NCBI GenBank assembly: GCA_021813805.1
Contig: JAKAJL010000002.1
Coordinates: 62,001 to 126,000, forward strand
Source: Pseudomonadota bacterium
GTDB taxonomy: Bacteria; Pseudomonadota; Alphaproteobacteria; Rhizobiales; Beijerinckiaceae
Direction: 5' to 3'
DNA: 64,000 nt
Below the pieces are notes generated by a model. It saw only the letters and a program-made list of their open reading frames with translations, was not told where the DNA came from and made no database searches. Of this stretch, positions 1 through 64,000 are shown piece after piece (position 1 is the stretch's first letter; the number at the start of each line of letters is the position of its first letter). The translations under genes were made by a program, and so were the position numbers.

Positions 1-404
1 ATTGGTATGGGATGAGGGGAGATCAGGCGTTTCGGAAGAGCGCGGTCCTGACCGGAAGATTCGATTCCCCCGGTGCGCTGGCTGGGCATGGCGTAAACCG
101 GGAAGGGCGGTGGAACGTCACCGCGGAATTTGCCGGCGTCGCGCCCGTTTTGAACTCGAGCCAGCCGAAAACGACGCCTTCATGCGTCAAGGCGCGGAGA
201 ACGGCCGAAGAGCCGTGAGCGTTGTGGGGGGCGGGGCTCCAGCTTCCGAGACGACCTGCTTTATATGGCGCCGCACACTCAAGCGCGGCGCCGGAGGCGG
301 CGTCGAAAAGCCGTCGCCAACTCACGCCGGCCCTTCGGGGTCGGCGATTTTATTTTGGCTGCTCGGCAACGCGCCGGGAACACGACGATGCAATGAGTCT
401 CCGC
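1..404. other. Gene-free stretch with structured, terminator-ended sequence
   Basis: No reading frame here has a recognisable domain, a ribosome site or plausible codon use. The stretch does hold inverted repeats: AGCGC (39-43) with GCGCT (75-79) enclosing ACCGG (51-55) with CCGGT (70-74), then GGCGCCGC (267-274) with GCGGCGCC (285-292), then a terminator at 326-356. This could be a structured RNA transcribed on plus or the tail of a unit that starts outside the window. I do not recognise it as tmRNA, 6S, RNase P or SRP RNA. Confidence 0.4.
326..356 (+). terminator. Rho-independent terminator, UUCG loop
   Basis: GCCGGCCC (326-333), loop TTCG, GGGTCGGC (338-345) form an 8-bp stem with one G-U pair, followed by GATTTTATTTT. 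The T-rich tract lies on the plus side only, so it ends a plus-strand transcript from 1-325 rather than mogA, which ends at 405 from the other side. Confidence 0.6.
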
Positions 405-941
405 CTATTTTTTTGCCGGCCTGACCGTTCTTACGAAGTCCGGATCGGTGTCGAGCCAGGCGCCGCCGATCAGTTCGACGCAATAGGGAATGGCGGGAAA
501 GACCGCCTTGAGGCACAGGTCGATCGAGCGTGGGCTGCCGGGCAGGTTCACGATCAGGCAGGCGCCGCGATGGGCGGCGGTCTGGCGCGACAATATGGCG
601 GTCGGCGTCTGCTCCAGGCTTTTCATCCGCATCAATTCGCCGAAACCGGGCAATTCCCGGTTGCACGCCGCCAGCGTCGCTTCCGGCGTCAGGTCGCGCG
701 GGGCGGGGCCGGTGCCGCCAGTGGTTAGAACGAGGCAGCAGCCGGCCTTGTCGGCCATGTCGATCAGTGTGTCGCGCACCCGTTCGAACCCATCGGGAAT
801 GACCCGCCTGTCAAGTTCGAAGGGCACGGAAAGCGCTTTGCCGAGCCATTCGGCGATCGCGGGGCCGGAAATATCCTCGTAAGCTCCGGCGCTGGCGCGG
901 TCGGAAACGGTCAGCACGCCGATTTTTGCCGGGGCGCTCAT
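405..941 (-). CDS. mogA: Molybdopterin adenylyltransferase (MogA)
   Basis: A 178-residue protein of the MoCF/MogA family, which adenylylates molybdopterin before molybdenum insertion (cytoplasm). The family signature TTGGTG is at residues 73-78, followed by PRDLTPEA, and LPGSP lies near 133-137. The ATG (941-939) overlaps the stop of hpnN in a TCAT/ATGA arrangement, so it is probably translated by coupling from the upstream hopanoid transporter gene. The open frame continues upstream to 2660, but that part is antisense or out of frame to hpnN; the family start fits the ATG at 941. No other molybdenum cofactor gene is in the window. Confidence 0.9.
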   Translation of the reverse strand: MSAPAKIGVLTVSDRASAGAYEDISGPAIAEWLGKALSVPFELDRRVIPDGFERVRDTLIDMADKAGCCLVLTTGGTGPAPRDLTPEATLAACNRELPGFGELMRMKSLEQTPTAILSRQTAAHRGACLIVNLPGSPRSIDLCLKAVFPAIPYCVELIGGAWLDTDPDFVRTVRPAKK

Positions 942-3553
942 GGCGCGTCCCTGTTGACGCGCGGCGGGCCCATCAGCGCCGGCTGGAACAGGATCGCCGC
1001 GCAAAGCGTGGTGGCGAGCGACAAGGCCAGCAGCTTGCCCATGCTCGACGTGCCAGGATGGCTCGACGCCCACAAGCTGCCGAAGGCGGTGGCGGTGGTC
1101 AAGGCGCTGAAGAAGATCGCGCGGGTGAGGCCGGTGCGCAGCAATTTGGCCGAACCGGCGCGCCAAGCGATGACATAATAGATCTTGAAGGCCACGCCGA
1201 GGCCGAGCAGCAGCGGCAAAGCGATGATATTGGCGAAATTGAGCTTCAATCCGATCAAGGCGGAAATCTCCATCGTGTAGATCCCGGCGAGAGCCAGCGG
1301 CGCCAGGGTCAACGCGACGTCGCCGATCCGCCGCAAGGCGATGAACAGCAGGAGCGCGATCGAGACGAAAGCGAGGCCCCCGGCTTGGGCGAAGGCGCGC
1401 AGCACGGTATCGCCGGAGAAGAGAATTCCCACCGGCGCGCCCGAGGCGTTGGGCGCGACCTTCAGCACAGCATTCACAAAAGGCCGCATCAATCCGTAAT
1501 CGTTCTTGTCGCCGCGCGGCGCGACCTCCATCCGGGCGCGGCCATCCGACGCGATCCAGTCGCGGCGCAATGCCGCGGGCAGGTTGCCGAGCGTGACCGG
1601 CGCCGCCTGAAGGCTCAGGCGCACCTCCTCCAGAAGGATTTTCATTGGCGCGATCAGCAGCGCGCGGGCTCGGTCGCGAGCGGCCTCCGGCGCCCTGCCG
1701 AGGGCTTCGAGCGCGGCGCCGGCGCGCGCCAGCGCGGCCAAGGCGGGCTTGCCCTCGGCCGCCTTTTTCAGCGCCGCGCCCGCCTCGATCAGGGCGCGGG
1801 CGTCCTGCGCGTCGGTCGGCGGCGCCGGCGGATTGACCGGGTCGAGGCTGGGGCCGAGCAGGCTGCGCGCGTCGGCGATCATCGCGAGCTTGGCCGTCTG
1901 GTCGTCCGGGACGAAATCCGACAGGGTGGTCACGCTTTCCGCTTCCGGCAGCGACCGCAATTTCACCGCGAGCGCGTTGGCGTCGTCGAGCGAGGGCTCC
2001 ATGATCTCGATGACATTGGGCGTCATATGCGGGTCCTGCATGATGTCGAGCAGGGTCGAAACCGATTCCGTCTTGTTGCTGCGCAGGTTCAGCGGGTTGT
2101 AATCGAACCGCACTTTCAGCAGCAAAGGCGCGCCGATGACCGCGAGGCCGAGAGCCGCCACGACGATGCCCTTGCGATGACGCATCTGGAATTCGTCGAG
2201 CGGGGCGAGGAAGGCGTAGCCGACCGGTCTGGCTTCCGAGCGCGGGCGCAAGAGGGAAAGCAGCGCCGGCAAAGCGGTGATCGAGGTCAGGAAGGCGATG
2301 ATCATGCCGGTTCCGGCGATCAGGCCGAGTTCGGAAACGCCGCGATAATCGGTCGGGATGAAGGAATAGAAGCCGGCCGCCGTCGCCGCCGCCGCCAGAG
2401 CCAGCGGCAGGCTCGCCTTGGCGCCCGCCGCGTTGAGCGCGCGGCGCAGATCGTCGTCGCGGAAACGCTCCTCGCGATAGCGCACGCTGAACTGGATGCC
2501 GAAATCGACGCCAATGCCGACGAAGAGCACGGCGAAGGCCACCGAAATCGGATTGAGCGAGCCGACCATCGCCAGTCCCGCGGCGGCGGTCATCGCCAGG
2601 CCCATCAGCATGTTCGCCATCACTGCGACGATCAGCCGGCGCCAGCGCAGAGCGCGCCACAGGATGAACAGAACCGCGACCAGGGTGATCGCGTTGCTGC
2701 GCGCCGCCCCCTCGCTCAGCGTCGCGAATTCCTCGTCCTGCAAGGCGACCTCTCCGGTCAGCCGCAGGCGATAGCCCTGGTCGGGCGTCAGGCCGATCCG
2801 CCTTGCCGTCTGGCGCAACGCGTCCGAAGCCGCGGCTCCGGCCTCAAGCGCCGAAAAGTCCAGCACCGGCTTCACCTCGATGAAACGGCGCCTGTCGCGA
2901 ACCGAGGCCCGCGCTCCGGAAAACAGGGCCGACCAGGAAAAATCGCTTTTTCTGCCCGACGTCGCAGCGTCAATCGCGCCCGTGATGGTTTCAAGCGGCT
3001 TGGCCATGCCGGCCGCTTCCTGGCCGCCGCGCGCCATCAGGCCGAGCGCCCCGGCGAAGCCCCGCAACGACGGATCGCGCGCCAGCGCGCCGAGAAAGGG
3101 CTGGGCGTCGATGAGTTGGTCCGTTTTCGCCTGGACCTCGCTTTTCGGCAGATAGAGCAGGCCGTTGCGGCGAAAGAAGGCGCTGGTTTCGAGGCTGGAG
3201 ACATCCGAAAAATATTTCGGCTCCGCCTTGAGAGCCGCGACCAGCCGCAGCGCCCCCTCTGTCGCCAGTTCCGGCGAGGGCGCGTCGAGCACCGCGAGCA
3301 AAGCGTTGGCGCGCTGGGGAAAGGCGTGACTCAGCGCGATTTCGCGCTGGCGCCACGGCAGATCGGGGTTGATCAGTTTGTTGAGGTCGGTGGTGATGGC
3401 GAAATGATCCGCCGCGTACCAGCCCGCGAGCAGGGTCGCGAGCAGCGCCAGGGCGAGGACGGCAAGTCCGTGGGCGGCGCTGAAGGCGACGGTCCTGGCG
3501 ACAATGCCGATTTCCTCGGTTTCGGGATGGAGAAAATCGTCAGCCTCGGTCAT
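938..3553 (-). CDS. hpnN: Hopanoid-associated RND transporter HpnN
   Basis: An 871-residue RND/MMPL-type inner-membrane protein. There are two similar halves, each with one N-terminal helix, a large periplasmic domain and a cluster of about five helices. The first cluster carries the MMPL-type GVDFGIQF motif, and the second cluster lies near the C-terminus. HpnN moves hopanoids from inner to outer membrane (known from Rhodopseudomonas palustris). I start at the ATG at 3553, preceded by GGGAG, giving the acidic start MTEADDFLHP; an in-frame upstream extension to 3643 is Arg/Lys-rich and unlikely. It is divergent from hpnH and ends in a 4-base overlap with mogA. Confidence 0.92.
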   Translation of the reverse strand: MTEADDFLHPETEEIGIVARTVAFSAAHGLAVLALALLATLLAGWYAADHFAITTDLNKLINPDLPWRQREIALSHAFPQRANALLAVLDAPSPELATEGALRLVAALKAEPKYFSDVSSLETSAFFRRNGLLYLPKSEVQAKTDQLIDAQPFLGALARDPSLRGFAGALGLMARGGQEAAGMAKPLETITGAIDAATSGRKSDFSWSALFSGARASVRDRRRFIEVKPVLDFSALEAGAAASDALRQTARRIGLTPDQGYRLRLTGEVALQDEEFATLSEGAARSNAITLVAVLFILWRALRWRRLIVAVMANMLMGLAMTAAAGLAMVGSLNPISVAFAVLFVGIGVDFGIQFSVRYREERFRDDDLRRALNAAGAKASLPLALAAAATAAGFYSFIPTDYRGVSELGLIAGTGMIIAFLTSITALPALLSLLRPRSEARPVGYAFLAPLDEFQMRHRKGIVVAALGLAVIGAPLLLKVRFDYNPLNLRSNKTESVSTLLDIMQDPHMTPNVIEIMEPSLDDANALAVKLRSLPEAESVTTLSDFVPDDQTAKLAMIADARSLLGPSLDPVNPPAPPTDAQDARALIEAGAALKKAAEGKPALAALARAGAALEALGRAPEAARDRARALLIAPMKILLEEVRLSLQAAPVTLGNLPAALRRDWIASDGRARMEVAPRGDKNDYGLMRPFVNAVLKVAPNASGAPVGILFSGDTVLRAFAQAGGLAFVSIALLLFIALRRIGDVALTLAPLALAGIYTMEISALIGLKLNFANIIALPLLLGLGVAFKIYYVIAWRAGSAKLLRTGLTRAIFFSALTTATAFGSLWASSHPGTSSMGKLLALSLATTLCAAILFQPALMGPPRVNRDAP

Positions 3554-3754
3554 GTCGCTCCCGGGCCGGCGGCGATTGCTGCTTCCTCCCCGGCGCCTGG
3601 AAATTGCTTTATTTTTCGACGAAAGGAAACCGTTGCGGCGCATTTTTTCGCAGGCTTTTGAGCGTCGTCGGGTTTTCGCTTGCGGGCCGGAGGCGGTTCG
3701 GCCTATTGGTCCCCTGCGGATTCAAAGGATCGGCGCCGCGCTGAAGGAGAAGAA

Positions 3755-4903
3755 ATGGGTATCCCGGTGATCGAGGGAGCGCGGATCGGCGCCTATATCG
3801 TCAAGCAGCATCTGCTTGGGCGCAAGCGTTATCCCCTGGTCCTGATGCTGGAGCCTCTCTACCGCTGCAATCTCGCCTGCGCCGGCTGCGGCAAGATCGA
3901 TTATCCCGACAAGATCCTCAACCAGCGCCTCCCCTATGAAGACTGCATGGCGGCGATCGACGAATGCGGCGCGCCGGTGGTGGTGATCGCCGGCGGCGAA
4001 CCGTTGCTGCACAAGGACATCGGCAGGATCGTGCGCGGCGCGATCGCGCGGAAGAAATATGTCACGCTCTGCACCAATGCGCTGCTGCTCGAAAAGAAAA
4101 TGGGCGAGTTCGAGCCGCATCGCGCCTTCAATTTCTCGGTTCACCTCGACGGTGACCGCGAGATGCACGACAAGTCGGTCTGCCAGACAGGCGTCTACGA
4201 CCGCGCGGTGGCTGCGATCAAGGCCGCGCGCCAAAAGGGTTTCAAGGTCACCATCAACTGCACTTTGTTCAACGACGCCGATCCCGCGCGCGTCGCCGGC
4301 TTCCTCGACGAGTTGAAAGAGCTGGGTGTCGACAGCGCCACCATTTCGCCGGGCTATGCCTATGAGCGTGCGCCGGACCAGGACCATTTTCTCAACCGCA
4401 ACAAGACCAAGGAATTGTTCCGCGCGATTTTCCGGCGCGGGAACAAGGGCCGCAAATGGGCCTTCTTCCAGTCTTCGCTCTATCTCGATTTCCTCGCCGG
4501 CAACCAGGCCTATCGCTGCACGCCCTGGGGCAATCCCCTGCGCACCGTCTTCGGCTGGCAGCGCCCGTGCTATCTGCTCAACGAGGGCTACGCCAAATCG
4601 TACAAGGAGCTGATGGAGACCACGGATTGGGACTCTTATGGCGTCGGCAATTACGAGAAATGCGCCGATTGCATGGTCCATTCCGGCTTCGAGCCGAGCG
4701 CCGTGGCCCATGCGGTGAAAAATCCCTTTGCCGCGCTCAAGGTCGCCTTGTTCGGCGTGAACACCGAAGGCCCCTTCGCGCCGGACATTCCGCTCGACAA
4801 GCAGCGCCCGGCGGAATTCGCTTACGCGGAGCAGGTCGAGCGCCAGCTAAACGAACTGGTCGAAGCCGAAAAGGCGCCCGAGACGGCGACGGCCGCCGAG
4901 TAG
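3755..4903 (+). CDS. hpnH: Adenosyl-hopene transferase HpnH (radical SAM)
   Basis: A 382-residue radical SAM enzyme that joins the 5'-deoxyadenosyl group of SAM to diploptene, giving adenosylhopane, the first step of hopanoid side-chain extension. The 4Fe-4S motif CxxxCxxC is Cys38, Cys42 and Cys45 (RCNLACAGC), followed by the GGEPLLH strand and a C-terminal region with further cysteines (EKCADCMVHSGFEP) as in the family. AAGGAGA (3744-3750) sits just before the ATG at 3755. It is divergent from hpnN. Its 3' end overlaps the convergent hpnG by 57 bases. Confidence 0.95.
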   Translation: MGIPVIEGARIGAYIVKQHLLGRKRYPLVLMLEPLYRCNLACAGCGKIDYPDKILNQRLPYEDCMAAIDECGAPVVVIAGGEPLLHKDIGRIVRGAIARKKYVTLCTNALLLEKKMGEFEPHRAFNFSVHLDGDREMHDKSVCQTGVYDRAVAAIKAARQKGFKVTINCTLFNDADPARVAGFLDELKELGVDSATISPGYAYERAPDQDHFLNRNKTKELFRAIFRRGNKGRKWAFFQSSLYLDFLAGNQAYRCTPWGNPLRTVFGWQRPCYLLNEGYAKSYKELMETTDWDSYGVGNYEKCADCMVHSGFEPSAVAHAVKNPFAALKVALFGVNTEGPFAPDIPLDKQRPAEFAYAEQVERQLNELVEAEKAPETATAAE

Positions 4904-5539
4904 GGCGGCCAGCGCCTCCCGCGCGTCGAGCGCGGTTCGGATCAGGGCCGCCGTCTGCGTCGGGCTCCTGGCGAGCGCCGCCAGAACGGAAAAAGCGTCG
5001 GCCGAGCCGTCGGGCTTGAACCCGGCGAGCGCCGCCGGCGGGATGGCGCGGTCCATGGGATCGGAAATCGCGCGAAAAACCGTGAAGGGCAGTCCCTTGC
5101 CTTGCGCGAAACGCGCGGCGCCATGCGATTCCATATCGACGGCGACGGCGCCGGTCTCGCGATGGAGCCGGCGCTTGCGCTCCGGCGCGTCGATCGGTTC
5201 GTCCACGCCGAGCAGCGGACCTTGGCTGGCTTTCGCGGCCGAGCGCGCGAGGCGCCGCGTCCAGCCGGGATGGCAGGCGTAAGAGTCGGCGCCCGACAGA
5301 ACGATCTCCGGCGCGACGAGATCGCCCGGTCGTAGCCCCGGCGCCAGGCCGCCCGCCACGCCGAAGCTTAGAATCCCGTGCAGCGGGGCGGCTTCGTGCA
5401 GGCGGGCCAAACCCGCTTCGACCCGCGCCGCCGAACCGCCGCCCACGACGACCATGCCGTCCGCGCCGCCGACGACGCGCGCTTCGGATTTCATGCCGAC
5501 GACAATGGCGATGCGCGGCTGTTCCCAGGTGCTGGCCAT
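4847..5539 (-). CDS. hpnG: Hopanoid-associated phosphorylase HpnG
   Basis: A 230-residue member of the purine/uridine phosphorylase superfamily. HpnG removes adenine from adenosylhopane to give phosphoribosylhopane, the step after HpnH. Visible motifs are GVAGGLAPGLRPGDLV near the middle of the N-terminal half, and AVDMESHG, the MES motif that contacts the ribose. The stop TAG lies inside the 3' end of hpnH on the other strand, so the two consecutive pathway enzymes are encoded convergently with overlapping ends. The N-terminus is short and has no signal, consistent with a cytoplasmic enzyme. Confidence 0.92.
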   Translation of the reverse strand: MASTWEQPRIAIVVGMKSEARVVGGADGMVVVGGGSAARVEAGLARLHEAAPLHGILSFGVAGGLAPGLRPGDLVAPEIVLSGADSYACHPGWTRRLARSAAKASQGPLLGVDEPIDAPERKRRLHRETGAVAVDMESHGAARFAQGKGLPFTVFRAISDPMDRAIPPAALAGFKPDGSADAFSVLAALARSPTQTAALIRTALDAREALAALLGGRRRLGRLFGFDQFV

Positions 5540-5730
5540 GACCGAGGGCTTAGCAGGTTTTGATTTTCGGCGCCACGCCCGGCCGCCTGGTCCCCGGTTT
5601 TCCTGTCGGCGCGCCGTCTCTTCGCAGGTGAACTGCGGATGAATAAGTCGTTCGGACGCCGTTCAGGCGGCAGGCGCCATTGTCTGTCTTGTGAGGCGCA
5701 GAAATCGAGCGCCCGGAAGGATGGAGAAAA

Positions 5731-6009
5731 ATGTCGTTCCTTGACAAAACCGTTCGCATCGCCGCCGCCGGCGCGCTGGCCACCGTGCTTGGTCTGGGCG
5801 GCGCCGCTCTGGCGCAGACGACCCCTGCCGCCCAGCCGGCCCAAAGCGCGACCTCCCCGACCGCCACGCCGGCCCCGGCCGCCAAGGCGTCTCATCACAA
5901 GAAGCCTCACGTCAAGACGCATCGTCATCATCGCGCCAAGGGCATGACCAAGGGCGCGAAGACCGGCGCGACGCCTTCGACCGGCGCGGCGCCGGCGACA
6001 AAGAACTGA
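5731..6009 (+). CDS. Small secreted His/Lys-rich protein, unknown function
   Basis: A 92-residue product preceded by GGATGGAG. Residues 1-28 form a signal peptide ending ALA-Q. The mature part is low complexity: an Ala/Thr/Pro stretch followed by a basic His/Lys segment with repeated HHKK, HRHH and KGAK groups, then another Ala/Pro/Thr stretch. Such proteins are frequent in Hyphomicrobiales, often without assigned function; the basic segment could bind metal or anionic polymers, which is inference. It lies 48 bases before another small secreted protein and may be cotranscribed with it. Confidence 0.7.
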   Translation: MSFLDKTVRIAAAGALATVLGLGGAALAQTTPAAQPAQSATSPTATPAPAAKASHHKKPHVKTHRHHRAKGMTKGAKTGATPSTGAAPATKN

Positions 6010-6057
6010 CCGCCGCGCTCCGGCGCGGTTCGGCCCGCCAAAAAAGAGGGAAGAACC

Positions 6058-6342
6058 ATGTTGAAGAAGATCGCCGCCGCCATCGCCCTGGCGTTGACCC
6101 TCGGAATGTCGGCCGCGCAGGCCGAGCCGCTCGGCGTATTCATGGATGACGACGACGCGAGCGTCGTCATGGTGTCCGGCGGCTGCGGCCCCTATGGACA
6201 TCGCGGCCCCTACGGCGGCTGCCAGCCCGGCGGCCAATGGGGCGTCCGCGCCGTCCGGCCCACATATGGCTTCTGGGGCCGGCCCTATTGCCCGCCCGGT
6301 TACCGCCTCGGCCCCTATCGCCAGGCCTGCTGGGCGCTCTGA
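6058..6342 (+). CDS. Small secreted Gly/Pro/Tyr-rich protein (GCG_CRPN-like)
   Basis: A 94-residue protein with a cleavable signal peptide (cleavage after AQA, about residue 22). The mature part carries GGCGPYGHRGPYGGCQPGG, close to the GCG...CRPN element that names a family of small alphaproteobacterial exported proteins, and then a Gly/Tyr/Pro-rich tail with two more cysteines (YCPPGY, QACWAL). GAGGGAAGAACC precedes the ATG. Four cysteines in the mature chain suggest disulfides in the periplasm or outside the cell. Function is not known. Confidence 0.75.
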   Translation: MLKKIAAAIALALTLGMSAAQAEPLGVFMDDDDASVVMVSGGCGPYGHRGPYGGCQPGGQWGVRAVRPTYGFWGRPYCPPGYRLGPYRQACWAL

Positions 6343-6497
6343 CGCCCCGCCGCGCCGCATCCGTCCCGAAAGGGCGGGCTGCGGCGCGGCCGCTTTTTGC
6401 GGAGGCTTTCGACGGCGCGCCGCGCGCACAACGAGCGAATTGCCTTCTGCCCGCCCTTTGCGCTAATCAGCCGGAAGCTTCCTCATTCCGGCCTATC

Positions 6498-8078
6498 ATG
6501 AAAAATCTCGATCCCGTCGCGCGGCGGCGCACTTTCGCCATCATTTCCCATCCCGACGCCGGCAAGACCACGCTCACCGAAAAGCTGCTGCTGTTCGGCG
6601 GCGCCATTCAGCTCGCGGGCGAGGTCCGGGCCAAAGCCAACCGCCGCCAGACCCGGTCCGACTGGATGGGCATCGAGCGCGAGCGCGGCATTTCGGTGGT
6701 CACTTCGGTGATGACCTTCGAATATGGAGATTGCGTTTACAATCTGCTCGACACGCCCGGCCACGAGGACTTTTCGGAAGACACCTACCGGACGCTCACG
6801 GCGGTCGACAGCGCCATCATGGTGATCGACGCCGCCAAGGGCATCGAGGCGCGCACCCGAAAACTGTTCGAAGTCTGCCGGCTGCGCGATATTCCGATCA
6901 TCACCTTCATCAACAAGATGGACCGCGAGTCGCGCGATCCCTTCGACCTGCTCGACGAGATCGAAAAGACGCTCGCCCTAGACACCGTGGCTTTGACCTG
7001 GCCGATCGGGCGGGGGAAAAGTTTTGCCGGCACCTACGACCTTCGCGCCAATGTGGTGCGTCGGCTGGAGGAGGGCGCCGAACCGATCAAGGTTTCCGGT
7101 CCAGACGATCCGAAGATCGCGGAAATCTCTTCGGAAGCCGACGCGCTTCTGGCGATGGAAGAAATCGAGCTGGCGCGCGAGGCGCAAAAACCCTTCGACG
7201 TCGAGGCTTTCCTCGAAGGCCATCTGACGCCGGTGTTTTTCGGCTCGGCGCTCAAGAAATTCGGGGTGCAGGACCTGATCGACGCTTTGGCCGAATTCGC
7301 GCCGCCGCCCCAGCCGGTCGAGGCCTCGACCCGAAAGGTCGATCCGCGCGAAAACAAGATGACTGGCTTCGTGTTCAAGATTCAGGCGAACATGGACCCC
7401 AACCACCGTGACCGCATCGCCTTTCTGCGCGTGACGTCGGGAAAACTTTCGCGCGGGATGAAGGCGCGGCTATCGCGCACGGGGAAGAACATCGCGCTCA
7501 ACGCGCCGCAATTCTTCTTCGCCCAGGACCGCCAGCTCGCGGATGAGGCTTACGCCGGCGACGTGGTCGGCATTCCCAATCATGGCGCTTTGCGCATTGG
7601 CGACACGCTGACCGAGGGCGAAAATCTGGTCTTTCGCGGCGTGCCGAGTTTTGCGCCCGAGATATTGCGGCGCGTAAAACTGGGCGACGCGATGAAGGCC
7701 AAAAAATTGCGCGAGGCCTTGCAACAGATGGCGGAGGAGGGGGTCGTGCAGCTTTTCCTGCCCCATGACGGCTCCCCCGCCATGGTCGGGGTGGTCGGCG
7801 CGCTCCAGCTCGACGTGCTCGCCGAGCGCCTTCAGGCGGAATATGGCCTGCCGGTCAGTTTCGAGACCAGCCGCTTCGAGATCTGCCGCTGGATCTCTGC
7901 CGACGATCCGGCCGAACTGGAAAAATTCGTCCGCGCCTATCCCTCCTCCATGGCCAACGATCTCGACGGCGCGCCGGTCTTTCTGGCGCAATCGGCGTTC
8001 AACCTGCGCTATGACCAGGAACGCTGGCCGGCGATCAAATTCGCCGACATCAAGGATTACCAGATCGCGCGGAGCTGA
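6498..8078 (+). CDS. prfC: Peptide chain release factor 3
   Basis: A 526-residue translational GTPase that recycles RF1/RF2 from the ribosome after peptide release. The GTPase motifs are clear: G1 SHPDAGKTT at residues 17-25, G2 around RERGISVVTS, G3 DTPGHEDF and G4 NKMD. The RF3-specific C-terminal domain follows (VGVVGALQLDVLAERLQ). I start at the ATG at 6498, which gives the canonical start for the family; the open frame reaches back to 6237 but overlaps the preceding secreted-protein gene. It stands alone with no obvious operon partner. Confidence 0.96.
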   Translation: MKNLDPVARRRTFAIISHPDAGKTTLTEKLLLFGGAIQLAGEVRAKANRRQTRSDWMGIERERGISVVTSVMTFEYGDCVYNLLDTPGHEDFSEDTYRTLTAVDSAIMVIDAAKGIEARTRKLFEVCRLRDIPIITFINKMDRESRDPFDLLDEIEKTLALDTVALTWPIGRGKSFAGTYDLRANVVRRLEEGAEPIKVSGPDDPKIAEISSEADALLAMEEIELAREAQKPFDVEAFLEGHLTPVFFGSALKKFGVQDLIDALAEFAPPPQPVEASTRKVDPRENKMTGFVFKIQANMDPNHRDRIAFLRVTSGKLSRGMKARLSRTGKNIALNAPQFFFAQDRQLADEAYAGDVVGIPNHGALRIGDTLTEGENLVFRGVPSFAPEILRRVKLGDAMKAKKLREALQQMAEEGVVQLFLPHDGSPAMVGVVGALQLDVLAERLQAEYGLPVSFETSRFEICRWISADDPAELEKFVRAYPSSMANDLDGAPVFLAQSAFNLRYDQERWPAIKFADIKDYQIARS

Positions 8079-8217
8079 TCCGCGGCGCCCCGCGATTGTT
8101 GTTCCAGCGCAACGCCGGCCCCGCGAAGGTCGCCGCGCGCGGCTTTGTCGTGAAAAGCGCCTTGACGCGCCCGCCCTTCTTTGCGCATCGTCCTCGCCAT
8201 AGCAGCCGGGGGACACC

Positions 8218-8664
8218 ATGCATTCGACCCGTAGCGCCATTCTGGCGACCGCCCTGCTGGCGCTTTGCGCCGGCGCCGCCGTCGCCGGTCCGCGGGAGCG
8301 CGCCGAGGATTTCTTCACTCTTCCCTATGACGGGCGCATGCCGCCATGCGACGACGGGGTTTCGCTTTATGAAATCTCGCAGCGTTTCGCGACGTCGGAG
8401 ACCTTCTATGCCAACTCGCCCCTGCGCATCACCGGCTTCAACGCCATCCGCGAATATGCTTATCGCGCTAATGGCGCCGAGTTCATTCCCCGCCGTTATT
8501 GCGTCGCCAAGGCCTCGTTCAACGATTCCAGCGTGCGCACGATCAAATACACGATCATCGAGCGCGGCGGCCTGATGAGCTTCAATCGCGGCGTCGAATG
8601 GTGCGTGGAGGGACTCGACCGCTATCGCGCCTATGCGCCGATGTGCGACGGCGTCGGCCCCTGA
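8218..8664 (+). CDS. Secreted conserved hypothetical protein
   Basis: A 148-residue protein with a signal peptide ending AVAG near residue 23, preceded by GGGGGAC. The mature part has paired cysteines (PPCDDG, RRYCVAK, VEWCVEG, PMCDG), suggesting a disulfide-bonded periplasmic fold. I recognise no domain. It lies only 19 bases upstream of the RNase T2 gene, and the two are probably cotranscribed, which fits a shared export route but does not tell its job. Confidence 0.75.
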   Translation: MHSTRSAILATALLALCAGAAVAGPRERAEDFFTLPYDGRMPPCDDGVSLYEISQRFATSETFYANSPLRITGFNAIREYAYRANGAEFIPRRYCVAKASFNDSSVRTIKYTIIERGGLMSFNRGVEWCVEGLDRYRAYAPMCDGVGP

Positions 8665-8683
8665 TCGGCCACCGGACGGCGGG

Positions 8684-9454
8684 ATGAAGGCGCTCTCGGC
8701 GGCGATTTTGGCCGCGATCCTGATGCTTTTCGTCGCGGCGCCCGATGTCGTCGCGCCGGCCCGGGCGGACGACTGCCTGCTCGACCGTTGCGCCGACCGC
8801 CAGCCGGCGTCGCCATCCGCGCCGACCGGTCGTTTCGGGCCGGGCGGCCGTGCCGGGTCGGAACCTTGGCGCAGCGGCGCTGCGTCCGGCGATTTCGATT
8901 TCTACGTCCTATCCCTCTCGTGGTCGCCGAGCTTCTGCGCGACGATCGGCGCGCGGCGCGGTTCGGCACAATGCGCGCCGGGCGCCAATCCCGGCTTCGT
9001 CGTTCACGGCCTGTGGCCGCAGAACGCCGATGGCTATCCCAGCCAGTGCCCCGGCAATCCTTACCTGCCTTATTCGGTCCTGTCGCGGCTTGGCGATCTC
9101 TATCCCGATCCCGGCCTCGCGCGCCACGAATGGCGCCAGCACGGCCTGTGTTCCGGCAAGAGTCCTTCGGGCTATTTCGCCGATGTCCGCGCCGCGCGCG
9201 ATTCGGTCGCCGTTCCGCCGCCGCTCAAGGCGCCCCAGGCCGACCAGCGGCTCGCGCCCCAAAACATCCAGCGCGCCTTCATGGCGGCCAATCCGCGCCT
9301 GCGCGCCGGCATGATGGCGGTGACCTGCCGGCGCGGCCTGTTTCTCGAGGCGCGCTTCTGCCTGTCGAAGGATTTGCGCGATTTCGTGTCCTGTCCGGAG
9401 GTCGCGCGGGAGGGCTGCCGCGACATGAGCGTGGTCGTCCCCGCCGGGCGATGA
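8684..9454 (+). CDS. Secreted ribonuclease T2
   Basis: A 256-residue protein with a signal peptide (residues 1-28, ending ARA-D) and the RNase T2 catalytic segments: CAS I VVHGLWPQ (His108) and CAS II ARHEWRQHGLC (His148 and His153, with Glu149). Conserved cysteines flank them. The enzyme cleaves single-stranded RNA through a 2',3'-cyclic phosphate intermediate, here in the periplasm or outside, probably for RNA scavenging. I chose the ATG at 8684 because it begins the signal peptide; its stop overlaps the rlmJ start (ATGA). Confidence 0.92.
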   Translation: MKALSAAILAAILMLFVAAPDVVAPARADDCLLDRCADRQPASPSAPTGRFGPGGRAGSEPWRSGAASGDFDFYVLSLSWSPSFCATIGARRGSAQCAPGANPGFVVHGLWPQNADGYPSQCPGNPYLPYSVLSRLGDLYPDPGLARHEWRQHGLCSGKSPSGYFADVRAARDSVAVPPPLKAPQADQRLAPQNIQRAFMAANPRLRAGMMAVTCRRGLFLEARFCLSKDLRDFVSCPEVAREGCRDMSVVVPAGR

Positions 9455-10305
9455 ACTACCGCCACGAATTCCACGCCGGCAATTTCGCCGATGTCCTGAA
9501 ACATGCGGTCCTGGTCCGGACGCTGCTCTACCTGCGCCGCAAGGACAAGCCGTTCCGCGTCATCGACACCCACGCCGGGGCGGGGCTTTACGACCTGTCG
9601 GGGCCTGAAGCGGCGCGCTCCGGCGAGGCGCGCGACGGGATCCTGCGGCTGCTTGAGGGCGCCGATCTCGGCGAGGCCTCGGGCCTGCTGGCGCCCTATC
9701 TCGACGTCGTGCGCGCGGCGGGCGCCCCGCGGCTTTACCCCGGTTCGCCCCTGATCGCGCAATCCCTGCTGCGGCCGCAGGACCGCGCCCTGTTCTGCGA
9801 ATTGCTGCCCGAAGCGGCGCAAGCCCTGCGCCGGGCCGTGGGCCGCGACGCCAGGGTCAAGCAAATTGAGATCGACGGCTATGGCGGGCTCAGGGCTTAT
9901 CTGCCGCCCAGGGAGCGGCGCGGCCTGGTGCTGATCGATCCGCCCTTCGAGCGCCGCGACGAATATGAACGCCTGTTCGATGCGGTTGTCGCGGCCATGC
10001 GCAAATGGCCAACCGGGATTTTCATTGTCTGGCAGCCGGTCAAGGAGCCGGAAATCGCAAACGCCTTCTGCCGCGCGCTCGCCGCGCAGGCGCCGGACTG
10101 GCTGCGGATCGAGCTTCAGGTCGAAACGCCGGCGTTAGGGCGCCCGCTCGCCCGCACCGGGCTGATGGTCGTCAACCCGCCCTATGTCCTTGAAGATGAA
10201 ATGAAGAACATTCTTCCCGCGCTGGCGGGCGCCCTGGCGCGCGGACCAGGCGCCGAATTTTCGATCGAACGCGGCGGCGACGCGGAGCACGGCGCCCAGG
10301 GATGA
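9451..10305 (+). CDS. rlmJ: 23S rRNA (adenine2030-N6)-methyltransferase RlmJ
   Basis: A 284-residue SAM-dependent methyltransferase. The N-terminal family signature MNYRHEFHAGNFADVLKH is complete, a SAM-binding THAGAG motif follows near residue 45, and the catalytic DPPF motif is in VLIDPPFE. RlmJ methylates A2030 of 23S rRNA. The ATG overlaps the stop of the RNase T2 gene, so translation is coupled. The two products act in different compartments, so the pairing may reflect packing rather than pathway. Confidence 0.93.
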   Translation: MNYRHEFHAGNFADVLKHAVLVRTLLYLRRKDKPFRVIDTHAGAGLYDLSGPEAARSGEARDGILRLLEGADLGEASGLLAPYLDVVRAAGAPRLYPGSPLIAQSLLRPQDRALFCELLPEAAQALRRAVGRDARVKQIEIDGYGGLRAYLPPRERRGLVLIDPPFERRDEYERLFDAVVAAMRKWPTGIFIVWQPVKEPEIANAFCRALAAQAPDWLRIELQVETPALGRPLARTGLMVVNPPYVLEDEMKNILPALAGALARGPGAEFSIERGGDAEHGAQG

Positions 10306-10338
10306 GAAGCAAACGCTTCGTGACCAAGCCGCAAGGCC

Positions 10339-11208
10339 TCAAAAGGGCGGGACGCGCGCGGCGACAAGCCTGCTTTCAATGGCGGAAGTCCGCCCGGAGC
10401 CGGCATTGCCCGTTCCGCCGGCCGCGCGGCCTTCTTCATTTGCACCTGGGATGTTCAAGGTCCTTTTGCGCCTTGGCCCAAAGCTCTTCCCTCCTTGCTT
10501 TTTGGTTTCGGACATTCTGGTCAGGAGTTCTTTCGCGAGCTCCGTTGCAGCCCTTCGCGTTCCCGCGTCCTTCAGGCGCGAGCCGACGCGCAGCCAGCAA
10601 TAACCGGCCGGCCGGTCGGCTGCGGGATCTGGAGAGGGCAGCCAAACGTCTCCTGTTTTCACCTTCGAGTAGTCGAGACTCCCTGCCAGATATTCCAAGC
10701 CGAAGATCGCGGGGCCGAAGTTCTGTTCCGCCGCTTGCGTCAGCAGCGCCCGGCCGGAGCCTCGCCGTATGAGCTCGCGCCGAACTCCGATGTGATATTC
10801 CGCCTCGGCGTCGCCCTGTGCGGCTTCGTGCTCAAGCTCCACGACGGATGCCGGCTTCCCTTCGCGGCGGCGCTCAACCATTCGGAGCGCCTTATCGATT
10901 TCGACCGGCTCAAGAAACTTCATGCCGTTCAGGCAGTCCCTCGTTCCTACGAAGGCGACCGCGCCGCCGAACACGTAAGGTCCGGACAGGACCATGACGG
11001 AGTTCCATTCTTCCTTACCTGCGCCCGGCTCGATCGCGTCGATGAAAAGCTGAGCGTCCGGGCCTTCAAATCGGTGAGTGATTTGGCCTTGCTGTTCAAT
11101 ATCGGAGGGTTTTGCGCAGGCGAGCTTTTCCGCGCGAGCGAAAGGCGCAGAGGCCAGGACCAACAGCCTCATTCCGAATGAAATCGCCAAAAATCCTGCT
11201 CTGCTCAC
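10339..11208 (-). CDS. Periplasmic Sel1-like hypothetical protein
   Basis: A 289-residue product beginning with a signal peptide (about residues 1-26, ending ARA-E). The middle carries AAQGDAEAEYHIG and AAEQNFGPAIFGLEYLAG, spaced helices with the small-residue pattern of Sel1/TPR-like repeats, followed by AGYCWLRVGSRL, also a Sel1-like segment. The C-terminus is basic and low complexity. Two cysteines lie early (LACAKP, TRDCLNG). No catalytic motif is visible. It converges on rlmJ with 33 bases between stops. Confidence 0.65.
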   Translation of the reverse strand: MSRAGFLAISFGMRLLVLASAPFARAEKLACAKPSDIEQQGQITHRFEGPDAQLFIDAIEPGAGKEEWNSVMVLSGPYVFGGAVAFVGTRDCLNGMKFLEPVEIDKALRMVERRREGKPASVVELEHEAAQGDAEAEYHIGVRRELIRRGSGRALLTQAAEQNFGPAIFGLEYLAGSLDYSKVKTGDVWLPSPDPAADRPAGYCWLRVGSRLKDAGTRRAATELAKELLTRMSETKKQGGKSFGPRRKRTLNIPGANEEGRAAGGTGNAGSGRTSAIESRLVAARVPPF

Positions 11209-11706
11209 GGCGCCCCCGGTCCCTCCCGTCGGGTCGAATGTAACACTTGGCGCACACGCCTGACAGATGCGATGGTTTTGTCGGGATCGGCCACGCCTCC
11301 GAGGAAGCGGCCAAGCTTCAGCGAGCGGCCCGCGGCAATAAAAAAGTCAAGCAGGACGACATCGATACACGACGAATGAGGCGCGGTGCGGTATAGCTTT
11401 AGCGTACAATATGATGTATATATTCGATACATCGAATATACGCAACAACACTTAACGTAAATGAAGAAAAACGCAAACAAACTCTTGCCAAGTGTGATGT
11501 TGTGTCGCAACGTATGATCTTGGGGGATTTCGTTTCGACGAAGCGGCGGAGCAATGGATTCGCCGGTCTTGCGATACAAGAAGCCTATATAACAGCAAGC
11601 GATCCGCCAAGCGGCCGAGGCAATCGGGCCGGGTGGACTGCACTTGGAATTGCAATCCCAGCGGCGCGCCGCCCGAACTGTCGGCCTTGAACGGAGGAAA
11701 CACGTC
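11209..11706. other. AT-rich intergenic region and long cspA leader
   Basis: A 498-base stretch, markedly AT-rich between about 11340 and 11520 in contrast to its surroundings. It must contain the promoter of the minus Sel1-like gene and of the plus cold-shock gene, which probably has a long leader. A perfect 22-base inverted repeat lies at 11419-11440. Frames that cross it show no protein features. Confidence 0.6.
11419..11440. promoter_or_regulatory. Perfect palindrome, probable operator
   Basis: TATATTCGAT-AC-ATCGAATATA: 10-base arms with a 2-base centre, without mismatch, in the AT-rich gap between two divergent genes. The short centre makes a dimeric protein-binding site more likely than an RNA hairpin. 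The regulator is unknown. Confidence 0.5.
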
Positions 11707-11919
11707 ATGGCTCAGTCGGGAACGATCAAATTCTTCAACGCGGACAAAGGCTGGGGCTTCATTCGGCCCGCCGACGGCGGCAAGGATATTTTCGTCCATA
11801 TCACCGCCGTCGAACAGGCCGGCCTGACGGCGCTCAACGAGGGCCAGAAACTCACCTTCGAGGTCGAGCCCGACAAAAAAGGCAAGGGGCCGAAGGCGGT
11901 CAATCTCCATTTGGAGTAA
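11707..11919 (+). CDS. Cold-shock domain protein
   Basis: A 70-residue single cold-shock domain (CspA family), a five-stranded nucleic-acid-binding barrel acting as RNA chaperone. RNP1 is KGWGFI (residues 14-19) and RNP2 is DIFVHI. Length is typical (about 70). The start at 11707 is fixed by GGAGG (11693-11697). The frame is open further upstream, but the extension is not conserved in type. Expression may be controlled by the long AT-rich leader, as for many csp genes. I give no letter, since family members cannot be told apart here. Confidence 0.92.
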   Translation: MAQSGTIKFFNADKGWGFIRPADGGKDIFVHITAVEQAGLTALNEGQKLTFEVEPDKKGKGPKAVNLHLE

Positions 11920-12032
11920 CGCCTGGGGCGGGGTTTCGCGGCGCCCGCAATGCGAGCGAAAAGCTTGCGGCCGGAGACAGAATCGGGTTCGCCTTCATGC
12001 GCGCGATTTTGCCTGTGCGCGGAGTTCTCGCC

Positions 12033-12629
12033 ATGAAGCTGTATTTTTCGCCGACCTCGCCTTTTTCCCGCAAGGCGCGCATCGCCGCCGCCTTGGCGGG
12101 CGTTGACGACAGGATCGAACTGGTCCGCGCCGACACCAACAATCCGACAGACGTCCTTCGCGTCAAAAATCCGCTCGGCAAGATCCCGACGCTCGAGCGC
12201 GAGGACGGGCCCTGCATTTACGACAGCGCGGTGATCTGCGCTTATCTCGACGAACTCGCCGGCGGCGGCCGGGTCATCCCGGCCGAACGCGAGGCGCGTT
12301 TCGCCGCCTTGACGCTCGAAGCGCTCGCCGACGGCGTCGCCGACGCCGCGATCCTGCAGATCTATGAGAAGCGCATGCGCGCGGAGAGCGAATACAGCGA
12401 GAACTGGATCGCGCATCAGCGCGGCAAGATCGATCGGGCGATGGCGTCACTCGAAGCCTCCCCGCCGCAACCCGGCGCAAGCCATATCGGCGCGATCGCC
12501 CTCGCCTGTGCGCTGGGCTATCTCGACCTGCGTTTCGACGGCGCCTGGCGCGCCGGCCATCCGCGCCTCGTCGCCTGGCTCGACTCCTTCGTGGCGGCGG
12601 TTCCGGCCTTCGACAAGACCAGGGCGTAA
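12033..12629 (+). CDS. Glutathione S-transferase family protein
   Basis: A 198-residue protein with an N-terminal thioredoxin-like domain (KLYFSPTSPFSRKARIA, Ser near residue 8 in the position of the catalytic residue; NPLGKIPTLE with the cis-proline and DSAVICAYLDE binding the gamma-glutamyl group) and an all-helical C-terminal domain. Substrate is unknown. I prefer the ATG at 12033, which gives the standard start KLYFSP; the frame opens at 11997. It is followed by a hairpin shared with the convergent porin gene. Confidence 0.9.
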   Translation: MKLYFSPTSPFSRKARIAAALAGVDDRIELVRADTNNPTDVLRVKNPLGKIPTLEREDGPCIYDSAVICAYLDELAGGGRVIPAEREARFAALTLEALADGVADAAILQIYEKRMRAESEYSENWIAHQRGKIDRAMASLEASPPQPGASHIGAIALACALGYLDLRFDGAWRAGHPRLVAWLDSFVAAVPAFDKTRA

Positions 12630-12658
12630 AAAAGCCCCGGCGCAGGACGCCGGGGCTT
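12626..12658 (-). terminator. Terminator of the Omp25-like gene
   Basis: AAGCCCCGGCG (12632-12642), 5-base loop, CGCCGGGGCTT (12648-12658): an 11-bp perfect stem. On the minus strand it is followed by a run of six T (12631-12626), so it ends transcription of the minus porin gene; it may also act on the convergent GST transcript. Confidence 0.8.
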
Positions 12659-12727
12659 CGGAGGAGGCGTGGGAGCATCGCCTGTGTCGTGCGCCTTCCG
12701 CGGGATTGGCGCCTTTTTTCGCGGACT

Positions 12728-13405
12728 TCAGAACTTGTAGTTCACGCCGGCGCGCAGCATGTTCACACTGGCGCTCGCGCTCATGACATTGGGCGTGAGA
12801 CCGAAAAAGCTGTTGCTGCCGAAGGACGCGAACAGATATTCGGCCTTGACCGTGATGTGCGGCGTGACGGCATATTCCGCGCCGAAGCCCAGAGCATAGC
12901 CGTTGGACCAGAAACTCTGATTGGCGGTCGCGCTCGCGACGTAATTGTTCAATGTGCCGGCGACTTCCGCGCCCGCATAGCCGCCGGTTCCGAAAATCAG
13001 CAAACGGTCCATTGCATAGCCGACCCGCGCGCGGATCGTGGCGATATTTTCGATGTTGCCGCTCGAAAATACGCCGGGCGCGATCGAACCGCTCGAAGCG
13101 AAATGCGACCAGTCATAATCGGCCTCGGCGCCGACCAGCAGATTGCCCGACTGGTAATTATAGCCTGCGGTGCCGCCGATCAGCCAACCGTCGGGATTGG
13201 AGCCGAAATAAGAGCGCCCCCCGCCGATAAAGTTGCCGAGCCCGGCGCCGAGGTTGAGGCCGGCGTAGAAACCGGTCCAGGTGAAGGATGGCGGATAATC
13301 GTAAGAGGCCGGCGCATCCTTGCTGTAGGGCAGATCGGCGGCCTGCGCCAGCGACGCGAAGGAGATCGCCGCGCCGCTGATCAAGGCGATCGAAACCTTT
13401 CTCAT
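12728..13405 (-). CDS. Outer-membrane beta-barrel protein (Omp25/RopB-like)
   Basis: A 225-residue protein with a signal peptide ending AQA-A (residue 22). It shows the hallmarks of the alphaproteobacterial opacity/Omp25 family: WTGFYAGLNLGAGLG after a short spacer, GGTAGYNYQSGNLLVGAEADYDWS, TIRARVGYAMDRLLIFGTGGYAGA, and a C-terminal strand ending in Phe (VNYKF). It is predicted as an eight-stranded barrel in the outer membrane. The gene is followed by a strong terminator and preceded by an AT-rich promoter region. Confidence 0.92.
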   Translation of the reverse strand: MRKVSIALISGAAISFASLAQAADLPYSKDAPASYDYPPSFTWTGFYAGLNLGAGLGNFIGGGRSYFGSNPDGWLIGGTAGYNYQSGNLLVGAEADYDWSHFASSGSIAPGVFSSGNIENIATIRARVGYAMDRLLIFGTGGYAGAEVAGTLNNYVASATANQSFWSNGYALGFGAEYAVTPHITVKAEYLFASFGSNSFFGLTPNVMSASASVNMLRAGVNYKF

Positions 13406-13693
13406 TTCTCAACTCCGGATCGAGGCCGTTCGACGGCCGGTCTGGAGCGATTTAGGATCGTAAAGGTAATTGGAGCGTAAAAATAAATGGTTTATGCAAA
13501 TTAGGAAATATGATGTCACTAAGGCGAATAAGAGATGAATCCTGTCATGATTGTTTTAACTAAAATTAGGCGGAGTTATTTGGTTAACGCGCAATCGCGT
13601 TGCTGAATATGCGTTTACACTGCCCGAATATCCTAACCGTATATTGGTTAATATCGCAGGTGCCGAAGCAATGGCCACGAAGAAAGCCCACGC

Positions 13694-13951
13694 TCAATCG
13701 GCGCTCGGCAGCCGGCGCATGGTAAATTCGATCCGTCCGTCGGCCAGTTCGCTCCAGGATTCGATTTCGGTCATATAGGCGGCCTTGGGGAAGGCGGCGA
13801 AAATCTCGCGCGCCTTCTCGCGCGCTTCGTCGCGCGGCAGGGTGAAGGATTCCCGCTTGAATCCGTCGGCGCGCCGCTCCTGCGACGCCTGCCGCAGCTT
13901 TCCGGCCATGCGCGCGGCGAGTTCGACCGGATGCTTGTTTTCCACCGCCAT
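13694..13951 (-). CDS. Small conserved hypothetical protein
   Basis: An 85-residue soluble protein with no signal peptide or membrane segment, mostly helical and basic in the first half (EKAREIFAAFPKAAYMTEIESW), ending in a short strand. It looks like the family of small uncharacterised proteins common in Hyphomicrobiales. It lies upstream of cca on the same strand but 253 or more bases beyond cca's 3' end, so it is a separate short transcript. Confidence 0.6.
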   Translation of the reverse strand: MAVENKHPVELAARMAGKLRQASQERRADGFKRESFTLPRDEAREKAREIFAAFPKAAYMTEIESWSELADGRIEFTMRRLPSAD

Positions 13952-13997
13952 GTCTTTCCCGAGGGCGCGGTTCCGCCGCCTCGCCCGAGAGTAAAAC

Positions 13998-15287
13998 CTA
14001 ACGCCGGTTCCGCGTCCAGCCTGATTCGTGCAGCGAGGATTCTTGCGGTCCCTGCGCGCAGGCGGCGTCCATCAGCGCCGCGATCCGTTTCGGGTCTTGG
14101 GGGAACCCGGCGCGGATCCAGGCGGCCTGCAGGCGTTTCAGCGCCGCGCCGAGACCCGCGCCTTGCCGGACGCCGCGCGCGAGAAGATCGGCGGCGGCGA
14201 ATGGCGCCTTGGGCGCCGGCGTGTCGCGCAGAAAGGCCTGCGCCGCGAGAAAGTCCTGGTCGTTCGGCCCCGCCGGGCCTTCCGCCTGGATCAGCAGCAG
14301 AGCGTCGCGGGCGGCCTGGGCGCCGCGCAGGAAAAGCTGCTCGCGCAATTGCGCCGGCGACGGGGCTTGGGTGGCGCCATGCCAGGCGGCGGCGGCCGCG
14401 GCCATTTCGGCGAGCCGGCGCCTTTCCGCGCGCGACAGGCGGAGCGCCTCGCTGAGGCGCTCCGCGTCGCTGGCGCTGTGCACGGCGAGCGCGGCAAGCG
14501 AAACGAGCGGGTCCGAGAGGTTTTGCGCGGAAAGAATCGCGGCGAGGCGGCGGTTGCGCGCCGGCCAGGGCGCGACATGGAGAAAAGCGAGCAGCCCCGC
14601 CTGGCTCATGGCTTCGATCACGGCGGCGGAACGCGGGAAAGACAGGACCTTGAGCATTTCGCCGCCCAGCCGCTCGCGCGAAAGCTGGGCGACGCCGCCG
14701 CGCAAGGCGATGCAGGCGGCGAAGCCCTCGGCGTCGAGCGGACCTTCGCCATAGCAGGCGGAAAAGCGGAAAAAACGCAGGATGCGCAGATAGTCTTCCA
14801 TGATGCGCTGGCGGGGGTCGCCGATGAATCGCACCCGGCGTTGCGCGAGGTCGTCGAGACCGCCGACATAATCGTAAATCCGGCCCTGGACGTCGACCGA
14901 GAGCGCGTTGATGGTGAAATCCCGCCTTTGCGCGTCGGCGGCGAAATCCTCGCCGAAGCGCACCTTGGCGCGGCGACCGTCGGTCTCGACATCCTCGCGC
15001 AGGGACGTGACCTCAAAATGCGCGCCGTCGAGCACCAGGGTCACGGTGCCGTGCTCGATCCCGGTCGGAACCGCGCGAATCCCCGCGCGCTCGGATTTGG
15101 CGATGACGACTTCTGGCGGCGCGGCGACGGCGAGATCGATGTCCGCGATCCGTTCGCCGAGAAGCGCGTTGCGCACCGCGCCGCCGATCACCCGCGCCTC
15201 GACGCCGTCGAGCGCGCCGAAGACCTTTTTGAGCGCCGGGCGGTCGAGCAGGGGCCGCAGATCCCCATTCAGCAGTGCGCGGCTCAT
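13998..15287 (-). CDS. cca: CCA tRNA nucleotidyltransferase
   Basis: A 429-residue class II polymerase-beta-type nucleotidyltransferase that adds or repairs the CCA end of tRNAs. The head domain carries VIGGAVRNALLGERIADIDLA (G-G-x-V-R-N and the D-x-D metal motif), then the RRDFTINAL segment, DP-R-R-I-x-x-D-x-L-R motif (GDPRQRIMEDYLRILRFFRF) and a helical tail. The start at 15287 overlaps the stop of the DUF6111 gene (ATGA). The C-terminus lacks an HD phosphohydrolase domain, as usual for alphaproteobacteria. It is the last gene of a four-gene minus operon. Confidence 0.94.
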   Translation of the reverse strand: MSRALLNGDLRPLLDRPALKKVFGALDGVEARVIGGAVRNALLGERIADIDLAVAAPPEVVIAKSERAGIRAVPTGIEHGTVTLVLDGAHFEVTSLREDVETDGRRAKVRFGEDFAADAQRRDFTINALSVDVQGRIYDYVGGLDDLAQRRVRFIGDPRQRIMEDYLRILRFFRFSACYGEGPLDAEGFAACIALRGGVAQLSRERLGGEMLKVLSFPRSAAVIEAMSQAGLLAFLHVAPWPARNRRLAAILSAQNLSDPLVSLAALAVHSASDAERLSEALRLSRAERRRLAEMAAAAAAWHGATQAPSPAQLREQLFLRGAQAARDALLLIQAEGPAGPNDQDFLAAQAFLRDTPAPKAPFAAADLLARGVRQGAGLGAALKRLQAAWIRAGFPQDPKRIAALMDAACAQGPQESSLHESGWTRNRR

Positions 15288-15544
15288 TGGAAACGCCCCG
15301 GCGTCAGGCGGCCGTGATCCATATGGGCGGGCACATAGACGCCGGACGGGGCCGCGCCGAAAAGTCCGGCATAGACGAAGCCGAGGATGACAAAAGAAAA
15401 GCCCACAAGCGTCAGCCAGAAGACCGCGCCGCGCGACCAATGGCCGACGACCAGCGGATGGCGGGCGCGATAGAACAGAAACAGGGCATAAGCCAGAAAG
15501 GGCGCGGCGAACAGGCCGAGCGACTCGAGCAGCGAACGCGCCAT
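15284..15544 (-). CDS. Small two-helix membrane protein (DUF6111)
   Basis: An 86-residue protein with two membrane segments (about 8-24 and 38-63) and a short polar tail. It matches the DUF6111 family of Hyphomicrobiales, which is regularly found between a NUDIX hydrolase gene and cca. The start codon abuts the stop of the NUDIX gene directly and its stop overlaps the cca start. Function is unknown. Confidence 0.8.
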   Translation of the reverse strand: MARSLLESLGLFAAPFLAYALFLFYRARHPLVVGHWSRGAVFWLTLVGFSFVILGFVYAGLFGAAPSGVYVPAHMDHGRLTPGRFQ

Positions 15545-16192
15545 TTAGGAATAGAGCCTTTCATAAAGATTGCGGATCATGCCCGCGGTCGCGCCCCAAA
15601 TATAGCGGTTTTCGTAAGGCATGGCGTAAAATTGCCGCCGCCGCCCCTGCCATTGCCGGAAATGGCGCTGGTGGTTGGCTTCGTCCATCAGGAAGGACAG
15701 GGGCGTTTCGAAGACGTCGGCCACTTCAAAGGCGTTCACGCTGAGATCGAGTGGGGCGCGGGCGAGGCCGACGATGGGAAAGACTCTAAAGCCGGTGCTG
15801 GTCTGGTACGGGTCGAGACAGCCGAGGATTTCAACTCGTGCGTGGAAAAGGCCGATTTCCTCCTCCGCCTCGCGCAGGGCCGCGTCGAGCGGCGATTCGC
15901 CGGGCTCGATCTTGCCGCCGGGAAAGGCGATCTGGCCCGAATGCTCGTTCAAATGGCTGGCGCGCTGGGTCAGCAGCAGAAACAGGCCGTCGTCGCGCGC
16001 GACAACCGGCGCGAGCACAGCCGCGGGGCGCGCGGGCGACGGCGGCACAGCGGTCTCGCCGCTCAGAGGCTCGTTCAGGCGGTGGTCGCCATGATGCGGG
16101 CGCGCGGCGGGATCGAAAGCCGCCTCCGGCCAGCTTTGGCGGAGGTTTTTCCGGGCGCGCGCCAGAAAATCTTCGGCGTCGAAGGATGTCAT
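15545..16192 (-). CDS. NUDIX hydrolase, CoA pyrophosphatase type
   Basis: A 215-residue NUDIX enzyme. The NUDIX box GGKIEPGES-x5-ALREAEEEIGL is complete with the REAEEEIG core, preceded by LLLTQRASHLNEHSGQIAFPGG, which is the UPF0035/CoA diphosphatase signature. It probably hydrolyses CoA or its oxidised forms to phosphopantetheine and 3',5'-ADP. The ATG at 16192 overlaps the stop of the DUF1285 gene. Although the frame extends upstream to 16690, this start fits both family length and the overlap. Confidence 0.9.
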   Translation of the reverse strand: MTSFDAEDFLARARKNLRQSWPEAAFDPAARPHHGDHRLNEPLSGETAVPPSPARPAAVLAPVVARDDGLFLLLTQRASHLNEHSGQIAFPGGKIEPGESPLDAALREAEEEIGLFHARVEILGCLDPYQTSTGFRVFPIVGLARAPLDLSVNAFEVADVFETPLSFLMDEANHQRHFRQWQGRRRQFYAMPYENRYIWGATAGMIRNLYERLYS

Positions 16193-16764
16193 GTCAGGTC
16201 CGCGATCTCGCGCATCGGCGCCATGGCGAAAAAGGCGCCCTTCGACCAGACGCCGAACATCTCTTCGCCGTCGACCGCCCTGGCCTCGGCCCAGGCGACG
16301 AGGTCGTAAAACAAAGCGCGCTTGACGAGAGCCCACAAATCGCCGCGCACCAGAACATAGGGCTTGAGGCCGCCACTCTCGCCGGGCAGGAATTTCAAGG
16401 GATTTTTCGCCGAAATTTCGACCCAGTCGTCGACATTGGTGCGCAGTCGCAAAATCTGGGCTTCGCCCTCGCCCTCGCGTAATAGCTCGACGCCGAGAAA
16501 GGGCGCGTCCTCGACCTCTATGCCGACGCATTCGACTGGCGTCACCAGCACGAAACGCTCCCGGTCCTTGCGCAGGATGCCGGAAAAAAGCCTGACAAGA
16601 GCGGGGCGGCCGATCGGCGTCCCGTTGTAGAACCAGGTCCCGTCGCGGGCGATGCGCATGTCGATCTCGCCGCAATAAGGCGGGTTCCATAAATGCACCG
16701 GCGCCGGCCCGGGCGATTCGCGCGCCTCGGCCAGCCCGCGCAGGGGATCGGACGGATTGGTCAT
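16189..16764 (-). CDS. DUF1285 domain protein
   Basis: A 191-residue cytoplasmic protein matching the DUF1285 family (CGEIDMRIARDGTWFYNGTPIGRPALVRLFSGIL at the start of the domain). Structures of the family show a two-domain fold, without assigned activity. It is the first gene of the minus operon DUF1285-NUDIX-DUF6111-cca, an arrangement that is conserved in many alphaproteobacteria and is likely linked to RNA or cofactor housekeeping, which is inference. Confidence 0.85.
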   Translation of the reverse strand: MTNPSDPLRGLAEARESPGPAPVHLWNPPYCGEIDMRIARDGTWFYNGTPIGRPALVRLFSGILRKDRERFVLVTPVECVGIEVEDAPFLGVELLREGEGEAQILRLRTNVDDWVEISAKNPLKFLPGESGGLKPYVLVRGDLWALVKRALFYDLVAWAEARAVDGEEMFGVWSKGAFFAMAPMREIADLT

Positions 16765-16897
16765 CTTAACCTTTCGGACCCGCGCCGCCTTGATTTGGCG
16801 GCATTTTACCCCGTGAATGGCGGCGGGGCGCCTATTATCTGTTTATCGGCGCCCGCGCGCCAGCCTATAGTGCCGTCCGCACAGGAGAAACTCTGGC

Positions 16898-17917
16898 ATG
16901 AACGCCGATCCCGCCCTTCGGGCTCAAGACATTCCCCCAGGCGAGCGCGAAATCGAGGCGCGCGCAAAAAAAGCGCTCGATCTGCTGGCTTCGGCGCGCA
17001 AGGCGATCGGCGGCGTGGTTTTCGGCCAGGAGCTGGTGGTCGAGGAAGCCCTCGTTACTCTGCTTTCCGGCGGTCACGCCTTGTTCGTCGGCGCGCCCGG
17101 CCTCGCCAAGACCCTCCTGGTCGAAACGCTCGGGCGCGTGCTCGGATTGCACACCAATCGCGTGCAGTTCACGCCCGACCTGATGCCGACCGACATTCTC
17201 GGTTCGGAAGTTCTGGAGGAGGGCGCCGACCATCGTCGCGCCTTCCGCTTCATCAAGGGGCCGATCTTCGCCCAACTGCTGATGGCCGACGAGATCAATC
17301 GCGCCAGTCCGCGCACCCAGTCGGCCCTGTTGCAGGCGATGCAGGAATATCACGTCACCATCGCCGGCGAACGCTACGATCTTCCAAAGCCCTTTCATGT
17401 GCTTGCGACCCAGAACCCGCTGGAGCAGGAAGGCACTTATCCGCTGCCCGAGGCCCAACTCGACCGTTTTCTCATGCAGATCGACGTGCCCTATCCCGAG
17501 CGCGAGGCGGAAAAACGCATCCTGATCGAAACGACGGGCCGCGCCCGCCCGGCTCCGCAACAGGTGATCGACGCTGGCGGCCTGATGGACATTCAGGCTT
17601 TGGTGCGGCTGATGCCGGTCGGCGCCTCGGTGGTCGATGGCATCCTCGATCTGGTGCGCGCGGCGCGTCCCGGCGAGGGCGATCCGGCCTTGACCCAGCA
17701 TATCGCCTGGGGGCCGGGGCCGCGCGCCGCCCAATCGCTGATGCTGGCCTGCCGCGCCCGCGCCCTGGCGCAGGGGCGGCTGGCGCCGAGCAAGGCCGAC
17801 GTGCTGGCGCTCGCCGGCCCGGTGCTGAAACATCGCATGGCGCTGACCTATAGCGCCCGCGCCGATGGCGAGACCATCGACGCGGTCATCGAGCGCCTGA
17901 AACAAAGATTCGCCTGA
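16898..17917 (+). CDS. MoxR-family AAA+ ATPase
   Basis: A 339-residue AAA+ protein. Walker A is the MoxR-type GAPGLAKT (residues 65-72), Walker B LLMADEINRAS, sensor motif ATQNPLEQEGTYPLPEAQLDRF typical of the family. MoxR ATPases act as chaperones in maturing partner proteins encoded alongside, usually with VWA domains. It opens a coupled cluster: its TGA overlaps the start of the DUF58 gene by one base (TGATG). It is preceded by GGAG. Confidence 0.94.
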   Translation: MNADPALRAQDIPPGEREIEARAKKALDLLASARKAIGGVVFGQELVVEEALVTLLSGGHALFVGAPGLAKTLLVETLGRVLGLHTNRVQFTPDLMPTDILGSEVLEEGADHRRAFRFIKGPIFAQLLMADEINRASPRTQSALLQAMQEYHVTIAGERYDLPKPFHVLATQNPLEQEGTYPLPEAQLDRFLMQIDVPYPEREAEKRILIETTGRARPAPQQVIDAGGLMDIQALVRLMPVGASVVDGILDLVRAARPGEGDPALTQHIAWGPGPRAAQSLMLACRARALAQGRLAPSKADVLALAGPVLKHRMALTYSARADGETIDAVIERLKQRFA

Positions 17918-18849
17918 TGGCCCGGAAACTGGGGAAGGATTTTTCCTTCCTGCCTAGCGCGGCGGCGCGTCCCGATCATGACAAGCGCGTCCAGGCGCTC
18001 GATCTCGCGCGCCGGCTGCCGGCTCTGGCGCTCTCCGCCCGCCAGGCGGCGGCGTCGGCGCAGGCCGGCCTGCACGGGCGCCGCCGGGCGGGCGTGGGTG
18101 AGAATTTCTGGCAGTTTCGGCCCTTCATTCCGGGCGAGGCGGCGCAGAATGTCGATTGGCGCCGCTCGGCGCGCGACGACCGGCTCTATGTGCGCCAGCG
18201 CGAATGGGAGGCGGCGCAGGTTCTGTGGGTCTGGGCAGATCTTTCCGGCTCGATGAATTATCGCTCCGACCATGGCGCCCAATCCAAGCTCGACCGCGCG
18301 CTGATCCTCGCTTTGGCGCTGGCCGATTCCACCGTCCGCGCCGGGGAGCGCGCGGGATGGCTCGGCCTGACGCGCCTTTCGGCGGCGCGCGACATCGTCG
18401 ACAGCCTCGCCGTGGCTTTGATCGCGCAGGAGCGGGCGAGCGACGGGGCTTTCGCCGATCTGCCCCAGGCCGCGCCCTTGCGCATGCGCGAGAAAGCGGC
18501 GCTGATCGGCGATTTCCTGGTCGATGTCGCGGATTTCGCCGCCTGCCTGCAACGCTTGAGCGCCCAGGGCGCGCGCGGCCACGCCCTGATGATTTTCGAT
18601 CCGGCGGAAGAGGATTTTCCCTTTTCCGGCCAGACCGAATTTTACGACGAGGCCGGCGACCTGCTGCGCGCCGGCCGCGCCGAGGACTACGCGGCGCCAT
18701 ACCAGGCGCGGCTCGCCGCGCATCGTGAGGCCCTGGCGGCGGCGGCGCGTGCGCAGGGATGGACCTTCGCCCTGCACTCCACCGCGCGGCCGGCTTCCGA
18801 AGCCCTGCTCAATCTGCGCCTGGCGCTGACGGCGGACGGCGCGCGATGA
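17917..18849 (+). CDS. DUF58 domain protein
   Basis: A 310-residue protein with the DUF58 core: GRRRAGVGENFWQFRPFIPGE, DVDWRRSAR-like NVDWRRSARDDRLYVRQREWE, and a VWA-like segment WADLSGSMNY whose DxSxS resembles a MIDAS site. No membrane segment is visible. DUF58 proteins are regular partners of MoxR ATPases. Start and stop overlap the neighbouring genes (TGATG and ATGA), so it is made together with them. Confidence 0.92.
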   Translation: MARKLGKDFSFLPSAAARPDHDKRVQALDLARRLPALALSARQAAASAQAGLHGRRRAGVGENFWQFRPFIPGEAAQNVDWRRSARDDRLYVRQREWEAAQVLWVWADLSGSMNYRSDHGAQSKLDRALILALALADSTVRAGERAGWLGLTRLSAARDIVDSLAVALIAQERASDGAFADLPQAAPLRMREKAALIGDFLVDVADFAACLQRLSAQGARGHALMIFDPAEEDFPFSGQTEFYDEAGDLLRAGRAEDYAAPYQARLAAHREALAAAARAQGWTFALHSTARPASEALLNLRLALTADGAR

Positions 18850-21614
18850 ACTTTCTGCCGCTCTCCTTCGCGTCGCCCTGGCTGCTGCTGGTCCTGGCCG
18901 GCGCGCCCCTGCTTTATCTTCTGCTGCGGGTCACGCCGCCGCCGCCCCGGCGCGTCGCTTTCCCGCCCTTGAGGCTCATCCTCGATCTGAAAAAGCCCGA
19001 CGCCACCCCGGCGCGCACGCCGCTGTGGCTGCTGATCCTGCGCATGGCCCTGGCGGCGCTGGTTGTCATCGCCATGGCCGGGCCGCTGTTGACGCCACGC
19101 GGCGCAGTGGGCGCGAAAAGCGGGTCGCTGGTCGTTCTGGTCGATGACGGCTGGCCGGCGGCGCAGGATTGGCGCCTGCGCGTCGAGGCCGCCCAGTCGC
19201 GCCTCGAAGCCGCCGCCCGCGACGGGCGCCCGGCGGCGGTCCTGGCCTTTTCCGAATTGCCTAAGGAAGGGCTGACGGCGCAGGACGCCGCCGGCGCGCT
19301 GAACCGGCTGCGCGCCATAAAGCCCAAGGCTTTTCTGCCCGCGCGCGCCCCGGCTCTCGATGCGATTTCGGCCTTTCTCAAGGCGCAAAAGTCGGCGCGG
19401 GTGGTCTGGCTGAGCGACGGTCTAGAAGACGCCGACGGCGCCGCTTTCGCCCAGAGATTGGCGGCGCTGGCCCCGGGCGCCGAAATTTTACGCGATTTGC
19501 GCGGCGTTCAGGCGATCGCCGGCGCCGACAATGGCGTCGCCACGCTCGACGCATTTCTGGTCCGCTCGACGGCGAGCGGGCCTTTCGCCGGGCGGGTGCG
19601 CGCCCTTGACGCCAAAGGCGCCTCCCTCGGCGACGGCGATTTCGATTTCGCCAATGGATTGACGGCCAAGGCGTCTTTCGACCTTCCAGTCCAGTTGCGC
19701 AACGAGATCGCGCGGCTGGAAATTCTGGGTGTGCATTCCGCGGGCGCGGTCAAATTGCTCGACGCCGGCTCGCGGCGCCGTCGCGTCGGGCTCATCGCGG
19801 GCGCGGCGGACGAGCCGCCGCTTCTGTCCTCGCTCCATTATCTGCGCGACGCCCTCTCGCCCTTCGCCGATCTTCGCGTGGCGAAACCCGGCGCCGCCGA
19901 TCCGGCCGGCCAGTTGCTCGACGAGGGGGTGGACGTGCTGATCCTCGCCGACGTCAACGCCTCCGCGCCCGCCTTGCGCAAGAGGCTCGACGCCTTTCTC
20001 GCCTCGGGCGGCACGGTTCTGCGTTTCGCCGGGCCGCGTATGGCCGCCGCGCGTGATGACGATCTGTTCCCCGTCCGACTGCGGCGCGGCGGGCGCACGC
20101 TCGGCGGGGCGATGTCCTGGGAAAGCCCCAAGCCGCTGGCGAGCTTTGACGAATCGAGCCCATTCTTCGGCCTGACGTCCCCAGCGGAAGTCACAGTGTC
20201 GCGTCAGGTTCTGGCCGAACCGGATGAAGGGCTGAACGCGAGGACCTGGGCGCGGCTCGCCGACGGCACGCCTCTGGTCACTGCCGAGCGGCGGGGGCAG
20301 GGCCGTCTGATTCTGTTCCATGTCACGGCGGACCCGGCCTGGTCCAACCTGCCCTTGTCGGGCCTGTTCGTGGCGATGCTCAAGCGCATCGTCGATCGCG
20401 CCGGGATCGTCGCGAAAACCACGGAGCCAGGCGCCAATCCGGGCGCTTTTTTGCCGCCGCTGCGCATCCTCGACGGCTTTGGCGCGCTTGGCGCGCCGCC
20501 CGCGGAAGCCAAATCCCTCCCCGCCGGCGGATTGCCGGCCCCCGACGCCAGCCATCCGGCGGGCCTCTATGGTTCCGCCGCCGCGCCGCGCGCGCTCAAC
20601 GCTTTCGATCACGGCATGAAGCTGACGCCGCTCGATTTCTCCGGCCTCGCATTCCGCCTTGGAGACCTCGCCGGGCCGCGCCCGGTCGATCTGCGCGCGC
20701 CGCTCCTGATCCTGGCCTTTCTTTTGGCCTTGGCCGATGCGCTCGCCTCGGTCTGGCTCGGCGGGCGATGGCGAAAACAGGTCGGGTCCAAAAAAGCCGG
20801 CGCGATCCTGGCCGGACTCGCTTTGCTGCTCGCGTTGGCCCCGCCGCCGGCCAGGGCGCAGAATGTCGGCCAACGCGACATGGAGGCCGCGCTGACCACG
20901 CGGCTCGCTTATGTCGTCACCGGCGATCCGCGCGTCGACCGCATCAGCCGCGAGGGGCTCCAATCCCTCACCGAAACCCTGGCGCGGCGGACCTCGTTTT
21001 CGCCCGGCGATCCGCGCGCGCTCGATCCCGCCCATGACGAACTGGCCTTTTATCCCCTGATCTACTGGCCGGTCGCGCCAGACCGGCCCCAGCCGGCGCC
21101 CGAGGTCGCGCGGCGGATCGAGGCCTATATGAAACAGGGCGGCCTGGTGCTGTTCGACACTCGCGACGCCGACATGCAGGTCGCCGGCGGGCCGCCGACG
21201 CCGGCCCATGCCTGGTTGCAGGATTTCCTGAAAAACATCGACTTGCCGCCGCTCGCGCCGGCGCCGCCCAACCATGTCGTCTATCGCACCTTCTATATCC
21301 TCGAAGGGCTGATCGGCCGCGCCGAGAACGGTCCGACATATCTTGAGGCCTTGCCGCCGGAGACCGGCAAGGAGAACCGGCCGGCGCTGGCTGGCGACGG
21401 CGTCTCGCCGATCATCATCGCCTCGAACGACCTCGCGGCCGGCTGGGCCAGCGATTCTTACGGCGAAGCGCTTTATCCGCTCGACCCCGGCGGGCCGCGC
21501 CAGCATGAATTGGCCCTGCGCGGCGGGGTCAATGTCGTGATGTACGCCCTGACCGGCAATTACAAGGCCGATCAGGTCCATGTCCGCGAATTGCTGGAAA
21601 GGCTCGGGCCGTGA
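18846..21614 (+). CDS. DUF4159 membrane protein with BatA-like N-terminus
   Basis: A 922-residue protein. Residues 1-85 carry the BatA/aerotolerance N-terminal pattern: one helix (FASPWLLLVLAGAPLLYLLL), a hydrophilic loop and a second helix. A large region follows with a VWA-like fold lacking a clear MIDAS (LVVLVDDGWPAA) and a GATase-like Rossmann segment (GVDVLILADV). Two helices lie near residues 620-685, and the C-terminal 220 residues are DUF4159 (TTRLAYVVTGDPRVDRIS, FYPLIYWPV, GGLVLFDTRD). The start at 18846 is set by the ATGA overlap with DUF58. It is the third gene of the cluster. Confidence 0.9.
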   Translation: MNFLPLSFASPWLLLVLAGAPLLYLLLRVTPPPPRRVAFPPLRLILDLKKPDATPARTPLWLLILRMALAALVVIAMAGPLLTPRGAVGAKSGSLVVLVDDGWPAAQDWRLRVEAAQSRLEAAARDGRPAAVLAFSELPKEGLTAQDAAGALNRLRAIKPKAFLPARAPALDAISAFLKAQKSARVVWLSDGLEDADGAAFAQRLAALAPGAEILRDLRGVQAIAGADNGVATLDAFLVRSTASGPFAGRVRALDAKGASLGDGDFDFANGLTAKASFDLPVQLRNEIARLEILGVHSAGAVKLLDAGSRRRRVGLIAGAADEPPLLSSLHYLRDALSPFADLRVAKPGAADPAGQLLDEGVDVLILADVNASAPALRKRLDAFLASGGTVLRFAGPRMAAARDDDLFPVRLRRGGRTLGGAMSWESPKPLASFDESSPFFGLTSPAEVTVSRQVLAEPDEGLNARTWARLADGTPLVTAERRGQGRLILFHVTADPAWSNLPLSGLFVAMLKRIVDRAGIVAKTTEPGANPGAFLPPLRILDGFGALGAPPAEAKSLPAGGLPAPDASHPAGLYGSAAAPRALNAFDHGMKLTPLDFSGLAFRLGDLAGPRPVDLRAPLLILAFLLALADALASVWLGGRWRKQVGSKKAGAILAGLALLLALAPPPARAQNVGQRDMEAALTTRLAYVVTGDPRVDRISREGLQSLTETLARRTSFSPGDPRALDPAHDELAFYPLIYWPVAPDRPQPAPEVARRIEAYMKQGGLVLFDTRDADMQVAGGPPTPAHAWLQDFLKNIDLPPLAPAPPNHVVYRTFYILEGLIGRAENGPTYLEALPPETGKENRPALAGDGVSPIIIASNDLAAGWASDSYGEALYPLDPGGPRQHELALRGGVNVVMYALTGNYKADQVHVRELLERLGP

Positions 21615-23743
21615 AGGAATTCAGCCTCGCCTTCGCCCCGCTCGCGCCGCTGTGGCTGATCGCGCTTCTGGTCTCGCTGGCGGCGGGGCTGGTCGCCGCC
21701 GCCCTTTTCCTGCGCCGCCGCGGCGCCCTTCTCCGCGCGCTGCTTTTCGTCCTGTTGGCCGGCGCGCTCGCCAACCCCTCGCTGGTGGCGGAAAAGCGCG
21801 AACCTTTGAGCGACGTGGTCGCCGTGGTCGTCGATCGCAGCGCCTCGCAGGATTTCGGCGACCGCCGCGCCCAGACCGAAGCCGCCCGCGCCGCTCTGGC
21901 CAAGGCGCTGAAGCGTCTCGACAATGTGGATGTTCGTTTTATCGACGCAGGAGCGGTTGGCGCATGCCAGAGCGAGTGCCAGAATGACGCAGGCGGCGAA
22001 GCCGAGGGCGAGGAGGGCACAAGACTGTTCTCGGCGCTCAACGCCGGCCTCGCCGATGTCGCCCCCTCGCGCGTCGGCGCGGTGATCATGGTGACCGACG
22101 GGCAGGTTCACGACATTCCTTCCTCGCTCGCCGCCGCCAATCTCAAGGCGCCGCTCCACGCGCTGATCACCGGAAACGCGGACGAACGCGACCGCCGCAT
22201 CGAGCTGGTCGAGGCGCCGCGCTTCGGCCTGATCGGCAAGGACATAACATTCGTGGTCAAGGTCGAGGAGACCAACGGTCCCGGCGATCCGGTCACGGTG
22301 ACCGTACGCCGCGACGGCGACGTCGTCGCCCGCGTGCTGGCGAGGCCGGGCGAGCCGCTCAAGATCCCGTTACGTCTGGTTCACGGCGGCAAGAGCGTGC
22401 TCGAATTCGACGCCGAGCCTTTTGCCGGCGAACTCACCGAAATCAACAACAAGGCGGTGGCGACGGTCGAGGGAATCCGCGACCATCTCAAAATTCTGCT
22501 GGTCTCTGGCGAGCCCAATCCCGGCGAACGCTCGTGGCGCAACCTGCTGAAGTCCGACGCCAATGTCGAATTGGTCCATTTCACCATCCTGCGGCCGCCG
22601 GAAAAGCAGGACGCCACGCCGTTGCGCGAACTGGCCCTGATCCCGTTTCCCACCGCCGAGCTTTTCGGGCGCAGAATCGTCGATTTCGACCTGATCGTCT
22701 TCGACCGCTATTCCAACATGGGCCTGCTTCCGCCGGCCTATTTCGACAATATCGTGCGCTATGTCCGCGACGGCGGGGCGATGGCGATCGTCGCCGGACC
22801 AGATTTTTCTCAAGCGGACGGGCTGTTCTATACGCCGATCGGCGATGTGGTCCCGGCGCGGCCTGACGGCGAACTGATCGAGACGCCGTTCCGCGCCGCC
22901 ATGACCGAGATCGGCAAGCGCCATCCGGTGACCCGCGATTTGCCGGGCAGCCAGAGCGCGCCGCCAGCCTGGAGCCAGTGGTTCCGGCTGGTGAAGGCCT
23001 CGCCCGAGCGCGGCGCCAGCGTGCTGTCAGGGCCGGATGACGCGCCGCTTCTGGTGCTGTCGCGCGAGGGCAAGGGCCGGGTGGCGCTGCTGCTCACCGA
23101 CCAGATGTGGCTGTGGGCGCGCGGGTTCGAGGGCGGCGGCCCCTATGCCGCCTTGATGCGTCGCGCCGCGCATTGGTTGATGAAGGAGCCGGAACTGGAA
23201 GAGGAGGCCTTGCGGGCGACGGCCCATGGCCGCGACCTGACGCTCGAACGCCAGACTCTCAATGACAGGGCCGGCCCGGTTCACCTGGCGGCGCCCTCGG
23301 GCAAGGCGCAGGACGTGACGCCCGCGCAGGTTGCGCCGGGCCTGTTCCGCGCCGAGGTCAAGGCGCGGGAATTCGGCCTCTATCGCGCCCGTCAGGGCGA
23401 CCTGACGGCTCTGGTCAATGTCGGGCCGGAAAATCCGCTCGAATATCGCGACGTCGTTTCGACGACGGAAAAGCTGCGCGCCCTGGCTGAGGCGAGCGGC
23501 GGCTCGGTGCGCCGCATCGGCGCGGCGGGAACGAGCGACGTCACCATGCCGCGCGTCGTCGCCATGGGCGACAGCCCGGTCTATGCCGGCGCGGATTTCA
23601 TCGGGGTGCGCCGCACCGATTCGAGCGTCGCGCGCGGCGTCAAACTGACGCCCCTGGCGATCGGCTGGCCCGGCCTGCTGCTCCTGCTCGGCGCTTTGGC
23701 GGCCGCCTGGGCGTGGGAAGGGCGGCGGGGCAAAGCGAATTAA
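21611..23743 (+). CDS. Large membrane protein with VWA- and GATase-like domains
   Basis: A 710-residue protein starting at GTG (21611), overlapping the stop of the previous gene (GTGA). Two N-terminal helices (about 8-58), then a VWA-like domain with VVDRSASQ (a D-x-S-x-S MIDAS) near residue 75, a beta-rich stretch, and a class I glutamine-amidotransferase-like fold (LKILLVSGEPNPGER, DLIVFDRYSNMGLLPPAYFDNIVRYVRDGGAMAIVAGP) without an evident catalytic Cys. A C-terminal helix (LTPLAIGWPGLLLLLGALAAAWAWE) ends it. It is the last gene of the MoxR cluster and converges on the GNAT gene with a 4-base overlap. Confidence 0.88.
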   Translation: MKEFSLAFAPLAPLWLIALLVSLAAGLVAAALFLRRRGALLRALLFVLLAGALANPSLVAEKREPLSDVVAVVVDRSASQDFGDRRAQTEAARAALAKALKRLDNVDVRFIDAGAVGACQSECQNDAGGEAEGEEGTRLFSALNAGLADVAPSRVGAVIMVTDGQVHDIPSSLAAANLKAPLHALITGNADERDRRIELVEAPRFGLIGKDITFVVKVEETNGPGDPVTVTVRRDGDVVARVLARPGEPLKIPLRLVHGGKSVLEFDAEPFAGELTEINNKAVATVEGIRDHLKILLVSGEPNPGERSWRNLLKSDANVELVHFTILRPPEKQDATPLRELALIPFPTAELFGRRIVDFDLIVFDRYSNMGLLPPAYFDNIVRYVRDGGAMAIVAGPDFSQADGLFYTPIGDVVPARPDGELIETPFRAAMTEIGKRHPVTRDLPGSQSAPPAWSQWFRLVKASPERGASVLSGPDDAPLLVLSREGKGRVALLLTDQMWLWARGFEGGGPYAALMRRAAHWLMKEPELEEEALRATAHGRDLTLERQTLNDRAGPVHLAAPSGKAQDVTPAQVAPGLFRAEVKAREFGLYRARQGDLTALVNVGPENPLEYRDVVSTTEKLRALAEASGGSVRRIGAAGTSDVTMPRVVAMGDSPVYAGADFIGVRRTDSSVARGVKLTPLAIGWPGLLLLLGALAAAWAWEGRRGKAN

Positions 23744-24240
23744 AGCCCAGGCGTCACGGCGCCCTTATGGCTCTGCAACACGCCCGGCTGCAATTCGTAA
23801 TAGAGGATGCGGGCGGGATCGACCGGGCCCGGGAAAACGAATTGACCCATGGGGGCGCGGGAAAAACCCATTTTCTCGTAATAGGGCGGGTCGCCGACCA
23901 GGATCACTAGGCCATGGCCGGCCTCGCGCGCCGCGGAAAGCGACTTCTGCGCCAGTGCCTCGCCGAGGCCGCGCGCGCGGAACGGCTCCTCCACCGTGAG
24001 CGGGCCGAGCAGAAGGGCCGGGGCCCCGCCGACGAAAATGCGCGTCATGATGTTGGCGCCGACCAGCATGCCGCCGATTCGCGCGAGAAAGGACAGGCTC
24101 CAGTCGGGCTCGACGCCCTCGCGCAGGCGATAGGCGGTCTTGGCGAAACGGCCGGGGCCGAAGGCGCGCTCCTCCAGCTTCAGGATCGCGGGGCGGTCAG
24201 CGGGCGCGGCATGGGCGTAATGAAGCGACAGGTCGGGCAT
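23740..24240 (-). CDS. GNAT-family N-acetyltransferase
   Basis: A 166-residue acetyltransferase. The acetyl-CoA motif is LLGPLTVEEPFRARGLGEALAQ (R-x-x-G-x-G/A type), followed by VGDPPYYEKMGFSRAP. This arrangement matches the YhbS-like group that acts on small molecules or protein N-termini; the substrate is not known. Its stop overlaps that of the convergent membrane-protein gene. Confidence 0.88.
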   Translation of the reverse strand: MPDLSLHYAHAAPADRPAILKLEERAFGPGRFAKTAYRLREGVEPDWSLSFLARIGGMLVGANIMTRIFVGGAPALLLGPLTVEEPFRARGLGEALAQKSLSAAREAGHGLVILVGDPPYYEKMGFSRAPMGQFVFPGPVDPARILYYELQPGVLQSHKGAVTPGL

Positions 24241-24292
24241 GGCGGCGGTTTAGTCGGAAATGCGAAAGCCCGCAAATGGCTTTCGCGTCACC

Positions 24293-24327
24293 GCAAAAGA
24301 AAACGCCGGCCGCGAGGGCGGCCGGCG
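24293..24327 (-). terminator. Terminator of the cytochrome c gene
   Basis: CGCCGGCCGC (24304-24313), loop GAGG, GCGGCCGGCG (24318-24327): a perfect 10-bp stem. On the minus strand it is followed by TTTTCTTTT, so it ends the cytochrome transcript that stops at 24352. Confidence 0.85.
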
Positions 24328-24351
24328 CGACAATCGACTCTCGACCAAGCC

Positions 24352-24741
24352 TTACTTGGAGCCGTCGGCCTTGAACTGGGAGATATAGGCCCAGACATTG
24401 GCGCGGTCGGCGTCCGCCGGCAGGCCGGCGAAGGGCATCTTGTTGCCGGGGACCTTGGCCTTGGGGTTGGCGATATATTCCTCGAAATTCTTCTCGTCCC
24501 AGGCGAAGCCGGCCTTCTTCATCGCGTCCGAATAATTGTAGCCGGCGGCCGTGCCGGCCATGCGGCCGTTGAGACCGTTCAGTTCAGGGCCGACGGCGTT
24601 ATGGGCGCCCGCGCCGATCTGATGGCAGGCCTTGCACTTCATGAACACCTTTTCACCCGCGGCGGGATCGCCCGCGGCGAGGGCGGCGGTGGAGATGAAG
24701 GCGAGAGCCGCGGCCGCCGTCAAAGCGTGGATGAGCTTCAT
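24352..24741 (-). CDS. Soluble class I cytochrome c (c2-like)
   Basis: A 129-residue protein with a signal peptide (ALA-A near residue 22), one heme site CKACH (residues 36-40), a probable Met axial ligand in NKMPFAG, and the c2/c550 pattern GPELNGLNGR, YNYSDAMKKAGFAWDE. It is a small periplasmic electron carrier, likely to shuttle electrons from the bc1 complex to terminal oxidases or reductases. It is monocistronic with its own terminator. A paralogue lies at 59950-60363. Confidence 0.93.
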   Translation of the reverse strand: MKLIHALTAAAALAFISTAALAAGDPAAGEKVFMKCKACHQIGAGAHNAVGPELNGLNGRMAGTAAGYNYSDAMKKAGFAWDEKNFEEYIANPKAKVPGNKMPFAGLPADADRANVWAYISQFKADGSK

Positions 24742-24923
24742 GTGTCGTTTCCTTCCTGAACACGCTGGTGTGCAAAACCGAATCGAAGAGGACTTCCAAG
24801 GCTTGTCGCCGAGGAATAACGTCCTTCGCGTAATCTAGGCCGTGGATGGGCGAATGACAATCGCTTCTTTCCTGATCTCGCGTGCGACCTTGGCGCTACC
24901 TTTTGTCGCGGGGGCGCGACGCT

Positions 24924-26525
24924 ATGGCTGATCTGGAGGAGGCGCGGAAGCTTCTGCGCGACCGTTTCGGCTTTGCGGATTTCCTGCCGGGCCAGGCCGC
25001 CGCGCTTCAAGCCGCGCTCGACGGCGAGGACCTTTTCGTCCTCGCCCCCACCGGCGCCGGCAAATCCCTGATCTATCAGCTTCCGGCGCTGATTCGTCCG
25101 GGTCTGACACTGGTGGTTTCGCCGCTGGTCGCCCTGATGCGCGATCAGACGCGGCGGCTGGAGGCGCTGGGCCTGCCCGCCGCCGCCCTCCATGGCGAAA
25201 CCGCGCCGGGAGCCTGGCGACGGGCGCGGAACGGACTCGAGTCGGGCCGGCTGCGGCTGCTCTATCTCGCGCCGGAGCGTCTGGCCGACCCGGAAACGCT
25301 CGCCCTCCTGCGCGAGGCGAATCCGCGCGCGCTTGCCGTGGACGAGGCCCATTGCGTCTCGCAATGGGGGCATGATTTTCGCCCCGACTATCGCCGGATC
25401 GCGGATTTCGCCGCAAGCTTAAGCGCGCCGCAGGTCATCGCGGCCACGGCGACCGCGTCGCCGCGCACGCGGGCCGATATCGTCGAAAACCTGTTCGCCC
25501 GTCCGCCGCGCCAGTTCGTCGGTTCGCTCCGACGCCCGGCGATCGCCCTTTCGGCGCTGCCCCGCCAGCGCGATTCCATGCGCCAGCTGATCGGGCTGGT
25601 CGCCGCGCGGCGCGGCGGCGCCGGCGTTATCTATTGCCGCGCGCGGGAAACGGCGGATCGCGTCGCCGCGGCGTTGAAAGGCGCGGGGCTCCCGGCTTCG
25701 TCCTATCACGCGGGCCTGCCGACGGCGCTGCGCGCGGCGCGCCAGGATGAATTTCTCGCCCGATCCGATCTGACCATGGCTGCGACGATCGCTTTCGGCC
25801 TTGGCGTGGACAAGCCGGACGCGCGCTTCGTCATCCACTACGATACGCCCGACGATCCGGAGACGCTCTATCAGGAAACCGGGAGGGCAGGCCGCGACGG
25901 CCGGCCGGCCGAAGCCATCGCCCTTTATGCGCCGGAGCGAATGGCTCAACTGCGGGCGGCTCGTTTCGACCTGGCGCGCCTCGATGCGGCCGCGGGCGAA
26001 AAGGCGCGGGCGCTGTCGGACTATTTTCTAAAGCCGGCCTGCCGCGAACAGACCCTGCTCCGGGCCTTGGGCGAGCAGGCGCCGCCGTGCGGGCGCTGCG
26101 ACAATTGCCGCGTCGGCCGTCCGGCCCACCGCGCCCTGCGCCTGGCCGGGGCCGCGCCGCGCGGGGTTTTTGACCTCGCGCGCGACGTCTTGCGCAGCGG
26201 ACTGGCCCTGTTGCTCCCGCCGCCCGCGCCGATAGCGGATTTGGACGCGCCAGCCGCGTCGTCGGACGCCTGGACGCTGGCGGCGAAAAAACTCAGCGTC
26301 GTGGAGGCGCGCCGTTTGGAGCTTCTGCGCGCGACGCGGCTCGCCCTTGCGCGCAAGGCCGGTCTCGCGCCCGGGCGGATCATCGGCGCGGAGGCCCTGG
26401 TCGCCATCGCCGTTTCGCCGCCCCGAAGCCTCGCCGAACTGGTTGAAACCCACGGCGATCCCAGCGGGCTGCTGGCCCGTCACGGCCAATCCCTGATCGA
26501 CGCGACCATCGCGGGGAATGGCTGA
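24924..26525 (+). CDS. recQ: RecQ-family DNA helicase (short form)
   Basis: A 533-residue ATP-dependent helicase. Motif I is APTGAGKS (about residues 43-50), motif II DEAHCVSQWGHDFRPDY, motif VI QETGRAGRDGRPAEA. The RecQ zinc module follows (CREQ..., CGRCDNC), and the last 60 residues (LELLRATRLALARKAGL) resemble an HRDC domain. A normal winged-helix region between them seems shortened. It unwinds recombination intermediates and forks. The start at 24924 gives the canonical N-terminus; a short upstream extension to 24882 is unlikely. This short form often accompanies a full-length RecQ elsewhere in the genome. Confidence 0.9.
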   Translation: MADLEEARKLLRDRFGFADFLPGQAAALQAALDGEDLFVLAPTGAGKSLIYQLPALIRPGLTLVVSPLVALMRDQTRRLEALGLPAAALHGETAPGAWRRARNGLESGRLRLLYLAPERLADPETLALLREANPRALAVDEAHCVSQWGHDFRPDYRRIADFAASLSAPQVIAATATASPRTRADIVENLFARPPRQFVGSLRRPAIALSALPRQRDSMRQLIGLVAARRGGAGVIYCRARETADRVAAALKGAGLPASSYHAGLPTALRAARQDEFLARSDLTMAATIAFGLGVDKPDARFVIHYDTPDDPETLYQETGRAGRDGRPAEAIALYAPERMAQLRAARFDLARLDAAAGEKARALSDYFLKPACREQTLLRALGEQAPPCGRCDNCRVGRPAHRALRLAGAAPRGVFDLARDVLRSGLALLLPPPAPIADLDAPAASSDAWTLAAKKLSVVEARRLELLRATRLALARKAGLAPGRIIGAEALVAIAVSPPRSLAELVETHGDPSGLLARHGQSLIDATIAGNG

Positions 26526-26692
26526 CTTTACACGCGGCAGGTTGTATATCCTGTTGATTTTGTTCGTGTTTAAACAAAAAATCATGCCGGACGCCTTCGT
26601 TCGTTCGTTTCGTAACATTTCGGCGGGTTAACATTAAGTAAAATTTTCGAGGCGCGTTGTTCGCCGCGCCGCCCCATCGGAATGTTTGAGTC

Positions 26693-27670
26693 ATGACGCG
26701 ATCGATCAGCCCTTCGTCCTTGCCGAACGCTCGTCCCGTGCCGGGTCATGTCGCCCGCGCAACGGATTTCGGCGCCAATCGCGACAAGGCGTTGCCGCTG
26801 CCGCTCGAGTTTCTGATCAAGCCGCGCCAAACCTTGGACGTCCGTTTCGATTCCGCGACCAAGACAGTCTGGTGTTCGATGCGGCACGAGAACAGCGTGA
26901 GTTGGACTCTGCCCCTGCTGCGCGAGCTCAACACGCTCAACGGCGATATTCGCGCGCTTTACGCCGGCGCCAGTTTCGATGACCCCCCGATCAGGTTTTT
27001 CGTCGGCGGCTCCCTGCGTCCCGGCGTGTTCAACATGGGCGGGGACCTGTCCTTCTTCCTCGATCGCGTCCGGGCGCGGGACGCGGAGGGGCTGCGGGCT
27101 TACGCCTATGCCTGCGTCGAGGCGATCTACAACAATTACAATGGTTTCGATTCGCCGGTGGTGACCGTCGCCCTGCTGGAAGGCGACGCCTTGGGCGGGG
27201 GGCTGGAGGCGGCGCTGAGCTGCCAATATGTCATCGCCGAGCGCGGGGTCAATCTCGGCTTCCCCGAGGCGCTGTTCCACACTTTTCCCGGCATGGGCGC
27301 CTATAGCCTGGTGTCGCGGCGCCTCGACGCGTCACGCGCGGAAAAACTGATTCTGGGCGGGCGCGTATACAAGTCCGAGGATTTCCACGAGATGGGTCTG
27401 GTCGACGTCCTGGTTGAAAAGGGCGAGGGGCGCGCGCGCGTGGACGCCTTCATCGAAGAGAACTCCCGGCGCCATGGCTTGCTCGGGGCGATGGGCAAGG
27501 TGCGCCGCCGCGTCGCGCCGCTCACGCTGGGGGAGCTGCGGGACATCACCGACATCTGGGTCGCATCAGTGATGGGACTCGCGCCGATCAATCTGCGCAA
27601 GATGGAAATGCTGGCCTTGTCGCAGGACCGGCTGTTCAGGCAAACCGCGAGCGAGAGATTCGCGCCGTGA
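26693..27670 (+). CDS. RpfF-like DSF synthase (crotonase superfamily)
   Basis: A 325-residue crotonase-fold protein. RpfF makes cis-2-unsaturated fatty acid signals (DSF family) from acyl-ACP using two glutamates 20 residues apart (Glu141 and Glu161 in the Xanthomonas enzyme). Here Glu172 (GGGLEAALS) and Glu192 (GFPEALF) have the same spacing, and the RpfF-type motifs FNMGGDLSFF and HTFPGMGAYSL are present. The N-terminus carries about 30 extra residues. No rpfC/rpfG or RpfR-type receptor gene is adjacent. It is preceded by a 167-base AT-rich gap. The alternative is a generic enoyl-CoA hydratase, but the motif set favours DSF synthase. Confidence 0.8.
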   Translation: MTRSISPSSLPNARPVPGHVARATDFGANRDKALPLPLEFLIKPRQTLDVRFDSATKTVWCSMRHENSVSWTLPLLRELNTLNGDIRALYAGASFDDPPIRFFVGGSLRPGVFNMGGDLSFFLDRVRARDAEGLRAYAYACVEAIYNNYNGFDSPVVTVALLEGDALGGGLEAALSCQYVIAERGVNLGFPEALFHTFPGMGAYSLVSRRLDASRAEKLILGGRVYKSEDFHEMGLVDVLVEKGEGRARVDAFIEENSRRHGLLGAMGKVRRRVAPLTLGELRDITDIWVASVMGLAPINLRKMEMLALSQDRLFRQTASERFAP

Positions 27671-27731
27671 GGCTCATCGCTTGTTCCGGGTCGCCGACGT
27701 CTGGAGGGTAAAAGCCGGAGCCTTTCGCACG

Positions 27732-27768
27732 AAAAAGCCTTCCGCGACTGACCGGATCGCGGAAGGCT
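27732..27768 (-). terminator. Rho-independent terminator on minus
   Basis: AGCCTTCCGCGA (27736-27747), 9-base loop, TCGCGGAAGGCT (27757-27768): a perfect 12-bp stem. On the minus strand it runs into TTTTT (27736-27732), so it ends a minus transcript, supporting a small unit upstream of it. It could also serve the convergent RpfF-like gene. Confidence 0.8.
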
Positions 27769-27796
27769 CTGCGCGTGTCGCCCGAGAGGCTAGAAG

Positions 27797-27863
27797 GGCC
27801 CGGAGCGCGGGAGCGAGGAGGGAAGGAGGAAGGAGCTTTCCCCCGCTCCCGCGCGTCCGGGCC
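27797..27863 (-). ncRNA. Candidate 3' hairpin RNA with CCUCC-rich loop
   Basis: GGCCCGGAGCGCGGGAGCG (27797-27815) pairs with 27844-27863 (one bulged base), a stem of about 19 bp. Read on minus, the 28-base loop is pyrimidine-rich and carries repeated CUCC/CCUCC, the complement of Shine-Dalgarno sequences. It sits between a tiny ORF and a terminator. This layout resembles cuckoo/CcsR-type sRNAs of alphaproteobacteria, but homology is not shown. Confidence 0.4.
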
Positions 27864-27919
27864 GGGACGATCGGCGGCCCGGCGCCGCCCCCATACGGCG
27901 CCGGCGAACCCGGCAAAAT

Positions 27920-28003
27920 TTACCAGCAGATCGCAAGAATTCCCGCGATGAAAGCGAGGGCGGAGAAAACAGACGCGATTTCAGCCTTGAGCATGGTCGT
28001 CAT
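27920..28003 (-). CDS. Tiny single-helix membrane protein (27 aa)
   Basis: The frame reads MTTMLKAEIASVFSALAFIAGILAICW and then TAA: a short polar start followed by one membrane helix of about 18 residues. GGGGGG lies 6-12 bases before the ATG as a possible ribosome site. A minus-strand terminator downstream supports that this strand is transcribed. It is too small for most gene finders. I do not recognise a family; size and form are like regulatory subunits of membrane complexes, which is only an analogy. A second ATG (codon 4) is possible. Confidence 0.45.
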   Translation of the reverse strand: MTTMLKAEIASVFSALAFIAGILAICW

Positions 28004-28106
28004 GGTTGGCCCCCCACAAGATCACGATGTCATTCACTGCAAGACTTCAATCGCGCTATCCTCGATTTCGATCCTGCGATGATGAACAGAGTGTAAATTT
28101 GATCAC

Positions 28107-28118
28107 TTGTTCGAACAA
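28107..28118. promoter_or_regulatory. 12-base palindrome, possible operator
   Basis: TTGTTCGAACAA is a perfect palindrome, about 104 bases upstream of the 27-codon ORF (minus) and about 150 bases upstream of tetR (plus), so it may control either. It does not fit the alphaproteobacterial LexA pattern (GAAC-N7-GAAC or GTTC-N7-GTTC). Confidence 0.35.
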
Positions 28119-28269
28119 TTCCAAATGACGGGCAGTCGCGCCCGAACTCTGGGCATTCTTGCGATTTTTGCCCAAGCGGAAGGCGCCCGCGTGTTTCCCG
28201 TCGCGCAGGCGTTGAAACGCGGCGCGTCTCGGCGCTTTAATGGCGTGTGGAGTCGGGCAGGGGACGAGC

Positions 28270-28935
28270 ATGGGCGCCGAGGGCGGCTTTTGCAGGCGGC
28301 GCGCCGAAAAAGGGCGAAGCTATCATCACGGTCGATTGCGCGAGGCGCTGCTCGCGGCCGCCCGCGCCCTGATCTCCGAGCGCGGTCCAGCCGGTTTCAC
28401 TCTCGCGGAGGCCGCCAAAAGGGTCGGCGTCACCGGCGCCGCGCCCTATCGCCATTTCGCCGACCGCGACGCCCTGATCGCCGAACTGGCGAAGGACGGT
28501 TTCGGACATTTCAACGAGAAGCTGTCGCGCGCCTGGGACGGCGGCCGGCCCGACGCCGTTTCCGCTCTGCGCCGGCGCGGCGCGGCCTATCTCGCTTTCG
28601 CGCGGGAGGAGCCCGGCCTCTACAAGGCGATGTTCGGCGACGCCGGGGCGCTGGCGCGTCAAAGCGGCGACAGGGCCGGCCAGACCGCCTTCGACGATCT
28701 GCTGCGCACCACAGTCGCCGTGCTGCGCCAGTTTCATGCGCCGGAGCAGGGGGCCCGCGCGCTGGCGCTGCAGATCTGGGCGACGACCCATGGAATCGCC
28801 GACCTCATGCTTGCAGGCCATTTCGGCGAAAGCCTCGATCAGCCGCAGGCGCTGCTCGAAGACTCGGTCTCGGCGCTGATCGAGGGCGCTGTGCGCAAGG
28901 CTCTGGGCGTCGCCCCGATCATGCCGCCGCCGTGA
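28270..28935 (+). CDS. TetR-family regulator with WHG C-terminal domain
   Basis: A 221-residue repressor-type protein. The N-terminal HTH is typical: RSYHHGRLREALLAAARALI, GFTLAEAAKRVGVTGAAPYRHFADRDALIAELA. The C-terminal helices carry the WHG-like IWATTHGIADL segment of the TetR_C_33 group. I prefer the ATG at 28270, which has GGGGA upstream, over the in-frame ATG at 28240, which has none. Ligand and targets are unknown; a palindrome just downstream (28974-28998) is a candidate operator. Confidence 0.88.
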   Translation: MGAEGGFCRRRAEKGRSYHHGRLREALLAAARALISERGPAGFTLAEAAKRVGVTGAAPYRHFADRDALIAELAKDGFGHFNEKLSRAWDGGRPDAVSALRRRGAAYLAFAREEPGLYKAMFGDAGALARQSGDRAGQTAFDDLLRTTVAVLRQFHAPEQGARALALQIWATTHGIADLMLAGHFGESLDQPQALLEDSVSALIEGAVRKALGVAPIMPPP

Positions 28936-28973
28936 TCGCGAAAATTTGCATTCGCGCCTCTGGCGCGCCACGC

Positions 28974-28998
28974 ATGTAAATGTATATAACATTCACAT
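28974..28998. promoter_or_regulatory. Inverted repeat, candidate TetR operator
   Basis: ATGTAAATGT-ATATA-ACATTCACAT: 10-base arms with one mismatch and a 5-base centre, 39 bases after tetR and 99 bases before the DUF2852 gene. Form and length fit TetR-family operators, so the neighbouring TetR may control the DUF2852 gene; this is inference. Confidence 0.5.
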
Positions 28999-29096
28999 CG
29001 CTCGCCGCGTCGGCTGGTATGGTGCGAATTCCTGCGGACTTCTTGTTGCGCCGGCGTTTTCGCCGATCTCGAAGCGATCTTGTGGAAACTGTATGA

Positions 29097-29609
29097 ATGG
29101 AGCCTCTCATGGGTTGTTCACATCATCATGTTGGCGCGATCGACGGCCATCGCCGCTGCCTGCGCTGGAAGCCGATGGAAATCGCGGCGATCGTCCTCGG
29201 CTTCGTCGTCTTCTGGCCGATCGGGCTCGCCTTGCTGGGCTGGAAGGTCTACCAGAGCAAAACCCGCTACCGGGGCGATTTCGGCGATTTCGCCCGGGAA
29301 AAATGGGGCGAATTCGAAAGGCGCAGCGGACTTGGCGGCGCATTCGGCGGCATGTCGCGCGATTTCGCCGGCGGCTGGCGTACGAGCGGCAATGCGGCCT
29401 TCGACGAATGGCGCAAGGCGGAGTTGGAGCGGCTTGAGGAAGAACGCCGCAGGATCCACGAGGCGGAACAGGCTTTCTACGATTATCTCGAAGGGCTGCG
29501 CCGCGCCAAGGATCGCGAGGATTTCGAGCGCTTCATGGCGAGCCGCGCGACGCGGACGCCCGAAAATCGCGCGCCAGAAAATCGTGCGTCTGGCGCCGGA
29601 AACGCCTGA
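29097..29609 (+). CDS. DUF2852 membrane protein
   Basis: A 170-residue protein with a short His-rich start (MGCSHHHVG), one membrane helix (MEIAAIVLGFVVFWPIGLALLGWKVYQSK, the DUF2852 signature), and a cytoplasmic helical tail with a strong coiled-coil segment (LERLEEERRRIHEAEQAFYDYLEGLRR). DUF2852 is widespread in alphaproteobacteria, without function. The start may be 29097 or the ATG at 29109. A palindrome lies in its upstream region. Confidence 0.85.
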   Translation: MEPLMGCSHHHVGAIDGHRRCLRWKPMEIAAIVLGFVVFWPIGLALLGWKVYQSKTRYRGDFGDFAREKWGEFERRSGLGGAFGGMSRDFAGGWRTSGNAAFDEWRKAELERLEEERRRIHEAEQAFYDYLEGLRRAKDREDFERFMASRATRTPENRAPENRASGAGNA

Positions 29610-29755
29610 TCGGCGACCGGCGCCGTGAAAAGCGGCCGCGATATGAAGGGCTCGGGGACGGATGGGCGTCATCTTCAGGTTACGGTTCAAAGAATTTTAG
29701 CCGTTAACCATCTTGCTTGAGGGGAGATTAACGCTGGCGCCGCAGGAATCGCGCC

Positions 29756-30748
29756 ATGGCGCGTCGCGGTTTATCTCTCTTCCTGCTCGTCGTCGGGCTC
29801 GCCGGCCTTGCCGGCTGCTCGAAATTCGGGAGCGCCCAGCGCCCGGCCTGGCGCAAGCAGGCCGAAGAAGCCTGTTTCGCCCGCCGTCTCGTCGCTCTCA
29901 GCCCCTATGTCCAGCCGGCGTCCCATGACATCGACGGCCCTTCGATATGCGGACTGACCCGGCCGCTGAAGGTGACGGCGCTGCAGAACGGCGCTGTGAT
30001 GTTCAACTCGACCCAGACGCTCGACTGTTCGATGGTGGCGGAGCTGAACGACTGGCTGGCCACGGTGGTCCAGCCCACGGCTCTGGCGCGCTTTGGCCAG
30101 AATGTCGTCGAGATCGACTCGATGGGCTCGTACAATTGCCGATCGATCAATCACCAGTTCGGGGCGCGGCTGTCCGAGCATTCCTTCGGCAACGCCATCG
30201 ACATCGGCGGCTATCGCCTCGCCGACGGCCGCAGGATTACCTATGTCCATGACTGGACCCGCGGCGATCCGCAGACCCAGGCCTTCCTGCGCGATCTCCA
30301 CGGCGGCGCCTGCGACCGATTCACCACCGTGCTGAGCCCCGGCGCCAATCCGTTCCATTACAATCACATGCACGTCGATTTGGCGATGCACGGCATGCGC
30401 TCGACCGGCCCGCGCCATGTCTGCCGTCCCGCGCCTCGGAACACGATCGCGCCCCAACCCCATGACAATCTGCCCGAGACGCCGGATTTCGACGACGATC
30501 TCGACATCGCCCAAGCCGGCGCGCCGCCCGCGCGCCCGGCTCTCGCGACCAGCGGCCAGAGCGTCGCGGTCGCCGCCGCGCCCGACATGATCCGCCGGCC
30601 GCCGCCGCGCCCGCCCCAGCCGCTGACCCTCCACGCCGAATTGCGCTCCGCCGACAACTTGCCGCCACGCCGCCAGCCGCGCGGCGCCATGCGCGAGGAC
30701 GGCGCCTATGCGCCCGAGGGCGCGCCGTCCGATTTCGATTTGCATTAG
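29756..30748 (+). CDS. Extensin-like lipoprotein (LAS-type peptidase fold)
   Basis: A 330-residue lipoprotein: signal peptide with lipobox LAGC (Cys21), then an Extensin_C-like domain. The metal-binding residues of the LAS (D-Ala-D-Ala carboxypeptidase VanY-like) fold are visible in SEHSFGNAIDIGGY (His and Asp) and NHMHVDL (His). Cysteines in GPSICGL, TLDCSM, YNCRS and GACDRF are conserved in the family. The C-terminus is a Pro/Arg-rich disordered tail. It probably acts on peptidoglycan in the periplasm. Confidence 0.88.
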   Translation: MARRGLSLFLLVVGLAGLAGCSKFGSAQRPAWRKQAEEACFARRLVALSPYVQPASHDIDGPSICGLTRPLKVTALQNGAVMFNSTQTLDCSMVAELNDWLATVVQPTALARFGQNVVEIDSMGSYNCRSINHQFGARLSEHSFGNAIDIGGYRLADGRRITYVHDWTRGDPQTQAFLRDLHGGACDRFTTVLSPGANPFHYNHMHVDLAMHGMRSTGPRHVCRPAPRNTIAPQPHDNLPETPDFDDDLDIAQAGAPPARPALATSGQSVAVAAAPDMIRRPPPRPPQPLTLHAELRSADNLPPRRQPRGAMREDGAYAPEGAPSDFDLH

Positions 30749-30919
30749 CGGAAGTCCGGAGCCCGGCGCGCGTAAACCTGGCGACAACCTTAACAGGCGT
30801 TCGGGCTTTCCCGGAATTCCGGTTAACAGCGTCGCGAGAACCGCCGCGTATAAGATGTTTCACAACAGCCGGAGGCCAGAGAATGCCCGCCCGATAAGCC
30901 AGTCAGGGACGAGTCCGAG

Positions 30920-31081
30920 ATGAAGAATTTCATGACGAGATTTGTGGATGACCGGTCCGGCGCCACCGCGGTCGAATACACATTGCTCGCCGTCATGATC
31001 GCATTGGCGATCATCGTCGGCCTGCAGAACTTCGGCAGCGCGCTGAACGGTGAGTTCAACGCGGTCGCCCGCGATTTCTGA
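30920..31081 (+). CDS. Flp-family type IVb pilin
   Basis: A 53-residue prepilin too short for usual length cut-offs. It reads MKNFMTRFVDDRSGATAVEY followed by the hydrophobic stretch TLLAVMIALAIIVGL and a short polar tail. The G-ATAVEY processing site (cleavage after Gly14, Glu at +5, Tyr at +6) is diagnostic of Flp pilins of Tad systems. No cpaB/tad genes, prepilin peptidase or secretin are adjacent, so it is an orphan here. No strong ribosome site stands out (weak GGGACGAG upstream). Confidence 0.9.
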   Translation: MKNFMTRFVDDRSGATAVEYTLLAVMIALAIIVGLQNFGSALNGEFNAVARDF

Positions 31082-31188
31082 AGGCGTCCCCCGCCGCCGT
31101 CGCGCCAAAAGCGGCGCTCCTGCCGGAAGACAGCTCTTGTTCCCGGGCGGTTCGTCGCGACGCCGCCAGATTGTGGATGATCGCGCGC

Positions 31189-31386
31189 TCAGTCTTCGTC
31201 GTCGAAATCCTCCTCGTCGTCGAACGCGATCAGAGCCAGGCAGACGACGGGAATGGTCGCGGCGCGCATGGCGTCGTCGTTTTCCGCATACCAGATTACG
31301 TCAACCTGATCCTTGGTCTGGCGGACGACGGTCATCGCGCGCCCGCCGGATTTCAATTGCACGACCTCGCCGGGTTTGAAGTCCAT
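31189..31386 (-). CDS. YodC-like DUF2158 protein
   Basis: A 65-residue protein with the DUF2158 pattern: FKPGEVVQLKSGGRAMTV followed by a strand with VDVIWY, which looks like a small beta-barrel. The last ten residues are almost all Asp/Glu. Function is unknown. It lies just downstream of hemF on the same strand (51 bases), so it may be read from the hemF-trmL transcript. Confidence 0.8.
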   Translation of the reverse strand: MDFKPGEVVQLKSGGRAMTVVRQTKDQVDVIWYAENDDAMRAATIPVVCLALIAFDDEEDFDDED

Positions 31387-31437
31387 GGCGTCCTCTTTGC
31401 TTCGGGCAGGGGAAGGGCGCGCCGAATCCAGCCGCCC

Positions 31438-32346
31438 TCACGGCCATTTCACAATGGGCGGCATGGATGACAAAATCGAGTCGATATTTCCGCCGGTTTT
31501 CAGACCGAAGATCGTGCCCCGGTCGTAGAGCAGATTGAATTCGACATAGCGGCCGCGCCGCACCAGTTGCTCCTCGCGCTGGGCGTTGGTCCATTCGCGG
31601 GCCATGTTGGCCTCGACCAGCCGCGGATAAATGTCGAGAAAGGTCTCGCCCACCGAGCGGGTAAAAGCGAAGGCCGGCTCGAAGGCGTCGCCGCCGGCTT
31701 CGAGATGATCGTAGAAAATGCCGCCGATCCCGCGCGGCTCGTTGCGGTGCTTGAGGAAGAAATAATCGTCGCACCAGGCCTTGAGGCGCGGATAGTCGGC
31801 GACCGAGTGGCCTTCGCAGGCCTTCTCCATCGCGGCGTGGAAGGCGATCGAATCGGGGTCGTCCTGGGTGCGGCGCGCGTCGAGAACGGGGGTAAGGTCG
31901 GCTCCGCCGCCGAACCAGGCGCGCGTAGTGACCACCATTCGCGTGTTCATGTGGACGGCCGGAACATTCGGACTCCAGGGATGCGCGATGAGGGAAATCC
32001 CCGCCGCCCAAAAGCGCGGGTCGGTCTCGGCGCCGGGAATCTGCCGGGCGAATTCGGGCGCGAAAGTTCCATGGACGGCGGAGCAATGGACGCCAGCCTT
32101 TTCGAACAGCCGACCCTTGAGCAGGCCCATCCGGCCGCCGCCGCCGGGTGCGCCGTCGTGGTTGGCCCGCTCCCACGGCGTCAGGGCGAAGCGCCCCGGT
32201 TCCGCGCCGGGTTCGGCGAAGGCGGCGTCCTCGCGCCGCTCAAGAGCCTCGAAAGCCGAGACGATCCGTCCCTGGAGCGAATCGAACCATTCCACCGCCG
32301 CGCGCTTGCGCACGTCCAGAATCGTGTCGTGCAAGGGTTCCGTCAC
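31438..32346 (-). CDS. hemF: Oxygen-dependent coproporphyrinogen III oxidase
   Basis: A 302-residue HemF. It oxidatively decarboxylates coproporphyrinogen III to protoporphyrinogen IX with O2, in the cytoplasm. Conserved segments are visible: [23 protein letters not shown]-like [23 protein letters not shown], and the C-terminal [18 protein letters not shown]. The start overlaps the stop of trmL (ATGA). Its presence shows aerobic heme synthesis, supplying the cytochromes encoded nearby. Confidence 0.95.
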
Positions 32347-32846
32347 GAAAACTCTCCTTCAGCCCCCTGTTCGGCGAATCCGCCGGTCTGGCGCAGAGCT
32401 TCCCCCAAAACCATGGCCGCCGCCACCGCGACATTGAGGGAACGCATTTTCGGCCGCATCGGGATGCGCAGGGCCGCATCCGCCGCCGCGTGGACTTCCT
32501 CCGGGACGCCCGCGGATTCGCGCCCGACCATGATGACGTCGCCGGGGCGAAAGGCGAAATCGACATAGGAGATCCCGCCGCGGGTCGAGAGCAGGACCAG
32601 CCTGCGGCGACTTGTCGCACGCCATTCGCCGAATGCGCGCCATGAGGCGTGGCGCGCCAGCCGGACATGGTCGAGATAGTCGAGCCCAGCGCGGCGGAAA
32701 TGGCGGTCGGAGGTCGGAAAGGCGGCCGGTTCGATCAAGGCGGCGTCCACGCCGAGGCAGGCGCAGAGGCGCAACATGGTTCCGGCGTTCTGCGGGATTT
32801 CCGGCTGGAAGAGGGCCAAAGTGAGCGAGAAGTCGGTCGAGGGCAT
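32343..32846 (-). CDS. trmL: tRNA (cytidine(34)-2'-O)-methyltransferase TrmL
   Basis: A 167-residue SPOUT-type methyltransferase modifying the wobble base of tRNA-Leu. Motifs: [23 protein letters not shown] at the start, [15 protein letters not shown] (motif II) and [27 protein letters not shown] (trefoil knot, motif III). I take the ATG at 32846, which gives the family start; the frame is open to 33002. It is the first gene of a two-gene unit with hemF and divergent from petA. Confidence 0.92.
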
Positions 32847-33265
32847 GAGACTCTTTGGCGCAGCGCCGGCGTGGGACGAGCGGCCTCGGGGACGAAGCCG
32901 GCCGTGAAGCCGCAAAACCAGAGTCCCCGCCGCGACGAACGGTTCTGAACGGGACGGCGCGGTGCGCTCCAGCGGGGCCGAACCGGCGAATTGGCCGCGC
33001 ATTCCCGGACCTTAACCATGACCTGGTCTATGGACAATAGGACGGAAAGGCGCCAAAAACGCGCCTGCATATCCGGGTCCGCATTCCGCCACATTGCGCC
33101 GCGCGCTCCTCACGCCCGGCGTGACGGGCAGTCCCGGTGAGGAAATTCATCGCCGCACGCCCGACGATTCGTTCGCCGGCGCGCGAAACCTACGGTTTTG
33201 ACCTTCTTCGCGGAGCGAAAAGTCCGCTCAACGGAGGCCAAGCCGCCAACGTACGGGGAAAGAAC
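32847..33265. other. Divergent promoter region, trmL / petA
   Basis: 419 bases between the divergent trmL and petA coding starts. No convincing gene is present. It must contain both promoters; I see no confident -35/-10 pair. An in-frame GTG at 33137 would extend petA into it, but the extension is unlike Rieske proteins. Confidence 0.5.
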
Positions 33266-33784
33266 TTGGCCAGCGCATCGACGGTCGAACCGACACGCAG
33301 AGACTTTCTTTTCATCGCCACCGGCGCGATGGCCGCCGTGGGCGCGGCCGCCGTGGTGTGGCCGCTGATTAACCAGATGAGCCCCGACGCCTCGACCCTG
33401 GCGATGGCTTCCACCGAGGTCGATATCGGCTCGATCCCGGTCGGCCAGATCGTCACCATCAAATGGCGCGGCAAGCCGGTGTTCATCAGCCACCGCAGCC
33501 CGAAAGAGATCGAAGAGGCGCAGAATGTCGATGTGGCGACCCTGCGCGATCCGCAGCCCGATTCGGCGCGGGTGAAAAAGCCGGAATGGCTGATCGTGAT
33601 CGGCGTCTGCACCCATCTCGGCTGCATTCCGCTCGGCCACCAGGGCGATTACAACGGCTGGTTCTGCCCCTGCCACGGTTCGGTCTACGACACCTCCGGC
33701 CGCATCCGCAAAGGTCCGGCGCCGCTCAATCTCGCGGTTCCGGAATACAGCTTCCTGACCGACACCAAAGTCAAAATCGGCTGA
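33266..33784 (+). CDS. petA: Rieske iron-sulfur subunit of cytochrome bc1
   Basis: The frame gives a 172-residue Rieske protein from a TTG start at 33266, with GGGGAAAG 5-12 bases upstream. TTG is chosen because length and N-terminus then match the family: a Tat-type anchor ([25 protein letters not shown]) at residues 9-34. The 2Fe-2S ligands are in CTHLGC and CPCHGS, both with Cys and His. A GTG at 33137 would add 43 basic residues. It is first of petABC; the complex passes electrons from quinol to cytochrome c in the inner membrane. Confidence 0.93.
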
Positions 33785-33840
33785 TCCCGGCCTCGCCGAA
33801 CCCTTCCGCCTGTCCCAACGAATTTGCAAAGAGATTCCAG

Positions 33841-35067
33841 ATGCACGGACACTCGACTTTTGAGCCGAAGAACGGCTTCGTGAAATGGCTTGAGGCGCGC
33901 CTGCCGATTTTGAGCTTCTCGCACGAATCCTTCGTCGCCTATCCGACCCCGAAGAACCTCAACTACTGGTGGACCTTCGGCGCGATCCTCTCCTTCATGC
34001 TGGTCGCGCAGATCATCACCGGCGTGGTTCTGGCCATGCACTACACGCCGGAATCGACGATGGCCTTCGACTCGGTCGAAAAGATCATGCGCGACGTGAA
34101 CTGGGGCTGGATGCTGCGCTATGCCCATTCCAACGGCGCGTCCATGTTCTTCTTCGCCGTCTACATCCACATGTTCCGGGGCATCTACTACGGCTCCTAC
34201 AAGGCGCCGCGCGAGGTGCTGTGGATCCTCGGCGTGATCATCTTCCTGTTGATGATGGCCACCGGATTCATGGGCTATGTCCTCCCCTGGGGCCAGATGT
34301 CCTTCTGGGGCGCGACCGTCATCACCAATCTGTTCTCGGCGATCCCCTTCGTCGGCGACCAGATCACCGTCTGGCTGTGGGGCGGCTATTCGGTCGGCAA
34401 TCCGACGCTCAACCGCTTCTTCTCGCTGCACTATCTACTGCCCTTCGTGATCGCGGCGGTGGTGGGCCTGCATGTCTGGGCGCTCCATGTCGTCGGTCAA
34501 AACAATCCCGACGGCGTCGACATCAAGGATGTCAAGAAGGACAGCGTGCCCTTCACGCCCCATGCGACGATGAAGGATTCGCTTGGCATCGCGGTGTTCC
34601 TGCTGCTCTACGCCTGGTTCATCTTCTTCGTGCCGAACTATCTCGGCGACGCCGACAACTACATTCCGGCCAACCCGATGAAGACGCCGCCACATATCGT
34701 TCCGGAATGGTATTTCCTGCCGTTCTACGCGATCCTGCGCTCGATCCCGAACAAACTCGCCGGCGTCGTCGCCATGTTCGCGGCGATCGCCCTGCTGGCC
34801 TTCTTGCCCTGGCTCGACACGTCCAAGGTCCGCTCGGGCAAATATCGCCCGCTGTTCAAGATCTTCTTCTGGATCTTCGCGGCGACGGCGATCGGCCTTG
34901 GCTATCTCGGCGCCATGCCTCCGGAGGGCGGCTATGTCCTGGCCGCGCGCCTGCTGTCGGTGTCCTATTTCGCCTTCTTCCTTGTCATTCTGCCGGTGCT
35001 TGGCCTCGTCGAAAAGACCAAGCCGGTTCCCGCAACCATCGCCGACGCGGTTCTCGCCAAGCACTGA
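33841..35067 (+). CDS. petB: Cytochrome b subunit of bc1 complex
   Basis: A 408-residue polytopic membrane protein. Helix B has [13 protein letters not shown] and helix [22 protein letters not shown], giving the four heme-binding histidines; the Qo-site PEWY motif is in [17 protein letters not shown]. Eight helices are expected. It starts 56 bases after petA and 26 bases before petC. The bc1 complex couples quinol oxidation to proton transfer. Confidence 0.97.
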
Positions 35068-35093
35068 ACGGCCGAATTCGAGGAACTCCAACA

Positions 35094-35927
35094 ATGGCTT
35101 TCATGAAAAAATTCGGACTCGCAGCAGCGGCCGTGATCGGGCTCGTCGCGCTCTCCACCCCCAGCCTGCGCGCCGCCGAGGGCGCGGAGGAGCCGCAGCC
35201 GACCCGCCAGAACTGGACCTTTGCCGGCGTGTTCGGCACGTTCGACAAGGCGCAGCTGAAACGCGGCTTCCAGGTCTACAAGGAAGTCTGCTCCAGCTGC
35301 CACGCGCTGCACATTCCGATGCGCACGCTCGCGCAACCGGGCGGCCCCGGCTTCACCGAGGACGAGGTCAAGGCGCTCGCCGCGACCTATACGGTCCACG
35401 ACGGGCCGAACATGCAGGGCGAAATGTTCGACCGGCCCGGCCGTCCGGCGGATTATTTCCCGGCGCCCTTCGCCAATCCTGAAGCCGCGGCGGCCGCCCT
35501 CGGCGCCGCGCCGCCCGACATGTCGCTGCTCGGCAAGTCGATCAAATATGAGCGCGGCTTCCCGAAATTCCTTTGGGATCCGCTGCCTTTGCCCGGCGCC
35601 GTTTATCAGGAAGTCGGCCCGGATCTGATCTACGCCATTCTCAATGGCTATACCCATGACGACGACCCGAACTGGAACCTCTATTTCCCGGGTCACAAGA
35701 TCGCCATGCCCAAACCTTTGACCGACGGCCAGGTCCAATACAAGGACGGCGCGCCTGCCACCGTCCAGCAATACGCGAAAGACGTTTCGGCCTTCCTGTT
35801 CTGGGCCTCCGAGCCCAACATGGAATATCGCAAGCTGATCGGCCGCCGCGTGCTGGTCTTCCTGCTGGTCTTCGCGGTCCTGCTTTATTTCACCAAGAAG
35901 AGGATCTGGGCCGACGTCGCCCACTGA
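35094..35927 (+). CDS. petC: Cytochrome c1 subunit of bc1 complex
   Basis: A 277-residue protein with a signal peptide ending RAA (about residue 24), heme site CSSCH near residue 63, a Met ligand in the HKIAMPKPL segment, and a C-terminal membrane anchor (VLVFLLVFAVLLYFTKKRIW). Unlike fused cyt b/c1 genes of some Hyphomicrobiales, c1 is a separate gene here. The start at 35094 gives the full signal peptide. A strong terminator follows, closing the operon. Confidence 0.96.
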   Translation: MAFMKKFGLAAAAVIGLVALSTPSLRAAEGAEEPQPTRQNWTFAGVFGTFDKAQLKRGFQVYKEVCSSCHALHIPMRTLAQPGGPGFTEDEVKALAATYTVHDGPNMQGEMFDRPGRPADYFPAPFANPEAAAAALGAAPPDMSLLGKSIKYERGFPKFLWDPLPLPGAVYQEVGPDLIYAILNGYTHDDDPNWNLYFPGHKIAMPKPLTDGQVQYKDGAPATVQQYAKDVSAFLFWASEPNMEYRKLIGRRVLVFLLVFAVLLYFTKKRIWADVAH

Positions 35928-35950
35928 TCTTCTCGCCGGCGCAACGCTCG

Positions 35951-35978
35951 AGAGGCCCCCGTGCGGGGCCTCTTTTTT
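35951..35978 (+). terminator. petABC terminator
   Basis: AGAGGCCCC (35951-35959), loop CGTGC, GGGGCCTCT (35965-35973) followed by TTTTT. It is a textbook intrinsic terminator 23 bases after the petC stop. Confidence 0.9.
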
Positions 35979-35991
35979 GCGGCGCTCGCGA

Positions 35992-36258
35992 TTAGCGGCG
36001 CTCGATCTCGGCGCCGCCGTGGGCCGCCCGTCCGCCCTTGCGGCCAGCCGTCTTGGCGAGATCCTTGTCGCGGGCGAAGCTGCGATTCGCGGGACTTACG
36101 CTGCGCCCGCCCTTGCGCCCGGCCTCGGCCGCCAATTCGGCGTTCTGCGAAAAGCTTCTCTTCTCGCGCGGCACGCTCTCGCCGCCCTTGCGCGCAATGG
36201 CGCGCTGCTTTTCGGGATCCATCGAGGCGAAGCCCCGAGCCTTTTTCGTCGTTTCCAT
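35992..36258 (-). CDS. KGG-motif stress-type protein
   Basis: An 88-residue hydrophilic protein. It carries KGG repeats spaced along the chain: RGFASMDPEKQRAIARKGG, SFSQNAELAAEAGRKGG and ARDKDLAKTAGRKGG, the pattern of the KGG (PF10685) family that includes B. subtilis GsiB-type and E. coli YciG-type stress proteins. No enzyme activity is expected. Charge and disorder suggest a desiccation- or osmotic-stress role, by analogy. It is divergent from fumC. Confidence 0.88.
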   Translation of the reverse strand: METTKKARGFASMDPEKQRAIARKGGESVPREKRSFSQNAELAAEAGRKGGRSVSPANRSFARDKDLAKTAGRKGGRAAHGGAEIERR

Positions 36259-36428
36259 GACATGGACCTCATCGGCGCGATCCGGACGCGCTCAAAGCCA
36301 ATATAGGGTCCAAACGCGCCAGGACGGCGTTCGGTCGCCCTGTCCGCGATCACGAAATGGTGAGGTCCGGCTTCGCCGCGCCTTCGCCTTTTTGCATCGC
36401 CAAATAAGGCGCGGCACAGGAGGCGCCC

Positions 36429-37823
36429 ATGTCGAAGTTTCGCACCGAAAAAGATTCCCTTGGAACGATCGAGGTCGCCGCAGACCGGCTCTGGGGCGCG
36501 CAGACCGAGCGCTCGCTGCGCAATTTCGCGATCGGCGGGCAAATCATGCCGCATGAAATCATCCATGCCCTGGCTTTGGGCAAAAAGGTCGCGGCAAAGG
36601 TCAATGCGGAACTCGGCGCCCTCGATCCCAAATTCGCGGAGGCGATCGCCGGGGCGGCGGACGAGATCGCCTCCGGCAGGCTCGACGATCACTTTCCCCT
36701 GAAGATATGGCAGACCGGGTCGGGCACGCAGAGCCACATGAATGTCAACGAGGTGATCGCCAATCGCGCCAATGAGGGCTTTGGGGCGGCGCGGGGCGCC
36801 ATGGCGCCGATCCATCCCAACGATCATGTCAATCTCGGCCAGTCTTCGAATGATTCCTTCCCCACCGCAATGCATGTCGCGGCGGCGCTTGCATTGACCC
36901 ATAGCCTGCTGCCGGCCCTGCGCCGGCTCGAAGCGAGTCTGGCCGCCAAGGCGCAGGCCTTTGCCGGACTGATCAAGGTCGGCCGCACCCATCTCCAGGA
37001 TGCGACGCCGATCACGCTGGGCCAGGAATTTTCCGGCTACGCGGCGCAGGTTCGGTTCGGCGCCGAGCGGATCCAGGCGGCGCTGCCCGGTCTGCTCCAC
37101 CTGGCCCAGGGCGGCACGGCGGTCGGCACCGGCGTCAATGCGCGCCGGGGCTTCGCTCAACGATTTGCGCAGGAAATGGCGCGCGAGACGTGCCTGCCGT
37201 TCAAGCCGGCGCGCAATGCCTTCGAGGCGCTGGCGAGCCATGACGCCTTTGTCTTCGCCCATGGCGCGCTGGAGTCCGCCGCAGCCGGTCTGTTCAAGAT
37301 CGCCAATGACATCAGGCTGGCAGGCAGCGGACCGCGCGCCGGTTTGGGCGAGCTGATCCTGCCCGCCAACGAACCGGGTTCGTCGATCATGCCGGGCAAG
37401 GTCAATCCGACCCAGGCCGAGGCCCTGACCATGGTCTGCGCGCGGGTGTTCGGCAACCAGACCGCCATCGCGTTCGCCGGCTCGCAGGGCCATTTCGAGC
37501 TGAATGTGTTCAAGCCGCTGATCGCCTTCGCCTTCCTCGAAAGCGCGCGCCTGCTCGCCGACGCCGCGGAAAGCTTCGCTGTCCATTGCGTGGACGGACT
37601 CGAAGCCAACGGCGTGAAGCTCGATGAGGCGATGCGCCGCTCCCTGATGCTGGCGACGGCGCTCACGCCGCGGATCGGCTACGACAAGGCGGCGGAAATC
37701 GCCAAGGCGGCGGAAAAGAACGGGACAAGTCTGCGTGAGGAGGCAATTCGCCTGGGCCATGTCCGCCCGGAAGACTTCGACGCCTGGGTGCGCCCCGAGG
37801 ACATGCTCGCGCCCAAGGACTGA
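36429..37823 (+). CDS. fumC: Class II fumarate hydratase
   Basis: A 464-residue fumarase C that interconverts fumarate and malate in the TCA cycle without an iron-sulfur cluster. Signature segments: [48 protein letters not shown], and the fumarase/aspartase loop [26 protein letters not shown] precedes the ATG at 36429. It stands alone and converges on the DUF1624 gene with no gap. Confidence 0.96.
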
Positions 37824-38795
37824 TCAGGGCAGGCGCGCGTCGCCGAAACAGGCGACGATGGCGTCATGGGCCTGCATCTGTTGATCGGGGGTCAAGGCGT
37901 TGCCGGCAAGGCGCGGCCAGAAGCCCGCGGCCTTGGCGCGCGACACCACGCAGGCGCAGGTCTTTTGGCAAAGGTCGGGCTGATCCGCCTCGCGCACGCA
38001 TTGCTGCGCGCATTGGCCGAGAAACAAGCGTTCCTGCCACGGCGAAACCAGGACAAGCGCGAGCAGGGCGAAAGCGCCGTAAAATACGGGCTGATGGACG
38101 AGATAGAAGAAAAGCGAATTTCGCCCGAAAAAGCTGAGGATTTTCGCGGACGATGACGCTGAGTCCCCTGTCTTTCTCGTGAAGACAGAAAGCTTTGCCG
38201 CCACCACGCCGAGCAGAACGACGCCGAGCCAGGGAAAAAGCGGCTGGTAGTCGTTGCTCGGCGGCTCGAAGGTTCCAAGCCCCGTCCACCAGAAGACCTT
38301 GGCGTTGAAGAAAGGCCCGGCCAAAAATTGGGGGGCGGCGATCGCGAGCGCGGCCAGCGCCAGAACGAGCAAAACCGGCGCGTCGACCAGCGGCGCGGCG
38401 ATCAGGCTGGCCGCGGCGATCAGGTGGAGAATGCCGAAAAAGATCGGCGTTTCCGGGAAAAGCTGGAAAGAGACCGCGCTGATCGCGCCCGCCGCGGCGA
38501 CAATGATCGCCCAGCGCCGCCAGAAGGCGCGGCTGCGCAGGAGTTTTCCGCGTTCGCGCCGTGAAAGCACGAGGCCGATTCCGACCAGGAACAGGAAACT
38601 CGACGCAATGGCGCGCCCGATCCAATGGAAGCCTTGCGAATAAAGCAGGGCCGGATCGATCCAGCGGAAATGGCCGAGATCCCAGGTGACATGGAAGGCG
38701 AACATCGCCCAGAGCGCGAGTCCGCGCGCCGCGTCAATCCAGATCAGACGCGCGGGCTTTGTTGCGGGCGCGAACTTGGCGGGAGGAACATTCAT
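37824..38795 (-). CDS. DUF1624 acyltransferase-like membrane protein with Cys-rich tail
   Basis: A 323-residue polytopic membrane protein. The first segment RLIWIDAARGLALWAMFAFHVTWDLGHF is the DUF1624/heparan-alpha-glucosaminide N-acetyltransferase-like signature with conserved Asp and His. About eight helices follow. The last 70 residues form a soluble extension with cysteines in GQCAQQC, DLCQKTCACV and IVACFG. The start at 38795 overlaps the stop of the periplasmic-protein gene (ATGA). The role is probably acylation of an envelope sugar, with the acceptor unknown. Confidence 0.82.
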   Translation of the reverse strand: MNVPPAKFAPATKPARLIWIDAARGLALWAMFAFHVTWDLGHFRWIDPALLYSQGFHWIGRAIASSFLFLVGIGLVLSRRERGKLLRSRAFWRRWAIIVAAAGAISAVSFQLFPETPIFFGILHLIAAASLIAAPLVDAPVLLVLALAALAIAAPQFLAGPFFNAKVFWWTGLGTFEPPSNDYQPLFPWLGVVLLGVVAAKLSVFTRKTGDSASSSAKILSFFGRNSLFFYLVHQPVFYGAFALLALVLVSPWQERLFLGQCAQQCVREADQPDLCQKTCACVVSRAKAAGFWPRLAGNALTPDQQMQAHDAIVACFGDARLP

Positions 38796-39757
38796 GGAAG
38801 GAAATGCGAGAAGATCATGTCCGGCGCCGAGAGATTGTGGCGCGAGGGGACCTGTCGCCCCGCCCAGATTTCGGCGACCCAAGCGCCGGGGAAGCTCATG
38901 ACCGGGGATTCGCTCCAGCCCTTGCCGCCCTTCTCCCGCCAGCCGATCCGGGCGACGTCGGCATTGGTCTCGGTCGTGTACATCGAGCGCAGCGCTGCGA
39001 AGGGCAGGTTGTCCGGCATGGCGCCCGAATAATCGACGGCAAGCGCGACATGGTCCTGATCGACCTGCTTGACGGTCACTGTCGCCGAGCCGCCGCGCGC
39101 GAAATTCAGGGTGAAGGCCTTCTTGGCGGGATCGAAAGCGATGTCCTTGATCGCGACGATCGGGCGCGGGCCGGCGGAAGAGTCCTGGATTTCCAGCGGC
39201 CCGATCTGGAACGACGAACCATAGGCCGTCCAGCGCATGTCGCCGAAAGGCAGGGGGCGGATGCGCCAGTTGCCGTCGGCCGGATAGAGGACGAGCACCT
39301 CCTCCGCGCGCTCGCGGAAAAGCATCCACAGCTGGATATAGGCGAAGCCGCTTTCGACATGGTCGCCGACCTTGATCGGTATGTCAGTTGGGCGCCAGAA
39401 ATTCCGGTCGATCAGGCCGGTCAGCCAGAGGGTCGGGGATTCGAAAAAGGTTTTGCGCGGCAATGCGCCTTCGGCGTGCGGCATGTTGCAGGCGGAAAAA
39501 TCCGGGGCCCAGCGGTCCTTGCCGATCATGCCGATGAAAGCGGGATGGACGGCCTGGACCTCCATGTGCCGGACTTGCGGCGAGACAAAGTCCAATTCGA
39601 CATTGTCGCGCTCGGCGCAGATTTCGGGGGTCGATTTGTTCACCACCTTGACCGCAAGTTCGGCCCCGAAATCCCTGTCGCCCTGGGCCCGTAACGGAGA
39701 CGCGAGCGCCGGCGCGATAAGAAAGAGGGCGGCCAAGGCAAGATGACGTGGGGACAT
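38792..39757 (-). CDS. Periplasmic hypothetical protein, partner of DUF1624
   Basis: A 321-residue exported protein; signal peptide about residues 1-24 ending LRA-Q. The mature part is beta-rich with no recognisable domain; three cysteines are near the N-terminal third (PEICAERD, FSACNMP), and aromatic-rich strands (MRWTAYGSSFQIGPLEIQD) follow. I prefer the ATG at 39757, which begins the signal peptide, over 39859. Coupled translation with the DUF1624 acyltransferase suggests a shared envelope process. Confidence 0.7.
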   Translation of the reverse strand: MSPRHLALAALFLIAPALASPLRAQGDRDFGAELAVKVVNKSTPEICAERDNVELDFVSPQVRHMEVQAVHPAFIGMIGKDRWAPDFSACNMPHAEGALPRKTFFESPTLWLTGLIDRNFWRPTDIPIKVGDHVESGFAYIQLWMLFRERAEEVLVLYPADGNWRIRPLPFGDMRWTAYGSSFQIGPLEIQDSSAGPRPIVAIKDIAFDPAKKAFTLNFARGGSATVTVKQVDQDHVALAVDYSGAMPDNLPFAALRSMYTTETNADVARIGWREKGGKGWSESPVMSFPGAWVAEIWAGRQVPSRHNLSAPDMIFSHFLP

Positions 39758-40071
39758 GGGGCGTTTCCGTGCGGCTTGTCCGGCTTTAAGCCCGCCGCGC
39801 GGCCATGGCAAGCGCCGGAAAGGCGTCGATCCTAGCGCCTCGACGCTAGCGTTTGACAAGTCCTTAAAATCATATAAAACATCATATAATATTATTAATA
39901 TACTGAATTACTGTAATTTTGTAGTTAAAGTTGAATCTTGGCGGCGATAGAAACTGCGCTTGGGGCGGGCCGGGGGCCGCGCCGTTTCGCGCTTAAGGCT
40001 GGCTCTTGCGCCCTGAAATGTTTATGTAAAGGGCGAAAACGCAGCGGCGTGGCTTGGGAATTTCCGGGTAA
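39758..40071. other. AT-rich divergent promoter region
   Basis: 314 bases between the minus periplasmic-protein gene and ribA. The block 39860-39940 is very AT-rich and contains ATCATATAA twice (39869-39877 and 39881-39889). It holds a TATAAT (39885-39890). I looked for an FMN riboswitch and found no RFN-element core. A short stem CGCCCT/AGGGCG lies shortly before ribA. Confidence 0.6.
39853..39890 (+). promoter_or_regulatory. Probable ribA promoter elements
   Basis: A perfect TTGACA (39853-39858) and a perfect TATAAT (39885-39890) lie in the AT-rich block, but their spacing (26 bases) is too long for one sigma-70 site. The TATAAT could pair with CCTTAA (39862-39867) at 17 bases. A leader of about 175 bases to ribA would result. 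Confidence 0.4.
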
Positions 40072-41172
40072 ATGACGGATATAACGTCTCTTTTCTCTTC
40101 TCCTTCGGTCTCCGGGACGCTTGCCGTCGAGCGCGCGATCGCGGAATTGCGCGCCGGCCGCCCGGTCGCCCTGACCGAGGGCGCGGCGCGGCTTCTGGTC
40201 TTTCCCGCCGAAAATCTCGACCGCGAATCCGCCGGTTTGATCGAAAATCTCGCTAAAGGCCGCGCCAATCTGGTCCTGTCCGTGCAGCGCCTGCGCCGGC
40301 TCGGCGTCGAGCGCGAGCGGCCCGGCGCCATTGCGACCCCGCGTCTCGATGTCGAGCGGGTTGGCGCTCTGCTGGCCGATGAGGAGGCGCGAATCGACGC
40401 GCCCGTGGCTTCGCCGGGCGCGGCGGAAGAGGCGGCGCTCGACCTGCTGCGCCTCGCCAATTTGCTGCCCGGCGCGATCGTCGCGCCCTTGCCGGCGCCC
40501 CTGCCGCAATTGCAGGAGGTTTCCGGCGCCGATGTCCGTTCCTACCGCGCCAAGAAAGTCCTGTCGCTCCATCTGGTCGGGCGGGCGCCGGTTCCGCTCG
40601 AAGGCGCGCCCAATTCCGAGATCGTGGTGTTTCGCGGCGGGGAGGGTCTGCGCGACCAGGCGGCGGTGATCGTCGGGAAGCCCGATCTCTCCGGCCCGGT
40701 CCATGTCCGCCTGCATTCCGCCTGTCTCACCGGCGACCTTTTTGGCTCGCTGAAATGCGACTGCGGCGACCAGTTGCGCCACACCGCGAAAATCATGGCC
40801 GAGAGCGGCGGCGGCGTGATTCTCTATCTGGACCAGGAAGGGCGTGGCAACGGCCTCGCCAACAAGGTGCGCGCATACCGGCTCCAGGCCTGCGGCCACG
40901 ACACCTATGACGCCGACGAAATTCTGGGCTTCGGCCTCGACCAGCGCCGCTTCGGCTATGCCGCGCGCATGCTCGACCTGCTCGGCGTGACCCGGGTGCG
41001 GCTGATGACCAACAATCCGGCCAAGATCGAGGCTCTTCGCGCGGCGGGACTCGACGTGACCGACCAGCGCATCCAGGGCCGGCCGACGCCGCAGAACATC
41101 CATTATCTTGCCACCAAGCGCGATCGCGCCGGCCATTATCTCGACGTCGATCTGCCGCCCGCCGGCGGCTGA
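40072..41172 (+). CDS. ribA: GTP cyclohydrolase II (RibA) with extended N-terminus
   Basis: A 366-residue protein. The C-terminal about 200 residues are RibA: zinc site HSACLTGDLFGSLKCDCG, YLDQEGRGNGL, and the RLMTNNPAKIEAL segment. It opens GTP for riboflavin synthesis. The N-terminal 150 residues (AIAELRAGRPVALTEGA) faintly resemble DHBP synthase RibB but lack its acidic catalytic signature, so this half is probably not active. The gene stands alone and has a long AT-rich upstream region. Confidence 0.92.
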   Translation: MTDITSLFSSPSVSGTLAVERAIAELRAGRPVALTEGAARLLVFPAENLDRESAGLIENLAKGRANLVLSVQRLRRLGVERERPGAIATPRLDVERVGALLADEEARIDAPVASPGAAEEAALDLLRLANLLPGAIVAPLPAPLPQLQEVSGADVRSYRAKKVLSLHLVGRAPVPLEGAPNSEIVVFRGGEGLRDQAAVIVGKPDLSGPVHVRLHSACLTGDLFGSLKCDCGDQLRHTAKIMAESGGGVILYLDQEGRGNGLANKVRAYRLQACGHDTYDADEILGFGLDQRRFGYAARMLDLLGVTRVRLMTNNPAKIEALRAAGLDVTDQRIQGRPTPQNIHYLATKRDRAGHYLDVDLPPAGG

Positions 41173-41222
41173 GCGCCGACTGGCTTTCCGCTTCTTCGCC
41201 CTCGCGGCTTTTTCGTAGCGGC

Positions 41223-43328
41223 CTATTCGGCGATGACGTGGCGGATGTCGACTGCCTCGAACGGATACTCCGCCGGAAGGCGGGTCCGCGCCTTGGTTCC
41301 CGGCAGGATTTCGAAACGCGGGTCGAAATTCACCATCGTGACGGCCAGCTTTTTCAGCAGGCCGACATCGCCTTCCGCCTTGGCCGTTCCGTCCTTGATC
41401 TGCGCTTCCAGCGACTTGGCGCCGGTCATGGTCCTTTCGAGGTCGGAGCGGTCGATGGTGAGCGTCAGGTCCGGCTTCGGCGCCTGAAAGCCCTTGATGT
41501 TGGTCAAGGTGGCGTTTTCGAGCTCGACGATGAATTTCTCGCCGTTGTCGGGCGTCACGAGATTGATGGTGAAGCGCAGGTCCTGCGCCTTGCGGCTGTC
41601 CATGCGGATCGCCAGGAAGTCGAGGAACAATTCGGTCGACATGGCGCGGATGACGTCCGGGCTGGCGCTGTCGGCCGACTGGCCCTGCGGGATGCCCGAA
41701 CGCAGCTCATAGGCGCCGGCGAGGAAGCTGTTGCGCAGGCCCGGATTTTCCTGCTGATAGCCGATCTGTTCGAAAATATCGGCGAGCAGGTCCTTGGCCT
41801 CCTGGTTGTCGGGCTGGGCCTGAACCAGTTTGTTCATGATTTCCGAGGCGAGGAGATATTGGCCCTGGTCGTGGAGTTCGCGGCCGCGCGCCATGATTTT
41901 TTCGGCGCCGCCCATCATTTCGACGTAAAGCGGCGCGGAATCGGCGGGCGAGAGCGGGATCAGGGTCGCAGGATTGCAGTCCCAGAAGCCGAGATAGCGC
42001 TGCACGACGCCGCGGCTGTTGTGCTGGGGCGAGCCGTGATAACCGCGGCAATACCACTTGTTCTGCAGGCTTTTCGGCACTTCGTAGACGTTGTGGATCT
42101 GGTTGATGGTCACGCCTTGATTGGCGAAATGCAAAACCTGGTTGTTCATGTTGGCGTAGAGATCGCGCTGGGCCCGCAGCACGTCCTGAATCCGCTGGTT
42201 GCCCCAGCGCGGCCAATGGTGCGACGCGAACATGACCTCGGCTTCCAGGCCGAAGCGGTAGAGCGCGTCATTGATATATTTCGACCAGTTGAGCGGATCG
42301 CGCACCGGCGCGCCGCGCAGGGTATAGATGTTGTGCAGCGTGGCGGTGACGTTTTCCGCCGTCCACAGCGCCTTCATGTCGGGGATATAGGTGTTCATCT
42401 CCCGCGGCGCTTCGGTGTTCGGCGTGTTCTGGAAGACCATCCGCACGCCGTCGACCTCGAACTCCTCGATCGGCTTTTCCACCAGGCGGGTCGGCGCGAT
42501 CAGGCCGCTCGCGCCGGATGAGACGCCCTGGCCGAGGCCCTGGCCGACATAGCCATAGGGGCTCGCCGGCAGCAGCACGCCATATTGATAGAACAGCCGC
42601 CGGTTCATGGCGTTGCCGGCGAAGACGTTCTCGGAGATGGCGAATTGCATGAAGCCGCCGGGGGCGATCACCTCCACCTTGCCGGCGCGCACGTCATCTT
42701 CGTTGACAAGGCCGCGCACGCCGCCCCAATGATCGCCGTGGGTGTGGGAATAGATCACCGCCGTCACCGGCAGGCCCTGGCCGACGTGCTTCTGGAACAG
42801 CTCCAGCGAGGCGCGCACGGTTTCGGCGCTGACCAGCGGGTCGAACACGATCCAGCCCTTCCTGCCGCGCACGAAGGTGAGGTCCGAAAGATCGGCGCCC
42901 CGCACCTGATAAATGCCGGGAATGACTTCGTAGAGGCCGTAATTGTTGTTCAGCTTGGACTGGCGCAGCAGCGAGGGATGGACGCTGTCGTAGGAGTCGC
43001 GCTCTTCAAGGAACTTGAACCGTTCCATGTCCCAGGCGACATGGCCGTCGGCGGCCATGATCTTGAGATCGGGCATGGGGGCGATGAGGCCCTTTTTCTG
43101 TTCCTCGAAATCGCGGACGTCGTCGAAGGGCAGCGTGTCCCGGGCGTGTTTCAGCAGGTCGAGGGTGAATTTGGACGGCGCCTTGCCCTTGGGGTGGAAA
43201 TGCCCTGGCGCCGGCGGGGACGCGGCCTCGGCCCGCGCCATGGCCGCCTCGAATATCCCGTCGCCGGCCAAAGCGAAGGCGGCGCCCAGGCTCGGGATCG
43301 ACTTGATGAGATCGCGTCTGGTCGTCAT
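41223..43328 (-). CDS. Alkyl/aryl sulfatase (SdsA1/YjcS type, MBL fold)
   Basis: A 701-residue exported enzyme: Tat-type leader (TTRRDLIKS), then a metallo-beta-lactamase domain with the zinc motif SHTHGDHWGG (His195, His197, Asp199, His200) and a second-site HHWPRWG segment, a helical dimerisation domain (ASEIMNKLVQAQPDNQEAKDLLADI) and a C-terminal SCP2-like domain that binds the alkyl chain. It matches SdsA1-type alkylsulfatases, which release sulfate from alkyl sulfates such as SDS in the periplasm. It is divergent from a LysR gene that probably regulates it. Confidence 0.92.
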   Translation of the reverse strand: MTTRRDLIKSIPSLGAAFALAGDGIFEAAMARAEAASPPAPGHFHPKGKAPSKFTLDLLKHARDTLPFDDVRDFEEQKKGLIAPMPDLKIMAADGHVAWDMERFKFLEERDSYDSVHPSLLRQSKLNNNYGLYEVIPGIYQVRGADLSDLTFVRGRKGWIVFDPLVSAETVRASLELFQKHVGQGLPVTAVIYSHTHGDHWGGVRGLVNEDDVRAGKVEVIAPGGFMQFAISENVFAGNAMNRRLFYQYGVLLPASPYGYVGQGLGQGVSSGASGLIAPTRLVEKPIEEFEVDGVRMVFQNTPNTEAPREMNTYIPDMKALWTAENVTATLHNIYTLRGAPVRDPLNWSKYINDALYRFGLEAEVMFASHHWPRWGNQRIQDVLRAQRDLYANMNNQVLHFANQGVTINQIHNVYEVPKSLQNKWYCRGYHGSPQHNSRGVVQRYLGFWDCNPATLIPLSPADSAPLYVEMMGGAEKIMARGRELHDQGQYLLASEIMNKLVQAQPDNQEAKDLLADIFEQIGYQQENPGLRNSFLAGAYELRSGIPQGQSADSASPDVIRAMSTELFLDFLAIRMDSRKAQDLRFTINLVTPDNGEKFIVELENATLTNIKGFQAPKPDLTLTIDRSDLERTMTGAKSLEAQIKDGTAKAEGDVGLLKKLAVTMVNFDPRFEILPGTKARTRLPAEYPFEAVDIRHVIAE

Positions 43329-43430
43329 GATTCTTGCTCCCGTTTTGCGCCGTGGCGCCCATCAGTTCGGTTTTGGCTATGAGGCAATTTGAGGCTATTC
43401 CGAATTGATCTGTGCGTCCAATACCGTAAA

Positions 43431-43461
43431 AGCTATCGATCAATTCATGTGAGCTATCGAT
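43431..43461. promoter_or_regulatory. Direct repeats, probable LysR binding region
   Basis: AGCTATCGAT occurs at 43431-43440 and again at 43452-43461, start to start 21 bases, two DNA turns, so both lie on the same face. They are between the divergent alkylsulfatase and LysR genes, where LysR regulators usually bind. Confidence 0.55.
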
Positions 43462-43473
43462 TCTCCCGAATTC

Positions 43474-44403
43474 GTGAGACCTGCGATGTGTTCAACCCGA
43501 CAGATTGAAATGGTTCAGATTTTGGCGCGCCGGCGCCATTTCGGCCTTGCGGCAAAAGAACTCGGCATGTCCCAGCCGTCGTTGACGCGCAGCCTCAAAC
43601 AGCTGGAATCCGAGCTGGGGGCGCGGCTATTCGACCGCCAGGGGGTGGCGCCGACGCTTTTCGGGGAGATCGTTCTCAGGCATGGCGCGCGCGCCCTCGC
43701 GGAATTCGAAGAGATCGCGCGCGAAATCGCGCTCGCCAAGGGACTCGAGATCGGAGAGCTGTCGATCGCGGCCGGGCTCTATCCCGCCGATATTTCAGCG
43801 GAAAAGGCGCTCGGCCTGCTGATCGGGACTCACCCCCGGCTGCGCGTCGATTTCCGCGCGATGAACTGGGAGAGCGCGGCCCGGCAGGTTCTCGACGGCT
43901 CGGCGGATCTGGGTTTCGCGGAACTTGCCGGCGCGCCCGACGGCGACGAACTCACGGTCGAGCCGGTCCGGACGTCGCAAAGCCATTTCTTCTGCCGCGC
44001 CGATCATCCTCTTCTGCGGAAGGAGCATGTGACCGCCGAGGATATTTTCGGCTATCCCTGGGTCGGCCCGAGCATGCCCGGGCGCATTTCGGCCTTCCTG
44101 CCCTCGGGCGACATGCCCTGCGGCTATTTCGACGCCGCGAGCGACAGGTTCCGCTGCCGCGTCCTCGTAGGTTCGTTCTCCTCGGCCAAGGCGGTGGTGA
44201 TGGAGAGTCTCGCCATTTGCGGCGGCATCCCCTTCCAGATCGAACGCGAAATCCGCGAGGGAGCGCTCGCCGTCATTCCGTTCGAGGCGCCCTGGCTGAG
44301 GCTCAATTACGGCTTCATGCTCAAACGCGGGCGCACGCCTTCCCCGGCCGCGGTCGCCTTCATGGACAGCGTGCGCCGGATCGAGTCGACGATTCCGCCT
44401 TGA
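43474..44403 (+). CDS. LysR-family transcriptional regulator
   Basis: A 309-residue regulator. The N-terminal winged HTH is clear: RQIEMVQILARRRHFGLAAKELGMSQPSLTRSLKQLESELGARLFDRQG, followed by a periplasmic-binding-protein-like effector domain (SIAAGLYPADI). Divergent orientation with the alkylsulfatase gene, and paired AGCTATCGAT sites in the 145-base gap, suggest it controls that gene, perhaps in response to alkyl sulfates. The start might be the second ATG at 43486. Confidence 0.9.
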   Translation: MRPAMCSTRQIEMVQILARRRHFGLAAKELGMSQPSLTRSLKQLESELGARLFDRQGVAPTLFGEIVLRHGARALAEFEEIAREIALAKGLEIGELSIAAGLYPADISAEKALGLLIGTHPRLRVDFRAMNWESAARQVLDGSADLGFAELAGAPDGDELTVEPVRTSQSHFFCRADHPLLRKEHVTAEDIFGYPWVGPSMPGRISAFLPSGDMPCGYFDAASDRFRCRVLVGSFSSAKAVVMESLAICGGIPFQIEREIREGALAVIPFEAPWLRLNYGFMLKRGRTPSPAAVAFMDSVRRIESTIPP

Positions 44404-44510
44404 TCTCCGCCTGACGGCTCAACGCGCGACTTGCCGAAGCACGGCGGGCGCCGTAAATCACCGACTGCGTTCCGGAAGACGGGCGCGATCCCGCTCAGGC
44501 AGCGTCAGCG

Positions 44511-45620
44511 ATGGAACGGATGGGGAGCGACCACGAGCAAGAGCCGGAGGCGCGGGACGCGGCGCCGGCCCCGTCATTTTCGTCCTCTTCGCGCCGCGAC
44601 GAGCGGGAAGCCCTTGCGGCCAAGGCCGAACGCCGCCGCAGGATCGCCGCGCGCGTCGGCGCCGGGGCCAGCATCCTGCTGGTCGCCCTTGCGGTCTTTG
44701 TCCTCACCCGCACCATTTCCCATCTCGACATGGCCCTGTTGCGGGCCGCGCTTTCGGCGACCTCGTGGGACCAGATCGGGCTCGGCCTGGCGCTGACCGC
44801 CTGTTCCTTCCTGATGCTCACGGGCTACGACGCCATCGCCTTGCGTCAGCTGAAATTGCGGGTGCCTTATCGCACCACGGCGCTCGCCTCCTTCACTTCC
44901 TACGCCGTCTCGTTCAATCTCGGCTTTCCCATTTTCACCGGCGGCACGGTGCGTTACTGGATCTATTCCCGCGCCGGGGTCCGGCCGGGCAAGGTGGCGA
45001 GCCTCACCGTGGTCGCGGGCGTCACCTTCTGGCTCGGCATGGCGGTGGTGATCGCGCTCGGCCTCGCGATCGAGGCGACGCCGCTGGCGGACATCGATCA
45101 TCTCGCGGTCGACATCAACCGGCTGATCGGCGTCGGCATGCTGGTGGCCATTGGCGTCTATCTCTATTGGGTGTCCGTGCGCCCGCGCCGCGCGCATTGG
45201 CAGGGTCTTTCCCTTGAACTGCCAGGCCTCGGCCTGTCGCTCGGCCAGATCGCGCTCGGCGTCATGGATCTGTGCAGCGCGGCGGGGGCGCTTTATGTCC
45301 TGCTGCCGAGCCATGAAGGGCTGAACTTCTTCACCTTCGCCGCGGTCTATGTCTTCGCGAGCCTGCTCGGCATCGTCAGCCATGCGCCGGGAGGCATCGG
45401 CGTGTTCGAGGCGACCATGCTGAAGGTCCTGCCGGCGCCCTCGCAGGAGGCCTTGCTCGCCTCGTTGCTGATGTTCCGCATTCTTTATTACGTCATACCC
45501 TTCGTTTTGGCTCTGGCGCTCCTGGGCGCCAATGAAGGCGGGCGCCGGTGGGACGCCCTGCGCGAGGAGATGAATCGCGCCCAAGCTGACCACGACTCCG
45601 ATTGCGACAAGGGCGCCTGA
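44511..45620 (+). CDS. MprF flippase-like membrane protein without synthase domain
   Basis: A 369-residue polytopic protein matching the lysylphosphatidylglycerol synthase TM region (UPF0104). After a polar 45-residue tail, about eight helices follow with family segments SYAVSFNLGFPIFTGGTVRYWIYSRAG and SHAPGGIGVFEATMLKVLPAP. The soluble aminoacyl-transferase domain of MprF is absent, so it is the translocase half only. It lies 16 bases before phoR, suggesting a shared transcript with phosphate regulation. Confidence 0.85.
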   Translation: MERMGSDHEQEPEARDAAPAPSFSSSSRRDEREALAAKAERRRRIAARVGAGASILLVALAVFVLTRTISHLDMALLRAALSATSWDQIGLGLALTACSFLMLTGYDAIALRQLKLRVPYRTTALASFTSYAVSFNLGFPIFTGGTVRYWIYSRAGVRPGKVASLTVVAGVTFWLGMAVVIALGLAIEATPLADIDHLAVDINRLIGVGMLVAIGVYLYWVSVRPRRAHWQGLSLELPGLGLSLGQIALGVMDLCSAAGALYVLLPSHEGLNFFTFAAVYVFASLLGIVSHAPGGIGVFEATMLKVLPAPSQEALLASLLMFRILYYVIPFVLALALLGANEGGRRWDALREEMNRAQADHDSDCDKGA

Positions 45621-45636
45621 TCCGGGATGCGCCTGG

Positions 45637-46686
45637 ATGAATGAAACATTCGACGCGGTGGCGACGGTCGTCGCCAGCCTGATCGACGCCATGCCGGAGC
45701 CGGTGCTGGTGATCGACCGCTCGGTTCGGCTGGTCGCCGCCAATCAGTCGGCGCGGGCGATGTTTCCTTTGATGAAGCTGAAGGCGCCGCTCGCCTCGAC
45801 CCTGCGCGCGGTGGATCTGCATGACGCCATCGCCCGTGTCTTCGCCACCGGCGAGGCGGAGGACCTGTCCTGGCGCGACCGCGTCCCGGTCGAACGGCTG
45901 TTCCAGGTCCATGTCGCGGCCTTTTACTCGGACGAAGCCCGTTTCGTGGCGCTCCATTTGCATGATGCGACCGAATCGCGGCGTCTCGAACAGGCGCGGG
46001 TCGATTTCGTCGCCAACGCCAGCCATGAACTGCGCACGCCGCTCGCCTCGCTGCTTGGCTTCATCGAGACCCTCCAGGGGCCGGCGCGCGGCGACGCTGC
46101 GGCTCGCGAGCGTTTCCTTTCGATCATGCTTGAGCAGGCCCGCCGCATGGCGCGGCTGGTGGACGACCTGCTGTCGCTGTCGCGGATCGAACAGAGCCTC
46201 CACGTCCAGCCCCGCGCCTCGGTCGATCTCGCCTCGATCGCCCGGCATGTTCGCGACGCCCTGACGCCGATGGCGGAGGAAAATCGGATCAGGCTCGAAC
46301 TTGAAACCCGGGAGACGATTGTGCGCGGCGACCGCGACGAATTGCTGCGGGTCGCCGAAAATCTGGTGGAAAACGCCATCAAGTACAGCGCTCCGGAGGT
46401 CAATCAGCCCGAGCGCCGGGTCTGGGTCGAAGTCGGCGCTCGCGAGGGCATGGGGTTTCTTTCGGTGCGTGATGAGGGGCCGGGCATAGCGCCGGAAAAC
46501 ATTCCCCGCCTGACCGAGCGCTTTTACCGGGTCGATGTCGGCCAGAGCCGCGCCAAGGGCGGCACCGGTCTCGGCCTCGCCCTGGTCAAGCACATTCTCG
46601 CCCGCCATCGCGGTCGTCTCAACATTCAGGCGTCGCCGGGGCGCGGGGCGGTTTTCACCGCCTGCGTTCCGCTCGAAGCGAAATGA
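45637..46686 (+). CDS. phoR: Phosphate regulon sensor kinase PhoR, soluble form
   Basis: A 349-residue histidine kinase. Residues 10-110 form a PAS-like domain; the HisKA box is FVANASHELRTPLASL (His130); N, G1 and G2 boxes are VENAIKYSAPEV, DEGPGIA and KGGTGLGLALVK. No membrane helix is visible, unlike the usual 400-plus residue PhoR. Position before pstSCAB-phoU-phoB identifies it. The ATG at 45637 overlaps a short upstream frame; GGATGA precedes it. Sensing probably passes through the Pst/PhoU complex. Confidence 0.9.
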   Translation: MNETFDAVATVVASLIDAMPEPVLVIDRSVRLVAANQSARAMFPLMKLKAPLASTLRAVDLHDAIARVFATGEAEDLSWRDRVPVERLFQVHVAAFYSDEARFVALHLHDATESRRLEQARVDFVANASHELRTPLASLLGFIETLQGPARGDAAARERFLSIMLEQARRMARLVDDLLSLSRIEQSLHVQPRASVDLASIARHVRDALTPMAEENRIRLELETRETIVRGDRDELLRVAENLVENAIKYSAPEVNQPERRVWVEVGAREGMGFLSVRDEGPGIAPENIPRLTERFYRVDVGQSRAKGGTGLGLALVKHILARHRGRLNIQASPGRGAVFTACVPLEAK

Positions 46687-46764
46687 GGGCGGCGCAAAAA
46701 AATTCCTCGTGCTTACAAAGCGCAATCCGGCGCAACGGCATGTCGCCGCAGCCGGAGTTCGCCG

Positions 46765-46782
46765 ACGTCACGCAACTGTCAT
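46765..46782 (+). promoter_or_regulatory. Pho box before pstS
   Basis: CTGTCAT (46776-46782) matches the 7-base Pho-box unit exactly; 11 bases earlier ACGTCAC (46765-46771) keeps the GTCA core. The two units with 4-base spacing form a PhoB site about 92 bases before the pstS ATG. Confidence 0.7.
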
Positions 46783-46873
46783 CTGAGCGTCGTAGAGCAG
46801 CGGCGCGCTTCAGCGCAGGGCGGCGCCGCTCCCGACGCGCTCGCCCCCAATCGACCTCAAAAAGAGGATTGGC

Positions 46874-47920
46874 ATGTCGAACTTCCTGCGCTCCGCTCTC
46901 GCCGCCGCCGCCGCTTTCGGCGTCGCAACCTCCGCTCTCGCCGCCGATATTTCGGGCGCGGGCGCGACCTTTCCCTATCCCGTTTATTCGAAATGGGCCG
47001 ACACCTACAAGAAGGAAACCGGCAACGGCCTGAATTACCAGTCGATCGGCTCCGGCGGCGGCATCAAGCAGATCGAGGCCCGCACCGTGACCTTCGGCGC
47101 CAGCGACGCGCCGCTCAAGGCCGCGGATCTGGACAAGAAAGGCCTCGCGCAATGGCCGATGGTGATGGGCGGCATCGTGCCGGTGGTCAATGTCCAAGGC
47201 GTCAAGGCCGGACAACTCGCCGTCGACGGCCCGACCCTGGCGAAAATCTACCTCGGCGAGATCACCAAATGGAACGATCCCGCCCTCGCCAAGCTCAACC
47301 CCGCCGTGAAGCTGCCGGACGCCGCGATCGCCGTGGTCCATCGCTCCGACGGTTCGGGCACGACTTTCAACTTCACGAATTACCTCGTCAAGGTCTCTCC
47401 GGATTGGGCCTCCAAGGTCGGTTCGGCGGTTTCGGTCGAATGGCCGGTCGGCCTCGGGGCCAAGGGCAATGAAGGCGTCTCGAACACCGTGGGCGTCACC
47501 GCCAATTCGATCGGCTATGTCGAATATGCCTACGCCATCGAAAACAAGATGACCTATACGGATATGGTCAATCATGACGGCAAGCGGGTCAAGCCGGAGA
47601 CGGCTACCTTCCAGTCCGCCGCCGCCAACGCTGACTGGAGCCATGCGCCAGGCTTCTATCAGATCCTGACCGACCAGCCGGGCGCGAAATCATGGCCGAT
47701 CACTGCGGCGACCTTCATCCTGATGCCGAAGAAGGTTCCGGACGCCGCCGCCGCCGCCGAAGCCCTGAAGTTCTTCGACTGGGCGTTCACGAAAGGCGGC
47801 AAACAGGCCGAGGCGCTTGACTATATTCCCATGCCGGCCAATGTCGTCTCCCTGATCAGGAAGACCTGGGCGAATGATATCAAGGACACCAACGGTAAGC
47901 CGGTCTATCAAGCGAAATAG
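46874..47920 (+). CDS. pstS: Periplasmic phosphate-binding protein PstS
   Basis: A 348-residue binding protein with signal peptide ending ALA-A (residue 24). Mature start [22 protein letters not shown], with phosphate ligands in [23 protein letters not shown] and [15 protein letters not shown]. It delivers phosphate to PstCA. AGAGGA precedes the ATG. A Pho box lies upstream; a UUCG-capped hairpin lies between it and pstC. Confidence 0.97.
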
Positions 47921-47933
47921 TCGCCGGATGGCG

Positions 47934-47957
47934 CGCCGGGGGCTTCGGCCTCCGGCG
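47934..47957 (+). other. UUCG-capped hairpin between pstS and pstC
   Basis: CGCCGGGGGC, TTCG, GCCTCCGGCG: a 10-bp stem with one G-U pair and the very stable UUCG loop. There is no T tract, so it is an mRNA-stabilising or partial attenuation element that would favour PstS over the permease proteins. Confidence 0.65.
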
Positions 47958-47980
47958 GGTCCCGGATTGGAGGATCGCAA

Positions 47981-48976
47981 ATGTCGGAGGCGACCTTGAG
48001 TTCCGTGGCCGGATCGGCGGTGGTCAACGCAGGTCGCCAAAAGGCTCTTCGCCGTTTCGAGATCGGCGACCGGATCTTTCGCGTCGCGACGCGATCCTCG
48101 GCCATTGCGGTCCTGGTTCTGCTTGGCGGCGTCATCGTCTCGCTGGTTCAGGGCGCATCGCCGGCGCTGAGCAAATTCGGCTTCGGCTTCCTGATTTCGG
48201 ACGCCTGGAATCCGGTCACCGAGAAATTCGGCGCCGCGCCCGCGATTTACGGCACGCTGGTCACCTCCTTCATCGCGCTTCTTATCGCCGCGCCGGTCGG
48301 CTTCGGCATCGCTGTTTTCTTGACCGAACTTTGTCCTTACAAGTTGCGCCGCCCGATCGGCATAGCGGTCGAGCTGCTCGCCGGCATTCCCTCGATCATC
48401 TACGGCATCTGGGGCATGTTCGTTCTCGCGCCCTTCCTGCAGGCCCATGTCCAGCCGGCGCTGATCGCGACTTTCGCCGATGTTCCGGGGCTGAACCGGC
48501 TGTTCGCCGGCCCGCCTTATGGCATCGGCGTGCTCACCGCGAGCTTCATCCTGGCCATCATGATCCTGCCGCTGATCTCCTCGATCTCGCGCGACGTGTT
48601 CGACACCGTTCCGCACGTGCTCAAGGAGGCGGCTTTCGGCATCGGCTGCACCCGCTGGGAGGTGATCCGCTCCATCGTCGCGCCCTATGCCGGCGTCGGC
48701 CTCGTCGGCGGGGTGATGCTGGCGCTCGGCCGGGCGCTCGGCGAAACCATGGCGGTGACCTTCGTGATCGGCAACGCCCACAAGATCCATGCCTCGATCC
48801 TCGGTCCCGGCACGACGATTTCGGCGACCATCGCCAATGAATTCACCGAGGCCGACGGCGCGATCTACACCTCCTCGCTGATCGCGCTCGGCCTGCTGCT
48901 TTTCCTCATCACCTTCATCGTCCTCGCCATTTCGCGTCTGATGCTGATGCGTCTCGAAGGGAAGGGAGCGCGCTGA
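47981..48976 (+). CDS. pstC: Phosphate ABC permease PstC
   Basis: A 331-residue permease with about six helices. Family segments: [46 protein letters not shown], and the EAA loop [24 protein letters not shown]. An N-terminal extension of about 40 residues precedes the first helix. It forms the membrane channel with PstA and ends 1 base before the pstA ATG. Confidence 0.96.
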
Positions 48977-48977
48977 A

Positions 48978-49820
48978 ATGTCTCGCCTGCAAGCGTCGCG
49001 CAAGGCGCGCAGCGCCATCGTCATGGGCCTCTGCTATGCTTCGGCGGGTCTTGGCTTGCTCGCTCTGGCCTTGATTCTCGGTACTCTGGTGTGGAACGGC
49101 TTTTCCGGCTTCTCGCTTTCGGTCTTCACCCGGATGACGCCGCCGCCGGGCTCGGCGGGCGGATTGCTCAACGCCATCGCCGGCTCGCTGATCATGACCT
49201 TTTTCGGCGTGCTGATCGGCGCGCCGCTCGGCGTGTTCGCCGGCACCTATATGGCCGAATATGGCCGCGACACCCACCTGACGACCGTGGTGCGGTTCAT
49301 CAACGACGTGCTGCTCTCGGCGCCGTCGATCGTCATCGGCCTGTTCGTCTATGAAATCGCCGTGGTTCCGATGGGCCATTTCTCGGCCATCGCCGGCTCC
49401 ATCGCGCTCGCGCTGCTGGTCGTGCCGGTGGTGGTGCGCACGACCGAGGACATGCTGAATCTGGTCCCGGGAACGCTGCGCGAGGCGGCGACCGCCTTGG
49501 GCCTGCCGCGCGCCATGGTCATCCGCCATGTCGCCTACAAGGCGGCGCGCTCGGGGCTCATCACCGGCCTGCTGCTCGCGATCGCGCGCATCTCGGGCGA
49601 GACGGCGCCGCTCCTGTTCACCTCGCTCAACAACCAGTTCTGGAGCAGTAACCTCAACGCGCCGATGGCCAGCCTTCCGGCGGTGATTTTCCAGTTCGCC
49701 ATGTCGCCCTACAAGGAATGGCAGGCTTTGGCCTGGGTGGGCGCGCTCCTGATCACTTTCGCCGTTCTGACGCTCTCGATCGCCGCCCGCGTGCTCGGCT
49801 CGCAAAGGACCAGCCAATGA
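48978..49820 (+). CDS. pstA: Phosphate ABC permease PstA
   Basis: A 280-residue permease with six helices. Segments: [48 protein letters not shown], and the EAA loop [31 protein letters not shown]. It starts 1 base after pstC and overlaps pstB by 4 bases (ATGA). Confidence 0.96.
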
Positions 49821-50617
49821 CCGACTCCGCCGTTCAGGACGTTGCCGCGCCCAGCGCAAAGCTCGCGGAAAAGATGAGCGTCAGGAGTCTCGACTTCTAT
49901 TACGGCGACCACAGGGCGCTGAAGTCGGTGAACGTCAAGTTCTACGCCAATCAGGTCACGGCTCTGATCGGTCCGTCGGGCTGCGGCAAGTCCACTTTGC
50001 TGCGCGTGCTCAACCGCATGTACGACCTCTACCCGCGCCAGCGCGCGGAGGGCGAGGTGCTGCTCGACGGCGAAAACATTCTCGACCCGAAACTCGACCT
50101 GAACTCGCTGCGCGCCCGCGTCGGCATGGTGTTCCAGAAGCCGACGCCTTTTCCGATGTCGATTTACGAGAATATCGCTTTCGGCGTCCGGCTTTACGAG
50201 AAGCTGGGCAGGGCCGACATGGACGAGCGCGTGGAGGCGGCCCTGCGTGGCGCGGCGCTGTGGGACGAGGTCAAGGACAAGCTCACCACCTCCGGATTGA
50301 GCCTGTCCGGCGGTCAGCAGCAGCGCCTGTGCATCGCGCGCACGATCGCGATTAAGCCGGAAATGATCCTGTTCGACGAGCCGGCTTCCGCGCTCGACCC
50401 AATCTCGACCGCCAAAATCGAGGAACTGATCGACGAATTGCGCGCCGACTACACCATCGCCATCGTCACCCACAACATGCAGCAGGCGGTGCGCGTCTCC
50501 CAATTCACGGCCTTCATGTATCTCGGCGAACTGGTCGAATTCGACCAGACGGACAGGATCTTCACCGCGCCGCGGGAACGGCGCACTCAGGACTATATCA
50601 CCGGCCGTTTCGGCTGA
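49817..50617 (+). CDS. pstB: Phosphate ABC transporter ATPase PstB
   Basis: A 266-residue ABC ATPase. Walker [10 protein letters not shown] near residue 56, Q-loop [15 protein letters not shown], signature LSGGQQQRL, Walker [14 protein letters not shown], switch His in VTHNMQQA. It powers PstSCA and transmits phosphate status to PhoR with PhoU. The ATG at 49817 overlaps the stop of pstA; the upstream open frame lies inside pstA. Confidence 0.97.
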
Positions 50618-50648
50618 TCCGGAACTTCGCGAAAACAGGTCACTGACA

Positions 50649-51350
50649 ATGGTCGATCATACTGTCCGCTCCTTCGACGCCGATCTCGAAACGCTCGACC
50701 GCCACATTTCGGAAATGGGCGGCATAGCCGAAAAAATGCTGTCCGACGCCATGGACGCTTTGGCGACCATGAACGCTGAACTCGCGCATCGCGTGGTCGA
50801 GACCGATCTGCGCCTCGATCACCTTCAGCGGACGGTCGAGGATCTCGCGGTGCGCACTCTGGCGCGGCGTCAGCCTGTGGCGGTCGATCTGCGCGACGTC
50901 GTCGGCGTGATGCGCATCGCCGCCGATCTCGAGCGTATCGGCGACCAGGCCAAGAATATCGCCAAGCGCACCACCAAGATCGCTGGCGAGCCCCGTCTGT
51001 CGCGGGCGGTGATCGGTCTCAAGTCGATGCATGAGGTGGCGGCAAACCAGCTCAAGGACGTGCTCGACGCCTATGCCCAGCGCGACGCCAGCGCGGCGCG
51101 CGCCGTCTGGGCGCGCGACGCCGAACTCGACGCGCTCGAGGATTCGGTTTTCCGCGATCTCCTGACCTTCATGATGGAAGATCCGCGCAACATCACCTTC
51201 TGCACCCATCTGCTGTTCTGCTCGAAGAATCTGGAGCGGGTCGGCGATCACGCCACCAATATCGCCGAGACGGTCGTCTATATCGTCACCGGCGAGAATC
51301 TCTCGGGCGAGGATCGCCCGCGCGGCCCCGAGGCCGCGGCTTTGCCGTGA
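50649..51350 (+). CDS. phoU: Phosphate signalling protein PhoU
   Basis: A 233-residue all-helical protein of two three-helix bundles with the PhoU motifs VVGVMRIAADLERIGDQAKNIAKR and NLERVGDHATNIAETVVYI, the E/DxxxD metal-binding signatures. It links Pst status to PhoR and keeps the regulon off when phosphate is plentiful. It sits between pstB and phoB as usual. Confidence 0.95.
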   Translation: MVDHTVRSFDADLETLDRHISEMGGIAEKMLSDAMDALATMNAELAHRVVETDLRLDHLQRTVEDLAVRTLARRQPVAVDLRDVVGVMRIAADLERIGDQAKNIAKRTTKIAGEPRLSRAVIGLKSMHEVAANQLKDVLDAYAQRDASAARAVWARDAELDALEDSVFRDLLTFMMEDPRNITFCTHLLFCSKNLERVGDHATNIAETVVYIVTGENLSGEDRPRGPEAAALP

Positions 51351-51373
51351 AATCCAAGGAGCCCGCTGCTCTC

Positions 51374-52117
51374 ATGAACGAACCGCGCGCCTCTGTCATT
51401 GGAGCCGCATCCCCCGGTGGGGCTCCGCGCATCCTGGTCGTCGAGGACGAAGCCGCCCTCGGCCTGCTGCTGGCCTATAACCTCGAATCCGAAGGCTATG
51501 TCGTCGAGCGCGTCGAGCGCGGCGACGAAGCCGAATTGCGGCTCGAAGAATCCCCGCCCGACCTCGTCATCCTTGACTGGATGCTGCCGGGCGTTTCGGG
51601 CCTCGAAATCTGCCGCCGCCTGCGGGCCCGGGAGACGACGCGTACGCTCCCTGTCATCATGCTGACGGCGCGCGGCGAAGAGGGCGAGCGCGTGCGCGGG
51701 CTCTCGGTCGGCGCCGACGATTATGTGGTCAAGCCGTTTTCCGTGCCCGAGCTGATGGCGCGCGTGCGCGCGCTGTTGCGGCGCGCCCGCCCGGAGCGCG
51801 TCGCGGTGCGACTGAGCGCCGGCGAACTGGAGCTCGATCGCGAAACCCGCCGCGTCCGGCGCGCGGGCCGCGAAATCCACCTCGGCCCGACCGAATTCCG
51901 CTTGCTCGAATATCTGATGGAAAAGCCGGGCCGGGTTTTTTCGCGCGCGCAATTGCTCGACAGCGTCTGGGGACTATCGGCCGACATCGACGAGCGTACG
52001 GTCGACGTTCATATCGGCCGACTGCGGAAAGCGCTGGCGAATGACAACGAAAATGACCCGATCCGCACCGTGCGCGGCTCGGGCTATTCCTTCGACGAGA
52101 CTTTTGGGCGGGGCTGA
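51374..52117 (+). CDS. phoB: Phosphate regulon response regulator PhoB
   Basis: A 247-residue OmpR-class regulator: receiver domain with acidic pair VVEDE and phospho-acceptor Asp68 (VILDWMLPG), Lys in VVKPFS; then a winged-helix domain (GPTEFRLLEYLMEKPGRVFSRAQLLDSVWG, ERTVDVHIGRLRKAL). I prefer the ATG at 51374 with AAGGAG upstream; a GTG at 51347 that overlaps the phoU stop (GTGA) would add nine residues and is a real alternative. Ends the pho/pst module. Confidence 0.93.
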   Translation: MNEPRASVIGAASPGGAPRILVVEDEAALGLLLAYNLESEGYVVERVERGDEAELRLEESPPDLVILDWMLPGVSGLEICRRLRARETTRTLPVIMLTARGEEGERVRGLSVGADDYVVKPFSVPELMARVRALLRRARPERVAVRLSAGELELDRETRRVRRAGREIHLGPTEFRLLEYLMEKPGRVFSRAQLLDSVWGLSADIDERTVDVHIGRLRKALANDNENDPIRTVRGSGYSFDETFGRG

Positions 52118-52463
52118 CTTTCGCTTGGCCTGGGCGACTCGGCCGAAGAGGCCTCGCCACGCGGCCTGGACGGCCTCGCCCGGGCGCGAAACGGCCGATT
52201 CGAAACGCCGCGGCGTCTCCCCCGGCGACGCTTGAGTTTGAAGCGGCGGCGCCGACGCGAGCTGATCGTAAATTTCGTCGTAGATGACAGTGGCTTAGTC
52301 GATTGCGACTGATTGAAGGCGCGCCTGCGTCTGGAGAGTATTTTGCAAGTGTTCCCCCTTGCGGACGCCAATCGCAACTTGAAAAATATGTCCAAGGGTC
52401 GAAACAAAGCCAACCGCGTTGCGTTGGGGCTTCGAAATTCCGGTACCGGAAAGGAGACGCGTC
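52118..52463. other. Intergenic region before the MBL gene
   Basis: 346 bases with no credible gene. A short inverted repeat AGTCG-ATTG-CGACT lies near 52297-52310. The last part is less GC-rich and presumably carries the promoter for the MBL-fold gene; no clear -35/-10 pair is visible. Confidence 0.5.
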
Positions 52464-53618
52464 ATGCTTCGCAATGCTCTTGGAATGCCGCCCTGTTGTT
52501 GTCGCCTCGACCGCCGCGATGTGGTGGCCGGCGGAGCCTTGACGGCTCTGCTGGCGGTCGTCGCCGGCGGGATGCGGCCCGCGCGAGGGCAAACGCTTGC
52601 GGCCGCGCCGCCGGAAGTGGACCAGCTTGCGTTGCGACTGCTGGTGGATTCGTACCAGTTCGCCGTGACCCCGGGCCATAAGGCCGTCGGCCCGGTGCAG
52701 ATCGAACAGTTCGGCTGGGGAATCGAGCCCGACCGTCCGCCGGGACCGACACTGGTCAGCGAATTTGGACTGGCCATGCACGCCGAGTCGACGCGCGGCG
52801 TGGAAAAACGCAACATCCTGATCGATTTCGCGTTCACGCCCTACGCGTTGAACAACAACGCCAGCCTGATCGGACTCGATCCCGCCGTGTTGGACGCCAT
52901 GGTCCTGAGCCACGGACATTACGACCATTTCGGCGGCATGGCCGGTTTTCTTGAAAAGCACGGCGCCTCCTTGAAGCCGGGACTGCCGCTCTATGTCGGC
53001 GGAGAAGAGGCGTTTTGCGCCCGCACGTGGACGGGACCGCCGGTCAAAGGCGATTTCGGGGCGATCGACCGGGGCGCGCTTGAGGCCGCCAAGGTCAGGG
53101 TGACCTACGCGGACGGTCCGTCGATCGTCGCCGATCATGGTTTCACCACCGGACAGATCGGCCAGAAAAGCTTTGAGAAGCTTCTCTCGCCGAGCGTGAT
53201 GAAAATCGGCGTCGCCCGAGGCTTCGGCTGCTTTGCCGAGAGACTTCCGGTCGACGAGCGCGCGCTGACCGCGACGCCGGATCAGTTCCGACACGAGATC
53301 GCAACCGCCTACAACGTCAAGGGACGCGGCCTGGTCGTTCTGACCTCCTGTAGTCATCGCGGCGTGGTCAATGCGGTGAAACAGGCGCAGGCGGTCTCGG
53401 GCGTCGCCAAGATTCATGCCGTCGTCGGCGGCTTCCATCTCGCGCCGTACCAGGAGGATTATGTCCGACGGACGATTGCGGCGTTGAAGGAAATAGACGT
53501 CGATTATGTCGTTCCGCTCCATTGCACGGGCGAAATGTTCTACGACATCGCGCGCACGGAAATGCCGGGCAAGGTCCTGCGCGGCTTCACGGGCACGCGG
53601 CTGATTTTCGGCGGGTGA
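52464..53618 (+). CDS. Exported MBL-fold metallohydrolase
   Basis: A 384-residue protein. The N-terminus is a Tat-type leader (RLDRRDVVAGGALTALLAVV) preceded by a Cys cluster (PPCCCRL). The MBL domain shows the zinc motif SHGHYDHFGG, then SCSHRG and VGGFHLAP, and ends with the VPLHCTGE segment typical of the group related to 4-(beta-D-ribofuranosyl)aminobenzene phosphate synthase / Tm0207. The real substrate is unknown. AAGGAG (52451-52456) fixes the ATG. Confidence 0.87.
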   Translation: MLRNALGMPPCCCRLDRRDVVAGGALTALLAVVAGGMRPARGQTLAAAPPEVDQLALRLLVDSYQFAVTPGHKAVGPVQIEQFGWGIEPDRPPGPTLVSEFGLAMHAESTRGVEKRNILIDFAFTPYALNNNASLIGLDPAVLDAMVLSHGHYDHFGGMAGFLEKHGASLKPGLPLYVGGEEAFCARTWTGPPVKGDFGAIDRGALEAAKVRVTYADGPSIVADHGFTTGQIGQKSFEKLLSPSVMKIGVARGFGCFAERLPVDERALTATPDQFRHEIATAYNVKGRGLVVLTSCSHRGVVNAVKQAQAVSGVAKIHAVVGGFHLAPYQEDYVRRTIAALKEIDVDYVVPLHCTGEMFYDIARTEMPGKVLRGFTGTRLIFGG

Positions 53619-54147
53619 CAGTGGGGACAGGTCGAATCCAGCCGGCCGCCGGCGGGAGCCAGGGTTTGTCCATTTTTTGCCGACGCCGCCCGGTTGACGG
53701 CGCGCCGGGGCATGCGAGTCGGCGCCGCGACGCGTTACAACGTGATGTTTTGATCGGAGGGCGCGCCGATCGCCGGACAGCGCCGGGAAATTCGGGCTTC
53801 GATTTCGCGTGGGCATGGCGCCATGGCCCTGCGCGCGCTTTTCTTTTCGTAGCGCGACCGGCGCCCGCGCCCCGTCAGGACGATCCATCCTCGTCTGACA
53901 GGCGCCGGATTTTCATCGTTCGCTGGTTGCCGCGAAAAACCCGGCGCCGGGGGGCGGCGCCGGGTTTTCGCGAAGGGCGAGGGGGAGGAGTCGATGTCCG
54001 CGTCATTTGGGGGACTGGACGTTTCGCGGTCGGACGTTTTGCCTCCTTGGCGACAATCCAGTTTTGCCTTCGACCGGAGCGGGCGAACCTGCTTCGGCCG
54101 CGTGCTGACGGGCTGGCCCCTCGCCTTCGCCCTTCGGGCGCGGCGGT
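53619..54147. other. Convergent intergenic region with bidirectional terminator
   Basis: 529 bases between the ends of the MBL gene (plus) and gcrA (minus). Frames here lack protein features. The main item is the long hairpin at 53931-53972. The remainder holds short repeated motifs (GGACGTTTCGCGG and CGGACGTTTTG near 54017-54043), without clear meaning. Confidence 0.55.
53931..53972. terminator. Long bidirectional terminator
   Basis: CGCGAAAAACCCGGCGCC (53931-53948), loop, GGCGCCGGGTTTTCGCG (53956-53972): a 17-bp stem with one bulged A. The GC core is flanked by A-run and T-run, so it can end transcripts from both sides, the MBL gene on plus and gcrA on minus. Confidence 0.8.
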
Positions 54148-54660
54148 TCAGCCGCGCGCGGCGGCGCGCCTGTCGCGGTCGCGGCGGCGGTCCATCGCCG
54201 GCTGATAGGCGATGCGGGCGTGATAGGCGCAATAGGGGCCCAAGCCCACCTGCATTTTCGCGCCGCAATAGCGGAAGTCGGGGCTGGCTGGGTCGCCCAG
54301 CGGCCACCTGCACATCGACTCGCGCAGATCCATGATTCCCACGCGCTCGGAAATCGGAACCACGACGTCTTCCGCCACGGGGCGCGGCGCCGGCGCCGGA
54401 GCGGGGCGCGCCTCGACGGCGACCGCCAGATTGCCATGGACGACCGGCGCGCTCGGCGCGGCCGTTTCGCTATCGTTCCTGGCGCGCGGGCGGGCGGGCG
54501 CGGGGGACTTGACCCGGCCGGACAGGCCGAGGCGATGCACCTTGCCGATGACTGCGTTGCGCGAAATGCCGTCGCCCAGTTCATTGGCGATCTGGCTGGC
54601 GCTCAGACCGTCGAGCCACATCTTCTTCAGTTGCTCGACGCGTTCATCGGTCCAGGACAT
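54148..54660 (-). CDS. gcrA: Cell-cycle regulator GcrA
   Basis: A 170-residue GcrA homologue. The N-terminal 45 residues MSWTDERVEQLKKMWLDGL, SASQIANELGD and SRNAVIGKVHRLGL bind DNA; the C-terminal domain with CRWPLGDP, FRYCGAKM and YCAYHARIAYQP binds sigma-70 domain 2 and holds conserved cysteines. In Caulobacter GcrA activates genes with CcrM-methylated GANTC sites. A GAATC site lies upstream at 54854-54858. This gene marks the genome as alphaproteobacterial. Confidence 0.95.
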   Translation of the reverse strand: MSWTDERVEQLKKMWLDGLSASQIANELGDGISRNAVIGKVHRLGLSGRVKSPAPARPRARNDSETAAPSAPVVHGNLAVAVEARPAPAPAPRPVAEDVVVPISERVGIMDLRESMCRWPLGDPASPDFRYCGAKMQVGLGPYCAYHARIAYQPAMDRRRDRDRRAAARG

Positions 54661-54950
54661 CGATTGGCCTCCAAACCTGTTTCATGTTCTTGTTCTTCCC
54701 GCGCGTCCCGTCCGCAGCCAAATCCAACCCGCGCGCCCGAACGCGCGGACGCCGGAAGGCTCCAACCTGACGAGGACTAACTTGCCAGACGCGCATTCAA
54801 CGCGCGCCGCACGAGATGTCGTAGCCGACTGATGGAAGATTACACCAGCCGTTGAATCGGGCGCAAGAGTCGTAAAGAATTACGAAAGGTTTTCAACAGG
54901 CCTTTGCGGCGCACGGCGACCGAAGCGTTTCAGGTGGTGAAGACGGCGAT

Positions 54951-54979
54951 TTGACCTTGCAGCCGGGATTTTCTAGATT
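54951..54979 (+). promoter_or_regulatory. argD: Sigma-70-type promoter for argD
   Basis: TTGACC (54951-54956), 17-base spacer, TAGATT (54974-54979). Transcription would begin near 54986, about 90 bases before the argD GTG and only about 7 bases before a terminator-like hairpin. Confidence 0.7.
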
Positions 54980-54992
54980 GTAACTCCGCCAA

Positions 54993-55025
54993 CGCCGTCC
55001 CCGGGGGGACGGCGCTTTCATTTTT
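54993..55025 (+). terminator. Leader terminator / attenuator-like hairpin before argD
   Basis: CGCCGTCCCC, GG, GGGGACGGCG (54993-55014) followed by CTTTCATTTTT. The stem starts directly after the predicted start site, so a very short RNA of about 35-40 bases would be made unless read-through occurs. It might set basal argD expression or be a small RNA. Confidence 0.55.
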
Positions 55026-55076
55026 GGGCGGGGGCCTCGGGCTTCGCCCGCCAAAAGCCTGTCGGGAGTTCAGGAC

Positions 55077-56285
55077 GTGACTTCGGCTCTTCTGCCGACC
55101 TATGCCCGCTATCAACTGGCCTTCGAGCGCGGCGAGGGCGCCTGGCTTTACACCGCCAGCGGCGACAAATATCTCGATTTCGGCGGCGGCATCGCCGTGG
55201 CGAGTTTGGGCTACAACCACCCGCATCTGGTCCAGGCGCTCAAGGAGCAGGCGGACAAGCTCTGGCACACATCCAACCTGTTCCAGATTCCGCTGGGCGA
55301 AACACTGGCGCGTCGCCTGACGGAGGCGACTTTCGCCGATCAGGTTTTCTTCACCAATTCCGGCGCGGAGGCGCTGGAGTTGACGATCAAGATGGCCCGC
55401 AAGTGGAATTCGGCCAATGGCGCGCCCGACCGCTACCACATGATCACCTTCGAGGGGGCGTTCCACGGCCGCACGCTGGCGACCATCGCCGCCGGCGGCA
55501 ATCCCAAATATCTCGACGGCTTCGGACCGAGAACGCCCGGTTTCGACCAGGTTCCCTTCGGCGATCTCAAGGCGGCCGAGGCGGCGATCGGGCCGCAGAC
55601 CGGCGCCATTCTGGTCGAGCCGATCCAGGGCGAGGGCGGCGTCCGCGTCGGGTCGCCCGAATTCATTCGCGGTCTGCGCGCGCTTTGCGATCGCCACAAT
55701 ATGCTGTTGTGCTTCGACGAAGTGCAGTCGGGCGTGGGCCGGACTGGAAAGCTCTTCGCCTATGAGCTTTACGGCGTCGCGCCCGACATTCTCGCCTCGG
55801 CCAAGGGCATCGGCGGCGGCTTCCCGCTCGGCGCGGTGCTTTCGACCGCCGAGGCCGGCAAGGGCATGGGGTTGGGCACCCATGGCACGACCTATGGCGG
55901 CAATCCGCTCGCCATGGCTTGCGGCAACGCCGTGCTCGACGTGGTTCTGGCGCCTGGCTTCCTCGATGACGTGGCGCGCAGGGGCCTATTGCTGCGCCAG
56001 TCGCTTGCGGGCCTCGCCGCCGAGCATCGCGACGTCGTCGCGGAAATAAGGGGCGAGGGGTTGATGCAAGGCCTGCGGTTGCGCGTGCCCAACGCCGATT
56101 TCGCCGCCGCCGCGCGGGCCGAAAAGATCATCGTCATTCCCGCCGCGGACAATGTGGTGCGCATCCTGCCGCCGCTGATCGTCTCCGACGACGAGATCCG
56201 CGAGGGAATCCGTCGCCTGGGCGCGGCGTGCCGCCATTTCGGGATTGCAGCGGCGCAGGAAGACAAGCAGGGAGCCGACACATGA
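55077..56285 (+). CDS. argD: Acetylornithine aminotransferase ArgD
   Basis: A 402-residue class III PLP aminotransferase. PLP-binding segments: [37 protein letters not shown], and the Schiff-base Lys in [14 protein letters not shown]. It makes N-acetylornithine in arginine synthesis. The start is GTG at 55077, with GGGAG about 10 bases upstream. Its stop overlaps the argF ATG. Coupling to argF identifies it as ArgD rather than a related omega-transaminase. Confidence 0.94.
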
Positions 56286-57226
56286 CCATGCCGCCGATCG
56301 ATCCGGCGCGCCGTTGTTTCCTCGATATTGCGGATTTTTCGCTCGACGAGCTGCGCGGAATTCTCGACCTCGCCACGGACATCAAGCGCCGGCGCCGCAA
56401 GGGGCGACCCGCGCCGGAGAAGCCGCTCGAAGGCCGCACTCTGGCGATGATCTTCGACAAGCCCTCCACCCGCACCCGCGTCTCCTTCGACGTCGGCATG
56501 CGGGAACTTGGCGGCGAGACCCTGATGCTGACCGGCGCCGAAATGCAGCTCGGGCGCGGCGAGACCATCGCCGACACGGCGCGCGTTCTGTCGCGTTTCG
56601 TGGATGGGATAATGATCCGCATCCTTTCCCATGAGCATCTTATGGAAATGGCGGGCTACGCCAGCGTGCCGGTGATCAACGGCCTGACCAAGAAAAGCCA
56701 TCCCTGCCAGGTCATGGCGGACATCATGACCTATGAAGAGCATCGCGGCGACATCGCCGGCGCTCGGGTCGCATGGGTCGGCGACGCCTGCAATGTTCTG
56801 ACGAGCTGGGTTCACGCCGCCGCCAAATTCGGCTTCACTCTGGACATCGCCTCGCCGGAGGAGCTGGCGCCGAGGCCCGAGCTGATCGCCTGGGCGCGGG
56901 CGCAGGGCGGCGTGGTCAATGTGCTGCGCGATCCTTTCGAGGCCGCCGAGGACGCCAATCTGATCTTGACCGACTGCTGGGTGTCGATGGGCGACAAGGA
57001 CGAGAAGCTGCGCCACATGCTGCTCGCGCCTTACCAGGTCAATTCCAAGCTCATGCGCCACGCCGCCAAGGACGCGGTCTTCATGCACTGCCTGCCGGCT
57101 CATCGCGGCGAGGAAGTCACGGACACGGTGATCGACGGCCCGCAGTCCCTGGTGTTCGACGAGGCGGAAAATCGGCTGCACGCGCAAAAGGGCGTTCTCG
57201 CCTGGAGCATGGGGGAGGGGGCGTGA
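56282..57226 (+). CDS. argF: Ornithine carbamoyltransferase ArgF
   Basis: A 314-residue OTCase. Carbamoyl-phosphate site [49 protein letters not shown], and the C-terminal [12 protein letters not shown] ornithine loop. It converts ornithine and carbamoyl phosphate to citrulline. Start overlaps argD (ATGA) and stop overlaps hslO (GTGA), so three proteins are translationally coupled. Confidence 0.96.
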
Positions 57227-58218
57227 CCTCCGGTCCCGCGGGCTTTGTCGCGGAGGAGCCGCGGGCCGCCGGACAGGACGACGCGGTTCTGCCTTTCGCG
57301 GTCGAGCCGCTCGACCTGCGCGGGCGGCTGGCGCGGCTTGGGCCGGCGCTCGACTCCATCCTCGCGCGTCACGCCTATCCCGAGCCGGTCGCGCGCCTCC
57401 TGGGCGAGGCGGCGGCGCTGACCGTCCTGCTCGGCTCGGTGCTGAAGACCGGCGGACGTTTCCAGCTTCAGACCCGCACCGACGGCCTGGTCGACATGAT
57501 CGTGGTCGATTTTGACGCGCCCGACCGGCTGCGCGCCTTCGCCCGCTTCGACGCGGCGCGGCTGCCGCCGCAGGGAAAGATCGACAATGAGGCGCTGCTC
57601 GGACGCGGCCATCTCGCCCTCACTGTCGAGCAGGGCGGCGAAATCACCCGCTATCAGGGTGTGGCGCCGATCGAAGGCGGCGCGCTGGAACAGGCGGCCA
57701 GAACCTATTTCCAGCAGTCGGAGCAGATCCCGACCTTCATCCGCCTCGCGGCGGGCCAGGTCGTGACGCCCGCCGGAGCCTTTTGGCGCGCAGGCGGACT
57801 GCTGGCCCAGTTCCTGCCGCATTCCGAAGAGCGGCGCCGTCCGGCCGATTTCCATCCCGGCGACGCGCCCGAAAATTTCCAGCCGCACGACTGGCAAGAA
57901 GACGAAATTTCGGACGAAGCCTGGACGGAAGCTCAGGCTTTGGCCGCCACCGTCGAGGACCATGAACTGCTCGATCCCGGCCTTTCCAGCGAGGGCCTGG
58001 CCTATCGGCTGTTTCACGAGCGCGGCGTCCGTGTCTTTCCCGCCCATCCGCTGCGCGACGCCTGCCGCTGCTCGGACGACCGGGTCGAATCCATGCTGCG
58101 CAGTTTTTCTCAGGCCGAGCGCGACGACATGGTCGGCGAGGACGGCATGATCAGCGTCACCTGCGAATTCTGCTCGACCCTGCGTCATTACGACCCGGAA
58201 CATTTTCGCAAGAAATGA
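57223..58218 (+). CDS. hslO: Redox-regulated chaperone Hsp33
   Basis: A 331-residue Hsp33. The N-terminal chaperone domain ([23 protein letters not shown]) and long linker are followed by the redox-sensing zinc site CRCSDDRV and CEFC (CxC...CxxC). Oxidation releases zinc and activates holdase function. The GTG at 57223 overlaps the argF stop; GGGGGAGGGG precedes it. The argD-argF-hslO order is conserved in Hyphomicrobiales. Confidence 0.94.
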
Positions 58219-58228
58219 GGCGCCGGGA

Positions 58229-58264
58229 TTCCCTCCCCCTCGTGGGGAAGGTCAGGGTGGGGAG
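58229..58264. repeat. Possible dispersed alphaproteobacterial repeat fragment
   Basis: TCCCTCCCCCTCGTGGGGAA is followed by GGTCAGGGTGGGGA, between the ends of hslO and queD. This form is common as scattered intergenic repeats in rhizobial genomes (from general knowledge). Only one copy was noticed here. Confidence 0.45.
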
Positions 58265-58272
58265 CCTCGCGT

Positions 58273-58644
58273 TCAGCCGCAATATTCCGCCCAGCTCATC
58301 GGCGTCTCGAAAATTTTCACCGATTGGAGCTGCGCCAAGTCGGGCTTGACCCGCCGGAAAATCCAGATCGCGATATTTTCGGCGGTGGGATTTTCCAGCC
58401 CTTCGATCTCGTTCAGCAGGTGATGGTCGAGACGCTCCAGCAGCGGCTGGAACACTTTTTCGACGTCGAAGAAATCGACGATGAAACCGGTATATGGATC
58501 GACCTCGCCGCCGAGCCGTAGTTCGACGCGATAGGAATGGCCATGCAGGCGCCGGCATTTATGGGTCTCCGGCACATGGGGCAGGTGGTGCGCGGCCTCG
58601 AACACAAAGGCCTGGGTGATGGTCACGGGCATGGTGGGCGTCAT
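58273..58644 (-). CDS. queD: 6-carboxytetrahydropterin synthase (QueD)
   Basis: A 123-residue 6-pyruvoyl-tetrahydropterin synthase-like enzyme. Zinc His: FEAAHHLPH and LHGHSYRVEL; catalytic Cys in THKCRRLHGH; ends with ETPMSWAEYCG, which closes the pterin pocket. It makes 6-carboxytetrahydropterin from dihydroneopterin triphosphate for queuosine/7-deazaguanine synthesis. The start may be 58644 or 58632. It follows an SDR and folB on the same strand. Confidence 0.9.
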   Translation of the reverse strand: MTPTMPVTITQAFVFEAAHHLPHVPETHKCRRLHGHSYRVELRLGGEVDPYTGFIVDFFDVEKVFQPLLERLDHHLLNEIEGLENPTAENIAIWIFRRVKPDLAQLQSVKIFETPMSWAEYCG

Positions 58645-58678
58645 AACCCCGATTGCAGCGCAACTGAAGCTGAAAAAA

Positions 58679-59440
58679 TCACTCGAAGGCGACATCTCGG
58701 CGGCGCGGCAAGAGATTTTCGCCGCCGTCGATCGGCAGCATTTGCGCCGGCATGTCGGGGTGGTCGAGGTAGAAGCCGATCGCGGCGCAGACCTGTTCGG
58801 GCGGTGTGGCGCGCCCCGTGGGGATCTTGGCGGAATCGCTCAGAAAGCGCTCATCGGTCTGCGGGCCGGAGGGGAACATCAGGCCGGGCAGCAGGCCGAA
58901 GACGCGGACATCTGGCCGCTCGGCCCGCCGCCACATTTCGGTCAGCGCCATCAGCGCGCTCTTGCCCAGGGTGTAGGAATAATAATCCGGGTTCAGATTG
59001 AGCAGCTTGTGGTCGAGGATGTTGAAGACGCTCACCTGGGCGCCCGGTTTTTTGGCTTTGGCCGCCGCCTCGATGATCGAGAATGGCGCCAGCACATGGA
59101 CCGACAGGCTGATCGCGAGCTTTTCGGGCTCGGCCTGGCCGGGAAAATCGTGCTCGAACACCGAGGCGTTGTTGACGATCACGTCGGGCGCGCCGAAACG
59201 CGCGGTCAGCTCCCCGCAGAAATGGGCGATGGAGGTCTGGTTGGCGAAATCGGCGACGACGACATGGGTTTCGACGCCCTTGCCGGCGAGGTTCCTGGCC
59301 AGCAGCCGCGCCTTGTCGGCCGAGCGGTTGGCGTGCAGGACGATGGAGTAGTCCCGGTCGGCGAGAAAATGCGCGATCCTTTCGCCGAGCCGGCTGGCCG
59401 CGCCGGTGACCAGCGCCGTCTTCACCGGTCGGCGCTCCAT
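58679..59440 (-). CDS. SDR oxidoreductase, pteridine-reductase-like
   Basis: A 253-residue short-chain dehydrogenase. Cofactor site TGAASRLGERIA, NNASVFE strand, and active-site Tyr-x-x-x-Lys in YYSYTLGK; DGGENLLP near the end. TGAxxRLG with an NNAS motif and the location directly after folB and before queD suggest a FolM-like dihydromonapterin/dihydrofolate reductase, which is inference. The 19-base overlap with folB suggests coupled translation. Confidence 0.82.
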   Translation of the reverse strand: MERRPVKTALVTGAASRLGERIAHFLADRDYSIVLHANRSADKARLLARNLAGKGVETHVVVADFANQTSIAHFCGELTARFGAPDVIVNNASVFEHDFPGQAEPEKLAISLSVHVLAPFSIIEAAAKAKKPGAQVSVFNILDHKLLNLNPDYYSYTLGKSALMALTEMWRRAERPDVRVFGLLPGLMFPSGPQTDERFLSDSAKIPTGRATPPEQVCAAIGFYLDHPDMPAQMLPIDGGENLLPRRRDVAFE

Positions 59441-59820
59441 CGTTTCCGGGTGCGGAACAGGTCGATGCCGGCGCCGCGCGTCTCGTTGTAGATGTCCGGC
59501 TTGCGGATCGACAGCCGGCAGGCGACCACCCGGGCGTCGAGGAAGCAGGACTCGACGATGCTGTCCGCCACGGTTTCCAGCAGGTCGATATGGCCTTCGT
59601 TCTCGAGGGCGCGGATGCGGTCGCGCACGACATCATAATCGATGATCGGTTCGTCGGCGGCGCGCGGGGTCGCGAGCGGCGCATAGAGCCGGACCGAGAT
59701 CAGAAGGCGTGTGGGGCGCTCGGGATGGCGCTCCCACGGATGCAGGCCGCAGTTCACATTGACGCAGACGTCGTCGAGGGCCACGACAATGTGGTCTTCG
59801 CCGGAAAACAGGTCGCTCAT
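59422..59820 (-). CDS. folB: Dihydroneopterin aldolase FolB
   Basis: A 132-residue DHNA. Segments VNCGLHPWERHPERPTRLLISVRLY, DYDVVRDRIRAL and HIDLLETVADSIVESCF, ending with strand SIRKPDIY (catalytic-site Lys), match the T-fold aldolase family. It cleaves dihydroneopterin toward folate. First of folB-SDR-queD. Confidence 0.9.
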   Translation of the reverse strand: MSDLFSGEDHIVVALDDVCVNVNCGLHPWERHPERPTRLLISVRLYAPLATPRAADEPIIDYDVVRDRIRALENEGHIDLLETVADSIVESCFLDARVVACRLSIRKPDIYNETRGAGIDLFRTRKRWSADR

Positions 59821-59893
59821 TCGCTCCGCCTTGCTGGGATTCGGGTCATGTCATATCGGCTGTCGCCGGGCGGCGCAACGATTGGCTGGAGAC

Positions 59894-59920
59894 GAAAAAA
59901 ACCGCCGGCGGAACCGGCGG
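59894..59920 (-). terminator. Terminator of the second cytochrome c gene
   Basis: CCGCCGG (59902-59908), 5-base loop, CCGGCGG (59914-59920); on minus the stem is followed by TTTTTTT. It is 30-56 bases after the stop of the cytochrome gene and before folB. Confidence 0.8.
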
Positions 59921-59949
59921 CTTCAGTTGGGGAAATGGTGACGAAGAGC

Positions 59950-60363
59950 TTATTCCGTCGGGGCGTGCTGCGCGCCGCTGCGGTCGAACTGCGACATATA
60001 GGCGATGACATTGGCGATATCCGCCTCGCTCTTGAGGCCCTTGAACGTCATCTTGGTGTTCGGGATGTCGTGCTGCGGCTGCTTGAGATAGGAGGTGAGG
60101 GCGGCGACCGTCCAGATCTTGCCCGAGTGTACGTTGGCCTTGGAATAATCGTAGCCGGGAACCGTGCCGGCCGGACGCCCGACGACGCCGTTCAGCACCG
60201 GGCCGTAGAAATTGGTCGCGCCGGCGCCGATCCGGTGACATTGACGGCATTTGTTGAAGACGATCTCGCCCGCCTTGGGGTCGCCCTTGATCTCGGCGGC
60301 CTGCGCGCCGAAAGCCAGCGCGGCGAACAGCGCGCCGGAGAGAACCAAAATCTTGCCTCGCAT
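59950..60363 (-). CDS. Soluble class I cytochrome c (c2-like), paralogue
   Basis: A 137-residue protein with signal peptide ending AQA-A (residue 22), heme site CRQCH, and Met ligand in NTKMTFKG. Overall similar to the cytochrome at 24352-24741 (GPVLNGVVGR, GYDYSKANV). The start at 60363 begins the signal peptide and has CGGAG upstream. Its place beside a NO-sensing locus and nosR suggests, but does not show, a role as electron donor in nitrogen oxide reduction. Confidence 0.92.
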   Translation of the reverse strand: MRGKILVLSGALFAALAFGAQAAEIKGDPKAGEIVFNKCRQCHRIGAGATNFYGPVLNGVVGRPAGTVPGYDYSKANVHSGKIWTVAALTSYLKQPQHDIPNTKMTFKGLKSEADIANVIAYMSQFDRSGAQHAPTE

Positions 60364-60537
60364 AATATTTGCTCCGCTTGCCGTAATAGGCGCCCGCCGC
60401 GCCGCGGTCGACGCGGGCCGCGCCGTTCCCGAGTTGCTATCGGGAATCACGGGCTTTCCGCCATGATGCGCCGCAATTAAAGCACCGCTGGGCTCGGGAT
60501 TCTCCCGTCATAAAGTCCTATTCAAAAAGTCGTATGG

Positions 60538-61863
60538 TCAGGTCAACAGGAAGGCGAGCAGCGAGCGCAACTCCGCCGGACGCACCGGCTTCAGCAGCAT
60601 TTCGAACTTTTCGCGCCGGGCGATCTCCTCGGCGCGTGGCGAATGGTCGGCGGTCACCAGCAGCGCGGGGATCTCCTGCCCGCAGGCGTTGCGCGCCGCC
60701 CGGATCGCCTCCGGCCCCAGTTCGCCATTGTTGAGATGAAGATCGGCGATGACGATCTGCGGGGGATCGCTCAGGACGCGCAGTTTCTCCACCGCCTCCG
60801 CCCCCGAGACCGCCACGGCGACGTCGCAGCCCCAGCGCTCCAGCAGCAGCAGCATCGCCTCGCTGACTTCCGGCTCGTTCTCGATCACCAGGATTTTCGC
60901 GCCGGCGATGCGGTTTGGGTAGTGGACGAGCTGGGGCGGCGGCGCGGGCGGCGGCGGCGCCTCCTCGCTCAAGGGAATGAGGACCGAAAAGGTCGAGCCG
61001 CCCCCCACCCGCGACGCCAGCGACACCGGATGGCCGAGCACCTGAGCGAAACGGCGCACGATGGCGAGGCCGAGGCCGAAGCCGGTCTGGCCGGGACTAT
61101 CGTTATGGGCGCGCTGGAACTCCTGGAAGATCGCGTCGCGCCGGTCTTCGGGAACGCCCGGTCCAGTGTCGCAGACCTGCACCAGAACATCCTTTCCGCG
61201 CCGCCTGACGCCGACCAGAACGCCGCCGTGCGACGTATAGCGGAGCGCATTAGCGAGCAGGTTCTGCAGGATGCGCCGCAGCATCGAAGGGTCGGAGCGC
61301 ACGGTGCTGCGGGTGGCGAAGATCTTGAGCTTCAGCCCGCGCTTCTGGGCGAAATGAGCGAATTCGCGGGCGAGCGGCTCCATGACGTCGTTCAACTCGA
61401 AGCTGCGGATTTCCGGCTGCATGACGCCGGCGTCGAGCTTGGAGAGGTCGAGCAGGGTGCGAATCAGGTCCTCGAGCGTGACGAGGCAGCGGTCCACCTG
61501 TTCGATCAGCGCGCCGCCATCCGGCCCGGTCTGCATCTCGCCGAGCGCCGAGAGCGCGAGCCGGGCGGCGTTGAGCGGCTGAAGCAGGTCGTGCCCGACC
61601 GAGGCGGCGAAGGTCGACTTGAGCGAGCTCGCCGCCTCCGCCTGCATCCTCGCCTTTTCGATCGAGCGCATCGCCTGCTGCAATTCCTGGGTGCGGCGGC
61701 GGACCTGATGGTCGAGCGCGATCGCGGTCTCGAACAGGGAAAAAGCGTTGAACTGGCTGTCCACCGAGCGTTCGACCCGCGACATCAGCGCGCGGTTGAT
61801 TTTCTCCAGCTTGAGAATCTGGCGCTTGAGGTCGTCGCTGCTCTCGCCCTGATGAACGGTCAT
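60538..61863 (-). CDS. Hybrid histidine kinase with receiver domain (NahK-like)
   Basis: A 441-residue cytoplasmic hybrid kinase. The N-terminus is a coiled coil without PAS or membrane segments; the HisKA box is ASVGHDLLQPLNAARLAL (His91), ATPase boxes QNLLANALRYTS, CDTGPGVPE and GFGLGLAIV. A receiver domain follows (ILVIENEPE, phospho-acceptor in IVIADLHLN). The H-box and layout resemble NahK, the kinase partner of NosP. ATGA overlap with the FIST gene shows coupled synthesis. No output DNA-binding domain is present, so a partner must carry the signal. Confidence 0.88.
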   Translation of the reverse strand: MTVHQGESSDDLKRQILKLEKINRALMSRVERSVDSQFNAFSLFETAIALDHQVRRRTQELQQAMRSIEKARMQAEAASSLKSTFAASVGHDLLQPLNAARLALSALGEMQTGPDGGALIEQVDRCLVTLEDLIRTLLDLSKLDAGVMQPEIRSFELNDVMEPLAREFAHFAQKRGLKLKIFATRSTVRSDPSMLRRILQNLLANALRYTSHGGVLVGVRRRGKDVLVQVCDTGPGVPEDRRDAIFQEFQRAHNDSPGQTGFGLGLAIVRRFAQVLGHPVSLASRVGGGSTFSVLIPLSEEAPPPPAPPPQLVHYPNRIAGAKILVIENEPEVSEAMLLLLERWGCDVAVAVSGAEAVEKLRVLSDPPQIVIADLHLNNGELGPEAIRAARNACGQEIPALLVTADHSPRAEEIARREKFEMLLKPVRPAELRSLLAFLLT

Positions 61864-63104
61864 GACGGCCGCTCTTTAGCGTCGCGGTAGCCCAGGGCGA
61901 TGCCAGTGAAGGTCTGGTTCACATGCATCGAGCGATATTGCTCGCCATAGGTGTTGAAGCCGACGACCCTGTGCGCTCGGTAAAGATCGGACAGGCGATG
62001 GGCGATCTGGCTGCGCTCGGCGGCGAGCCGGCGCAGCACGCAGTCGAAGCCGATGTAAAGCGACACCGCGCCAAGCTCGGCCTCCATCCGCTCGAACGTG
62101 GCGAGCGTGCTTTCATAAGGGTCGAGCGATTTGGCCACCGTCAGCACCAGGCCCTCGTCGATCGCGCAGAAAAAGCTCAGCGAACCGTCGGCGTTCACCT
62201 TCTGGATCGAGCGCGCGTAATATTGCCCGCCGACCCCGACCAGCACAGGATGCGACGCGAAGGAGGCGGCGTCGAGGGAACTTTCGATCAGTCCCACCTG
62301 ATGGGCGTATTCCTGGGCCGCCGGCTCGGCGTTGAGCTCCCGCACCACGCGCTGCTCGGTGTCGGCCTCGGTCACCACCATTTTGAGCGAGGTTGGCTCG
62401 AAATAGTCGCTCTTGAAGGTGGAAAAGGGGATGTCGGTGTGAAACAGCAGGAGAAGCGCCGCGTCGCGATGGATGGCCCCGTCGCGGATCATCCAGGTCT
62501 TTTCGAAACTCATGCTGTCGCCGGCCGAACCGCCGATCACCGGAATGTCGTCGAAGGCTGAATAGAGCGCCGACATCACCGCTTCCTCGCGCCGGCACAT
62601 GCCATCGATCAGCAGCATGCCGAAACAACGGTCGACATCGCCTTCCGGGATTTTCGCCATCAGGGTGGCGCGGGCCACGGCGGCCGCGGCGCGGCCCTCC
62701 TCGACCCCGAAATTGGAGAGCTTCTCCAGCATATGGGCGACGAGGGTGAAGCGCTGGCGCAGGAAGCCGACCGCCACAACCGAATTGGAGGCCCAGCCGG
62801 AGAGCGTCAGCTCGCCCGCCGTGGTGCAGCCATAGATCGGCGTGTCCGGCAGGTTTTTGTGGATTTCGGCGGCGAAAGCGGCGGTGTCGTAACTGGCGCA
62901 GACGAAACAGATCAGCCCGGCCAGCGCGTCCGAATGATTTTCGCCCGCATCCGCCAGCCGCTCGCGCAGCAGGGCCGCGATGTCGCGCGCGGCTCCTTCC
63001 GCGCTCTCGGCGCTCGTGGATAGGACGACGACGCCCTCCATAAGGTCGGCCCTCGTCTCGCTGGTTCGCAAATCCCGCGTCTCCCGGATTTTTCTGGCGC
63101 GCAT
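61860..63104 (-). CDS. FIST-domain sensor protein (NosP-like)
   Basis: A 414-residue protein with FIST_N (LICFVCASYDTAAFAAEIHKNLPDTPIYGCTTAGEL, IGGSAGDSMSF) and FIST_C (HPVLVGVGGQYYARSIQKVNADGSL, GFNTYGEQYRSMHVNQTFTGIALG) domains. NosP proteins of this form bind heme and NO and inhibit an adjacent kinase. Overlap with the kinase gene fits. The identity of a heme His cannot be fixed by eye. The start could also be the internal ATG at 63041. It is divergent from nosR by 148 bases. Confidence 0.88.
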   Translation of the reverse strand: MRARKIRETRDLRTSETRADLMEGVVVLSTSAESAEGAARDIAALLRERLADAGENHSDALAGLICFVCASYDTAAFAAEIHKNLPDTPIYGCTTAGELTLSGWASNSVVAVGFLRQRFTLVAHMLEKLSNFGVEEGRAAAAVARATLMAKIPEGDVDRCFGMLLIDGMCRREEAVMSALYSAFDDIPVIGGSAGDSMSFEKTWMIRDGAIHRDAALLLLFHTDIPFSTFKSDYFEPTSLKMVVTEADTEQRVVRELNAEPAAQEYAHQVGLIESSLDAASFASHPVLVGVGGQYYARSIQKVNADGSLSFFCAIDEGLVLTVAKSLDPYESTLATFERMEAELGAVSLYIGFDCVLRRLAAERSQIAHRLSDLYRAHRVVGFNTYGEQYRSMHVNQTFTGIALGYRDAKERPS

Positions 63105-63252
63105 CGTTCATTGCCCGCGCAGTCATTTCGGCCCCGCTATCGTGCGAAAGCGCACCGGCGCGGCGCAAGGCGGCGCCGGCGCCCGCGCAATAGGGACAAA
63201 GTACTATAGGCGATGTCGGTCGCGTAAAACAACCTTGTCACGGGAGTGAGAA

Positions 63253-64000
63253 ATGCCGGAAACAAGGACGGGCCTTTCGGGGCTTAGCGTCGCGCTTGCG
63301 CGCCTTTCGGCGTTGCTTGCGATGCTTGTTTGCTTTTTCGCGGCGCAGGCCGTCGCCTCGACGCTCGACCGCGGGGCGATGGAAAAGCTCTTTCCCGAGC
63401 CTTTCAGGGTCGGCGAGCGCGACGCGGCCCTGCCGATCTGGCCGATTTTCCGCCAAAGCTACAATGGCGACGTTCTCGCGGCCTATGCCTTCGAATCCAT
63501 CGATTTCGAGCCGATTCCCGGCTTTTCCGGCACGCCGCTCGACCTGCTGATCGCGATCAAACCCTCGGGCGAGCTGCTCGACGTGCGGGTCCTCAGCCAG
63601 CACGAGCCGGTTTTCGTCGATGGACTCGGCCCCGACCCGCTGATGAATTTCGTCAAGCAATATGCCGGCAAATCGATCAAGCAGTCGATCAAGATCGTCG
63701 CGCCGGGCACGCGCGACCCGCGCTCGGACAGCGTCGCCGCCGAAATCGACGGCGTCGCCAAGGCGACGGCCTCGGTGCGGATCATCAACGAAACGGTCAT
63801 CGAATCCGCGCTCCAGGTGGCGCGGGCGCGGCTCGGCTTTTCCAGGGGACGCGATCCCAACCGCGTCGCACACGCCAAGGAGGATGTGTTTGAGCCGCTG
63901 ACGTTCGAGCAGATGCTCGATCGTGGTTATATCCGCCACCTGCGTCTCACCAACGCCGAAGTCGAAGTGGCTTTCAAGGGCTCTGACGGCGAAGGACTGG
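63253..64000 (+). CDS. nosR: NosR, N-terminal part (runs off the window)
   Basis: A frame open from ATG 63253 to the window end, 249 codons, with GGGAG at 63242-63246. After a signal/anchor (residues 8-36) comes a NosR/NirI-type flavin-binding domain (PLPIWP-like ALPIWPIFRQS, GFSGTPLDLLIAIKPSGELLDVRVLSQHEPVFVDGLGPDPLMNF; FMN-attachment Thr/Ser in KATASVRIINETV). NosR passes electrons to nitrous oxide reductase NosZ and is needed for its expression. Membrane helices and 4Fe-4S sites would lie beyond the edge. Confidence 0.92.
   Translation, partial: MPETRTGLSGLSVALARLSALLAMLVCFFAAQAVASTLDRGAMEKLFPEPFRVGERDAALPIWPIFRQSYNGDVLAAYAFESIDFEPIPGFSGTPLDLLIAIKPSGELLDVRVLSQHEPVFVDGLGPDPLMNFVKQYAGKSIKQSIKIVAPGTRDPRSDSVAAEIDGVAKATASVRIINETVIESALQVARARLGFSRGRDPNRVAHAKEDVFEPLTFEQMLDRGYIRHLRLTNAEVEVAFKGSDGEGL

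Follow-up and report, generated by a model that had tools for sequence, protein, structure and literature searches.

A single short transcript, encoded on the minus strand from about position 28083 to position 27732 of the DNA analyzed here, may fulfil two functions at once: as the mRNA of a 27-residue transmembrane microprotein and, through its 3' UTR, as an anti-Shine-Dalgarno (anti-SD) RNA. This reading, the best explanation of the locus, is held tentatively, at slightly under an even chance. The window, that is the whole stretch analyzed, spans 64,000 nucleotides of an alphaproteobacterial contig. Comparison of genomes establishes the gene, the selection acting on its peptide, the maintenance of the hairpin with its loop motif, and a promoter block and a terminator specific to this locus. 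Transcription of the unit, release of a small RNA, its pairing in trans and its targets are proposed.

In mechanistic terms, the transcript would be translated into a microprotein with a single membrane helix. The hairpin of its 3' UTR would display in an exposed apical loop the pentanucleotide CCUCC, the core of the anti-SD sequence of 16S rRNA as described in PMC10783764, and a terminator would follow. Either alone or within the mRNA, the 3' UTR would pair through this loop with the SD sequences of other mRNAs and would lower their translation or their stability, as reported for NfeR1 of the ar14 family.

The organism was taken as a member of the genus Rhodoblastus and was compared within a set of 11 Rhodoblastus genomes, each standing for one species (G000 to G010), in which G000 designates the species of the window's own locus. 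Six of these species (G000, G007, G002, G003, G010 and G006) share the CCUCC hairpin and are called below the CCUCC group.

A conserved microprotein gene

The 27-codon minus-strand ORF reported in the initial annotation is present at 27920-28003, reads MTTMLKAEIASVFSALAFIAGILAICW and is preceded by the SD run GGGGGG (28010-28015, minus strand). It was recovered in all 11 Rhodoblastus genomes, each of which has exactly 27 codons at this locus. Purifying selection on the ORF is marked (pN/pS 0.19, Fisher p 6e-8, in five independent species pairs), with a weaker constraint in the pairs of G000 with other species (pN/pS 0.45 to 0.76). Hydropathy predicts a single membrane helix. By this conservation, this selection and the order-wide family described below, the ORF is a real gene. 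The statement that it does not encode a DUF1127 protein was likewise correct, the sole Pfam match of the peptide being PF02038 at E 0.5, far below the cut-off.

What the initial annotation missed is that, judging from profile searches, this ORF belongs to a microprotein family distributed throughout the order. At least two of the weak microprotein matches (E 6e-4 to 0.1), those of G026 and G035, adjoin the same TetR gene and represent relatives; the profile was widened with relatives found next to the TetR gene in other genera. It then detected the microprotein in 58 of the 298 genomes of the family at E <= 0.01 and, at E <= 1e-3, in 97 of the 397 genomes of the order, representing 40 of 142 genera. 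A class-wide draw of 289 genomes gave only two matches, both in the window's own family and none outside the order. The alignment A7 comprises 24 members, has no internal gaps and displays a hydrophobic helix; two members of 25 residues from the genus g8, which require a two-residue gap in alignment A6, were left out of it. The window peptide fits the 27-position profile, with its hydrophobic helix and the A15 that is invariant in both alignments, and it scores E 1.6e-9 against the A7 profile, of which it is itself a row.

None of the 24 A7 peptides matches Pfam, none of the eight peptides tested against NCBIfam exceeds a cut-off, and a search of article texts for the peptide motifs returned one unrelated paper. 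These peptides of about 27 residues are thus regarded, from their sequences, as a Rhizobiales-wide transmembrane family that is undescribed in the sense of having no match in Pfam, NCBIfam or text searches. The best PDB match, to the FXYD gamma chains of the Na/K-ATPase (E 0.22), was attributed to a fortuitous resemblance between hydrophobic helices. Searches of plasmids with the DNA of the locus and with one family peptide returned no match. A comparable small protein, SEP6 of Sinorhizobium meliloti, is described in PMC10117765 as shorter than 30 residues, with a predicted transmembrane helix and conservation in Hyphomicrobiales, and as recovered for the most part in the pellet, the fraction that contains membranes and ribosomes. 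The likeness concerns size, predicted helix and conservation in the order, and was drawn from the description of SEP6 rather than from its sequence.

The genomic settings of the family were examined at 57 microprotein loci, several of which come from close relatives, so that not all of them are independent; L034 is outside the locus counts, and L101 is counted among 12 further loci. A TetR gene, always divergent, lies within 1.5 kb at 24 of the 57 loci. A Tim44-domain gene lies within the same distance at ten, on the same strand in seven of these; in Rhodoblastus, a Tim44-domain gene was found at another place, in 8 of the 11 genomes. Second copies of the microprotein gene occur elsewhere in four Rhodoblastus genomes (L049 to L052, from G001, G005, G004 and G008), where the neighbor is an OprB porin gene or the copy is flanked by DUF2325 and heavy-metal P-type ATPase genes. 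The ATPase gene adjoins two of these paralogues of the microprotein gene, an observation to be set beside the FXYD match mentioned above. Elsewhere in the order, in families other than that of the window, it is found near a DUF2336 or an extensin-like gene (L119 and L128; L122 and L133).

Gene neighborhood, promoter and terminator

The gene is flanked by a divergent TetR-family regulator (28240-28935, plus strand; PF00440/PF13305) and by a convergent crotonase family protein of the PRK08788 type, related to RpfF (26693-27670, plus strand). The latter scores 313 bits with NCBIfam PRK08788.1 (cut-off 177) and 193 bits with the RpfF model, under the cut-off of 550 of that model. Among the loci listed, the gene order of the genus is RecQ, crotonase, microprotein, TetR, DUF2852 and extensin-like gene, the last being located at 29756-30748 in the window. 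Crotonase and RecQ are present at all 11 Rhodoblastus microprotein loci, and at each of the 11 it is the RpfF-related crotonase that adjoins the microprotein gene. At the G010 locus (L048), neither TetR nor DUF2852 was detected between the extensin-like and microprotein genes, and the promoter block is retained; the contig of G004 stops too soon to show whether TetR is there.

Upstream of the ORF, a conserved block, CATTTGGAATTGTT (28127-28114) followed by a C (28113-28127 in all, minus strand), includes the proposed -35 element TTGTTC (28118-28113). The proposed -10 element TACACT (28090-28095, minus strand) lies 17 nt past it, so that transcription would start near 28083. All six species of the CCUCC group carry CATTTGGAATTGTT unchanged and also present TACAMT after TTGTTN with a 17-nt spacer, the spacers having been counted by eye. 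With at most two mismatches, the longer promoter pattern occurs once per genome, at this locus only, in 6 of the 11 genomes. The possibility that this block is a TetR operator was rejected. As G010 keeps the block without the TetR gene, it was assigned to the microprotein gene. An EcfG-like promoter perceived in the other Rhodoblastus clade was seen by eye only and was dropped.

The intrinsic terminator placed after the hairpin by the initial annotation is found at 27732-27767 (minus strand) as GCCUUCCGCGAUCCGGUCAGUCGCGGAAGGC UUUUU, with arms at 27767-27737 followed by the U-run. Its arms are conserved in relatives, where pairs are changed on one or both sides. With up to three mismatches it is a single-copy sequence in 5 of the 11 genomes, and a diverged copy exists in G010. 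Neither of these two elements was picked up by a simple scan for promoters and terminators, and both assignments therefore rest on conservation.

An exposed CCUCC loop restricted to one lineage

The anti-SD hairpin, supported by folding and by the arm-pairing test described below, extends over 27797-27863 (minus strand). Its minimum-energy fold comprises 25 pairs closed by a 13-nt apical loop, AGCUCCUUCCUCC (27825-27837). The stem of about 19 bp with a 28-nt loop rich in CUCC and CCUCC, as first annotated, is obtained when the six inner pairs GGGGAA/UUCCCU are left out of this fold. CCUCC is present twice, in the apical loop at 27829-27825 (mean unpaired probability 0.82) and at 27821-27817 (0.41). 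The 336-nt transcript region folds with z = -5.4, a stability reached by none of 100 shuffles, and the hairpin alone with z = -3.75 (1 of 300 shuffles as good). A scan for unpaired CCUCC gave the background of the window: both strands together have 134 CCUCC sites, of which 13 are in an apical loop, 6 of these 13 with 12 bp or more in the stem. The hairpin studied here is one of these six, and the one of lowest energy. No Rfam model gave a gathering match in the window; a permissive search of 27600-28200 gave 21 matches, mostly to microRNA models and all far under their cut-offs, which were taken as chance.

In each of the six CCUCC group species, CCUCC is located 154-174 nt past the ATG, with a mean unpaired probability of 0.82-1.0. 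The five other congeners have no CCUCC hairpin loop: in G009 the hairpin is shorter and its loop contains CUCC, and no CCUCC hairpin was found in G001, G004, G005 and G008. In a five-protein tree, G009 is placed next to the six group species if the root is set at the midpoint. A CCUCC apical loop on a stem of at least 8 pairs was detected at 6 of the 57 microprotein loci, which are exactly those of the six group species, and 13 of the 57 contain CCUCC at any position within 200 nt downstream of the stop codon. None of the 12 further loci, L101 included, has such a loop, which makes 0 of the 63 microprotein loci examined other than the six Rhodoblastus loci. The microprotein is found in all 11 species and throughout the order, and the loop in only 6 of the 11 and nowhere among the 63; by this distribution, the exposed CCUCC loop is younger than the microprotein gene.

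Among the group species, the stem sequence has turned over and the unpaired CCUCC has been kept at the same place. As the stem sequences are too divergent for MAFFT to align them, the pairing between 5' and 3' arms was tested directly. When the arms of seven species were reassigned among one another, the summed pairing of own arms was the best of all 5040 arrangements, and when each lineage was represented by a single species it again came first, among 120. Arm by arm, the result is mixed: only 2 of 7 species have a 5' arm that pairs best with its native 3' arm, and 4 of 7 a 3' arm that pairs best with its native 5' arm; in G006 the 3' arm is C-rich and binds several foreign arms well. The z-scores of the hairpin are -3.75 for G000, -3.5 for G007, -1.4 for G002, -2.0 for G003, -3.6 for G010, -1.4 for G006 and -2.0 for G009, the stability of the stem being only weakly above that of shuffles in G002 and G006.

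A proposed outer closing helix (27777-27871, minus strand), assigned by comparison, would join the arms 27871-27864 (AUCGUCCC) and 27783-27777 (GGGCGAC). In a hand alignment of the seven species, three of its seven pairs have changed on both sides, one of these three differing only in G009, and a single cell of 48 is nonstandard. Its register appears in the unconstrained folds of G007, G003 (MEA fold), G006 and G009 (4 of 7) and is absent from those of G000, G002 and G010; in G000 one U is bulged and the first pair is lost. Covariation of the stem, which the initial annotation had proposed as a check, is thus borne out for the most part. Own arms win as a set, three outer-helix pairs change on both sides and the CCUCC loop is kept, but RNAalifold on the MAFFT alignment recovered the terminator together with a short helix that does not correspond to the inner stem, and did not recover the inner stem itself.

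The exact nonamer CCUCCUCCC, the anti-SD motif of the ar14 RNAs, is absent from the 11 loci of the genus (185-200 nt after the stop codon). A 9-mer with one mismatch to it is present in all six group species, that is in 6 of the 11 species of the genus. Exposure not being required, such a 9-mer arises in 5.8% of shuffles for G002, 6.4% for G010, 3.8% for G006 and 20% for G000. When the 3' UTRs of G002, G010 and G006 are shuffled, CCUCC alone turns up in 26 to 39% of cases, and the case therefore rests on its place and its exposure. Considered together, these comparisons indicate that the hairpin and its loop motif are maintained.

Possible roles of the hairpin

The transcript could be the mRNA of the microprotein and nothing more, the hairpin serving as a 3' stabilizer against exonucleases or as a part of the termination region, and the pyrimidine loop being a by-product. 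A 3' stem of this kind needs no particular loop sequence, and the stem sequences do turn over freely here; in addition, G001, G004, G005 and G008 possess a strong hairpin directly after the ORF, followed by a T-run in three of them, without a CCUCC hairpin. This explanation, however, has to accommodate a terminator that is already there, so that transcription can end without a further hairpin, and a CCUCC that stays exposed at the same place in six of six species despite the change of the stem. It is judged unlikely, even if it deserves serious consideration.

A second alternative, clearly improbable, is an action in cis, in which the loop would bind the SD of the ORF in the same transcript and limit the translation of this ORF, or would be the remnant of a leader masking the SD of a following gene. 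Each of the mRNAs has indeed a purine-rich SD that can pair with CCUCC: GGGGGG in G000 and G007, GGGGG in G010, and GGAGG in G002, G003 and G006. The leader variant finds its model in the related genera g8 and g17, where, at L094, L095, L099 and L101, a Tim44-domain gene comes after the microprotein ORF and has the SD GGAGGAG, able to pair with a CUCC strand that lies upstream of this SD and past the ORF. In the case of L101 (G144, g17), the strand has the exact nonamer CCUCCUCCC and is almost fully paired, with an unpaired probability of at most 0.2 at every base. The arrangement of g8 and g17 is possibly a cis-acting leader, and such a CUCC strand could possibly be the source of the Rhodoblastus motif, which is only an idea. 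In the Rhodoblastus group, however, the hairpin is followed by a terminator, with no same-strand gene downstream before the convergent crotonase, and the loop stays free in the folded mRNA. Moreover, the loop stays CCUCC, without a matching change, in the three of the six species in which the SD of the ORF is GGGGGG or GGGGG, and in every group species except G006, that is in five of six, it pairs better with a generic GGAGG than with the SD of its own mRNA.

Since the loop shows no adaptation to the SD of its own mRNA, action in trans on the SDs of other messages, or their titration, is the first choice and the most likely of the regulatory readings, cis control coming second. As for its origin, it is conceivable, on a somewhat more doubtful footing than the dual function itself, that the anti-SD RNA was gained independently in one Rhodoblastus lineage, perhaps from an SD-masking leader, by convergence with the known anti-SD RNAs, and that peptide and RNA take part in one response.

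Relation to the cuckoo/CcsR and ar14 RNAs

The CcsR RNAs carry an anti-SD loop. The features of the cuckoo/CcsR family used for comparison were drawn from PMC10746234, PMC10253847, PMC8625941 and PMC8307010. In Rhodobacter sphaeroides, according to PMC10253847 and PMC8625941, CcsR1-4 derive from the 3' UTR of ccaF1 (RSP_6037) and end with a Rho-independent terminator; ccaF1 encodes a 71-aa RNA-binding protein of the DUF1127 type and is described in PMC10253847 with an RpoHI/RpoHII promoter and four sRNAs. The present locus shares with this system a hairpin with a divergent stem, a Rho-independent terminator and a position 3' of a small-protein ORF. It differs in its 27-aa membrane peptide, in having one hairpin instead of an array, and in its sigma-70-like block TTGTTN-N17-TACAMT. 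At E <= 0.001, DUF1127 (PF06568) has no match in any of the 11 Rhodoblastus genomes; among the 14 control genomes, that of E. coli matches.

Concerning the ar14 RNAs, PMC10746234 describes CCUCCUCCC anti-SD motifs lying in unpaired regions on stems that are very different, and presents the Sinorhizobium member NfeR1 (family RF02344) as silencing mRNA at the translation start. The unpaired anti-SD motif and the strongly differing stem sequences are common to both cases, whereas NfeR1/ar14 has three hairpins and the exact nonamer and the locus studied here has one hairpin and a nonamer one base off. RF02344 gave no match to this locus at E <= 0.1, nor any match over its cut-off anywhere in the 11 Rhodoblastus genomes.

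A separate ar14-like RNA is probably encoded at another Rhodoblastus locus, to judge from covariance-model matches. Sub-threshold matches to RF02344 were obtained in all 11 Rhodoblastus genomes, and one below the cut-off in 1 of the 14 control genomes. The match at L156:1501-1598 (G000 contig C23:104442-104539) and those of its orthologues L155 and L157 to L161 score 31.7-38.2 bits (cut-off 58.8). Seven of the eight ar14-like loci fetched share flanking ORFs and end in a terminator hairpin whose loop is C-rich around CCUCCCC. The L156 RNA and its orthologues are perhaps an undescribed relative of ar14. Within the window, a weak RF02344 match of 29.8 bits at 53932-54035 (minus strand) covers CUCCUCCCCCUC and is followed by a strong hairpin and a U-run.

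The cuckoo/CcsR likeness suggested by the initial annotation therefore holds for the architecture and not for family membership, since no DUF1127 gene was found in the 11 genomes, the exact CCUCCUCCC is lacking and RF02344 does not match, in addition to there being one hairpin only. That the locus is a true diverged member of this family (CIN1), in which another small ORF has replaced the DUF1127 gene, would account for the identical order of parts (small-protein ORF, CCUCC-loop hairpin, terminator) and for the 9-mer one base off CCUCCUCCC in all six species, but is most improbable given that DUF1127 was detected in none of the 11 genomes, an ar14 match that is missing here while an ar14-like RNA is found elsewhere in the genus, and a small ORF that is order-wide with an exposed CCUCC hairpin confined to one lineage, which means that the ORF has not taken the place of DUF1127 within an ancient locus. 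The RNA may at most work like the cuckoo/CcsR RNAs, and its filing as a member is not supported.

Significance

If the dual-function reading is true, the mRNAs of small proteins would be able to gain an anti-SD RNA independently of DUF1127, and the association of a small ORF with an anti-SD hairpin would be a recurring design rather than the mark of a single family. A length of about 27 residues is below the size limit of common gene callers, and a family of this size, present in 40 of the 142 sampled genera of the order, brings membrane microproteins to light.
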